A stretch of DNA of 41,076 bases, from the NCBI GenBank assembly GCA_007693745.1, contig REDA01000055.1, positions 1 to 41,076 on the forward strand. Direction: 5' to 3'. Shown piece after piece: positions 1 through 41,076 of the stretch. How positions within the stretch are numbered: the stretch's first letter is position 1; each line of letters starts with the position of its first letter. The stretch comes from Balneolaceae bacterium. GTDB taxonomy: Bacteria; Bacteroidota; Rhodothermia; Balneolales; Balneolaceae. The notes beneath the pieces were generated by a model. The model was not told where the DNA came from. It did no database searches and saw only the letters and a list, made by a program, of their open reading frames with translations. The position numbers and the translations under genes are program-made.

Positions 1-6
1 TTTTCA

Positions 7-39
7 TTGCAAAAAAGCGCTTACATTTAACTATATTTG
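7..39 (+). promoter_or_regulatory. Candidate Bacteroidota-type promoter for the acyl-CoA dehydrogenase gene
   Basis: TATATTTG at 32-39 matches the Bacteroidota -7 element TAnnTTTG, and a TTG lies at 7-9, where a -33 element could sit. The 22-base gap is slightly longer than usual. The start codon is 36 bases downstream, with a CCGGAG ribosome-binding-like stretch at 56-61. The call rests on motif matching by eye only. Confidence 0.35.
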
Positions 40-74
40 AAAAAATCAACATCAACCGGAGATTATAGTCAGTC

Positions 75-1241
75 ATGAATCCACAGACAGCAGCCATTTC
101 ACCCCTCACGCATTTAACTGAAGATGAACAGATGCTATGCGATGCCGCCGCCGAGTTTGCTGAAACCGTGATCCGCCCCAAAGTTCACGAAATGGATGAG
201 GCTGCTGAACTGGATCCTGACCTGATCAGGAGTTTCTTTGATATGGGTTTTATGGGAATTGAGATCCCGGAGGAGTATCAGGGGGGAGGCGGAACGTTTT
301 TTATGAGCATTGTGGCCATTGAGCAGATCTCCCGGGTTGACGCTTCCGTGGGTGTGTTTATGGATGTACAGAACACCCTTGTCAACAACGCTTTTTTGCG
401 GTGGGGCTCCCCGGACTTAAAAGAACGCTTCTTGCCACTTCTGGCTACCGAAAAAGTGGGCGCGTACTGCCTTTCCGAGGCCGGCTCGGGAAGTGATGCC
501 TTTGCGCTGAAATGTTCTGCCCGGGAAGAGGGAGATGCGTATATACTAAACGGCACCAAGCTCTGGATCACCAATGCAAAGGAAGCCGATCTCTTTCTCA
601 TTTTTGCAACAGTGGATGCGGGAGCCGGTTACAAAGGGATCACCTGTTTTATTGCTGAACGCGGTATGGAAGGCTTTTCCATTTCCAAAAAAGAAAACAA
701 ACTGGGAATCAGGGCAAGTTCTACCTGCGAGTTGCTGCTCGAAGATGTGAAGATTCCGAAAGAGAATATCCTCGGAGAGGTCGGTAAGGGATACAAAGTT
801 GCCATCGAGACACTCAACGAGGGACGCATTGGCATCGGCGCTCAGATGATCGGCATTGCGCAGGGTGCTTTTGACGCTGCGGTTGCCTACACTACCGAAA
901 GGAAGCAGTTCGGAAGAGCGATTGCCGATTTTCAGGGGGTACAGTTCCAGCTCGCCCGAATGGCTACCGAACTGGAAATGGCACGACTGCTGGTCTATAA
1001 TGCAGCCCGGTTAAAGGAAGCCGGTCAGCCATTCCTGAAAGAGGCAGCCATGGCTAAATTCTACAGCTCAGAAGTGGCTGAAAAGGTCAGCTCCATGGCT
1101 GTAGATCTGTTCGGCGGGTACGGCTATGTAAAAGAGTATCCGGTTGAGAAGTACTTCCGTGACTCCAAAATCGGGAAAATTTACGAAGGCACGTCCAATA
1201 TGCAGCTGCAAACCATCGCTAAAATCATTCTCAAAGGCTGA
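75..1241 (+). CDS. Acyl-CoA dehydrogenase (short/branched-chain type)
   Basis: A 388-residue FAD-dependent acyl-CoA dehydrogenase, which introduces the alpha-beta double bond in fatty-acid or branched-chain acyl-CoA breakdown and passes electrons to ETF. Full length for the family. The N-terminal helical domain is at about 10-125. The flavin-contacting segment CLSEAGSGSDAFAL lies near residues 132-145 and WITNA near 165, and a C-terminal helical domain follows. The catalytic glutamate is in YEGTSNMQ near residue 370. The CLSEAGSGSD-FALK wording is closer to the short/branched-chain dehydrogenases than to glutaryl- or isovaleryl-CoA enzymes, but the exact substrate cannot be read. It is monocistronic here, followed by about 300 bases without a gene. 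Confidence 0.93.
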   Translation: MNPQTAAISPLTHLTEDEQMLCDAAAEFAETVIRPKVHEMDEAAELDPDLIRSFFDMGFMGIEIPEEYQGGGGTFFMSIVAIEQISRVDASVGVFMDVQNTLVNNAFLRWGSPDLKERFLPLLATEKVGAYCLSEAGSGSDAFALKCSAREEGDAYILNGTKLWITNAKEADLFLIFATVDAGAGYKGITCFIAERGMEGFSISKKENKLGIRASSTCELLLEDVKIPKENILGEVGKGYKVAIETLNEGRIGIGAQMIGIAQGAFDAAVAYTTERKQFGRAIADFQGVQFQLARMATELEMARLLVYNAARLKEAGQPFLKEAAMAKFYSSEVAEKVSSMAVDLFGGYGYVKEYPVEKYFRDSKIGKIYEGTSNMQLQTIAKIILKG

Positions 1242-1380
1242 TAGGGAAACGCCAAAATCACATTTCTGAATCTGTTTATAACAAATTATATTGTCGGGAA
1301 TGATTTCTGAAAAGGAATCTGTTCTGAATAGATAATACGGTGCCTTGAAAACCAGTGATTTTGCGCAACATTAAGGTGAA
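1242..1380. other. Intergenic stretch, no gene seen
   Basis: This is the first half of the 303-base gap between the acyl-CoA dehydrogenase and PAS genes. It is AT-rich, with no convincing reading frame, hairpin with T-tract or RNA. The second half of the gap holds the interspersed repeat annotated separately. Confidence 0.5.
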
Positions 1381-1480
1381 AGTAAATTTAAAATCTCAGC
1401 GTATTTACAATACACAAGGATTTTAAAGTTGCGACAATCAAGATATTGGGTAAAAGAACATTTTTTAAAAGCCACCAATA
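1381..1480. repeat. Diverged interspersed repeat, copy 1
   Basis: About 100 bases that align without a gap to 18666-18765. A 19-base identical core spans 1417-1435 (matching 18702-18720), and scattered identities lie on both sides, including GTATTTAC at 1401-1408. Some similarity may continue to about 1515 with a small gap. Both copies lie in intergenic DNA just upstream of a plus-strand gene. The family is unidentified. It could be a MITE-like element or the remnant of a repeated small gene. Confidence 0.6.
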
Positions 1481-1544
1481 TGGCTAAACTATCTTCCGGA
1501 AACGAGACTGTATAAGTATAAACATCTTTTGAAATCATAGTTTT

Positions 1545-2801
1545 ATGAATAATCTTGAGGAACTGCTTGAGAATTGCAGTAAAGACCAAACATCCTTCTC
1601 CAAACTAAAACATCTGTTCAGTGAGCTTCTCGAGGAAAAAGAGTCACTCGCTGCACAGCTGAATCTTTTGGAACGTGCCATAAGCAGTGACTACGATTCC
1701 ATTTTAATCACCACTCTTCAGCTTGAGGAACCGGGACCCGAAATTGTGTATGTGAACAACGGTTTCACCAAAATGACCGGTTACAGCCGCGAAGAAGCGA
1801 TCGGTAAAACACCCCGTATGCTGCAGGGACCCAAAACAGACAGAACCGTACTGGATAAGCTGAAGCAGAGACTTAAAGAGGGACAAGCTTTTTTTGGTCA
1901 CACCGTCAACTACCGCAAGGATGGAAGTGAGTTTATCAATCAGTGGGATATTCATCCCTTGACAAACGAGCGGGGCGAGATTACTCACTGGGTCTCCTAT
2001 CAGCATGATATTACAGAGCGAAAGAGGTCGGAGAAGAAAGTGCTCGACTCGCAGCTTGAATTTGACCGACTGGAGGAAGAGTCGAAAAAAACACTGGTCG
2101 ATATCGACATTCAGGGAAATATCATCACCTCAAACAAAGCTTTTCGTGACCTTGTTGGATTTGATGAAGATGAATTAAAAACGAGAAAGATCTGGAATCT
2201 GCTTGAAGACGAAAAGGTGGAGAGTTTCAAGCACAAATTTGACAAATTCAAGCCCAGTGACTTTAATGATATCACGTTTGAACTCAAACTAAGCAATAAG
2301 TTTGGGAACCTTGTGGAAACAGAAGTCAAAACACGTTTACTCAGTATAGATGATCAAACTGTGATCCGGGCTTCTTTTGAAAACAAATCCCTCCAGAAGC
2401 GGATCATGGCCATGCTGAGGCAGCGGGATGTGAATTTTGAAAAAATGTTTGACATCACCAAGGATTTCCGTTACAAAATAAGTGCCGGGAAAGCAGGTTC
2501 TTCCGTGATTTTAAGTCTCTCGGATACCTATCAGTCTGTAACGGGATTTGAGATCTCAGAGACAAAAGGTCTTTCTTTGCAGCAGGTTGTTCATACGGAA
2601 GACCTCTGGAAACTTGAAGCCCATCTGGAGCACGTTCGCAGCGGCAGACCCAATACCGAACAGTACAGAATCAAAACCGTGGACGGATTCATTAATGTGA
2701 TCGATTATGCCAAACCGGTGTGGAACGAGCAGAAAGATGCTGTAATTGAAATAAAAGGATCGATTTCTACTGAGATCTCATCCGAAGCCGCAACAAAATA
2801 G
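1545..2801 (+). CDS. Triple-PAS domain sensor protein without output domain; first PAS is LOV-like but lacks the photoactive cysteine
   Basis: A soluble 418-residue protein. A coiled-coil-like N-terminus (about 1-48) precedes a PAS/PAC unit (about 50-165, ending in the typical DITERKRSE). A second PAS unit covers about 170-285 and a third PAS_3-like unit about 300-412. No histidine kinase, GGDEF, EAL or HTH domain follows, so it probably works as a partner or adaptor. The first PAS resembles LOV photoreceptors (FTKMTGYSREE, NYRKDGSEF), but the LOV signature GxNCRFLQ reads GKTPRMLQ, so the flavin-adduct cysteine is replaced by proline. The ATG at 1545 has no clear Shine-Dalgarno sequence. sufE starts 26 bases after its stop, so the two may be cotranscribed. 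Confidence 0.85.
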   Translation: MNNLEELLENCSKDQTSFSKLKHLFSELLEEKESLAAQLNLLERAISSDYDSILITTLQLEEPGPEIVYVNNGFTKMTGYSREEAIGKTPRMLQGPKTDRTVLDKLKQRLKEGQAFFGHTVNYRKDGSEFINQWDIHPLTNERGEITHWVSYQHDITERKRSEKKVLDSQLEFDRLEEESKKTLVDIDIQGNIITSNKAFRDLVGFDEDELKTRKIWNLLEDEKVESFKHKFDKFKPSDFNDITFELKLSNKFGNLVETEVKTRLLSIDDQTVIRASFENKSLQKRIMAMLRQRDVNFEKMFDITKDFRYKISAGKAGSSVILSLSDTYQSVTGFEISETKGLSLQQVVHTEDLWKLEAHLEHVRSGRPNTEQYRIKTVDGFINVIDYAKPVWNEQKDAVIEIKGSISTEISSEAATK

Positions 2802-2827
2802 AGGCGGATTTCAGATTTTTTTGAATC

Positions 2828-3268
2828 ATGACTATACAGGACAAGCAGAACCGGATTATTCGGCAGTTTGAGCTTTTGGGTGACTGGCAGGAGCGCTATA
2901 AATATATCATCAAGCTCGGCCAGAAGCTTCCGCCTCTCGAAGAAGAGCATAAAACAGATGATAACCTGGTGAGAGGTTGTCAGTCGCAGGTTTGGCTCAA
3001 GACAGACTTAAAGGAGAACCGTATTCAATTCCATGCGGACAGTGATGCTGCCATCACCAAGGGGCTGGTTGCCCTGCTCGTGAATGTCTATTCGGATGAA
3101 GCGCCGGATGAAATTCTAAATGAAGAGCCGGTCTTTATCAAAAAAATCGGCATGGAAAAACACCTCTCTCCAACCCGGTCCAATGGTCTGGCATCGATGG
3201 TCAGGCAGATGAAAATCTATGCCATGGCCTACAAAAGCAAAATGGAACAGCACTCCTCCGAAAAATGA
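2828..3268 (+). CDS. sufE: SufE-family Fe-S cluster assembly sulfur acceptor
   Basis: A 146-residue SufE-like protein, the usual family size. SufE takes the persulfide sulfur from the cysteine desulfurase SufS and stimulates it during Fe-S cluster assembly in the cytoplasm. The acceptor cysteine is Cys51 in the hallmark stretch VRGCQSQVW, and the preceding LPPLEEEHKTDDNLV is also family-typical. No other suf genes are nearby. It sits between the PAS protein and a DsbA-like oxidoreductase. The ATG at 2828 gives the standard N-terminus. Confidence 0.9.
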   Translation: MTIQDKQNRIIRQFELLGDWQERYKYIIKLGQKLPPLEEEHKTDDNLVRGCQSQVWLKTDLKENRIQFHADSDAAITKGLVALLVNVYSDEAPDEILNEEPVFIKKIGMEKHLSPTRSNGLASMVRQMKIYAMAYKSKMEQHSSEK

Positions 3269-3350
3269 CCTTCTCTTTTTTGCGTTCTCAATAGCCTGCA
3301 GAATTGTTATCTTTTTCTGAACAAAGCTGAATAACCAACACATTCTACTC

Positions 3351-3971
3351 ATGAATAAATTATCCACTCAGATTATTGCTTTTGTCGTCGTTCTTGCCAT
3401 CGTTGCGGGAGCACTCTACTTCTCGGGAGTTTTTTCTTCTGACAACGGGGCTGTGGCCTCAGGAGAAGATCGCACTCCGAGACAGATCCAGATCCTTAAA
3501 TACAGTGATTACTCCTGTCCGGCCTGCAGGATTTACATCCCTTTTCAGGAGCAGTTGAAGGCGGAGTTTGGTGATCTTGTTGATATTCAGTACCGTTACT
3601 TCCCGCTCGATGGATTCCCTAACAGCAGAACAGCCGCCCACGCCGTGGAAGCTGCCAACCGCCAGGGCAAGTTTACCGAGATGCACAATCTTGTCTTTGA
3701 AAGACAGGATGAGTGGTCGCCCGGACATATCAATATTCGTGAATATGTAACCGCCTACGCAGAGCAGATAGGTCTGGATCGTGATCAGTTTCTTGCAGAT
3801 CTCGATTCCGACGAAGTACGGAACCGCGTGGAACAGCAGAAGCAGGAGGGAATGCGTCGAAGCGTGAATGCTACTCCAACGTACTTTATTGATGGCTTCA
3901 TGCTGCGTCAGAATCCTCAAAGTTATGAGCAGTTCAAAAGCATTGTTGAACTCTACATGTACAGAAACTGA
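3351..3971 (+). CDS. Membrane-anchored DsbA-like thiol:disulfide oxidoreductase
   Basis: A 206-residue protein with one N-terminal hydrophobic segment (about 8-27), which is an anchor or signal peptide. A DsbA/thioredoxin_4 domain follows. The redox motif is C56-P-A-C59 in DYSCPACR, and the cis-proline loop is NATPTYFIDG with Pro176. It should act outside the cytoplasmic membrane on disulfides of exported proteins. CPAC is unlike the CPHC of classical DsbA and resembles the BdbD/DsbA_2 group. It lies 28 bases before the carbonic anhydrase-like gene. TATCTTTT at 3308-3315 upstream could be a -7 promoter element. Confidence 0.87.
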   Translation: MNKLSTQIIAFVVVLAIVAGALYFSGVFSSDNGAVASGEDRTPRQIQILKYSDYSCPACRIYIPFQEQLKAEFGDLVDIQYRYFPLDGFPNSRTAAHAVEAANRQGKFTEMHNLVFERQDEWSPGHINIREYVTAYAEQIGLDRDQFLADLDSDEVRNRVEQQKQEGMRRSVNATPTYFIDGFMLRQNPQSYEQFKSIVELYMYRN

Positions 3972-3998
3972 TCCCTCTGCTCATCTGTCTGATTCGAT

Positions 3999-4562
3999 AT
4001 GATCTATGAATTCCTCGGGAAAGCCCCGCTCTTTGATGAATCGGTTTTTGTCGCTCCCAGCGCAGATATTATCGGAGATGTTACCATCGGGCACGAAAGT
4101 TCTGTCTGGTTTAATGTCACGGTAAGAGGAGATGTAAACAAAATCGTAATCGGGAACCGAACCAATATTCAGGATAATGCCTCCGTCCATGTGATGAACC
4201 AGGATGGGCCCTGTTTTATCGGGGATGATGTCACCATAGGGCACAACGCCATGGTTCACGGCTGCACAATCCACAACCGGGTTTTAATCGGGATTCATGC
4301 AACCGTTCTGGACAAAGCGGTGATTGAAGAGGATGTGATTGTAGCAGCCGGAAGCCTTGTTGCGCCGGGCAAAGTACTCGAATCGGGCTATCTCTACATG
4401 GGTACCCCTGCGAAAGCAGTTCGTAAACTGACAACTGCCGAGCTCGAATCCATACGATCCCATGCTGCCAATTATGTAAAATATCAGCGCACGTACCGCA
4501 GAGTGGATCATTACGACAAAAACCCTTTTTATGATTCTGAATCTCCTGGTTTGGATCTCTAA
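3999..4562 (+). CDS. Gamma-class carbonic anhydrase-like hexapeptide protein (YrdA/PaaY family)
   Basis: A 187-residue left-handed beta-helix protein with consecutive hexapeptide repeats (I-G-D-V-T-I-G-type) over about 15-150 and a C-terminal helix. The zinc ligands of the gamma carbonic anhydrase fold are present as His64 (ASVHV), His82 (IGHN) and His87 (MVHGC). The conserved Arg43, Asp45 and Gln58 are also there. Many members hydrate CO2, while others (YrdA, PaaY) have other or unknown roles, so activity cannot be assumed. The gene follows the DsbA-like gene closely on the same strand and starts at the ATG at 3999. Confidence 0.88.
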   Translation: MIYEFLGKAPLFDESVFVAPSADIIGDVTIGHESSVWFNVTVRGDVNKIVIGNRTNIQDNASVHVMNQDGPCFIGDDVTIGHNAMVHGCTIHNRVLIGIHATVLDKAVIEEDVIVAAGSLVAPGKVLESGYLYMGTPAKAVRKLTTAELESIRSHAANYVKYQRTYRRVDHYDKNPFYDSESPGLDL

Positions 4563-4697
4563 AAGTACCTCGTGAGCGTCTGGCATCACTGTACCGGAAT
4601 CGGGTTGCCGGTACCCGCCGCCCGGATGCTCTTCATTTAACACTCTGGCTTCCCCCTCTTATTTTCTATCTTTCCTGAGATTCAACACCCTACAGCC

Positions 4698-5864
4698 ATG
4701 GCCGGACTCTACATACACATTCCGTTTTGCAAGCAGGCCTGCAGCTACTGTGATTTCTATTTCTCTACCCGGCAGCAACTTCGCACACCTTTCCTTGAGA
4801 CTCTTGTAAAAGAGATCCGTTCTTATCAGGATACCGAACTTTCGGAGATCGTGTGGCAAACCCTCTATCTTGGAGGCGGCACTCCTTCCCTGCTCAGTGA
4901 ACGGGAGCTGACCCTGATTTTTGATGCGGTTCATGATGTGTTCCGCACTGACTTTCGGGAGGTCACAATGGAATTGAATCCGGATGACGTGACAGCTGAA
5001 TACCTGAATACTATTCGGGATGCAGGCGTCAACAGAGCCAGTATGGGGGTTCAGTCCTTTCAGCCGGAGCTTCTTCGGTTTATGCACAGGGCCCATACCG
5101 CTGAAGAGGCTTTCACCGCCCTGCAGACTCTCAGGGAGACAGGTTTCCCGTCCTACACTGCGGATCTGATCTATGGGAACCCGCAGCAGGATCTGAAAAT
5201 GCTTGAAAAAGACATCTCAGAGATGCTTCGATTTGCCCCTCCCCACATTTCCGCCTACTCTCTGACCATAGAGCCGGGAACCCGTCTGGGAAAGCAGCTG
5301 GAACTCGGGCGGCTCTCCCCTGCAGATGATGAGATCGTGGCTAGGCACCACTCTCTGCTCAGAGCCCTGCTTGGCGATGCCGGCCTCTCTCAGTATGAGG
5401 TGAGCAACTATGCCATTCCGGGGAAGGAAGCTCTTCATAACAGTAACTACTGGAGACATGAACCATACCTTGGGTTCGGTCCCTCTGCACACTCGTTTAT
5501 CCCGCATCAGAACCATGCAAAACGGTGGAAAAACCGGTCGGATCTGAAAGCTTATCTCTCCTCTGAACAGGGAGCATTTCAAGAAGAGGCGGAGACTCTG
5601 GATCTGCATACACTCGCCGAAGAGAGGCTGATGCTGGGAATGCGCACCCGCGAAGGAGTTTCCCTTTCCGAGTTGAGTTCTGCGTATGATTACCATCTGG
5701 CAGAAGAACAATTTGAATGGATCCGGGAACAGAAGCGGAAAAGAATGATTGAATCTGATCCGGATCGGATTACCTGTACGGCTGATGGCCTGTTGATTGC
5801 CGATTATCTCATTGTAGAGCTCCTGAGCAGGCATTCAGGAGAAAAAAAGAGGGGATCCGGATGA
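4698..5864 (+). CDS. hemW: HemW-type radical SAM heme chaperone
   Basis: A 388-residue radical SAM protein. The cluster-binding cysteines are Cys11, Cys15 and Cys18 in PFCKQACSYCDFYF, followed by LYLGGGTPSLL. The HNSNYW sequence near residue 250 is the HNxxYW heme-binding signature that separates HemW (heme insertion chaperone) from the true oxygen-independent coproporphyrinogen oxidase HemN. A C-terminal HemN_C-like domain is present (LAEERLMLGMRTREGV, about 310 onward). The gene is probably transcribed alone. TATCTTTC at 4667-4674 upstream may be a promoter element. The ATG at 4698 gives the canonical MAGLYIHIPF start. Confidence 0.92.
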   Translation: MAGLYIHIPFCKQACSYCDFYFSTRQQLRTPFLETLVKEIRSYQDTELSEIVWQTLYLGGGTPSLLSERELTLIFDAVHDVFRTDFREVTMELNPDDVTAEYLNTIRDAGVNRASMGVQSFQPELLRFMHRAHTAEEAFTALQTLRETGFPSYTADLIYGNPQQDLKMLEKDISEMLRFAPPHISAYSLTIEPGTRLGKQLELGRLSPADDEIVARHHSLLRALLGDAGLSQYEVSNYAIPGKEALHNSNYWRHEPYLGFGPSAHSFIPHQNHAKRWKNRSDLKAYLSSEQGAFQEEAETLDLHTLAEERLMLGMRTREGVSLSELSSAYDYHLAEEQFEWIREQKRKRMIESDPDRITCTADGLLIADYLIVELLSRHSGEKKRGSG

Positions 5865-6004
5865 AAATCTGTAAAATTAAAGTGTACCTTACATTTCATA
5901 AAAGTGAAGGGATCATTGCTCTTCGCCATATATTATAAATTACCTTACAGACTGCCGTCCACTGTAACGGGCAGAAAAAACATTTGTATCACAGTTCGTA
6001 ATTC

Positions 6005-7192
6005 ATGGAAAAGAAAACCATAATTGTGGCCTTTGGCGGTGCTTCACCGGAACATGAGGTCTCCGTTTTGACAGCACACCAGGCCATCGCCGCCTTGCAG
6101 GAAGATAGTCCCTATGAGATTGTGCCCCTCTACATCACAAAATCGGGTAGATGGCTCACCGGAAACCCTCTTCTGGAGCTGAAGAATTTTGAGCATCTCA
6201 CGAAAACCGAAAATGATTCGATCCCCTGCAGCTTTGTCCAGAACAGATATGGCGCCACGGTACTGAGGATTGAGAAGAAAGGAATCTTCTCAGGTGCGGA
6301 AGAGGTTCAGCCCTATGTGGTTCTGAACGCTTTCCACGGTTCTTCCGGTGAAAATGGAGCTTTTCAGGGGATCTGTGAACTGTACAACATCCCCTGCACC
6401 GGCAGCGGTGTCACAGCCTCGGCTGTGGGTATGGACAAAGTGATGACAAAGCGGCTTTGCCGCTCAGCAGGGATTCCCGTGGTGGAGTGGGTCGATTTTC
6501 ATGAACAGGAGTGGATAGAACGGGAGAAGGCTCTCACTGAACAGATAGAAACGCTTGGCTATCCGGCAGTCGTGAAACCGGTTCATCTGGGCAGCAGTAT
6601 CGGTATTAAAATTGTCAGGAACAGAGAGTCCCTTATCCTGGCTGTGGAAGAAGCCTTTCGATATGACTCCCATCTGCTTGTTGAAAAAGCCGTTCATCCA
6701 CTCACGGAAATCAACTGCTCTGTTCTGGGAAGCGCGAAAGAGTACCGTGTAAGTGTTTGCGAGCGGCCTTTGGGAACGCAGGAACTGCTCTCTTTTCAGG
6801 ACAAATACATGTCGGACGAGAGCAGCAAGGGGATGGCTTCCGCCAGCCGTGTGATCCCGGCTGACATCCCCGCAGAACTCGCTTCCAAAATTCAGGAGAG
6901 TGCCGGATCCGTTTACGGACTGATTGGTTGCAACGGCCTTGCCAGGCTCGATTTCCTTCTTGAAAAAGGGACTGAAAACTACTTCTTTAATGAAATCAAT
7001 ACGATTCCGGGCTCCTTCTCCTTTTATCTATGGAAGGAATCGGGGATTGCATTCAGCGAACTGCTGAAAAAGCTGATCGATCTGGCTGTTGAGGATCAGC
7101 GGAAAAAAAACAGGCGCATCCGGAGCTATGAAACAAACTTATTGAGCCGCAAAGCCGTTAAGGGGATAAAAGGATTAAAAGGAACAAAATAA
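6005..7192 (+). CDS. ddl: D-alanine--D-alanine ligase
   Basis: A 395-residue ATP-grasp ligase that joins two D-alanines for peptidoglycan precursor synthesis in the cytoplasm. The N-terminal signature is VAFGGASPEHEVSV. TGSGVTASAVGMDK marks the start of the ATP-grasp domain. The ATP-binding lysine region is AVVKPVHLGSSIGI, and the Mg-binding end is FNEINTIPGSFS. The C-terminal FSFYLWKESG and the omega-loop stretch FQDKYMSDESSKG put it in the longer Ddl branch rather than the ~306-residue E. coli DdlB type. Whether it prefers D-Ala or D-Lac cannot be decided. Its stop codon overlaps the next start by one base (TAATG), so it is coupled to the solute-binding protein. Confidence 0.92.
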   Translation: MEKKTIIVAFGGASPEHEVSVLTAHQAIAALQEDSPYEIVPLYITKSGRWLTGNPLLELKNFEHLTKTENDSIPCSFVQNRYGATVLRIEKKGIFSGAEEVQPYVVLNAFHGSSGENGAFQGICELYNIPCTGSGVTASAVGMDKVMTKRLCRSAGIPVVEWVDFHEQEWIEREKALTEQIETLGYPAVVKPVHLGSSIGIKIVRNRESLILAVEEAFRYDSHLLVEKAVHPLTEINCSVLGSAKEYRVSVCERPLGTQELLSFQDKYMSDESSKGMASASRVIPADIPAELASKIQESAGSVYGLIGCNGLARLDFLLEKGTENYFFNEINTIPGSFSFYLWKESGIAFSELLKKLIDLAVEDQRKKNRRIRSYETNLLSRKAVKGIKGLKGTK

Positions 7193-8664
7193 TGAACAGA
7201 AACATACACCCATTCGCCTTCCTCATCTTCACCCTTCTTTTTCTTGGCAGTTGTGCCACCTCTTCCGACACCGTCATAGTGATTCAGGATGGTCCCAGAA
7301 CCGGAGCGGTAACCGATGATTTAGACGAAACAGAAAGTTTTTTTGAGCTCACTGTAGGACTCATGGATCCGGTTCGCAATTTCGACCCGCTGTTTGCGGA
7401 GAATCTGAGTACAAAAAAGGTGCTCTCCCTGCTCTATGAAGGGCTGTTTTCATTCAACAGCGAGGGTGAAATTGTGCCTCTTCTTGCTCAGGAGGTAAAC
7501 ATTAGTGAGGACGGTCTGGAATATGTGATTACACTGAACCGGGATCGTTTCTATCACGACAGCCCCGCTTTTACGGCCGGGCTCGGCCGTCGCATCCACG
7601 CATTGGATGTCAAATGGGCATTTGAGAGGGCTGCCAGAAGCGGGGTTCCCACTGCCGCGGCTGATCTGCTGATGGGGGTGCTTGGTTTTGAAAACTACTA
7701 CCTGGAGCAGCGGATGGTGTATGATCCGCAGGAGAGGGTTCTCGGCGAGGTAACCGGGATCATCGTGCCCAATGCTGAGACCATTGTGATACAGCTGATA
7801 GATGAAGATCCCGATTTTCTCAGAAAACTGGCCTCTCCCTATCTCTTTATCTACCCCAGGGAGGCATTGAGCAGCGGCCGGGACGGACTCAGCAGCCGTG
7901 CTGTGGGTACAGGCCTTTACACTCTCAGCAGAATCTCTTCAGAACGGGAACTTATCCTGACCCGTGACAATCGCGAACATAGCCGGGCCGGACGCGAATT
8001 GCCTCAGTTAAACAGAATTCTGATCAGAACATTTGACAGCGAAACCGCTCTTTTTCAGAGCTTTGCAAGAGAAGAAATCGACTGGATTCCTGAGCTGGGA
8101 CCCGAACTTCTGCTCCAGGTAACGGATGAGGATTACACTCTGCTCCCATCATACAGGGAACCCTATTCTCTGATGAATACAGGCCATTCCAGAGTATCTG
8201 CATTCTACCTGAGCCGCTCCACGCCGGATGAATGGCTCAGCGGCAGGATTGCTCTGCTTACCTCCGAAGATCTTACACTGCGGGGCTCAGCCTATTTACA
8301 AAACAGCCAGCTGGAAATATCAGACGAAGCCCGGCCGCGTGAACGCTATTTTGTCCCCTTCACGGATAATCTGGTGGCCCGTTCCATTCTCAACCAGCTG
8401 AATACGTTATTATTCCTGCCGGAATCCTCTCTCGCATTTTTCGACATCAGGGTACCAACACGACGAACCTCGATTCATACGGTTACTACCGATTCATTCC
8501 ATCAGAAGATGGCTCCTGTCACTGAGAACTACTGGCTCCGGATGGATACCCCGGTCGTGGGTCTGTTCCATCCTCATGTAACCGGTATCCGGTCAGGCGG
8601 AGCTCCATGGAGCCTGCCCGTTCACTATGTCCGGGTAAACCAGCGTCAGCAATCATCGCAATGA
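7192..8664 (+). CDS. Family 5 extracellular solute-binding lipoprotein (peptide/nickel ABC type)
   Basis: A 490-residue exported protein with a lipoprotein signal (residues 1-20, lipobox LGSC with Cys21) and an SBP_bac_5 domain. Typical stretches are LYEGLFSFN, the LAQEVNISEDGLEYVITL strand pattern and ALDVKWAFERA. Such proteins capture oligopeptides or other ligands for ABC importers. No permease or ATPase gene is near, so it is an orphan here, or serves a transporter encoded elsewhere. It overlaps ddl by 1 base and nadK by 4 bases, which implies coupled translation. The C-terminal third matches the family less well, so the binding specificity is unknown. Confidence 0.82.
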   Translation: MNRNIHPFAFLIFTLLFLGSCATSSDTVIVIQDGPRTGAVTDDLDETESFFELTVGLMDPVRNFDPLFAENLSTKKVLSLLYEGLFSFNSEGEIVPLLAQEVNISEDGLEYVITLNRDRFYHDSPAFTAGLGRRIHALDVKWAFERAARSGVPTAAADLLMGVLGFENYYLEQRMVYDPQERVLGEVTGIIVPNAETIVIQLIDEDPDFLRKLASPYLFIYPREALSSGRDGLSSRAVGTGLYTLSRISSERELILTRDNREHSRAGRELPQLNRILIRTFDSETALFQSFAREEIDWIPELGPELLLQVTDEDYTLLPSYREPYSLMNTGHSRVSAFYLSRSTPDEWLSGRIALLTSEDLTLRGSAYLQNSQLEISDEARPRERYFVPFTDNLVARSILNQLNTLLFLPESSLAFFDIRVPTRRTSIHTVTTDSFHQKMAPVTENYWLRMDTPVVGLFHPHVTGIRSGGAPWSLPVHYVRVNQRQQSSQ

Positions 8665-9521
8665 AATTCTGTGTAATTGCCAATCCGGATAAGTACTCTG
8701 TCCAGGAACCTCTGAACAGCCTTCAGAATCACTGTGAAAATAAGGGGCATTCCCTCTATCTGACCGGAAGGCTCTCAGAGTATCTCTACAGCAAAAAAAA
8801 TGAGGCGGTTGTTGATACGGAAGCTGATGCAGTGCAGAATGCAGAGATCATTGTGGCCATCGGCGGTGACGGCACGCTTCTGCATACCGCCCACCTTGCC
8901 AAAGAGAGTGAAAAACCTATTCTTGCCATCAACACGGGGCGTCTCGGATTCATGGCCAACACCCTGCCCACGCAGATTGAAGAGGCTCTCGGCTGTATCG
9001 AAGAAGGACGATACACGATCGACCAGCGCGATCTGCTGCAGGCAACCGCACCGGATGGCAGCCGTTACTACGCGCTGAATGAGTTTCTTTTCTCCCGAAA
9101 AGACACCTCCTCCATGATTTCACTCATCGCTGAATATGACGGAGAGCTGATAAACGACTACTGGGCCGACGGGTTGATTCTCTCCTCTCCAACGGGATCG
9201 ACTGCCTACAATCTTTCTGCCGGGGGGCCCATTGTCTATCCCGGCACCAAAGTGCTTCTGCTAACCCCGATCAATCCGCATACACTCACCACCAGGCCTC
9301 TTGTTTTGCCATCGGATCGAAAAGTTACCGTAAAATCAAGCGAAAATCCCGAAAATGTCCTATTTTCCTATGATGGAAATGTTATACCGCACGAGAGTGA
9401 AATCAACATCGACATCATCGTTAGCGGATATACAGTCCGCCTGATTCAGTTACCCGACCATCACTATTTTGAGACCCTCAGAAACAAGCTGATGTGGGGA
9501 CTGGACAAACGAAAATTTTAA
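8661..9521 (+). CDS. nadK: NAD kinase
   Basis: A 286-residue ATP-dependent NAD kinase that makes NADP. The diacylglycerol/NAD-kinase signature GGDGTLLH is at residues 68-75. NTGRLGF, the NE pair in YALNEFLFSR and the glycine-rich LSSPTGSTAYNLSAGGP follow in family order. The start chosen is the ATG at 8661, which overlaps the TGA of the upstream gene as ATGA and gives the usual KFCVIANP N-terminus. An in-frame start at 8607 would add 18 residues lying wholly inside the upstream coding region. It is the last gene of the ddl-lipoprotein-nadK trio. Confidence 0.93.
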   Translation: MKFCVIANPDKYSVQEPLNSLQNHCENKGHSLYLTGRLSEYLYSKKNEAVVDTEADAVQNAEIIVAIGGDGTLLHTAHLAKESEKPILAINTGRLGFMANTLPTQIEEALGCIEEGRYTIDQRDLLQATAPDGSRYYALNEFLFSRKDTSSMISLIAEYDGELINDYWADGLILSSPTGSTAYNLSAGGPIVYPGTKVLLLTPINPHTLTTRPLVLPSDRKVTVKSSENPENVLFSYDGNVIPHESEINIDIIVSGYTVRLIQLPDHHYFETLRNKLMWGLDKRKF

Positions 9522-9557
9522 AACAAGACAGAGAAAAAATCAAAAAGAGAACTCAAC

Positions 9558-9588
9558 ACAGGAAGTTTCAAAAAGCCTGTCTTTTTTT
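9558..9588 (+). terminator. Weak intrinsic terminator candidate after nadK
   Basis: ACAGG at 9558-9562 can pair with CCTGT at 9576-9580, and a run of seven T follows at 9582-9588. The stem is only five pairs with a 13-base loop, and an alternative pairing of ACAGGAA with TTCCTGT exists. It sits 37 bases after the nadK stop and before malate dehydrogenase. Confidence 0.35.
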
Positions 9589-9629
9589 CCTGTCATTTCA
9601 AAAACAAGAACAATCAAAAAAATAAAATC

Positions 9630-10583
9630 ATGAAAGTAACAGTTGTAGGAGCAGGCGGCAATGTCGGCTCAACGGTCGCCTTAACACTGGCCGACAGAGA
9701 CTTCGTCAAAGAAATTGTAATGCTCGATATCGAGAGAAAAGAAGGAGATAAATCATTCTATCCTTCAAAGGGCCGCGCACTGGATCAGTGGCAAACAGCC
9801 CCCATCACAAATTTTGACACCTTCCTGAAGGGAACGGTAAACTATGAAGACACTGCAGGATCGGATGTCTGTGTAATCACCGCCGGTATTCCCAGAAAAC
9901 CCGGAATGAGCCGTGACGACCTTCTCTCCATTAACGGAAATATTGTAAAATCAGTTACCGAAGAGCTCGTAAAATACTCCCCTGATACCATCATCATCGT
10001 GGTGTCCAATCCACTCGATGTGATGACCTATGTAGCGCACGCTGCCAGCGGACTCGATGTGAAGAAAGTGATGGGAATGGCCGGTATTCTGGATACCGCC
10101 CGTTACCGCGCATTTCTTGCTGAAGAGCTGAATATTTCACCCAAGGACATACAGGCTACCCTCATGGGAGGCCATGGCGATACGATGGTACCGCTGCCGA
10201 GATATACCACCATTGCCGGTATTCCGGTAACCCACTTCATTGGTGAAGAAAAACTCAATGAGATTATTGAGCGGACCAAATCCGGTGGCGGTGAGCTTGT
10301 CGGGCTGATGGGTACATCTGCATGGTATGCTCCCGGAGCAGCAGCAGCACAGATGGTCGAAGCCATTCTTCTGGATCAAAACCGAATTTTCCCATGCGCT
10401 GCTTACTGCGATGGTGAGTTCGGAATCAAGGATCTCTTTATTGGTGTCCCGGTTAAGCTGGGTAAAGGCGGCATCAAGGAGATCGTGGAAATTGATCTGA
10501 ATGAAAGTGAAACAGAACTCCTAAGAGCATCAGAAAACGCAGTCCGTTCCACACTGGAGGACTTCAAAAAGCTGGTGAACTAA
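9630..10583 (+). CDS. mdh: Malate dehydrogenase, LDH-like type
   Basis: A 317-residue NAD-dependent malate dehydrogenase of the citric-acid cycle, interconverting malate and oxaloacetate. The dinucleotide-binding loop is GAGGNVG at residues 7-13, and an aspartate closes the second strand (LDIERK), as in NAD-preferring enzymes. The substrate-binding loop reads IPRKPGMSR, and the arginine after IP is the malate rather than lactate signature. VSNPLDVMTY and the catalytic histidine in GGHGDTMVPL are present. Length is standard. It has its own upstream region of 108 bases and a strong terminator 46 bases downstream, so it is probably a single-gene unit. Confidence 0.95.
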   Translation: MKVTVVGAGGNVGSTVALTLADRDFVKEIVMLDIERKEGDKSFYPSKGRALDQWQTAPITNFDTFLKGTVNYEDTAGSDVCVITAGIPRKPGMSRDDLLSINGNIVKSVTEELVKYSPDTIIIVVSNPLDVMTYVAHAASGLDVKKVMGMAGILDTARYRAFLAEELNISPKDIQATLMGGHGDTMVPLPRYTTIAGIPVTHFIGEEKLNEIIERTKSGGGELVGLMGTSAWYAPGAAAAQMVEAILLDQNRIFPCAAYCDGEFGIKDLFIGVPVKLGKGGIKEIVEIDLNESETELLRASENAVRSTLEDFKKLVN

Positions 10584-10628
10584 ACAAACAGCAAAAAACG
10601 AAGACAAGGCTCTTCACTACTTGCACAC

Positions 10629-10660
10629 AGCCTCTTCCCTTGCGGGAAGAGGCTTTTTTT
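10629..10660 (+). terminator. Strong intrinsic terminator after mdh
   Basis: A perfect 11-bp stem (AGCCTCTTCCC at 10629-10639 with GGGAAGAGGCT at 10644-10654) has a TTGC tetraloop and is followed by a T-run to 10660. It ends the malate dehydrogenase transcript. The rest of the 233-base gap to the convergent RluA-family gene shows nothing recognisable. Confidence 0.92.
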
Positions 10661-10816
10661 ATGCCCCTGACTCCCTGCAGGCACCCGAAAACAGACTTTC
10701 TGAAACGGTTAGCCGCCGACCCCGACAAATCGCAGTGATACAAAGCGGATACCGCACGATTAAAAATCCTTTGCCCTTCACAGGATGGATTCTTTTCAGC
10801 TGAAGACGAGATGTTC

Positions 10817-11761
10817 TCAAGGCCTCAAGAGCAGTTGTTCTGATACCGGATCAGAAAAGGCTTCCCCTGGCTTTACTGCCACATCAACACCCAGTTCCGG
10901 TATGGAAATCCGGCTGCTCGCCAGAGAGATCGCGCGGTTCTGAAGGCTAAAGCCGGAACTGTCGCCAGCATCTCCGTAGATCGGATCGTCAGCTACCGGA
11001 AAACCGGAGGCTTTCAGATGCAGCCGGATCTGATGCGTTCTGCCCGTCAGCGGAATACAGCGTATCAGGCTGTACTCCCCCGTTGAGCGCAACTTCTCAA
11101 ATCGCGTGACGGCCGGCTTGGCCCCCGGAAGGTGATGCCCTGCATCAAAAACAAACGCCTTCTTCCTCGCTATCGGCAGATCCACTTCCCATTCATCCTG
11201 TTCGGGTATCCCGTTCACGATCGCGAGATACTCTTTCTCTACCCTCTGAGCGGAAAAAGCATTCTGAATCCGGTTTGCCATCTCTCTGTTTTTGGCCAGA
11301 AGAACTACACCGGATGTAACCGCATCCAGCCTGTGAACGATACTCAGACTGCCATACCCCATATCATCCAGAATCCAGATGAGTGTGTTTTTAAAATAGC
11401 GCCCTCCCTGATGCATTGGCATGGGAGCGGGCTTATACACTGCCATCCACTCTTGTTCGTCACAGAGAATCCGGACCTGATCGGGCACCGACGGTTCAAC
11501 TACTTCGGGAGTGTAGTGATACAGGATATCCCCTGCTTTTACCTTCTGCCCCGCAGAAGCCTCACCATCGGCAAACCAGATCCATTTTTTGCTGATCCGT
11601 GCCAGCCACACCTCTTCACTGATGTAAGAAAAGCGAAGCTTCAGATAGTCGATCAGAGGGAGTCCTGCGTCAGCCGGTTTGATCAGCAGCGTACGGGTAA
11701 GAGGGTAGGGCTCAGTAATCCGGACCCTACTGCTTTTGGTTTTCTCTCCCCTTGAAATCAT
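10817..11761 (-). CDS. RluA-family pseudouridine synthase
   Basis: A 314-residue RNA pseudouridine synthase. The catalytic motif is HRLD in IVHRLDAVTSG (aspartate near residue 146). AVYKPAPMP before it and LTGRTHQIRLHL after it are the other family motifs. The N-terminal part resembles the S4-like region of RluA/RluC/RluD proteins. The target uridine (rRNA or tRNA) cannot be told. The start chosen is the ATG at 11761. A longer frame begins with GTG at 11923, deep inside the upstream gene, and carries low-complexity shadow sequence. With this start it overlaps the end of trhO by 35 bases, pointing to a two-gene operon of RNA-modifying enzymes. Confidence 0.87.
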   Translation of the reverse strand: MISRGEKTKSSRVRITEPYPLTRTLLIKPADAGLPLIDYLKLRFSYISEEVWLARISKKWIWFADGEASAGQKVKAGDILYHYTPEVVEPSVPDQVRILCDEQEWMAVYKPAPMPMHQGGRYFKNTLIWILDDMGYGSLSIVHRLDAVTSGVVLLAKNREMANRIQNAFSAQRVEKEYLAIVNGIPEQDEWEVDLPIARKKAFVFDAGHHLPGAKPAVTRFEKLRSTGEYSLIRCIPLTGRTHQIRLHLKASGFPVADDPIYGDAGDSSGFSLQNRAISLASSRISIPELGVDVAVKPGEAFSDPVSEQLLLRP

Positions 11762-12689
11762 CCTTGAAATAATTATACCATTTCCGGAAGGGCCGAAAGG
11801 CGTCGTCCGCATCAAACGGCCTGCGGTATTCACTCTCTTTACACGACTCGCTGCAGCATCCTTCCATGAGCTGCGCACCCTCCTCTGAGCAGATAAAGAG
11901 CTTGTTACACTCCATGTTCGCACAGTTCAGGTAGCTGTCTGCCGGCTTTCCGGTGATTTCACAAGAAGAGACCGGAGCCAGGCTTTCCCGGTTCACGGGT
12001 ACAACCAGGCGGTCGTCAAACACAAAACATTTCCCTTCAAAATAATCTCCCCCTTCCTCTTTTGCATAGGTGAGAATCCCGCCGTGAAGCTGGTTGACAT
12101 CCTGCCAGCCCTTCTGCTTCATCAGTACCGAGAACTTCTCGCAGCGGATACCACCTGTACAGTACATCAGCACCTTTTTATCCTTTGGGATCTCCTTTTC
12201 GGCCTCTTCCAGCCATCCCGGGAAATCATAAAAATTCTCCACATCCGGTTTCAACGCTCCCCTGAAATGTCCTACTTTCGACTCATAATTGTTTCGTACA
12301 TCGATCATCACATACTCACCGCCACTCTCCATCACACTTCGCCACTCCTTAGGAGAGAGATAGCGCCCCCCCTCCCTCGGATCCAGGCCGGGGTGATGAA
12401 TCGCTACAATCTCTTCCCTCACCTTGCAGGTCAGTTTCGCGAACGGAATGGTCTCATGCTCATCCGTTTTAAAATCGGTATCAGCGAAACCGGGCTGACT
12501 CAACAGATACTCTTTATACTGCTGCATCTGCTGCGGGGCGCCTCCCAGGGTGCCATTTATGCCCTCACTGCTGATGTACACCCGTCCCTTCACACCAAGC
12601 TCTTTCAAATAAGCACGATGTTCGCTGCAAAAGAGCTCAGGATCCTGAATGGGTGTAAAGTTGTAGTAAAGAATAACTTCGTAGCTCAT
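11727..12689 (-). CDS. trhO: tRNA uridine(34) 5-hydroxylase TrhO (rhodanese family)
   Basis: A 320-residue YceA/UPF0176 protein. TrhO hydroxylates uridine 34 in tRNA anticodons, an oxygen-dependent step toward mo5U/cmo5U. An N-terminal ferredoxin-like domain (about 1-95) precedes a rhodanese domain with active-site cysteine in MYCTGGIRCEK (Cys177). A C-terminal cysteine-rich tail (NCANMECNKLFIC, GCCSESC) is probably a metal site. The ATG at 12689 gives the family N-terminus YEVILYYNF. A TTG 16 codons upstream opens the same frame but adds nothing family-like. No strong Shine-Dalgarno sequence is seen. It overlaps the RluA-family gene. Confidence 0.88.
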   Translation of the reverse strand: MSYEVILYYNFTPIQDPELFCSEHRAYLKELGVKGRVYISSEGINGTLGGAPQQMQQYKEYLLSQPGFADTDFKTDEHETIPFAKLTCKVREEIVAIHHPGLDPREGGRYLSPKEWRSVMESGGEYVMIDVRNNYESKVGHFRGALKPDVENFYDFPGWLEEAEKEIPKDKKVLMYCTGGIRCEKFSVLMKQKGWQDVNQLHGGILTYAKEEGGDYFEGKCFVFDDRLVVPVNRESLAPVSSCEITGKPADSYLNCANMECNKLFICSEEGAQLMEGCCSESCKESEYRRPFDADDAFRPFRKWYNYFKDDFKGRENQKQ

Positions 12690-12804
12690 AGATCGGTAAA
12701 GAGATACAATTTGAGTGTTTTGTTCGTTTCTATTCAATCAGTTGCCTAATTTACGATGATTTTCCGCAAGTTTTAAACCCGAAACCGGGCAGCAGCCCGA
12801 TTCA

Positions 12805-14658
12805 TTGAATTCTCTGAAAAACGTAATCAAAATCCGGACTCTCTTTCTCGCGGTTCTGCTGGTGGCAGAGCTGTGCGCTTCAGTACTCTATGCTCAGCAG
12901 CATCTGCCTCAGCACACAGATCCGCAGCAAGGCGTGATGCTGTTTCATCCGGTTCTCTATTCCATTGAAGCAGAAGCTGAAAGCGGCCGGCTCAGTCGTG
13001 ACGAGGCTCTGCTTCAGATGTTCTATTACGGATTTGACCGCGACAGGCTTGAACCGCGTTTTCAGGAGATTTCGGATCAGCCGGTGCGCTGTATGGTTCC
13101 GGTCCTGGGCCTTTACGAACAGCATCTCCGGGATCTCTCCCCGGCTACAGTCCGTGAGATTGAGCAGTTTCTCTTCCCGGAACCCTCAGCCGCCAGGCAG
13201 GAGGCCCTTTCGCCTTCGGGACGTTTTCTGCTTCGTTATGAGCTGACCGGCAGCCATGCGGTTCCGGCAGAGGACAGTAACGGAAACGGAATTCCGGATT
13301 ATATTGAAAACGCCGCATTTGCAGCCGACTCCTCCTACCGGCATATGGTAGAGAATCTTGGATATCCCGATTTTATCCGGGATCAGCCGTATGAAATCTC
13401 CTTCAGGAGCTTCGGTTTCTACGGGCTCACCATTCCCTCCGGTTCCTCTACACGCATTGAAGTGCACAGTACCTTCAATAATTTTCCTGAAAATACCCAT
13501 CCGGAGGGTAACAGAACCGGTGCGCTTTACGCTACAATTGCCCATGAGCTCAAGCATGCGATTCAATACCGGGCCAACCGCTGGGATATGGCGAAGAGGT
13601 TTGACTGGATTGAAATGGATGCAACCATGATGGAGGAGGTGGTTTTTCCGGACGTGAATGACTACTACAACTACATCATGCGTTTCGACAGTGACAGGGG
13701 CAGATGGAATCAGACATCCCCGCACCGCCTCTCCATCTTTGGTGCGCCCGAAAACCCCACTCCCGGCGCCTACTGGCATGTCACCTGGATGCTCTATTTT
13801 CATGAGCAGTTCGGAGGGGAGTTCTGGGTGGATGTATGGGACCGGATTGCTGTCAATCATTTAAACCGAAGCAGTGGCGAACCGGAGCTGCCTTTCGCCG
13901 ATGCCATCGGCGAAGTTCTCGGTACCCGTAACAGAGAGCTCAGAATTGAACATCTCACCAATCACCTCTGGCATATGATCTCCGGACCTGGTTCCGGTTC
14001 AGCTCTCGATATTGGCTTTGAAGACCGGGATAATTACCCCGACCCTGTTTTTGCGTTCAGCGGACAGTTTCTGCCCGATACACCGCTTCTGATTGAGGGA
14101 AGAAACCTGGTCAGTTATGGCGCAGCCTACCATCTGGTTACATCTTCAACCATCGCGCTGGGTCAGCTTGGGCTTCGGCTCAGCAGCGGGCGACCGGGTA
14201 TGGCTGCCGGACTTGTCGGCTACTTCAGGGATGGGCGCATTCAAACGGAGATTCTGTTCAGTGACGGATCCGCAGAGCAGGTACTGCAAACCACCTGGCC
14301 CTGGCAGGAGCTCTTCGGAGTACGCATCGCGGTGGTGAACACCGATCGCAACCTGAGCGGAGAATATGAGATCGTGCTTGAAGCTGTGGTTCCGGAAAAT
14401 GATCTGATTGCCCAAAATTATCCCAATCCGTTTCGTGACAGAACGCGTATTGAGTTTGCCCTGAATGAGACAAAACCGGTACGGCTCGAGGTTTATGATT
14501 CTATTGGAAGGCGGGTACAGACGCTGGTCGATGAAATCCTTCTGCCCGGATTTCATACCGTCTGGTTTGATGGAAACGGTTTAGCATCGGGCATCTACCA
14601 CTACAGAATTGTAACCGATGAAACTGTGCTCGCGAAAAAGATGGTACTGATTCGTTAG
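12805..14658 (+). CDS. Secreted zinc metalloprotease-like protein (MXAN_6640-like) with T9SS C-terminal sorting domain
   Basis: A 617-residue exported protein. Residues 1-30 form a clear signal peptide ending ...SVLYA-QQ. A calcium-loop-like DSNGNGIPDYIE (157-168) precedes the protease-like domain, which has the zinc motif H247-E-L-K-H251 followed by WIEMDATMMEE, where a further ligand may lie. This order resembles the MXAN_6640-type putative metalloproteases. Residues about 535-617 are a type A T9SS sorting domain (NYPNPF, LEVYDSIGRRV, GIYHYRI, KKMVLIR). The protein is therefore expected to leave through the type IX secretion system. The only in-frame start before the signal peptide is TTG at 12805, because a TGA at 12757 closes the frame upstream. 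Substrate unknown. Confidence 0.8.
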   Translation: MNSLKNVIKIRTLFLAVLLVAELCASVLYAQQHLPQHTDPQQGVMLFHPVLYSIEAEAESGRLSRDEALLQMFYYGFDRDRLEPRFQEISDQPVRCMVPVLGLYEQHLRDLSPATVREIEQFLFPEPSAARQEALSPSGRFLLRYELTGSHAVPAEDSNGNGIPDYIENAAFAADSSYRHMVENLGYPDFIRDQPYEISFRSFGFYGLTIPSGSSTRIEVHSTFNNFPENTHPEGNRTGALYATIAHELKHAIQYRANRWDMAKRFDWIEMDATMMEEVVFPDVNDYYNYIMRFDSDRGRWNQTSPHRLSIFGAPENPTPGAYWHVTWMLYFHEQFGGEFWVDVWDRIAVNHLNRSSGEPELPFADAIGEVLGTRNRELRIEHLTNHLWHMISGPGSGSALDIGFEDRDNYPDPVFAFSGQFLPDTPLLIEGRNLVSYGAAYHLVTSSTIALGQLGLRLSSGRPGMAAGLVGYFRDGRIQTEILFSDGSAEQVLQTTWPWQELFGVRIAVVNTDRNLSGEYEIVLEAVVPENDLIAQNYPNPFRDRTRIEFALNETKPVRLEVYDSIGRRVQTLVDEILLPGFHTVWFDGNGLASGIYHYRIVTDETVLAKKMVLIR

Positions 14659-14873
14659 CCGAATGAGCAGCTCTCTCCCCGGCAGCACTCATCCACGTTA
14701 ATACCACAGGAAGCGCACTGCCCATGTCCGTGAACCCATATCATCGGTGCATACTGTCCGCAGTAGAGGCAGCGGCGGCCGGCCGGATGCTGGTTTTGAG
14801 AAGAGATACCGACTCCATTCACTGAAGGGGAGTGATCACGGTTTACGCTGTAATTATCTGAATTGTTCTGCAT
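14655..14873 (-). CDS. Small zinc-ribbon-like protein
   Basis: A 72-residue protein whose C-terminal half has two CxxC pairs (CLYCGQ and CASCG) spaced by a WVHGHGQ stretch, followed by DECCRGESC. This looks like a small zinc ribbon. The N-terminal half is polar and probably disordered. Function unknown. It starts at the ATG at 14873 and its stop overlaps the convergent metalloprotease stop by four bases. The ordered cysteine pattern argues against a chance frame, but no experimental family is recognised. Confidence 0.55.
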   Translation of the reverse strand: MQNNSDNYSVNRDHSPSVNGVGISSQNQHPAGRRCLYCGQYAPMIWVHGHGQCASCGINVDECCRGESCSFG

Positions 14874-14894
14874 TTGGCTACTGTTGATCTGCTT

Positions 14895-14990
14895 CTATTC
14901 AGGCCGACTCAAACTCTTTGAGAGTGATTCCATCCTTCCATTTGGGTCTCCATCTATCAGGAATATTTTAATAGTATTACCAAAAGGCAT
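14895..14990 (-). pseudogene. N-terminal fragment of a GIY-YIG/DUF4357-type protein
   Basis: A 31-codon frame from the ATG at 14990 begins MPFGNTIKIFLIDGDPNGR. IKIFLIDG-PNGR is the N-terminal signature of a widespread group of GIY-YIG nuclease/DUF4357 proteins. After that the reading becomes unrelated and stops at 14895, so the nuclease core is gone. The remainder of the gap to 15131 shows no gene. Recognition is from memory of the motif, and the piece is too short for a firm claim. Confidence 0.45.
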
Positions 14991-15131
14991 GTGAATATTC
15001 ACCAGTATTTATTAAAAAATTAATCCTTATTCAGCTCCAGCCAGGCGACATCGAGGTTTCTGGGAAGTGACAAGAAACTACCCGGGCTCAGAAAATCGGA
15101 TCGGTTCATATCATTAAATGGAGATATAAGA

Positions 15132-15512
15132 TCAATCAAGCGTCAGATCATCCCGGATCAGGAGCAGGATAGATCCATGGGAGACAATCAGATACTTTTC
15201 GTGCTCGAATTCAATATCGTAGGCCCGGCTCTTCAGAAAAATCGCCAGATCCCCTTCCCGGGCCTGCATTCCGATGTATTTTGTCTCGGAAGTCCCTTTC
15301 CACGACTCTTCAATATCCTGTGACGGTATCGGATAACCCGGACCTGTTTTGATAATGTAACCGCTCTGAATCTCCTCCTTCTCCTTCACAGTTGCAGGCA
15401 GAACCAGGCCGCTTTTGGTATGGGTCTCCATATCACGCGGTTTGATGAGCACCCTGTCGCCAACAACCACAAATTTTTCCACTGAATTGAGATAGTCCTG
15501 AATCATAATCAT
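15132..15512 (-). CDS. GroES-like co-chaperonin family protein
   Basis: A 126-residue Cpn10-fold protein. VGDRVLIKPRD near the N-terminus, the mobile-loop-like SGLVLPATVKEKEEIQSG and the GDLAIFLKSRAYDIEFEHEKYLIV end match GroES in order. It is about 30 residues longer than GroES because of an insertion around GPGYPIPSQDIEESWKG. Such elongated GroES-like proteins occur in Bacteroidota beside the normal groES. No groEL is nearby, so its partner is unknown. The start chosen is the ATG at 15512. A GTG at 15524 and an ATG at 15506 are alternatives. Confidence 0.8.
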   Translation of the reverse strand: MIMIQDYLNSVEKFVVVGDRVLIKPRDMETHTKSGLVLPATVKEKEEIQSGYIIKTGPGYPIPSQDIEESWKGTSETKYIGMQAREGDLAIFLKSRAYDIEFEHEKYLIVSHGSILLLIRDDLTLD

Positions 15513-15697
15513 AGAGTTATTCACTTGCTGTGTTTAACCTTTGAACGCTGTTGTTCACTGGATAAAAGACAAAGATAGAAAAAAACCGAGTGAGTTCAGT
15601 AAATGCCTTCAGGTGTAAATACAATTCCGCCGAATAACGTTTCCGGCAAACCATATCTCCGTAAGCAAACAATCCAACTCCTTTCAAAACTGCAGAC

Positions 15698-15952
15698 TCA
15701 GGAACCCTTCTCTCTGCTCGCGATCTCTTTAGCCAAAGCAAAACCGGGAATAGTTACCCCTATAAACGAACCTGCAGCCAGCACCGCTGTCATGCCAACA
15801 AGCGCAAGATTCTCCTTCCAATATCCAAGAACAAACCACGCACCAAGAATCAGGGCGAAGATAACCGCCACAGAGATCTGGATCGTTTTAATTTTCGCCT
15901 GTTTTGATTTTAACTCATCCAGAGTCAAATCAGAAAGCGACTGATCAGCCAT
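15698..15952 (-). CDS. Small two-helix membrane protein of unknown function
   Basis: An 84-residue protein with a polar N-terminus containing LDELKSKQAKIK and two hydrophobic segments (about 26-45 and 50-72). The C-terminus is charged (KEIASREKGS). The ATG at 15952 is preceded by a GGGGGT Shine-Dalgarno-like stretch, which supports this start over an upstream alternative. No family is recognised. It lies between the GroES-like gene and the btuB-like gene, all on the minus strand, but with gaps above 90 bases. Confidence 0.65.
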   Translation of the reverse strand: MADQSLSDLTLDELKSKQAKIKTIQISVAVIFALILGAWFVLGYWKENLALVGMTAVLAAGSFIGVTIPGFALAKEIASREKGS

Positions 15953-16111
15953 ATAGATACCCCCGGGTCGCACTCTATTCTTATCGTTTACGCATATCTG
16001 ACAATAAAACAATTATTTATTTAAAATTAAAAACATTTTTTATGCAGCATTTGAATGAAGGATATTTGCTTTAGCACAAAGCGGAAGCACTGTGCTAAAG
16101 CAATCCATTAA

Positions 16112-18007
16112 CTACAGACCCAACCGAAAGCCGGCTTTCGCATTTAACCCGGCTGTATTATACCCATAGATTTCAGTGAATTCACTGTTCAGCAGATTAC
16201 GGATGTCCAGAAAGAGCGTTGTACGGCCGTCAAACAGAGTATACCCTGCGTAGAGGTTGATCAGGGTGTAGGCCTCCAGACTCACTTCCTGTTGTGTGAA
16301 TGTGCTCATATCAAAAAAGAGATCCGATCGGTCGCTGTTGTATTCACCGTCGATACGAAGATCCAGCCGATCCGAAAGTCTCAGCTGCAGATTGGCTCCG
16401 ATGCTGTGAGCCGGACGGCGAATCAAATTATCCTGTCGGATACGATTCCCCTGCGCATCATCGGTTGTGATTTCGCCGGTCACGTAGTTGTAATGTGCAC
16501 CTGCCCTCACGCGGTGATTCGCAATCCAGTTCCCGGACAATTCAAAACCCGAATCATTTTGGCGATCCCGATTGATGAAACCTGATTCGAAACTGTAGAT
16601 AATCAGGTCGTCAATCTCTCGCTGATAGATCTGAGCTGTGAACCTGAGAGACTGGTTCCGCATCAGCATTTCAGCCCCTCCGCTCAGGTAACGGCTGGTC
16701 TGCGGCTGCAGATCGGGGTTTGCGCCGAACGGACCGAACAGCTCACTCAGGGTAGGTGCCTTAAATCCGCTCGTCAGAGAGCCAAACAGTTTTAAACTCC
16801 CGGTGATTTGATACGATGGAGCCAGGCTAAAGGTAGTGTTGCTGCCATACTCGGAATGCGTATTAAACCGTATCCCGGCTTCAGCGCTCAATCCGTCAGG
16901 GTTTTTGATAAAAAGAGTGGCATAGGGACTTGTAATCGTTGATGAAAACCGTTCCGTTTCATCACTGCCCGGCAGCAGTGAGTGCTGATAGTTCAGCCCC
17001 GCCAGCAGCTGAACAGGGCCAAAAAGTGAATAGACGGTATAGAGATCGGCGTTATTGAAACGCCCTTCAAACTCATCCAGGCCGAACTGGCTCAGGAAGC
17101 TTCTGTCTGTCCGTACATGGTTAAACCCTCCTCTCAGCTGCACTCTGTCGGAGTGATACGAAAGTTGTGCTCCCGGACTCATTTTTTGGAGTGAGAATTC
17201 ATTCTCTGCGTCGGTGAAAGCGCCGCCGTCGAAATCGCCGTCAAACCCGGAATAGTGGAAAAACGGGGAGACGACCAATCCATCAGTCACCGCCAGATCC
17301 GTTCGCACAAAGAAGGCGTCGGAAGCAAAACCATCCCTGCCGAAAGAGTCGCTGCCGGTTGGGTCCACAGCTGCGCTGAATCCGTCGCTGGATTCCCGTT
17401 TGTAATTCATCACATAGCTGACTCTCTCATTCAGTGATCCTCTGAGTCCGCCAGAGGCCTGAAGCGAGTTAAATGAGCCGTAGGCGAACTCACCGGTGGC
17501 TTGTACCGGGCTGGTACCGGGCTGCCGGGTGATAATATTCACTACACCTGCAATAGCGTCCGAACCAAAAAGTGTGGACTGGCTTCCCTTCAGGATTTCG
17601 ATCTGTTCCACATTGGAAAGAGGGATCGATCGCAAATCGTAGGTGCCGCCGGTACCTGAAGGGTCATTGATAGCGAGGCCATTGATCAGGATCAGGGTAT
17701 TGGAAGGAGCGGCGCCCTGCAGATAGAGAATCTGAGGATTTGCGGGTGATCCGAATGCGTCATTCACACGGATACCGCTCTGCTGGTTCAGAAGCTGACC
17801 CAGGTTACGGGAGCCGCTCTGCTCAATCTCTCTTCTGTCGATCAGGATCACCGGTTTTGTGGTCTCCCTGAGGCTGAGCGGGATTTTGGAAGCGGTGATC
17901 ACGATCTGATCCAGCTCGAGAGAATCGGCCGGCGCACTGGTCTGCTGTGCTTGTGTAATTGGGGCGCACAGTAACAGCCCCAGAAGTATTAGGATAGTTT
18001 TGCTCAT
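16112..18007 (-). CDS. btuB: TonB-dependent outer-membrane cobalamin receptor (BtuB-like)
   Basis: A 631-residue outer-membrane receptor with a signal peptide (about 1-20, ...ITQA-QQ) and a TonB box in ELDQIVITAS. The plug domain (about 45-155) contains GIRVND, LYLQGA, LILINGLAINDP and LKGSQSTLFGSDAIAGVVNIIT. A 22-strand barrel ends in AKAGFRLGL. The protein family alone would not fix the ligand, but a cobalamin riboswitch lies directly upstream, so vitamin B12 or a related corrinoid is the likely cargo. No btuC, btuD or btuF is in the window. The ATG at 18007 starts the signal peptide. Confidence 0.9.
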   Translation of the reverse strand: MSKTILILLGLLLCAPITQAQQTSAPADSLELDQIVITASKIPLSLRETTKPVILIDRREIEQSGSRNLGQLLNQQSGIRVNDAFGSPANPQILYLQGAAPSNTLILINGLAINDPSGTGGTYDLRSIPLSNVEQIEILKGSQSTLFGSDAIAGVVNIITRQPGTSPVQATGEFAYGSFNSLQASGGLRGSLNERVSYVMNYKRESSDGFSAAVDPTGSDSFGRDGFASDAFFVRTDLAVTDGLVVSPFFHYSGFDGDFDGGAFTDAENEFSLQKMSPGAQLSYHSDRVQLRGGFNHVRTDRSFLSQFGLDEFEGRFNNADLYTVYSLFGPVQLLAGLNYQHSLLPGSDETERFSSTITSPYATLFIKNPDGLSAEAGIRFNTHSEYGSNTTFSLAPSYQITGSLKLFGSLTSGFKAPTLSELFGPFGANPDLQPQTSRYLSGGAEMLMRNQSLRFTAQIYQREIDDLIIYSFESGFINRDRQNDSGFELSGNWIANHRVRAGAHYNYVTGEITTDDAQGNRIRQDNLIRRPAHSIGANLQLRLSDRLDLRIDGEYNSDRSDLFFDMSTFTQQEVSLEAYTLINLYAGYTLFDGRTTLFLDIRNLLNSEFTEIYGYNTAGLNAKAGFRLGL

Positions 18008-18136
18008 GGTACTTTTGATTTAAAGGTTGAACCGATGAGCTTTCGAGAAAAAATAGGAGGGTACAATGACCCTGTAAATAGATACAGGGAGAGCACATTC
18101 CCGGCCTTTCCTCCGAAAGCCTGAATTATCAGCAAA

Positions 18137-18312
18137 CAGGCAGGTCTTCTGACTTACTCCCATTCAAGCCGCCTTCCCATTCGGTGTTAACCGGAACAGT
18201 GGCAAAGAGTTGCTGAATGTTGCACGGAGCTTACAGCTACGGGGATAGCTCCGGATTTTCACCGGATTCCCTTTTCATCCTGCAAGGCATCGCCTTACAG
18301 AAACCTGATGCA
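18137..18312 (-). promoter_or_regulatory. Cobalamin riboswitch upstream of btuB
   Basis: Read on the minus strand, the region carries the cobalamin aptamer elements in order: AAAAGGGAATCCGGTGAAAA, the CCGGAGC return strand, CCCGTAGCTGTAA, TGCCACTG, then GGGAAGGCGG (B12-box region) and AGTAAGTCAGAAGACCTGCC. A near-consensus promoter ends just upstream, and the aptamer ends about 130 bases before the btuB start. The expression platform is not clear. A 7-bp hairpin (CCCTGTA...TACAGGG) lies between the aptamer and the gene but has no T-run. Cobalamin binding should lower receptor expression, as for other btuB leaders. Confidence 0.95.
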
Positions 18313-18317
18313 GAGTA

Positions 18318-18346
18318 ATTGTACGCTGAAAAAAAATGGATGTCAA
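18318..18346 (-). promoter_or_regulatory. Sigma-70-type promoter of the btuB riboswitch transcript
   Basis: On the minus strand TTGACA (18341-18346) and TACAAT (18318-18323) are separated by exactly 17 bases, a near-perfect -35/-10 pair. Transcription would begin around 18311, at the 5' edge of the riboswitch. The pattern is the general bacterial consensus and not the Bacteroidota TTTG/TAnnTTTG type. Confidence 0.75.
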
Positions 18347-18665
18347 GGACTATCCCGGATTATACCACCCCTGATTCTGATGATGTTGAATACGGAGCCG
18401 GTTTTTTTCCAGACTGGCAAAGTGACTCTGTTCCCTGAAAATTTTAACAGGTTTTGATTACTTCGATCATCTCTTTACTTCGTGTACAAAAAATGAGACC
18501 CTCAAATTGAATTGGATGACATGATTTGAACGAAATCGCATTATGGAGTCGAAATCATTTGACCTTTATCACGCCAATAACGAAACTGATAGAATAGAAT
18601 TTATTTTAAAGATGAAGAGGGGTGGGCTTTGAAAAAACAGAAGTTTTGTACCGGATCAAGGCGGA
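18347..18665. other. Intergenic stretch, no gene seen
   Basis: These 319 AT-rich bases lie between the btuB promoter and the second repeat copy. No reading frame of note, hairpin terminator or known RNA was seen. It separates the divergent btuB and Gfo/Idh/MocA genes. Confidence 0.5.
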
Positions 18666-18765
18666 AGTAAATGCAGAACCGCAACGTATTTACCAACCGT
18701 GAGGATTTTAAAGTTGCGACTGCGAAGAGAGTTGGCAAATGAACACTCTTTCAAAGCCTCCGAAG
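18666..18765. repeat. Diverged interspersed repeat, copy 2
   Basis: This aligns without a gap to 1381-1480, with the identical 19-base core at 18702-18720. Just beyond it, CAGGAGTGTCCTG forms a small palindrome that may mark the end of the element. It lies 70 bases upstream of the Gfo/Idh/MocA gene. Confidence 0.6.
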
Positions 18766-18834
18766 AGTTGCCCGGACAGGAGTGTCCTGAGCTTTACCTG
18801 AAATAAATAAACCGATGTTTTAACCAAGTCAGCC

Positions 18835-19929
18835 ATGAATAACGCCATCAACCGACGTGAATTTTTAAAAATCAGCGGCAGCTTTGCCGCGGCAACCACA
18901 TTCGGATTCCCAAACCTTCTTCTGCCACGGAGAAAGGAAAAGCTGGGTGTTGCGCTCGTGGGACTCGGACGATACAGCCATGGTCTCCTGAGGCCGGGTT
19001 TACGTGTCACCGGGCATTGTGAATTGAGAGGGATTGTGACCGGTTCACCGGAAAAGATTCCGGACTGGCAGGGAGAGTTTGGGTTTCCTGACAGGAATGT
19101 GTACAACTACAGCAACATGCATGAGATGGCCGACAATGATGATATTGATATTGTCTATATCGTCCTGCCAAATCATATGCATGCAGAGTACTCCATTATT
19201 GGGGCGAATGCAGGCAAGCATGTATGGTGTGAGAAACCAATGGCCATGGATGAAGCAGAATGTCTGGCAATGATTGAGGCGGCAGAAAAGAACCGGGTAC
19301 AACTGACCATCGGCTACCGGATGCAGCATGAGCCCAATACTCAGACCCTCATCCGGTATGGGCGGGAGAAAAAATATGGACAAATTACCGGGATCGATTC
19401 AGGTGGGGCATTTAGTGGCAATTTTGCGCAAGGAGACTGGCGTACATTTGCGGCCTATGGCGGCGGATCCTTGTATGATATGGGGGTCTATCCGATCAAT
19501 GCAATCCGGTATGCGAGTGGCCTGGAACCTATTGCTGTAACGGGTAGTTTGAGTACGGAGCGGAAAGAGATGTTTCCTGATGTGGATGAGTCGGCTGTTT
19601 TTGAACTTGAGCTGCCCGGTGGAATCATGACTACAGGAGAGTGCAGCTTTGCAAAAAACCTCAACCATCTGGATGTGAAATGTACCGATGGGTGGTACCG
19701 CCTGAATCCATTTTCATCCTACACCGGCGTGCAGGGAGAGACCAGCAGCGGCACCCTCCTGCCCCCCGATCCCCATCATCAGCAGGCGCGTCAGATGGAT
19801 AACGATGCAGTGGCCATTAAAGAGGGTAAACATCCTATTGTTCCAGGCGAAGATGGCCTGGCAGATGTGCGGATTGTGAATGCAATTATGGAATCATCCC
19901 GAAGGGGCGGAGTCCGTGTGGAATTGTAG
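18835..19929 (+). CDS. Tat-exported Gfo/Idh/MocA-family oxidoreductase
   Basis: A 364-residue NAD(P)-dependent oxidoreductase. The N-terminus NRREFLKISGSFAAATTFGF (6-25) is a twin-arginine signal, so the enzyme probably folds with its cofactor and is then exported. The Rossmann motif is GVALVGLGRYS (about 38-48). The family motif CEKPMAM near residue 138 holds the conserved lysine, and GGGSLYDMGVYPINAIRY lies in the C-terminal domain, as in glucose-fructose oxidoreductase-like members. The substrate is probably a sugar or sugar derivative but cannot be named. No sugar operon surrounds it. Confidence 0.87.
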   Translation: MNNAINRREFLKISGSFAAATTFGFPNLLLPRRKEKLGVALVGLGRYSHGLLRPGLRVTGHCELRGIVTGSPEKIPDWQGEFGFPDRNVYNYSNMHEMADNDDIDIVYIVLPNHMHAEYSIIGANAGKHVWCEKPMAMDEAECLAMIEAAEKNRVQLTIGYRMQHEPNTQTLIRYGREKKYGQITGIDSGGAFSGNFAQGDWRTFAAYGGGSLYDMGVYPINAIRYASGLEPIAVTGSLSTERKEMFPDVDESAVFELELPGGIMTTGECSFAKNLNHLDVKCTDGWYRLNPFSSYTGVQGETSSGTLLPPDPHHQQARQMDNDAVAIKEGKHPIVPGEDGLADVRIVNAIMESSRRGGVRVEL

Positions 19930-20113
19930 AGTTGGAATGCGGAAGCACGTTTTAAAGGGGCATGATCTGGTATCCGGCCTTCTTTGCGATTAAACTCCGA
20001 TTTTTCAGAAAATCAGATATTTTAACATGGCTCTCATCAGACAGAACTCAATAATTGCTGTATATCTGATTTCATTTTCGAAGTATTCCATCAATATTAA
20101 ACATGAAACCTTT

Positions 20114-20197
20114 ATGAGTGAAAATGACCCTGAAATCTGGGATGAATACCAATGGGAAGAATTCTTCAGGGAGGCGGGGAGTGTCGTGATTTGTTAA
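20114..20197 (+). pseudogene. Truncated acidic N-terminus of a conserved small protein
   Basis: A 27-codon frame starts MSENDPEIWDEYQWEEFFRE and then changes to unrelated sequence and stops at 20197. The frame also extends upstream to an ATG at 20027 with no recognisable content. The D-W-xx-Y-Q-W-E-x-F-F pattern resembles the N-terminus of a small acidic protein I recall from Bacteroidota. The rest of that gene is absent. It ends 22 bases before the hydrolase start. Confidence 0.35.
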
Positions 20198-20219
20198 GAT
20201 TCTGTAATATCATCCCATT

Positions 20220-21293
20220 ATGAAAACCTTAAAAATCATCGCTCTTGTTTTTGCAGGCTTTGCTGCTCTGTTGCTTATCCTGCTTCTCAGCCTCATCCGT
20301 CCCGACATACCGGTTGAAAGACTAATGGAAAGCTATACCGATGAAACCTCCCAGTTTCTCGATATCGACGGCATGCAGGTTCACGTAAAAGATGAAGGCG
20401 AAGGACCGGTTCTGCTTCTTTTGCACGGGATGTTCGCTTCACTGCATACCTGGGATCCCTGGGCTGAAGAACTGAATGAGGAATTCCGGCTTGTACGGGT
20501 TGATCTTCCCGGTTTTGGGATTACGGGTCCGCATCCTGAGGGTGATTACTCATTACGGGCATCTATGTATGTGCTGGAGTCGATTCGTAAAGAGCTTGGC
20601 ATTGAGAAGTGGACACTCATTGGAAATTCGATGGGAGGCGGACTGGCACTGAGCTATGCACAGCTCTATCCTGAGCATACCGAAAACGTGGTTCTCTTTA
20701 ACGGCGGACGTCTGCTCACATCAACCTCAGCACCTGGCGAGTCAAACGGGCCTGAAGAGAGAACGGTAAGCGCAAGGGTTGATACAGTCGAGGTGCGTGA
20801 TGCAGAAGAAACGAATCAATCCGCTACCGTATCGGGTAACCGTCAATCTCTGGTACTCCGGGCTCTTGGCTCCCCTGCACTTCGAAAAGCACTGAGTGTG
20901 CTGACTCCCAAATTCATCATCGAACGATCTCTGAAAGAGGTGTATGGTGATCCCGATCGTTTACAAACCGAAGCTGTAACCCGCTATTACGAACTACTCA
21001 GGCGCGAGGGCAATCGACAGGCCTACCTCAGCAGAAGAGAGATGCAGCCACGACGGGATGGCAATCTGCCCGATCTTCCTGATCCGGTAAATATCAACGA
21101 TTCTGGAGTCCCTGTTTTGATCATCTGGGGCCGACTGGATTCGTGGATACCCGTCAGCGTCGGCTACCGGCTCCACGAAGCCATCGCCCATTCGCAGCTG
21201 ATTATCTATGAGGATCTCGGCCATGTTCCCATGGAAGAGGATCCTGAACGCACCATCGCTGCTGTGAAGGAGTATTTGATACGGGGGGATTAA
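20220..21293 (+). CDS. Membrane-anchored alpha/beta-fold hydrolase
   Basis: A 357-residue protein with one N-terminal hydrophobic helix (about 4-26) and an alpha/beta-hydrolase domain facing outward. The oxyanion region is LLLLHGMFAS (65-74). The nucleophile elbow is GNSMGG with Ser137. The acid is probably the Asp in IIWGRLDSW, and the catalytic His lies in EDLGHVPMEEDP. A polar insertion of about 40 residues after VVLFNGG forms a cap. The substrate is not predictable; esterase, lipase and haloalkane-type hydrolases share this layout. The ATG at 20220 has no strong Shine-Dalgarno sequence. Confidence 0.87.
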   Translation: MKTLKIIALVFAGFAALLLILLLSLIRPDIPVERLMESYTDETSQFLDIDGMQVHVKDEGEGPVLLLLHGMFASLHTWDPWAEELNEEFRLVRVDLPGFGITGPHPEGDYSLRASMYVLESIRKELGIEKWTLIGNSMGGGLALSYAQLYPEHTENVVLFNGGRLLTSTSAPGESNGPEERTVSARVDTVEVRDAEETNQSATVSGNRQSLVLRALGSPALRKALSVLTPKFIIERSLKEVYGDPDRLQTEAVTRYYELLRREGNRQAYLSRREMQPRRDGNLPDLPDPVNINDSGVPVLIIWGRLDSWIPVSVGYRLHEAIAHSQLIIYEDLGHVPMEEDPERTIAAVKEYLIRGD

Positions 21294-21522
21294 ACACCAA
21301 TTTGGGGGGATGAAGTCCATTTCCTTTGAAAAGAGGAACGCATTCACGAAGAGAGATAGGTACGGGTTTGGCAGCCAGTTTGATTCCCTATGTAAAAAGT
21401 AATCTTTTTTTATTCTCGTACCTCAACCGATGGATGGGTTTCCCTGCGATTTTGCTCTGTGGCGAAAAAAACAGGCTTTTCAGAGAGCAAGAGGCAACTA
21501 TGTTGCCTGCTATAAAACAATA
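21294..21522. other. Intergenic stretch with short inverted repeat
   Basis: There is no gene. Near its right end GGCAAC (21493-21498) and GTTGCC (21502-21507) form a 6-bp palindrome with a three-base spacer, upstream of the ATPase gene. The TATAAAAC that follows could be part of a promoter. Short unconnected frames suggest debris, but nothing is identifiable. Confidence 0.4.
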
Positions 21523-21525
21523 ATG

Positions 21526-21566
21526 TTGTTTGATAAACTTCAATAATGTATTTTGCTATCAAACAA
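21526..21566. promoter_or_regulatory. Perfect 10-bp inverted repeat at the 5' end of the DUF4143 ATPase gene
   Basis: TTGTTTGATA at 21526-21535 is the exact reverse complement of TATCAAACAA at 21557-21566, with 21 bases between. The left arm also overlaps an ATG that runs into a stop after seven codons. The structure would place an operator or an mRNA hairpin right at the possible starts (TTG 21553, GTG 21574). Confidence 0.5.
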
Positions 21567-21573
21567 AGAGACC

Positions 21574-22779
21574 GTGATACTAAAATCAACACTTGAAGAA
21601 GTTGCAGATGCGCAAAAGAGCAACTTGCTGCAACGGGACGCTGGGCTAAAAAGGCAACAGCTGGAAACCCTGCCGCAATTATCTTCCCATGCGCTTATCA
21701 TCTCCGGCGTCAGGCGATGCGGGAAGAGTACGTTACTTCATCAATGGCTCAAGCTGAGGTACAAGGATGCTTTTTACCTGAACTTCGAAGACCCACGGTT
21801 GTATGAAATGGAGCTGAATGATTTTACCCGACTCGATGAGATCATCAGAGAGAATGAGTACAAGACGCTTTTTTTCGATGAAATCCAGGTGGTCGGAGGG
21901 TGGGAGCGCTATGTTCGCCAAAAGCTGGACGAAGGGTTGAAACTGGTTATTACCGGATCCAGTGCATCACTGCTGAGCAGGGAATTAGGAACGAAACTAA
22001 CAGGCCGGTACATCCTGAAAGAGCTCTTCCCATTTTCATGGAATGAGTATTGTGAATTCAGATCTCCCGAGCGTACCGCGCAGTCTCTGGCTGCATACAT
22101 GCAGACCGGTGGTTTTCCCGAATATGTTAAAACGGAAAATGATGATATCCTTCATCAGCTTTTTGAGGATATACTGCTTCGGGATATCGCTGTGCGCTAT
22201 GGTGTTCGGGACGTAAAAACGCTTCAGCGGCTGGCACTTTATCTGGTGTCGAATGTAGGCAACCTGGTAACCGGGAACCGGCTTAAATCCCTGTTTGGAA
22301 TCGGAGCCACGAGTACGGTAATGGAGTATTTCTCACATCTTGAGCAAACCTGGCTGTTTCACTTTATCCCAAAATTCAGCTATTCGGCGCGAAAACAGTC
22401 CATCAACCCGAGAAAGGTTTATGCAATAGATACCGGGCTGGTGAACGTAAACTCTAAATCGTTTTCGGGCGATTCGGGTAGAATTCTGGAAAATCTGGTA
22501 TTTCTGCATCTGCGCAGGAGCTTCCATGAGATCTGCTATTTTTCAGAGAAAGGTGAATGCGATTTTGTGGTTCTGGATAAAAATCAGCCGGTGAAAATCG
22601 TGCAGGTTTGCCAAGAGCTGACGCCCGACAATCTGGATCGCGAGCTGAACGGACTGTTTGAAGCCCTCGAATTCTTCAATATGGATGAAGGATTTATCGT
22701 CACTCAAAATCAAACGGATCTTTTCGAGCGGGATGGAAGAAGGGCGGTTGTGGTTCCCTGTTACCGGTTTTTTGGGTGA
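21574..22779 (+). CDS. DUF4143-family AAA-type ATPase
   Basis: About 401 residues. An N-terminal AAA domain has Walker A GVRRCGKST (about 45-53), Walker B LFFDEIQ (about 99-105) and a sensor-like LVITGSSASLL. The C-terminal DUF4143 region (about 190-340, GRILENLVFLHLRR) ends in a restriction-endonuclease-like stretch (GECDFVV). These archaeal-type ATPases are common in accessory DNA and their role is unknown. The start is uncertain. GTG at 21574 matches the usual length of relatives and follows an AAAGAG stretch, while TTG at 21553 would add seven residues and put the inverted repeat inside the gene. No ATG fits. Confidence 0.83.
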   Translation: MILKSTLEEVADAQKSNLLQRDAGLKRQQLETLPQLSSHALIISGVRRCGKSTLLHQWLKLRYKDAFYLNFEDPRLYEMELNDFTRLDEIIRENEYKTLFFDEIQVVGGWERYVRQKLDEGLKLVITGSSASLLSRELGTKLTGRYILKELFPFSWNEYCEFRSPERTAQSLAAYMQTGGFPEYVKTENDDILHQLFEDILLRDIAVRYGVRDVKTLQRLALYLVSNVGNLVTGNRLKSLFGIGATSTVMEYFSHLEQTWLFHFIPKFSYSARKQSINPRKVYAIDTGLVNVNSKSFSGDSGRILENLVFLHLRRSFHEICYFSEKGECDFVVLDKNQPVKIVQVCQELTPDNLDRELNGLFEALEFFNMDEGFIVTQNQTDLFERDGRRAVVVPCYRFFG

Positions 22780-22873
22780 GGGTCTTTCTGATTCACTATG
22801 CTGGGCCAAAAGTTCAGTGGGATGCAAACAGAATATCAAAAGAGAACAGGCAATGATTTGTTTCATTTTCAGG

Positions 22874-23044
22874 TTATTCCATCACCCCAAATTTGGTATT
22901 CAAAAGCTTTGATTCACTTTTAATTCTATCTTTCGCTTCATTCATTTGCATTTGATAGGGCGGGAATACAATAATAAGCGTCATCAGAATAAGCACAACG
23001 AAACCAACCAAAGCGTATAGCGTAAGTTTTATAACCCTTGTCAT
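22874..23044 (-). CDS. Small single-helix membrane protein, unknown
   Basis: A 56-residue frame from the ATG at 23044 consists of a basic start (MTRVIKL), one strongly hydrophobic helix (about 8-28, VVLILMTLIIVF) and a charged tail (MNEAKDRIKSESK). This is a plausible small inner-membrane protein. No family is recognised and no Shine-Dalgarno sequence is visible. It is the only gene-like content of the 406-base gap between the ATPase and the serine hydrolase, and it lies downstream of the serine hydrolase gene on the same strand. Confidence 0.45.
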   Translation of the reverse strand: MTRVIKLTLYALVGFVVLILMTLIIVFPPYQMQMNEAKDRIKSESKLLNTKFGVME

Positions 23045-23185
23045 TTATTTTGGTAATTCTTACCCATGATTTCAAAACTCCTGAACAGGTAAATTTTTTC
23101 TCTGATTATTTAGGAACGGAATTATACCTTTGCGGCGGTGTGATTGAATACTCTCACTCTAATTTAGCACAATCCACGCATTGTT

Positions 23186-24376
23186 TTATACCCGCGAATC
23201 GGAAATAATTTTATTAACTGCATTCCTGATATTAAGCTCCCTTTTCATATTCATCATCTCTGATGACATGTTGTTCATTGTGTACGCAATGGTCAGCTTT
23301 TGATCAGGATCATGTAATACAAAACTTCCACCGGCTCCAAATCCACCAATAGCTTTCGGAGAATCAGAAAAATTATGTCTTTCAGATGGTTTCATAAATC
23401 CGGCATGAAACCTGAATGCATCTTGCTTAAAAACCAGATCACTCCATCCTTTTATGGGTTCATCGGGGTAATTCATCAAATACTCTGCTGTTTGTTTACC
23501 CAAACAGAAGGGGTGATTCTCATTTGTTAAAGAATCGATAAGAGAAGCAAGTCCCCTGGCATTTCCAATTCCTCCGCCGGCCCCTATCTCGAGTTGAAGG
23601 ATTTCCGGTTTATTAAAATTGGAATGATTGCTGACAAATGATGGATTCAGCATAGATTTATAGGTGAGGGACCAGGGCTTGAAAAATTCCAATACAAAAG
23701 TTAAAGGCATGGAAAGAATCCCCTTGATCTTCGAAAAAGGTTTCAATGTTGCAATCCCGGCCGAATCATAATTCTTATCTATTCCAATTCGGACTTCACC
23801 TTCAATTTCCGGAAGCACTTCCTGTTCAAGGAATTCTTTAAGCGTTCTTTTTTTAGGGTCAATTCTTAAAAGCAATGAGCTGATATACCAGCCTATAGTC
23901 CAAACATGATACCCCTGATAATTCCCGGGGTGCCAGTGGGGGGGTTGTCCTGCCAGCACTTTATCTAATGAGCGTTGATCTCTGATGATGTTCACATTCA
24001 GTTTTCTATCGATAGCAGAAAGACCGGCTCTGTGTTGAAGTAATTGCTCAATTGTAATTTCTCTCTTACCTCCAATTCCAAACTCAGGCCAGTATTCATA
24101 GACTCTATCCTTGTAGTCAAATAGTCCTCTGCTGTGGCAAATGGCCAAACAACTTGCAGCAACTGCTTTTGTTGTGGAAAATATAGGCACGAGAGTATTC
24201 TCGTCCCATTTTTTGTTTCTCTCCAAATCTTTAAAACCGCCCCATATATCAATCACTTTTTCATGTTCGTGATACATACAGAGTGAGGCTCCAATTTCTC
24301 CGTTTAGTAGAAAGTTATTTCTAAATGCATCAGCAATTTCAGCGTAATCCTGATCAATGTTGCCTTCGATCTTCAT
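23186..24376 (-). CDS. Class-C-beta-lactamase-like serine hydrolase (EstB/LACTB type)
   Basis: A 396-residue serine hydrolase of the beta-lactamase/transpeptidase-like superfamily. The nucleophile motif S67-T-T-K70 lies in PIFSTTKAV, and a tyrosine in NYQGYHVWT (Tyr156) is in the position of the general base. The third motif region is GGFGAGGSFVL near the end. No signal peptide is seen, so it is probably cytoplasmic, as for EstB-type esterases rather than secreted beta-lactamases. It is the last gene of the minus-strand run from the TonB receptor, 106 bases after the methyltransferase. Its DNA is AT-rich compared with the left half of the window. Confidence 0.85.
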   Translation of the reverse strand: MKIEGNIDQDYAEIADAFRNNFLLNGEIGASLCMYHEHEKVIDIWGGFKDLERNKKWDENTLVPIFSTTKAVAASCLAICHSRGLFDYKDRVYEYWPEFGIGGKREITIEQLLQHRAGLSAIDRKLNVNIIRDQRSLDKVLAGQPPHWHPGNYQGYHVWTIGWYISSLLLRIDPKKRTLKEFLEQEVLPEIEGEVRIGIDKNYDSAGIATLKPFSKIKGILSMPLTFVLEFFKPWSLTYKSMLNPSFVSNHSNFNKPEILQLEIGAGGGIGNARGLASLIDSLTNENHPFCLGKQTAEYLMNYPDEPIKGWSDLVFKQDAFRFHAGFMKPSERHNFSDSPKAIGGFGAGGSFVLHDPDQKLTIAYTMNNMSSEMMNMKRELNIRNAVNKIISDSRV

Positions 24377-24482
24377 ATCTCAACCTTTTTCAAGTTATGC
24401 CTTCCACAGTCTGTGTAAGCAGTAGCGGATCACAAAAAACCAACCGCAGACTTATTTGTCAACAGCCTGGTTATGTCGTTTA

Positions 24483-25238
24483 CTATTGTTCATTTTTCCT
24501 TGCTATGTAAAAACCATAGCTGTAATAGTCCTTGTATTTTTGGTATAAACGGATCTCCGCTTTGTTATCTTCAACTACTTTTCTTGCAAGTTTTGAATTG
24601 TTGTTTCGGATCAGAAAAGATTCAAATCTTGCTTCCATCGGTTTATAGTATGTTTCAATCCAGCTCTCTTTAGATAAGTTGAAATATCCTGCCAATGTAA
24701 ATCCATTTTCTTCCAGAAGGGTAATTTTTTTTGAAGCCGTGTCGATTTCGGGATATTCCTGTACCCAAAATTCTTCAATTTCTTTTGGCCGGGAATTGGT
24801 TATCCAGGTAATTTCACTTAATGCTAAATAGCCACCCTGTTTTAGATATTTTTTCCAACTTTTTACTCCGTACTCAAATCCAATATTGTAAATCGCACCT
24901 TCAGCCCAAATTATGTCAAGTTCTTCAGCACTAAAGGGCAACTCTTCCATTGATTTTTCAAGCGTCGCAATTTTATCGGTCAGACCAAACGTCATAGATT
25001 TTTCATTCAGCTCATCCAGGAATTCAGGAAATAGATCAATCGCAGTTATTTTCCCATTTATGTTTTGTGCGAGTGTTATGGTTTGACCTCCGGTTCCGCA
25101 ACCAATGTCAGCTACTTTTAATTCTCTGTTATTCTGTAACTTAATGAATTCAAGGGCTTTAAGTGTTTCTTTCTCACTCCCGGGGCCTTGCCTTTCCGAG
25201 TTTTTATGAAGGTCAAGAATCAGTTCAAATTCTGTCAT
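24483..25238 (-). CDS. Class I SAM-dependent methyltransferase
   Basis: A 251-residue methyltransferase. The SAM-binding motif is VADIGCGTGGQT (about 42-53), with acidic TAIDLFPEF closing the second strand and ELDIIWAEGAIYNIG after motif II. The C-terminal third is polar and family-specific. The target, likely a small molecule, is unknown. Its ATG overlaps the stop of the nitroreductase as ATGA, so translation is coupled. Its codons and bases are AT-rich like its neighbours. Confidence 0.86.
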   Translation of the reverse strand: MTEFELILDLHKNSERQGPGSEKETLKALEFIKLQNNRELKVADIGCGTGGQTITLAQNINGKITAIDLFPEFLDELNEKSMTFGLTDKIATLEKSMEELPFSAEELDIIWAEGAIYNIGFEYGVKSWKKYLKQGGYLALSEITWITNSRPKEIEEFWVQEYPEIDTASKKITLLEENGFTLAGYFNLSKESWIETYYKPMEARFESFLIRNNNSKLARKVVEDNKAEIRLYQKYKDYYSYGFYIARKNEQ

Positions 25239-26209
25239 TTTTTTGGTTTAATTATTACATCATTAACACTACGCCTGAATGAATCCGGCATTTTATGTGA
25301 AAAGCCCAACCGGATTAAAAGCTGCGGAAACTCTCCCTTCAGGCCAAGGTATGATCTCATTTTGTCCCTTACCTCTGTTATCTGACAAGGCGAATTGAGA
25401 TGCGAATGGCTAAGTTTTAACGATGCAGCAGTAAGTGCAAATCGCTGGAAAACCATTCCCGTTTTAATCCAGTTCTCCGGATTGTTACCCGGGGTGGTGA
25501 ATAAGGCAATAACCGCAGTTTTTTTCAACTGGTTGAGCAATCTTTTGTTTTCGCTCCCGGCAGTCACAGCGTTTCTCAACACAAAACTTCCAAGTACTCG
25601 TCCAAACGATGGCAAACCGCTGCAGGAGGTGTAAAGACCATCGCCCTTTTGCATGGCTTCCTTCTTACTAAAGCGCACCCAGTGTATCAACTCGTTTACA
25701 AATTTGGGATTGCTCATCTGGATATCGTTGGCTTCAGCAATGAAAGAGCCGAACGGTTGTATTTCATTTTGTCCGATATAAAACCGGATACGATCAGCAT
25801 CTGCCACCTTTACCAGAGCAGTAATATCCTCATGAGTAACTGCCGTTCCCGCATATCGGTTTCGGGTTGTTTGTCTTACCTTGATATATGAAAAGAGTGC
25901 CGGTTTTTCGATCAGATCATCTTTTTGGAGTGATATGTTTATTGGACAATCCCTACTCAAGGCGTTGATTTGAAGCGTTGGCCTGTAACCATAAAACCTT
26001 GCAGAAATCATTGCGGTTTCTGCGGCGCAACCCAGGCTGATAAACAGCTCCCTCTGATCGGGATCGGCAACAGGCAGCGAGCGGCTGAAATCCGGAACAA
26101 TGCACAAGTCGTCGTCCTGTTTAGCAAACAACCAGGGCTGCGTATTGTGGGCCGATGGTGACCTTACGGCACTCCGCACTATTTTTATAAAAATTTCATC
26201 TGGTATCAT
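25235..26209 (-). CDS. Acg-like nitroreductase-family protein
   Basis: A 324-residue protein of the nitroreductase fold, close to the Acg/Rv2032-type group of about 330 residues. Typical stretches are AVRSPSAHNTQPWLF near the N-terminus, ADPDQRELFISLGCAAET and RQTTRNRYAG. Relatives bind FMN, but some have a lid that blocks catalysis and may store flavin, so redox activity is not assured. The ATG at 26209 follows GCAGGT at a proper distance. A TTG nine codons upstream would overlap the TonB receptor end. It lies 16 bases after the receptor stop and overlaps the methyltransferase by four bases. Confidence 0.82.
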   Translation of the reverse strand: MIPDEIFIKIVRSAVRSPSAHNTQPWLFAKQDDDLCIVPDFSRSLPVADPDQRELFISLGCAAETAMISARFYGYRPTLQINALSRDCPINISLQKDDLIEKPALFSYIKVRQTTRNRYAGTAVTHEDITALVKVADADRIRFYIGQNEIQPFGSFIAEANDIQMSNPKFVNELIHWVRFSKKEAMQKGDGLYTSCSGLPSFGRVLGSFVLRNAVTAGSENKRLLNQLKKTAVIALFTTPGNNPENWIKTGMVFQRFALTAASLKLSHSHLNSPCQITEVRDKMRSYLGLKGEFPQLLIRLGFSHKMPDSFRRSVNDVIIKPKK

Positions 26210-26225
26210 TTTACCTGCGCTATAG

Positions 26226-28592
26226 TTAAAATTCAATCTTATACCCCAATGATGGGAAAGGCATTTTCATCGTATCTATTATCACCTCATTTTCCATTCG
26301 GCTGTAAAACGGATCGCTGTAATCGGGTTGTATCAGAGCATTTTTTATCATGAAGTACCAGGTGCCTGAAGATTTTGATTTGTTCACTTTATAGGTAATT
26401 GACAAATCGACTCCGGTTGTTGAAGGAAACTGGCTCTCGTAAGCCCGTGAGTGATCGGGGATCGCCCAACTGGCAGCCATGGATTCTTCATAAAGAACCG
26501 GGGTATATCGCAATCCTCCCATGCGGGTAATTTTGGCACTGATGCCAAGAATATTTTTATTTTTCAGCATCCACTCCTTTCCCGCCATAAGGTTTATTAC
26601 ATGACCTCTGTTGTAAACGGTGTTGTATTCCTTACCATCGCCCCCGGTATATTTTGAATCGAAAAGGGTTGCTGTAAAAAGATAGTAGTAGCCATTTTTT
26701 ATAAACCGCTCGAGGGTTACATCAATTCCGTAGTTTTTTCCCGTACCGGAGTTCTCCAGTTTGCGGTTTATCGCCCAGTTACTCGTAACATTGATGATAG
26801 AAAATGAACTGTTCGGATAAACCGGGATGTCTTCGAGTCTCTGGTAATAAGGCTCTATCTTCATTCGAATCACATCGCTGATTCTTCGGCTGTAACCCAG
26901 CACAAAATGGTGCGATTTCATGAAATCGAGATTCTTGTTTTGCAGCTCAGCGATACCGTTACTTTTTACCTCTGAAAAATAGGTGCGCAGCTCTTCCATT
27001 TGTGAATGCATTCCATATGCAATGCTTAACTCATCATTTTGACTAATTTCCCAGTTAATACCGACCCGAGGTTCGAAAGTAGCTTTCCCATTGACATCGA
27101 GATACATGGAGTGTACACCCAGATTGGCAGTTACATTGGGCAACAGATCTATTCTGAATTGTGTAAATATCTGAGTTGATAAAGCTCTTCCCTTTGTATC
27201 TACAAAATTCATCATGTTTTCGGGATGGTCATAAAATGCCATTTGTATTTTGTTATCGAAGAACAAACTGTTAACGGTGATACCTGTCCGTGAATTGATT
27301 TTGGTATTGAACCTGTGATTCAATACCGTCCTGAACGTATATTTCCCTTCCGTGCTTTGTGAGTTGAGTACCGGAAGCATTTGCATACCGAGCGAATACT
27401 CTCTTTTGTCATACGTGTTTCTCATACCATCAGCGCTGAGCATGGTTTCCAGATAGGAGGTTCTTCCAACGAAAGTCTGATGCGACAAACCAACAACACC
27501 GAAACGGTTTTTGTACCTTTGGCTCATGTAATCGATAGAGGTTTCCCATTTGGAGGGGTCATCCTTTGCATCTTTATTATTGATATCATCGGCGCCCATT
27601 CCCCAGATTGTGAACGTACCCGAATTCCGAGTTGGAAAGTCGAATTTGAACGTTACGTCCTGAAAGGTTGGGAGATTTGGGAAGCTGACCATCTTACCGA
27701 TGAGCCCGAGAGTACCGTATCGATAATTAAACAGATAAGTTGATCTTTCCCCTCTGATGAAGGGACCCTCTGCTGCAAAATCCAGACCCTGAATTCCCAC
27801 TCCGGCAGTGTATTCTCGTTTTTCAACATTTCCGGTCCTCATTTTTACATCAAAAACACCTGAGAATGCATTGCCATATTCAGCAGGGAATGCCCCCGTG
27901 AAAAAATCCGAGTTACGAAGCATCTGGCTGCTGAACACGGTGTAACCGCCGCCGCCCACAAAATCGACATTGGGAAAGTGAAATGTAGCCGGGACATCAA
28001 CACCTTCTACCCGCCAAAGAACACCTCTTGGTGAATTGCCGCGAATGATAATGGCATTGTTGGTCGTTTGAGTTGTAGCTACACCTGCAAAGCCAGCAGC
28101 CAAACGGGCAGGGTCGTCCAATCCCCCTGCATAACGGCTGGCTTCCTCTACGCTGAATGTACGGGCACTTACTGTTGCCATTGAGTTCCTCGGTCTGTCT
28201 TTACTGATGGAACCCCATACAACAACTTCACCTAATGAATGGGATGTTTCTTTCAACTCAATTTCAAGTACAACCTCTTTCCCCGTCCCTACCAGAATTT
28301 CAGATAGTATTTGGGGTTCATATCCAACATAGCTAATCACAAAGTTAAATCTTCCGACAGGAACTCTTTCCAGACGGAAATTCCCATTCACATCAGCGGT
28401 TGTACCGAGCAGTGGTTCGATTCCATCAACCACTATTGCCGCACCAATCAGTGGGATTTTCAGATCGGCATCCTTAATCGAACCCCTTACCGTTTGAGTC
28501 AGGGTATCTTGAGAAAGGGCCGTTGATACATCGAAGATCAACAGTATTGTAAATACCAGCGTCACTGCCTTTAAATATATATTCCGTTTCAT
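26226..28592 (-). CDS. TonB-dependent receptor with N-terminal carboxypeptidase-regulatory-like domain
   Basis: A 788-residue outer-membrane protein. It has a signal peptide (about 1-28), a CarboxypepD_reg-like beta-sandwich (about 33-115, VRGSIKDADLKIPLIGAAI through YVGYEP), then a plug (about 120-255, IIIRGNSPRGVLWRVEGVDVP, FPAEYGNAFSGVFDVKMRTGN) and a beta-barrel ending in FPSLGYKIEF. This layout is typical of Bacteroidota. The ligand is unknown. No SusD partner is present, so a polysaccharide-uptake pair is unlikely. It heads the receptor-nitroreductase-methyltransferase-hydrolase run and sits just downstream of a membrane AraC regulator. A 9-bp inverted repeat covers its leader. Confidence 0.9.
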   Translation of the reverse strand: MKRNIYLKAVTLVFTILLIFDVSTALSQDTLTQTVRGSIKDADLKIPLIGAAIVVDGIEPLLGTTADVNGNFRLERVPVGRFNFVISYVGYEPQILSEILVGTGKEVVLEIELKETSHSLGEVVVWGSISKDRPRNSMATVSARTFSVEEASRYAGGLDDPARLAAGFAGVATTQTTNNAIIIRGNSPRGVLWRVEGVDVPATFHFPNVDFVGGGGYTVFSSQMLRNSDFFTGAFPAEYGNAFSGVFDVKMRTGNVEKREYTAGVGIQGLDFAAEGPFIRGERSTYLFNYRYGTLGLIGKMVSFPNLPTFQDVTFKFDFPTRNSGTFTIWGMGADDINNKDAKDDPSKWETSIDYMSQRYKNRFGVVGLSHQTFVGRTSYLETMLSADGMRNTYDKREYSLGMQMLPVLNSQSTEGKYTFRTVLNHRFNTKINSRTGITVNSLFFDNKIQMAFYDHPENMMNFVDTKGRALSTQIFTQFRIDLLPNVTANLGVHSMYLDVNGKATFEPRVGINWEISQNDELSIAYGMHSQMEELRTYFSEVKSNGIAELQNKNLDFMKSHHFVLGYSRRISDVIRMKIEPYYQRLEDIPVYPNSSFSIINVTSNWAINRKLENSGTGKNYGIDVTLERFIKNGYYYLFTATLFDSKYTGGDGKEYNTVYNRGHVINLMAGKEWMLKNKNILGISAKITRMGGLRYTPVLYEESMAASWAIPDHSRAYESQFPSTTGVDLSITYKVNKSKSSGTWYFMIKNALIQPDYSDPFYSRMENEVIIDTMKMPFPSLGYKIEF

Positions 28593-28594
28593 AT

Positions 28595-28630
28595 TTTTGC
28601 ATTTAAACGTTTCAGTTTATGAATGCAAAA
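28595..28630. promoter_or_regulatory. Inverted repeat in the leader of the TonB receptor gene
   Basis: TTTTGCATT (28595-28603) and AATGCAAAA (28622-28630) are perfect reverse complements 18 bases apart, and the spacer contains the palindrome AAACGTTT (28605-28612). The element begins two bases upstream of the receptor start codon, so it could be an operator or a hairpin covering the ribosome-binding region. Confidence 0.45.
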
Positions 28631-28708
28631 TATGTCGGATCAGATAGACCGGAGTTTCACTTTCTATTTTTCAAGTATCGCTTTCCTGAGATAAGAGTCT
28701 CACTTTTT

Positions 28709-29836
28709 TTATGAGACCTTGGAAATGTAGGCTGATGGAGAGATCCCTTCAAATTTATTGAATGCCCTGTAAAAGGCCGCCTTTGAGTTAAAACCACAGT
28801 CGAATGCGATGCCCAGTATAGATAAATGCTTGTTATCATTTATCAAACACTTTAATTTGAATTCCTCAACACGATATTTGTTGACAAAGTCAAAGAAGTT
28901 TTGGTTCAATGTAGAGTTGAGAACTTCAGAGATGATTCCAGGTTTGGTATTCATCAATTTACTTAGCTTGGCCAAATTAAGCTCCGGGTCTAAATAAGGC
29001 TGTTCAGATTCCATCAACAGAGTCAACCTGGTGATAATATGCGAATAGTCCTTATTTACGACAGTTTCAAGGGTACCCTGATCTGTTGATTCAAGTCTCT
29101 GATCATTTTCAGTGATAGGATAATCCACAAAAATCCGACCCTGCCTGATTCCAAAATAACCGATATACAACACATACAGAGTTGAAAAACTGTAAGCAAA
29201 CACCGCAATTTCGTAGAAATTTGCAAAGTTTAAGTAGTTATTTATATTAAAAACAAGAACATTGACCGAAAACACAATCAGTGAGGCAATTACAAGGGTT
29301 TTCAACCATGAAAGATCGATACTTTCGATATTTGAAAATTGATTTTCGATAGTTACCCTGTAGTTCCGCAGTTGTTTTAAAGCCCAGATATTGTATCCGA
29401 TACTGAAAACACCGATGGATATGCCCCTGATTTTAAAAAACAGTGTTGTTGTGAACAGTTCATTTTCTGCCAGAAGTATTTTCTCATCAGCGGAGAGAAA
29501 CAGATAATTCAGCATATGTAGAACTAAAAAAACGGCGAATGGGGTGAGGTGAAGAAGATGCAAGGGCTTTATCTTAAACTCCTTCTCTGTAAGTGATTTA
29601 ACATAAAGCCAGAGCAGCGGACCGTGCAGGAGTAGAAACAACCAGGCATTGTTTATTAAATGAGGATGTGGAAACTCATTCTCGCGATTATAAATCTCTA
29701 AATAAGGGCCTCCAATGGTTATCGCATAAACAGCAAACATGCAGAGCAACGTATTGTCAGCCAATGTTTTATCTTTCTTTCCAATGAGTAGCAGGAGTAG
29801 AAAAAGCGATATAAAAAATCCCAGCAGAAGAATCAT
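28709..29836 (-). CDS. Membrane-bound AraC-family transcriptional regulator
   Basis: A 375-residue protein whose first ~225 residues are mostly hydrophobic helices (about seven membrane segments, starting LLLGFFISLFLLLLLIG). A C-terminal AraC helix-turn-helix pair follows (about 275-373, LNLAKLSKLMN, GIAFDCGFNSKAAFYRAFNKFEG, SPSAYI). Such 7TM-AraC proteins are frequent in Bacteroidota and probably sense an envelope or small-molecule signal. It is 116 bases upstream of the TonB receptor on the same strand, so the receptor module is its likely target. The ATG at 29836 starts directly with the first helix. Confidence 0.87.
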   Translation of the reverse strand: MILLLGFFISLFLLLLLIGKKDKTLADNTLLCMFAVYAITIGGPYLEIYNRENEFPHPHLINNAWLFLLLHGPLLWLYVKSLTEKEFKIKPLHLLHLTPFAVFLVLHMLNYLFLSADEKILLAENELFTTTLFFKIRGISIGVFSIGYNIWALKQLRNYRVTIENQFSNIESIDLSWLKTLVIASLIVFSVNVLVFNINNYLNFANFYEIAVFAYSFSTLYVLYIGYFGIRQGRIFVDYPITENDQRLESTDQGTLETVVNKDYSHIITRLTLLMESEQPYLDPELNLAKLSKLMNTKPGIISEVLNSTLNQNFFDFVNKYRVEEFKLKCLINDNKHLSILGIAFDCGFNSKAAFYRAFNKFEGISPSAYISKVS

Positions 29837-30097
29837 GGTCAGTAATTTAATGTACTCTCATCTGAACTTGCACTTGGTTTAGCCCACTGTTCTTTACTCT
29901 CTGATGATAATTCGTCAATAATATAACCGGGGGATATTTAATCAGGCAATGCAGCCGTGCAATTGCCATTTCGTTTAAGCAAGTTCGTAGTTTACAGAGT
30001 TAGTTCCTCTCTTTCAAGTAGCTGTAATATATAAGGTTTCCATTGATTTCCGTCTAAACTATCCGCAATATGCGTAATTTTTCTCTCACTCTTTGAT
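29837..30097. other. Intergenic stretch, no gene seen
   Basis: AT-rich DNA between the AraC regulator and the MFS remnant. It should hold the regulator's promoter, but no motif stands out. No reading frame or hairpin terminator was recognised. Confidence 0.45.
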
Positions 30098-30301
30098 TTA
30101 TATTTTGACACTCTTTTTCAAAACAGGTGCATCCGGTTTTTCCATCCGGAATATAATCCAGAGCGCAGAAAACAGAACCAGGACACCTGTCGAAATGATG
30201 GCGATTTTAATATCAAACATGTCGGCGATCACTCCGGAAAAAATTGCACCAATCGCGTAGCCGGCATTATGTATTGGAATCTGATCATCCATGTCGATCA
30301 T
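30098..30301 (-). pseudogene. C-terminal remnant of an MFS transporter
   Basis: A 67-codon frame contains NAGYAIGAIFSGVIADMF followed by a second hydrophobic helix (IAIISTGVLVLFSALWIIF) and a charged tail. This is the last two membrane segments of a major-facilitator transporter, which normally has 12. The sequence before NAGYAIG is unrelated and the frame is closed by a TGA not far upstream, so the first ten helices are missing. It lies between the AraC regulator and the 3' end of the ABC operon, at what looks like a rearrangement junction. Confidence 0.65.
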
Positions 30302-30475
30302 GGATATAAACCTATAGAGAAAGTCATGCTTGTGCTCTCTGTGATTTCAGGTATTTTTTGTCAGAAAAAATATTTCAAGGAGTTTTCCATAGGATCAAGT
30401 CAGAAGAAGATTTAAAACCGCAGCCTGCTTGCCAAACAAAAAGACAGTTTTTCAATGCCCCAAATTTCCATAAAT

Positions 30476-31786
30476 CTAATTTTTATGAGAAACAGGAATA
30501 TGGATTAGCTCGTCAGATCTAAGAAACTCCAACCTCCTGAAGCGAGGAAGAAAAAACTCCTGCCACTCCTGCTGGAAGGCCCGCATTTCACCCTCAAGAC
30601 TTCGTAACCGTTCCGTGTCGGTACCGGCTTTTCGTTCAAGCCATGCCTGGAGGGTCATTGGCGGTGAGAGTACCCTAAGGCGAGAGGCCAGTTGAGCCTG
30701 CCTTTTTCGTGGCTCTTCGAACTGTCTTTCTGCTTCGTGTTCGCGCTCTGCAACTGTTTGAGCCCAAACAAATCGCCTCATCCAGGTGTTGTAGAACTGT
30801 GGCGTATCTCCTTCTACAAATTCTTCCGGATGTTCAACAATCCATGAATCGAACAGGTCATCGCCCTCGGCCTGAACAGCCTGCTGAATGGTGCGCTGTT
30901 CCGTTATCCACAGAGCACGAGAGGGCACGGGATGCAGTGAGGTTACGATGAGTGAAATAACGGAGGGAATAATCAGCAAAAAAAACACCCAAAGGCCTGT
31001 AAGCCCAACCGCATTCATCGCAGAACTGGTTTGGAAGAGATTAAACAGAACACAGAGAGCAAACCAGAACGATGTATAGAGCGAGATAGCAACTATTAAC
31101 TGTAATCCCTGAATATTGAAAAGATCAATGCCAAACATAACCGACCACACAATTAGCGAAAGAATGATGATACCGTTAACCAGTAAAAACCGAATGATCA
31201 TTTTCTGGAATAATATAGCTCTGATGGATATTGGCTGTGATTGAAGCAGGGAATAGGTTCCTCTCTCCCTTTCTGAAGAAATGACGTTGTAACCCATTAC
31301 AATGATGAAAAGAGGCACAAGCCATACCAGCACAAATGCGAAATCGAAAGAGCCGGAAACCTGCATGAACGGATTCTCCAGCGCATTATCTCTAAGGGGT
31401 TCTAAACCCGTAAGGGTTACCTTACCATAATAGGGGAGTATATCAAGCTGCCCGGCTGCCAACGGCGCCAACGGCTTTGGGTGAAGAAAAATGTGTCGTC
31501 CCGCTTCACCAAACTGGCCTAAAACCAACGGATTGGCCGGGTTTTGAAACCATGCATCAACCTCAGCATCACCCCGCTCGATGGCCTCAAGCTGAGAACG
31601 CATATCATCATAGAAAGCCGTTTCAGTAGCAAGGAGTTCATTAATCGTTTCAACATGCTGTGTAGTTCGGTTACTGCCCAGATAGAGGCTGAAACCAATC
31701 AGCAACGGTAAAATTATTGCAGTGCCCCAAAAAGCACCCGATGTACGAATGTGTCTCCATTCAAAATCGAAAATGTGAATCATCAT
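30476..31786 (-). CDS. ABC-2 type permease with DUF3526 domain, probably lacking its C-terminal helix
   Basis: A 436-residue membrane protein. TM1 is at about 18-36, a large outside loop at about 40-145, and a block of helices at about 150-285 (FVLVWLVPLFIIVMGYNVI and on). A second hydrophilic region then runs to the end (SHKN). The partner permease and other DUF3526 proteins finish with a further membrane helix, but none is present here, so the gene appears cut short near 30476. AGGAGG five bases before the ATG at 31786 is the best Shine-Dalgarno sequence seen in the window. The start overlaps the upstream permease stop as ATGA. Likely part of an exporter or efflux complex with the two upstream genes. 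Confidence 0.82.
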   Translation of the reverse strand: MMIHIFDFEWRHIRTSGAFWGTAIILPLLIGFSLYLGSNRTTQHVETINELLATETAFYDDMRSQLEAIERGDAEVDAWFQNPANPLVLGQFGEAGRHIFLHPKPLAPLAAGQLDILPYYGKVTLTGLEPLRDNALENPFMQVSGSFDFAFVLVWLVPLFIIVMGYNVISSERERGTYSLLQSQPISIRAILFQKMIIRFLLVNGIIILSLIVWSVMFGIDLFNIQGLQLIVAISLYTSFWFALCVLFNLFQTSSAMNAVGLTGLWVFFLLIIPSVISLIVTSLHPVPSRALWITEQRTIQQAVQAEGDDLFDSWIVEHPEEFVEGDTPQFYNTWMRRFVWAQTVAEREHEAERQFEEPRKRQAQLASRLRVLSPPMTLQAWLERKAGTDTERLRSLEGEMRAFQQEWQEFFLPRFRRLEFLRSDELIHIPVSHKN

Positions 31787-33201
31787 AATACCTCCTCTTT
31801 GCGAGCCACAACTGAAAGAATTCCTGCAGATGCTCCAAACCAGAATAGTAAAATTATGAGGGGAGGGATCTTGCTGGAGTCAATGAACACTTGATCCGGC
31901 CTTTCATAGGTGAATGAAAGATTCTGAGCAAAAAACTCGCCACCAACGGCATATCCAGCTGCTCGCTCTCCGACAGCATGGATCTTTAAATCCAGGTTGA
32001 GTTCACGCATAAGCTCAATTCTGTACGCTTCCGCTTTTCTGGAAAAATGATTAAATGAATGCATATCTGTTCCCGCCGCGGCCATGGATGTCATGCGCGC
32101 AGCTATGGATGGCGATAAGATGGAACTAAAGGAAAAAAGACGGATCTGACTCCGGTGAATTTCATCAATTTTTGCAAAATGATGATCATAAATTCTCTTT
32201 TCAAACTCTTCACCCTCCTGTAGCATCATCCCTCTGAAGTTGAATGGCAGATCTGCCACGTCATCAACACCGTGTGCCGTGAGAACGGAATCCCGAAATG
32301 CCACACTATGCTCACTATAGGGGTTGTGCCCGTCGATCCCCTCCAACAGGTCTGTTCTCACAGCCTGATAGAATTGTGTAGTGTCAGGTACAGGATAGAT
32401 CCCGGATGCAATATTGGTAATCAACCTCGGCACAAGCAGAGTGCTTATGATCCAAACAGAAAGTAAGATCACCATGGATGAACCCGAACTTTTTGCAAGT
32501 GTCGAAACTATAATTGTAATGTGCGCAATCACACCAAAGTAGACCAACCATACGGCTACCATAAGTGAGAAACCCGTCAAGTTGCTGCCTAAAGAATCTG
32601 TAAGAAGTAAAAAAAGGCACCCGATCAGTAAAAATGGTAGATAAATGAGAAGAATTACTGCCCAAAGTCCCATTGTCTTTCCTGCAATGAGCTGACCTGT
32701 GCTAACTCCCTGGCTTTTCAGGTAACGGTACATACCATTTTCTTTTTCGCCTACAACAGAGCGATAGCCTGCAAGAATGATAAATAGCGGAAAGAGGTAC
32801 GCAAAGATAAACGCAGGGGTAAGTTCTGCAAATCGCCTTGAGGCCTCTTTATCTTCAGCCAGACTGTATGCCGCAAAATTTTGCCGATGACCCTCCAAAA
32901 AAATGGAAACACCTGTGTAACGATCAACCCCGGGATCAAACACGGACATCGCTGTTACCGGTTTAAAGGCAAAGGTTCCATAATGCGCTGCTGAATGCGG
33001 GTTTTTCGCACCCTGATTTTCCCATTGAACACGTGCCAATTCTTCAGCCTGATGATGCTGATCAGCCATCTCACTGTAATAGTTGATACCGGAAACTACC
33101 GATACCGTTAGTAAAAGAAGAATCAGCAAACCAAGTGATACGATCACCTTATCACGTATTTGCTGTGTCAGTTCATTTCGGATAATGGAGTAAATAATCA
33201 T
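31783..33201 (-). CDS. ABC-2 type permease with DUF3526 domain
   Basis: A 472-residue membrane protein. TM1 is at about 20-42, followed by an extracytoplasmic domain of about 90 residues and then helices (AELTPAFIFAYLFPLFIILAGY and on, to about 270). A second extracytoplasmic domain comes next, and a last helix PPLIILLFWFGASAGILSVV lies near the C-terminus. This NosY/DUF3526-like layout fits ABC transporters that act on envelope components or metals. The substrate is not known. It overlaps the ATPase gene by four bases and the second permease by four bases. Confidence 0.85.
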   Translation of the reverse strand: MIIYSIIRNELTQQIRDKVIVSLGLLILLLLTVSVVSGINYYSEMADQHHQAEELARVQWENQGAKNPHSAAHYGTFAFKPVTAMSVFDPGVDRYTGVSIFLEGHRQNFAAYSLAEDKEASRRFAELTPAFIFAYLFPLFIILAGYRSVVGEKENGMYRYLKSQGVSTGQLIAGKTMGLWAVILLIYLPFLLIGCLFLLLTDSLGSNLTGFSLMVAVWLVYFGVIAHITIIVSTLAKSSGSSMVILLSVWIISTLLVPRLITNIASGIYPVPDTTQFYQAVRTDLLEGIDGHNPYSEHSVAFRDSVLTAHGVDDVADLPFNFRGMMLQEGEEFEKRIYDHHFAKIDEIHRSQIRLFSFSSILSPSIAARMTSMAAAGTDMHSFNHFSRKAEAYRIELMRELNLDLKIHAVGERAAGYAVGGEFFAQNLSFTYERPDQVFIDSSKIPPLIILLFWFGASAGILSVVARKEEVL

Positions 33202-33905
33202 TCGGATAACCTCATCTGGTTCAGGTAAACATTCTCAAGTTCCTCATGCTTCACATCCTCTGCTTTGAATTCTCTTTTCAGAACACCCTCTCGCATAATA
33301 CCTATTCGTGTACCTGTTTCACGAGCCCTGAACAGGTCGTGAGTAGTCATCAATATTGCAACCCCCTTCTTACTAAGGCCTGTCAGCAGGCGTGCAAACT
33401 CATTACTTGCCTCTGGATCAAGCCCCGAAGTTGGTTCATCCAGTATCAATGCCTTGGAATTTTTTGCCAGAGCAATAGCTATACCCACTTTCTGCCGCAT
33501 CCCCTTGGAGTAACCGGACACTTTCCGATGAATCGCAGATTCCTGGAGCCCGGCTTCCTTCAGAAGCAATTCCAAAGCCTTTTTTCCCTGAGGATCAGAG
33601 CCCAGGCTACTGAAGAACTCAAGGTTTTCATGACCCGTAAGATTCGGATAGAGAGCCAGCTGCTCCGGAATATAGGAGAGCCTTCTTCTTGCCTCCAATT
33701 GATTTTCGAACACATCGATTCCACCCACTTTTACAGTGCCACTGTCAGGTTTTAAAAAACCCATAAACAGATGCACTGTTGTCGTTTTACCGGCGCCGTT
33801 GGGTCCCAGCAGACAATATATTTCACCTGCTTTTACTTCCAGATCCAGTCTGTTGACTGCAACTGTATCCTCAAATCTTTTTACCAATTGTTCTGCTTTT
33901 AGCAT
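33198..33905 (-). CDS. ABC transporter ATP-binding protein (CcmA/NosF-like)
   Basis: A 235-residue ABC ATPase. Walker A is GPNGAGKT (34-41), the signature is YSKGMRQK (usual LSGGQ replaced by YSKGM, as in CcmA/NosF-type exporters), Walker B with catalytic Glu is LILDEPTSGLDP, and the H-loop His is in MTTHD. It energises the two permeases encoded right after it in overlapping frames. It follows the COG0523 GTPase gene by 79 bases on the same strand. Confidence 0.9.
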   Translation of the reverse strand: MLKAEQLVKRFEDTVAVNRLDLEVKAGEIYCLLGPNGAGKTTTVHLFMGFLKPDSGTVKVGGIDVFENQLEARRRLSYIPEQLALYPNLTGHENLEFFSSLGSDPQGKKALELLLKEAGLQESAIHRKVSGYSKGMRQKVGIAIALAKNSKALILDEPTSGLDPEASNEFARLLTGLSKKGVAILMTTHDLFRARETGTRIGIMREGVLKREFKAEDVKHEELENVYLNQMRLSE

Positions 33906-33984
33906 TGTTCTAACTTAGGATTCAATGATTATTATGTAACTGAATAGTAAAGCCTCTACATCCAGGCTTTATTCCTGTTTATCT

Positions 33985-35058
33985 TCAGCGGGTCTCATTA
34001 AGGCTCTGAAAACGCTTTGAGCGAGGTGTGATCATCGCCTGTTTTAGCAACCCGTCAATCTCGGATCTATTCAGGTTTTGCCCGATAAATACGATTTCCG
34101 TTTTTGCCTCCGCTGGTTTCGAAAAACGGCCAATCTGCTGAAATTCCAAAAACTTCCCCGCCTGGCTCCAAAGAAATGCTGCGTCTGAATCCTCAATTGC
34201 TATCAATCCTTTGGATCTTAAAATGTTGTTCGGTATTCCGCCATGCAGAGTATCGACCAGCTTTTGTTCATTAAACCGGTTTTTAGTGCTATATACGTAC
34301 GTTTCTATGCCATATTCTTCGGATTCGGATGTTGACTCCTTTTCAAGTTCTGCAACCCACAATGAAGATTGCTCAGCAATTTCGATATCAAAGATTCCGG
34401 TATCAATAATCTCTCCAGGATCAACACGTCCATATTCGGATTCCAGTACTCTGGCTCTTGGATTCATCGTCATAAACAATTCACGAAGAGTGCGGATCTC
34501 CTCCCTCGTTGCAGCATCCGTTTTATTCAAGATCAGAATATCAGCTCCTTCTATCTGCTCGGCGAGTAACTGGCCAAATCCCCTGCCAAACTGATCGCCC
34601 GGCACAGTGGTGTTACGCAGGTACATTTCCAGAAATTGAGCGCTGTCAACTATGGTGATAATTGCATCTACAATTACATCATTTTGAATTTTCGGGAGAT
34701 CCGGGTTCAGATCAAGCAACTCAGGCTGAACATAAAAAGCCTGAGCAATGGGAACAGGCTCACCAATTCCCGTTGATTCGATCACGATGTGATCGACCTG
34801 GTGATGGCGTATAAGATCATCAACACCCTCAATGAGATCGCCTCTCAATGTACAGCAAATACAGCCATTGGACAGCTCAATCATCTCTTCTGTGGTGTGC
34901 TTAACCAGCCGTGAATCGACATTGACTTCTCCAAATTCGTTCACAATTACAGCTATTTTACGCTCCTGATGGTTTTCAAGGATGTGATTTAACAGTGTGG
35001 TTTTTCCTGAGCCAAGAAAGCCACATAAGATGGTTATTGGAATTCGCTTTTTTTGCAT
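33985..35058 (-). CDS. COG0523-family GTPase (CobW/YjiA/ZNG1-like metal chaperone)
   Basis: A 357-residue G3E GTPase. Walker A is GFLGSGKTT (13-21). The metal-binding CxCC motif is Cys66-Ile-Cys68-Cys69 in SNGCICC, and Walker B is VIESTG. The guanine-specificity motif NKTD and a C-terminal CobW_C domain (about 240-345) are also present. Proteins of this group insert or deliver zinc, cobalt or other metals, and many are induced under zinc shortage. The exact metal cannot be read. It lies between a His/Cys-rich membrane protein and an ABC transporter on the same strand, which supports a metal-homeostasis role. Confidence 0.9.
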
Positions 35059-35147
35059 ATGAATATAATCTACCCGATAGAAAACAGGATGATAGGATAA
35101 TACAGCACTGTCAATTTCGATCAGACTGCACGGTGAGGGGGTGGGTG

Positions 35148-35507
35148 CTATGCAATACTTACCGGGGGAGCTCTCAGGAAAAAATCATCAAACAGTGATA
35201 AACCATGGAGTTCAGAAGGGAGACAAAAGTGTAAACTGACCACTCCAAAATTACATTCTGGTTTCTTTTCACAACTTAAATTTGCAGTAACAGCAATGGA
35301 ACAGAAGTAACAGACTTGATGCGAGTCACTGTGGTTCTTTTCACTCTCTTGTTCGGAATGATGATGCGCATGATTACACGACGAATGGATAGATTCAAGC
35401 GAATGTGCAAAATCATGGAGCGAGCTTGTAAATACTCCGAGTATTACAGTAAAAACTGTAATCCCATATAAGGACTTTATGAATTGTCTTCCTTTCAATG
35501 GTATCAT
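35148..35507 (-). CDS. His/Cys-rich DUF2946-like membrane protein
   Basis: A 119-residue protein with one hydrophobic segment (about 12-28) and a metal-binding-looking stretch (CNHAHHHSEQ, 44-53). Cys66-Tyr-Phe-Cys69, further cysteines (79, 85, 95) and an end LRAPPVSI follow. A C-x-x-C and a closing RAPP are features I associate with the DUF2946 family, often found near metal-related TonB receptors. The start is uncertain. ATG at 35507 gives a compact protein, while ATG at 35567 or TTG at 35573 would lengthen it by about 20 residues. It precedes the COG0523 gene by 89 bases. Confidence 0.6.
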   Translation of the reverse strand: MIPLKGRQFIKSLYGITVFTVILGVFTSSLHDFAHSLESIHSSCNHAHHHSEQESEKNHSDSHQVCYFCSIAVTANLSCEKKPECNFGVVSLHFCLPSELHGLSLFDDFFLRAPPVSIA

Positions 35508-35679
35508 ACCAGAAGAATGCAAGCTATATTTATTCAGAAGCATAAGGATATATAAAAACAACCTCATTGCCAAAAGTTTTCGTAGCTATATTACTTTTAA
35601 TTCTGCATGACTTATTTCAAAAAAAAATTTTTGCTATATCCGCACTCTTCTATCCGTTTTTTAAACGAACTTGTATCTT

Positions 35680-36762
35680 ATGATGATGAAGAGATTTTTC
35701 CTTAACTGCATATCACTTTTTTTTATACTGCTTCTTCTTTCCGGTTGCTCGCCGAGATACACGAATATTGCGTCTCTGAGCGAGCGGGACGATCGCCTCT
35801 TCTTCGGCAGGGCGGCCTATACCGGGATTGTCTATTCCGAATGGGAATCGGGTGAGCTTCGCTCCGAACGATTTTATCTGAATGGTTATCCGGATGGCCT
35901 TCAACAGGAGTTCTTTCCCCATGGTGAATTAAGCCGCCTCTATTTTTTTGAGAATCGCAGAATGCAGGGGCCGTACGAAGAGTGGTTCAGCAACGGGGAG
36001 ATGAAAATCATCACCTCATACCGGGAAGGTGAGCTCCACGGTACCTATGAGGAGTGGTACGAGAACGGCATTCTGAAAATTAAAACAGAGTATAACAGTG
36101 GCGAACTTCACGGGCTCTATGAAGAGTGGTACGATGATGGAACCATGTTCCTGACCGGATTTTTTGAGAATGGAAGCAGAGAAGGAGTATTTGATGAATT
36201 TAACAGAGACGGATTGCTGGTCAAGAGAGAAAATTACCGAAATGACCAGCTTCACGGACTTTATGAGGAATGGTTCGAGAGTGGTGCCCTGCGTATTACC
36301 GGTTCTTACAGTGATGGCAAACGTGAGGGAAGGTTTGATGAATTCAACAGCGACGAACTGCTGGTCAGGCACCTGAATTATCAAAACGACCAGCTCCATG
36401 GCCTCTATGAAGAGTGGTTTGAAAATGGAACTCTTTCCCTAACGGGCACCTATGCAAACGGCGAACGCGAGGGAGTTTTCGATGAGTTCACCCGTGAGGA
36501 ACTGCTAATCCGACGCGCTGAATACAGCGCCGGGAAGCTGAATGGTCAGACAGAGGTCTGGTACAATAACGGAGCAATGCAATCTCTGGCTCTGTACCAG
36601 GACGGACTCCTTCACGGAGCCTACAGTGAGTGGTTTGATAATGAAATCCTCAAAATCAATGCCACATACCGTAACGGACTCAGGCACGGGCTCTTCGAAG
36701 AGTGGAATGAACGGGGAGAATTGATTCGTTCGGTCATCTTCTCCAACGGGGTTCCACAGTAA
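35680..36762 (+). CDS. MORN-repeat lipoprotein
   Basis: A 360-residue exported lipoprotein with a signal peptide and lipobox LLSGC (Cys about 23). About twelve MORN/YwqK-type repeats of ~24 residues follow (G-x-x-H-G-x-Y-E-E-W-x-x-N-G...). In the middle a pair of repeats has been copied as a unit three times. MORN arrays are binding scaffolds, and no catalytic domain is present. It is divergent from the DUF2946-like gene across a 172-base gap. The ATG at 35680 begins MMMKRFF. A TTG three codons upstream is less likely. Confidence 0.8.
   Translation: MMMKRFFLNCISLFFILLLLSGCSPRYTNIASLSERDDRLFFGRAAYTGIVYSEWESGELRSERFYLNGYPDGLQQEFFPHGELSRLYFFENRRMQGPYEEWFSNGEMKIITSYREGELHGTYEEWYENGILKIKTEYNSGELHGLYEEWYDDGTMFLTGFFENGSREGVFDEFNRDGLLVKRENYRNDQLHGLYEEWFESGALRITGSYSDGKREGRFDEFNSDELLVRHLNYQNDQLHGLYEEWFENGTLSLTGTYANGEREGVFDEFTREELLIRRAEYSAGKLNGQTEVWYNNGAMQSLALYQDGLLHGAYSEWFDNEILKINATYRNGLRHGLFEEWNERGELIRSVIFSNGVPQ
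36100..36531 (+). repeat. Three tandem 144-bp units inside the MORN lipoprotein gene
   Basis: The units at 36100-36243, 36244-36387 and 36388-36531 each encode 48 residues on the plan (D/G)(Q/E)LHGLYEEW...TG...REG.FDEF...LL(V/I)(K/R). All are exactly in frame and of equal length. They show silent and replacement differences, so the triplication is not brand new. Confidence 0.8.
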
Positions 36763-36780
36763 TACTACTCTTTTGCGTAA

Positions 36781-36900
36781 GGGCAGCTCGCCAAAGCAGA
36801 ACGGGTTCAACGGGATCTGAACCTGGCACTTTTACTGGGTGCTTCGGCAGCCATCATAGGAACAGCCGCATGGATTGTGTATAAATCCCGGGGTGACTGA
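36781..36900 (+). pseudogene. C-terminal membrane-helix remnant after the MORN gene
   Basis: 39 codons without a start run from a TAA at 36778 to a TGA at 36898. They read AKAERVQRDLNLALLLGAS and then AAIIGTAAWIVYKSRGD. This is a helix with basic flanks followed by a membrane span, typical of a protein tail. The frame is the same as that of the MORN gene, which stops at 36760. It is likely the leftover of a lost gene. The rest of the gap to 37056 holds nothing recognisable. Confidence 0.4.
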
Positions 36901-37056
36901 CACGAGCGCTTGATGGATGACAATTGAAGAGGCCTGAAGACTTGGTTTGTTCATAAGGCCGTGGGTTCTGTCTATTTTGAGCAATGGGTCAAACTTGGTT
37001 TAATTCCGGGAATAAAATATTATTGAGATACCCGGAAACACAACCAGACTCCTGCC

Positions 37057-38802
37057 ATGCTCATATTGTTCATATTCTCGCTCTTCGCAACCGAACCGGC
37101 AACGCCGGAATCTCAACAGCTCCATCAGATTTTTGAAGAGTATTGGGAGTATTCTCTCGAATCCAACCCCCTTTTCGCCACAAGCCGGGGCGATATGCGG
37201 TTTAATCACCTGCTGCCCGACAGCAGTCCGGATGAAGCTGAACGCTCGTACCGTATCTACGGGCTTTTTCTGGAGCGAACCGCCAGCATCAACAGAGAGG
37301 CCCTGCCGCAGGAGGATCGTGTTCACTTCGACATCTTCAACCTGCAATTGCAAAATGCCCGGCGGGCTTATGAAACCGGTCACCACCTGGTTCCACTCAA
37401 CGGTTGGTGGGATTTTCACGCCACCTTTGCCGATCTGCCCAACAGGGTGCCACTGCGGACTGCCATCGATTATCAAAACTATCTTGAACGACTCCGGGCG
37501 TTTCCCGTTTACAATCAGGGGTACATCGACCGGATGCGTCTCGGTATGGAGCGGGGCATGGTTCGGCCTCTTGTGGTTTTTGAGGATTATCTCGACTCGA
37601 TTGAATCACTGATTACACTCCCTGAGCAGAGCAGGCTATTTGCACCGTTTCAGGAGTTTCCCGCCTCGGTCACTTCTGAACAGCAGGTGATTCTAAGGCA
37701 GCAGGCTGAAGAAGTCATCACTGAGTCGGTGATGCTGGAATACCGGCGTCTACTCTCTTTTCTGCGTGATGAATATCTGCCCGCCGCTACCGAAACGATC
37801 GGAATTACACAAGTACCCGGTGGGGAGGAGTACTATCAGTATCTGATTGAATATTACACTACACTTAAGATCACTGCTGATGAAATCCACCGGATCGGGC
37901 TGGATGAGGTTACCCGCATCCGGGCTGAGATGATGGAAATTGTGGATGAACAGGGTTTTGGGGATGACTTTGACGGCTTTGTTGAGTTTCTTCGTACCGA
38001 CCCGCGCTTCTACGCTGAAACAGCCGAAGAACTGATGAGGGAGACCGCCTACGTCCTGAAAAAAATGGACGGAAAACTGCCTCTTCTTTTCAGGACACTT
38101 CCCCGCCTTCCCTACGGCATTATGGAGATACCGGAGCACCTCGCCCCGCGAACCACGACGGCCTACTACAGCCGTGGAGCGGCAGACGGTACCCGCGCCG
38201 GATTCTACGCAGTGAATACCTACAACCTGCCTGCACGTCCGCTGTTTGAAGTGACCGCTCTCTCCCTTCATGAAGCTGTGCCCGGTCATCATTTGCAGAT
38301 TGCCCTGCAGCAGGAACTGGAAAACCTGCCGCTGTTCCGCACGGCCACCGGGTTCACAGCCTACATTGAGGGATGGGCACTCTACGCCGAGCGGCTGGGA
38401 CTGGAAGTGGGAATGTATGAAGACCCCTTCAGCAACTTCGGCAGGCTGAGCTATGAAATGTGGAGAGCATTGCGCCTGGTGGTCGATACAGGAATTCACG
38501 CAAAAGGGTGGACCAGAGAGCAGGCCATCGGCTACATGGCCGAAAATTCTGCCCTCTCCCTGCATAACATCCGGGCAGAGGTGAACAGGTACATCTTCTG
38601 GCCGGGACAGGCTCTGGCCTACAAAATGGGTGAAATCAAAATCCGGGAGCTCAGAAACTTAGCAGAAGAAGAGCTGAGAGATTCCTTTGATTTACGTACA
38701 TTTCATGATGTGATACTGCTCAGCGGGAGTGTACCGCTGAGTGTTCTTGAAAATAACATCAGAGAGTATATCAGAAATGAAAAAGCTTCCCGAACAGATT
38801 GA
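37057..38802 (+). CDS. DUF885-family putative metallopeptidase
   Basis: A 581-residue exported or envelope-associated protein with a short hydrophobic start (residues 1-11) and a DUF885 domain over nearly its full length. The zinc-peptidase-like motif is H405-E-A-V-P-G-H-H412, with EGWALYAERLG downstream providing the probable third ligand. Both are hallmarks of DUF885. Substrate unknown. An in-frame TGA lies shortly upstream, so the signal-like segment cannot be longer. Its 3' end overlaps the CoA-binding gene by 26 bases. Confidence 0.87.
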   Translation: MLILFIFSLFATEPATPESQQLHQIFEEYWEYSLESNPLFATSRGDMRFNHLLPDSSPDEAERSYRIYGLFLERTASINREALPQEDRVHFDIFNLQLQNARRAYETGHHLVPLNGWWDFHATFADLPNRVPLRTAIDYQNYLERLRAFPVYNQGYIDRMRLGMERGMVRPLVVFEDYLDSIESLITLPEQSRLFAPFQEFPASVTSEQQVILRQQAEEVITESVMLEYRRLLSFLRDEYLPAATETIGITQVPGGEEYYQYLIEYYTTLKITADEIHRIGLDEVTRIRAEMMEIVDEQGFGDDFDGFVEFLRTDPRFYAETAEELMRETAYVLKKMDGKLPLLFRTLPRLPYGIMEIPEHLAPRTTTAYYSRGAADGTRAGFYAVNTYNLPARPLFEVTALSLHEAVPGHHLQIALQQELENLPLFRTATGFTAYIEGWALYAERLGLEVGMYEDPFSNFGRLSYEMWRALRLVVDTGIHAKGWTREQAIGYMAENSALSLHNIRAEVNRYIFWPGQALAYKMGEIKIRELRNLAEEELRDSFDLRTFHDVILLSGSVPLSVLENNIREYIRNEKASRTD

Positions 38803-39259
38803 ACAGTTTTTAAAAGGAGAACGGATTGCCGTTGCCGGAGTCTCCCGTAAAGGTGATGTGGCTGCCAATGCTGTCCTGAAAAAGTTACTGAGTAACGGAT
38901 ATGACGCTGTTCCTGTCAATCCCAATGCCGATACCCTTGAAGGAGTAGCTTGCTATCCAACCGTGATGGCAATCCCCGGGAAGGTGGACGGTGTGGTGAT
39001 CGCCACTCACCCGGATGTTGCTGCCGATATTGTCCGCCAATGCGCTGAAGCCGGTGTGATGCAGGTCTGGTTCCACCGCTCGTTTGGTCAGGGCAGTGTT
39101 TCAGATGAAGCCCTGGCTGAATGTGACCGCCTCGGCATTGAACCCATCGTTGGGGGCTGTCCGCTGATGTTTTCTGATCCGGTGGATCCGTTTCACAAAA
39201 TCACACGCTGGTGGCTGCAGAAAAAGGGAACCGTTCCTTCCTGCTCAACCATTACGTGA
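38777..39259 (+). CDS. CoA-binding domain protein (YccU-like)
   Basis: A 160-residue Rossmann-fold CoA-binding protein. IAVAGVSRKGDVAANAVLKKL is at the N-terminus, VPVNPNAD after the second strand, GVVIATHPDVAADIV in the middle, and the family end IVGGCPLMFSDPVD. Function is unknown beyond nucleotide or CoA binding. The ATG at 38777 (MKKLPEQIEQF) is chosen over an upstream in-frame start at 38741. It overlaps the DUF885 gene by 26 bases, implying cotranscription. It is convergent with the toxin gene. Confidence 0.85.
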   Translation: MKKLPEQIEQFLKGERIAVAGVSRKGDVAANAVLKKLLSNGYDAVPVNPNADTLEGVACYPTVMAIPGKVDGVVIATHPDVAADIVRQCAEAGVMQVWFHRSFGQGSVSDEALAECDRLGIEPIVGGCPLMFSDPVDPFHKITRWWLQKKGTVPSCSTIT

Positions 39260-39288
39260 ACTTTCCGGGCGATCTGCTGCAGGGCGCT

Positions 39289-39708
39289 TCACTCAGTAAA
39301 CGGATTCATCACCTCAATACCGCACTCTGCAAAATCCGAAACATTCCTTGTAACCAATTGAAAGCCGTGCTGACTGCAGATGGCAGCAATTTGGGCATCC
39401 GCATTCGAAATCGGAATTCCCGCTTTTCTTCTGTATGATGCTATCATTGCAAACTCCATGGCGCTGGTGCTGTTGAACTCAAGGATACGATTTTGTAATC
39501 CCGCACTGAAAAATTGATGTAAAGCCTGTTCAAGATCTCCTCTTTGCTTCCCCATTGGCAGGATGTGCAAGCCGTAATAGATTTCCGCTTTGGTCACAGC
39601 CGTTGTGTACAAACTGCTCAGTGGCTGAGTATCAACCCATTGAACAACCCCGCCATTTGGCCGCGGCCGAATAAGCTCGGAAATAATATTAGTATCCAAA
39701 ACATACAT
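39289..39708 (-). CDS. PIN-domain toxin of FitB/VapC type
   Basis: A 139-residue PIN-domain ribonuclease toxin. The acidic active-site residues are Asp5 (VLDTN), Glu42 (TKAEIYYG), Asp104 (ISNADAQIAA) and Asp125 (TRNVSDF). VapC/FitB toxins cleave RNA, usually tRNA or rRNA. The target here is unknown. Its ATG follows the antitoxin stop by one base, so the pair is translated together. It ends 29 bases from the convergent CoA-binding gene. Confidence 0.9.
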   Translation of the reverse strand: MYVLDTNIISELIRPRPNGGVVQWVDTQPLSSLYTTAVTKAEIYYGLHILPMGKQRGDLEQALHQFFSAGLQNRILEFNSTSAMEFAMIASYRRKAGIPISNADAQIAAICSQHGFQLVTRNVSDFAECGIEVMNPFTE

Positions 39709-39709
39709 G

Positions 39710-39946
39710 TCAGATTACACTTCGGATCTGATCCCGTTTTGGTAACTCAATCTCGAATCCGCCATATGGCTCCACAGCCTCACGGGCGATATCGGCCAGA
39801 CTGGCAGATCCGGCCGGCTTCACCTGAAGCGCTTCTCTCAGTATAACCCGCACTTCCTCTTCCATCGACCGTTTATTTTGTGCTGCCTGCACACGCAGGC
39901 GGGATTTCACCTCATCATCAATATTTCTGATCGTAATACTTGCCAT
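39710..39946 (-). CDS. FitA-like ribbon-helix-helix antitoxin
   Basis: A 78-residue antitoxin. The N-terminal ribbon-helix-helix (ASITIRNIDDEVKSRLRVQA, then KRSMEEEVRVILREAL) binds DNA, and the C-terminal tail (ADIAREAVEPYGG) should wrap the toxin. It probably represses its own promoter together with the toxin. A pair of palindromes lies 39 bases upstream. It ends one base before the toxin start. Confidence 0.88.
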   Translation of the reverse strand: MASITIRNIDDEVKSRLRVQAAQNKRSMEEEVRVILREALQVKPAGSASLADIAREAVEPYGGFEIELPKRDQIRSVI

Positions 39947-39984
39947 CGTTTATCCGGTTTGAATACCATTATTTGCTCAAAATA

Positions 39985-40001
39985 TGATATCAATGATATC
40001 A
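39985..40001. promoter_or_regulatory. Tandem palindromic operator candidate for the toxin-antitoxin pair
   Basis: TGATATCA occurs twice (39985-39992 and 39994-40001), separated by one base. Each copy is a perfect palindrome and the pair forms a 9-bp direct repeat. The site is 39 bases upstream of the antitoxin start, where promoter elements are expected, as for FitA/VapB autoregulation. Confidence 0.6.
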
Positions 40002-40136
40002 ATGCAATCATTCATTGGCTAATTTACCCCCCTGATAAACATCTTAATCTAAAAAATCTGAATCATTGCCTGGCGATTTACGTTCTTTTGAATCCAATTT
40101 AACAGAATTCTTGCAAGTCGATATCATTTATATGAT

Positions 40137-40144
40137 TAACTTTG
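40137..40144 (+). promoter_or_regulatory. Possible -7 element upstream of the short-chain dehydrogenase
   Basis: TAACTTTG fits the Bacteroidota -7 pattern TAnnTTTG. A TTG lies 23 bases upstream, a little too far for an ideal -33 element. The gene starts 87 bases downstream. Weak evidence. Confidence 0.25.
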
Positions 40145-40231
40145 AAATCGACATGCCGCTGGCCGTTCATTCCGCACCTGCGTGTGAACCCAGCATTCGT
40201 CTCACCTCAACGACATTAAGACCTGTTTTTC

Positions 40232-41076
40232 ATGACACAGACTGTAGAAACAAAAACCGCCATTATCACCGGAGCCAATTCCGGTATTGGTAAAATCACC
40301 TCCCTTCAACTACTCAAAAAGGGGTATCGTATTGGGATGATCTGCCGCAGTGCCGAAAAGGCGGAGGCAGCCAGGGAGGAGATCATCCGGGAGTCCGGCA
40401 ACACAGCTGCTGAAATTTTTATCTGCGACCTGAGCAGCATGCAGCAGATCCGCACTTTGTCCGAAAAACTCCGAAAATCATTTCCGGTGCTCGATCTGCT
40501 GGTGAACAATGCGGGTATGCTTCCCGACAGCAGCAGGAAGATAACGGCAGAAGGGCTTGAGGTCACCTTTGCCACCAACCATCTCTCCTATTTTCTTCTG
40601 ACCAAAGAGCTTCTTGTATCCCTGAAAGCGTCCGCTTCCGCCCGCGTGGTCAGCGTAGCCTCCGAAGCGCACCGTTCGGGCAGATTTGAACCGGATAATT
40701 TACAACTCGAAAGAGGGTACAACACCTTTAAAGCCTACGGTAATTCAAAGCTTTTCAACATCATGTTTGCCCGTCAGCTTGCAACTGAGCTGAAAGATAC
40801 CCAGATCACCTCCTACAGCCTGCATCCCGGAGTAGTGAATACCAATTTTGCCTCCAAAAGCGACTCGCTGTTTGCAAAGATCTTCAACCTGGGACGCTTT
40901 TTTATGATCTCACCCGAAAAAGGTTCGGAGACCACTCTCTTCCTCTGCACGGAACCGGGTATTGAGCATCTCAACGGACGCTACTTCGTGAAATCGAAAC
41001 CGGCGAAACCGACCGTAAAAGATGCCTATGACGATCAGAAGTGTAAGGAGTTGTGGGATCTGAGTGAGAAGATTAC
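40232..41076 (+). CDS. Short-chain dehydrogenase/reductase, partial (runs off the window)
   Basis: 281 codons are visible from the ATG at 40232 with no stop before the window end. The cofactor loop is TGANSGIGK, NNAG follows strand four, the catalytic Ser is in VVSVASEAH, and the Tyr/Lys pair is in YGNSK. The proline-glycine segment is LHPGVVNTNF. This resembles retinol-dehydrogenase-like SDRs of about 290-300 residues, so only a few residues should be missing. The substrate is unknown. It is divergent from the toxin-antitoxin pair. Confidence 0.88.
   Translation, partial: MTQTVETKTAIITGANSGIGKITSLQLLKKGYRIGMICRSAEKAEAAREEIIRESGNTAAEIFICDLSSMQQIRTLSEKLRKSFPVLDLLVNNAGMLPDSSRKITAEGLEVTFATNHLSYFLLTKELLVSLKASASARVVSVASEAHRSGRFEPDNLQLERGYNTFKAYGNSKLFNIMFARQLATELKDTQITSYSLHPGVVNTNFASKSDSLFAKIFNLGRFFMISPEKGSETTLFLCTEPGIEHLNGRYFVKSKPAKPTVKDAYDDQKCKELWDLSEKI

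Follow-up and report, generated by a model that had tools for sequence, protein, structure and literature searches.

A membrane AraC regulator and a probable triple-repeat operator front a conserved receptor, Acg flavoprotein and hydrolase unit in Balneolaceae

Introduction

What brings an outer-membrane receptor, an Acg-type flavoprotein, a methyltransferase and a serine hydrolase together behind a membrane-bound regulator, and do these genes belong together at all? The question is raised by a contig of a Balneolaceae bacterium (GCA_007693745.1, contig REDA01000055.1, positions 1–41,076 of the forward strand), whose 41,076 nt are referred to below as the window. The reading that we favour, with a confidence a little short of even, is that of a ligand-induced operon for the uptake and processing of an acyl or ester compound, placed under a dedicated membrane regulator. 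The regulatory unit itself is well supported; the ligand, the transport and the chemistry are what we infer.

Layout of the locus

A first-pass annotation of the window had described five genes on the minus strand, and all five open reading frames were confirmed at the places and with the gaps that it gave; the ATG start of the Acg gene lies 16 bp past the stop of the receptor gene, and the Acg and methyltransferase genes overlap by ATGA. The features of the locus, in the direction of transcription, are as follows.

28709..29836, minus strand: 7TM-AraC regulator, with N-terminal membrane helices and a C-terminal AraC-type HTH (HTH_18, 8.8e-12; AlphaFold model; clade)
28652..28706, minus strand: probable operator of three 12-bp direct repeats (28706-28695, 28684-28673 and 28663-28652; spacing 22 and 21 bp)
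26226..28592, minus strand: outer-membrane protein of the TonB-dependent-receptor type, with an N-terminal carboxypeptidase-regulatory-like domain (PF13715, 5.7e-15; sub-threshold Plug; 23-member alignment)
25235..26209, minus strand: Acg-family FMN oxidoreductase (NF047509, 256.2 bits, cut-off 199; model pLDDT 89.1; 2ymv, TM 0.82)
24483..25238, minus strand: SAM-dependent methyltransferase (PF13649, 1.7e-13; generic methyltransferase domains), absent in the sister copies L011 and L012
23186..24376, minus strand: PF00144 serine hydrolase, carboxylesterase type (Pfam, PDB relatives; orthologues of 74–84% in five further genus genomes)
22877..23044, minus strand: remnant of a membrane-anchored alpha/beta hydrolase, 56 codons (77% identity over 56 residues; stop after)
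22785..22866, minus strand: remnant, the start of a gene for what is a DUF2279 protein in G012 (98 bp running down from 22882 match L012 at 94% DNA identity; DUF2279 in L035)

In line with the earlier annotation, a Pfam scan of ten neighbours showed no SusD and no siderophore genes. A search with PADLOC gave no match to the proteins of the unit other than one to the methyltransferase (mad2, 58.8 bits), which we put down to its generic domain. An ABC-2 transporter gene lies on the same strand 639 bp upstream of araC. The ABC-2 and CobW genes on that side were rejected as members of the unit, since the G019 copy (L011) carries different genes there, this being the one sister copy in which the upstream side is visible (the contig of L012 stops within araC). 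Terminators in the window, 6 found against 9.3 expected, gave no signal.

Conservation of the gene order

Among the 27 other genus genomes that were searched, two (G019 and G020) keep the order AraC-TonB-Acg-hydrolase at 71–86% identity and without the methyltransferase, and in both a membrane-anchored alpha/beta hydrolase gene follows and closes the unit. The genes do not, in other words, stand apart in all relatives, and the conserved order indicates that the arrangement is more than chance. In another Bacteroidota draft, Bacteroidetes bacterium DLM2.Bin11 (L238), a TonB-Acg pair is found with the two genes 63 bp apart. The search for the same order in relatives, which the first-pass annotation had proposed, recovered the order AraC-TonB-Acg-hydrolase and the pair, but in neither sister copy the methyltransferase. 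Comparison of the copies indicates that the module is real, but of a different composition from that first described, with the methyltransferase out and a further alpha/beta hydrolase in; judging from the remnant at 23044-22877, the unit of the window, too, once extended into the latter gene. A contig scan with a single Acg protein confirmed no locus; an alignment-based scan did.

The methyltransferase is probably an insertion peculiar to the window copy and a later addition to the unit. Homologues were found at 27 places outside the window, and none of the 12 loci fetched from these carried Acg, a receptor of the window's type or the regulator. A common module that includes the methyltransferase was rejected on these two grounds, and the methylation step proposed earlier is doubtful because the gene is absent in both sisters and its homologues in the 12 fetched loci stand apart from Acg, receptor and regulator. 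One tie of the contrary kind was seen in G012 (L178), where a 43% methyltransferase lies about 1 kb from an 83% alpha/beta hydrolase.

With the window included, only three of the 28 genomes of the genus possess the unit. Together with the occurrence of the receptor-Acg pair in an unrelated draft, this is the patchiness of accessory genes, and it would suit a unit that senses an incoming toxin, for instance an antibiotic ester or lactone, and uses its hydrolases and flavoenzyme to destroy it; the receptor would then be the entry door or be co-induced. PF00144 and alpha/beta hydrolases at several loci would fit as well. We nevertheless consider destruction of a toxin unlikely, as it would be odd to induce an uptake receptor for one, and the unit is without an export gene; PADLOC matched only a generic methyltransferase domain, which says little on drugs.

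The regulator and its probable operator

The regulator has a C-terminal AraC-type HTH, with an HTH_18 score of 45.6 bits against a Pfam cut-off of 33.6. Its AlphaFold model (mean pLDDT 72.9) predicts long helices over residues 2–230, with the HTH after them, at about residues 262–375; Foldseek ranks AraC-type HTH domains first among the matches of the model (best E 0.0032). A likeness of the membrane part to seven-helix receptors was weak (E 0.053 and worse) and was set aside.

In the regulator tree, the proteins of the window, G019 and G020 form one clade (support 100/99) with those of three Bacteroidales drafts (L243, L244 and L256). The latter are 46–49% identical, and each heads an Acg cluster, a linkage that is there by selection, since these rows of the tree were drawn from an Acg search; free of this selection are the clade itself, the repeats, and the regulator scans of class and phylum. 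No other regulator in those scans exceeded 37% identity. The closest one beyond the genus, L333 (about 62%), is divided between two ORFs and is not adjacent to Acg, a 59% Acg being present on a different contig of the same genome; in one regulator comparison beyond the genus, all genomes were Acg carriers. Of the 45 places at which the window's receptor family was seen in the class, 30 have a 7TM-AraC gene in front, which shows a class of membrane AraC regulators paired there with one outer-membrane receptor family.

The three repeats, at the end of araC and directly before the receptor gene, are the window's three best matrix sites. A triple repeat with the same 22 and 21 bp spacing occurs in all six genomes of the clade, with a poor third copy in one, and this layout is common to the six although the Acg genes behind it split into two lineages. 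The matrix scores of L244 (24.3) and L256 (22.7 and 21.1) are comparable to those of the best chance places (25.0, 21.2, 20.1), and the best 12-mer repeats, taken by themselves, did not reach significance against shuffles in L243 (9/60) and L256 (5/60), the shuffles of both tests preserving base content only; in the Bacteroidales loci with such weak repeat statistics, it is position and layout that carry the case for an operator. The repeats are a probable candidate for a direct-repeat binding site near an AraC target gene, which the 7TM-AraC regulator would bind.

A membrane regulator of the one-component type would also be expected if a lipid-like signal, such as an acyl-lactone or an N-acyl amino acid derivative, were sensed and then quenched or salvaged. 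The Acg subgroup acts on N-acyl amino acids, and in 5 of 20 phylum loci (L198, L200, L201, L204 and L206), by inspection, a lipoprotein alpha/beta hydrolase-like gene follows the regulator. A role in signal processing nonetheless appears rather improbable, because TonB-driven uptake is hardly needed for a signal, and neither a synthase nor a known signal gene was found nearby.

The Acg flavoprotein and the hydrolases

The match of the Acg protein to NF047509 covers residues 10–319 and exceeds the curated cut-off, which places the protein in the family; a TTG codon at 26236 offers an alternative start. Its predicted model is of the single-chain nitroreductase-type fold, with 2ymv as the best PDB match (TM 0.82, E 1.4e-17, 20% identity). 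In both respects it resembles mycobacterial Acg/Rv3131, the FDO-B of PMC10404671, whose genes are in the DosR regulon; the Acg gene of the window instead stands after a membrane AraC and a receptor gene and before a hydrolase gene.

The first-pass annotation had proposed a reduction step. This is doubtful, because PMC10404671 and PMC11841060 describe O2-dependent desaturases of N-acyl amino acids in the subgroup and a mycobacterial Acg that could not use NAD(P)H. What stood of that interpretation is a conserved unit fronted by a membrane regulator. PMC10404671 leaves the natural role of Acg-type flavoproteins open, and Mycobacterium tuberculosis is reported (PMC3110807) to need an acg gene in order to grow and be virulent in vivo.

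The serine hydrolase was described earlier as class-C-like. Its score with NF033085 is 23.3 bits, far under the cut-off of 415, and its nearest solved relatives are carboxylesterases (5gmx, 7y3z), matched over the full length (E 9.9e-44) with a shared STTK motif. The PF00144 fold, the S-x-x-K motif and these relatives together point to a carboxylesterase of the beta-lactamase fold, a type known as 'family VIII'; the window enzyme differs in standing in a unit with a receptor and Acg. By inspection, it has no obvious signal peptide.

Within 5 kb of Acg, a serine hydrolase gene was present at 15 of 15 loci in the Balneolaceae (all Acg places found in the family), a count that is partly circular, as the hydrolase HMMs were built from clusters that include counted loci, with the controls scored by the identical HMMs. 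Elsewhere in the class, the same test was positive at 1 of 18 Acg loci; these 18 were those fetched of 31 outside the family, and five of them showed no Acg ORF, six-frame translation anchoring all 18. Among methyltransferase loci a serine hydrolase occurred in 2 of 11, and among receptor loci without Acg in 2 of 28. Outside the family the link is weak, at 8 of 71 named loci (80 named, 77 anchored and 14 with the hydrolase, minus six family duplicates). Because the hydrolases differ between loci, no single conserved reaction emerges.

Gene content likewise varies strongly between Acg loci, one survey of which took 107 (six family duplicates left out) and anchored 99. Such variation would be expected if Acg stored or shielded FMN or answered redox stress, as PMC11841060 proposes for mycobacteria with its FMN-storage model, and if receptor and hydrolases were passengers in a variable island. 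The same-order unit in three genomes, the probable operator before the unit in six and the constancy of the hydrolase link within the family argue against passengers and make this explanation improbable.

Proposed function and related systems

In the favoured reading, that of uptake and processing, the 7TM-AraC protein in the inner membrane would respond to a ligand or product, probably lipophilic, and its HTH would bind the three phased repeats at the end of araC, so that the downstream genes are switched on. The TonB-type receptor would carry the compound across the outer membrane; once it is inside, the hydrolase of carboxylesterase type would cleave an ester or acyl bond, in the sisters together with the membrane-anchored alpha/beta hydrolase, and the Acg-type flavoprotein would oxidise, rather than reduce, the compound or the released part. 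It counts against this reading that the operon has no inner-membrane importer. A more specific formulation, which we advance with low confidence, is a one-component system that senses and processes a lipophilic acyl compound, with the seven-helix membrane AraC and its triple-repeat operator in control of TonB-type uptake, de-esterification and desaturation by Acg; regulator and operator would be conserved across a Balneolaceae genus and Bacteroidales, and outer-membrane protein, Acg lineage and hydrolase would have been exchanged. If true, this would provide the first natural inducer and substrate class for the Acg family. The conserved unit with its sharply defined probable operator is, moreover, a possible reporter for finding inducing compounds and the role of Acg.

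A literature search (titles and abstract starts of open-licence papers) found neither the unit nor the regulator-receptor pairing, nor DUF6544/DUF6920. The TyzABC and OxzAB acyl-oxazolone pathways (FDO-A) share the flavoprotein subgroup with the Acg of the window and have acyl substrates, but are defined by a ThiF cyclase and an N-acyltransferase, neither of which is among the genes of the unit.

The receptor, which would transport the compound across the outer membrane, has a CarbopepD_reg_2 domain detected by profile search and a Plug match of 18.4 bits, below the Pfam cut-off of 23.9; 13 of 23 homologues match Plug at E values up to 0.05. Comparison with PDB sequences gave chance matches only. 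The Acg clusters of L243, L244 and L256 are without a TonB receptor. Local regulators of TonB-dependent receptor genes are known from FecIR-FecA and SusR-SusCD. As in these, the receptor gene of the window adjoins its probable regulator, but this is a membrane AraC, and the unit lacks both a sigma/anti-sigma pair and SusD. Some paralogous receptors have ECF sigma and FecR.

Module genes and their copies in the genus

The window is a complete contig of a 2.87-Mb draft genome, and its module is real. The open reading frames reproduce the positions, gaps and minus strand which the first-pass annotation had given for the 7TM-AraC regulator, TonB-type receptor, Acg-like flavoprotein, methyltransferase and PF00144 serine hydrolase (23186-29836). 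Family profiles backed the gene names with three refinements. The Plug domain of the receptor was matched below threshold; the Acg-like protein is a clear member of the Acg family, its predicted model aligning with M. smegmatis Acg (2ymv) at TM 0.82; and the serine hydrolase, labelled class-C-like, scored far under the class C lactamase cut-off, its nearest solved relatives being carboxylesterases (5gmx, E 9.9e-44).

Among 28 genomes of the genus, the window's own included, the hydrolase was matched in 6 (E <= 1e-40) and the receptor in 8 (E <= 1e-60). The gene order AraC-TonB-Acg-hydrolase, sought in relatives, is kept in two of them, G019 and G020, at 71-86% identity. Both units lack the methyltransferase and continue, after the serine hydrolase, into an alpha/beta hydrolase of 315 aa, which in the window ends after 56 codons. 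The break point is a short sequence found twice in G020, within the alpha/beta hydrolase gene and before the next gene, the pattern expected of a deletion between short repeats. With one gene gained (methyltransferase) and one lost (alpha/beta hydrolase), the window copy is the derived one. In G010 the hydrolase comes after a 36% receptor that the contig end truncates, with no Acg present.

The flanks of the module hold the following genes:
30476-35058, minus strand (as the module), genes of an ABC-2 transporter (an ATPase with two DUF3526 permeases) together with a ZigA-like CobW protein (302.1 bits vs a cut-off of 600); the G019 copy (L011) carries different genes at this place
21553-22779, plus strand, AAA_14/DUF4143 gene adjoining the module; homologues in L180 (72%) and L097 (76%) likewise have a hydrolase island or an AraC-TonB pair close by

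An Acg-linked regulator lineage and its probable operator

A scan with the Acg alignment revealed three Bacteroidales loci, L243 (Mariniphaga), L244 and L256, in which a 7TM-AraC regulator 46-49% identical to that of the window heads an Acg cluster; other regulators outside the trio (window, G019 and G020) reached at most 37% in class and phylum searches. A tree of 50 regulators unites the six that are Acg-linked in a single clade (support 100/99). Acg lies directly behind the regulator in L256 and after intervening genes in L243 and L244, and the TonB receptor is missing from all three clusters. L238 (DLM2.Bin11) also has the receptor-Acg pair, on a contig that starts within the receptor gene (final 130 residues 87% identical, Acg 63%); the best regulator matches of that genome (38% and 33%) are both on other contigs. 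A counter-example comes from L333, a Prolixibacteraceae draft: its regulator (L333:4729-5860), which at about 62% is nearer to the window's than any other outside the genus, is broken into two overlapping ORFs and has other genes beside it, and the Acg of that genome (59%) is on a separate contig.

Between araC and the receptor gene of the window there are three 12-bp direct repeats with the consensus AAAGTGARACTC:
28706, minus strand, repeat start
28684, minus strand, start of the middle, more divergent copy
28663, minus strand, repeat start

For every one of the three genus members, 0/60 shuffles contained an equally good 12-mer pair; for L243 it was 9/60 and for L256 5/60. With a matrix built from nine genus sites, the three repeats outscore every other site in the 41-kb window, whichever strand is read, and the same arrangement was found behind the regulators of L243, L244 and L256, none of which was used in building it. 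In the scan set (345 partly overlapping sequences, 3.19 Mb), the best pairs of these loci scored 33.6, 24.3 and 22.7, respectively; other places scoring at least 20 were L092/L049 (25.0, on the strand opposite its split araC), L315 (21.2) and L085 (20.1). Five further places scored 18-20, and one shuffle of the set yielded 6 matches of at least 18. The case for L244 and L256 is thus made by position and layout, not by score. The layout 12-10-12-9-12 is present in 6/6 genomes (spacings of 22 and 21 bp, each about two helical turns), starting from 29 bp before to 2 bp after the araC end; the third copy is poor in L244, and the triple repeat was not found at L333. Judged from sequence, an operator has probably been kept between this Balneolaceae genus and Bacteroidales.

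Words resembling GTCCA[AG] or GCCCAA were found in 17/25 sister-regulator spacers and in 0/2 trio spacers tested. The word GGACGAT occurs in 12/27 of all AraC-TonB spacers compared; the words shared by the sister spacers (L043, L070-L106) may perhaps be the operator of those clades. At L240:5969, plus strand, just before the first gene of an Acg cluster, there is a pair that weakly resembles the operator (18.6, a score in the range given by chance); the regulator of that genome (36%) lies away from it.

Regulator-receptor pairing beyond the genus

The regulator-receptor pair is older than the Acg-linked unit. At 45 receptor places from 244 genomes of the class (E <= 1e-150), a 7TM-AraC gene lies upstream on the same strand in 30 and is absent there in 13; contig ends cut the other 2 places. 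The pair is also present in the genomes of L238 and Capnocytophaga cynodegmi (L339, L342), and the receptor family adjoins the regulator in 4 of 20 phylum loci which had been picked by their regulator (same strand, L203; opposite strand, L205, L209 and L211). Seven of the 13 places lacking 7TM-AraC adjoin another regulator.

Regulators beside the receptor (one per class profile-tested, the rest assigned by inspection)
L040, L041, L078: LuxR-type
L079, L081: WYL
L082, L085: ECF sigma with FecR

A weaker receptor paralogue in G016 (L042) adjoins a Crp-type regulator; one receptor family is seen with LuxR, WYL, ECF sigma/FecR and Crp-type neighbours. In G090 (L088), a 64% receptor lies amid a patatin-Omp85 protein, two alpha/beta hydrolases and two PF00144 proteins, with both Acg and a trio-type regulator missing around it. 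In L072, L076 and L104 the receptor is followed on the same strand by a gene of 253-256 aa, which in L076 is ThuA (PF06283), its counterparts being similar by inspection.

Partners of Acg and proposed function

In the window's family, a hydrolase lies within 5 kb of Acg in 15/15 loci (PF00144 in 12, alpha/beta in 12, the window being counted for an opposite-strand gene at 20220, since its 56-codon remnant is too short). The same distance gave 1/18 among fetched Acg loci from the rest of the class, 2/11 among methyltransferase loci and 2/28 among receptor loci without Acg. Named Acg loci of other groups have the link in 8/71, so it characterises this family and a few more but does not extend to Acg in general. 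The trio Acg groups with L238, L239 and L240 (100/100), apart from the family's other Acg and from the Bacteroidales Acg behind the same regulator (group support 84/99). The hydrolase and regulator links hence span more than one Acg lineage, which speaks for function beside descent.

The first-pass annotation had proposed uptake at the outer membrane, then reduction, methylation or hydrolysis inside, with sensing by the regulator. Methylation is doubtful, the methyltransferase being missing in both sister copies. So is reduction: PMC10404671 places Acg in a flavin-dependent oxidase subgroup in which the members characterised, TyzC and OxzB, act as desaturases of N-acyl amino acids, and its authors propose that enzymes of the Acg branch desaturate other lipids; mycobacterial Acg, as described in PMC11841060, has a lid over its FMN and could not use NAD(P)H. 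FMN storage, also put forward there, is a possible role, as are detoxification and signal processing. Given the esterase-type partners and the chemistry of the Acg subgroup, an acyl or ester cargo is our best guess: the receptor would import such a compound, hydrolysis and oxidation would take place inside, and the membrane regulator would read the ligand or product. No description of the module was found in open-licence literature (titles and abstract starts).

Acg has other neighbours as well. Six of the 18 Acg loci outside the family belong, by inspection, to a cluster of universal-stress proteins. Across 99 anchored loci, Acg is most often accompanied by a DUF6544 protein, of a family unnamed in the open-licence literature searched; it is on the same strand as Acg in 18/18 (L244:8988-10082, L243:9042-9836 and 16 other Acg loci).
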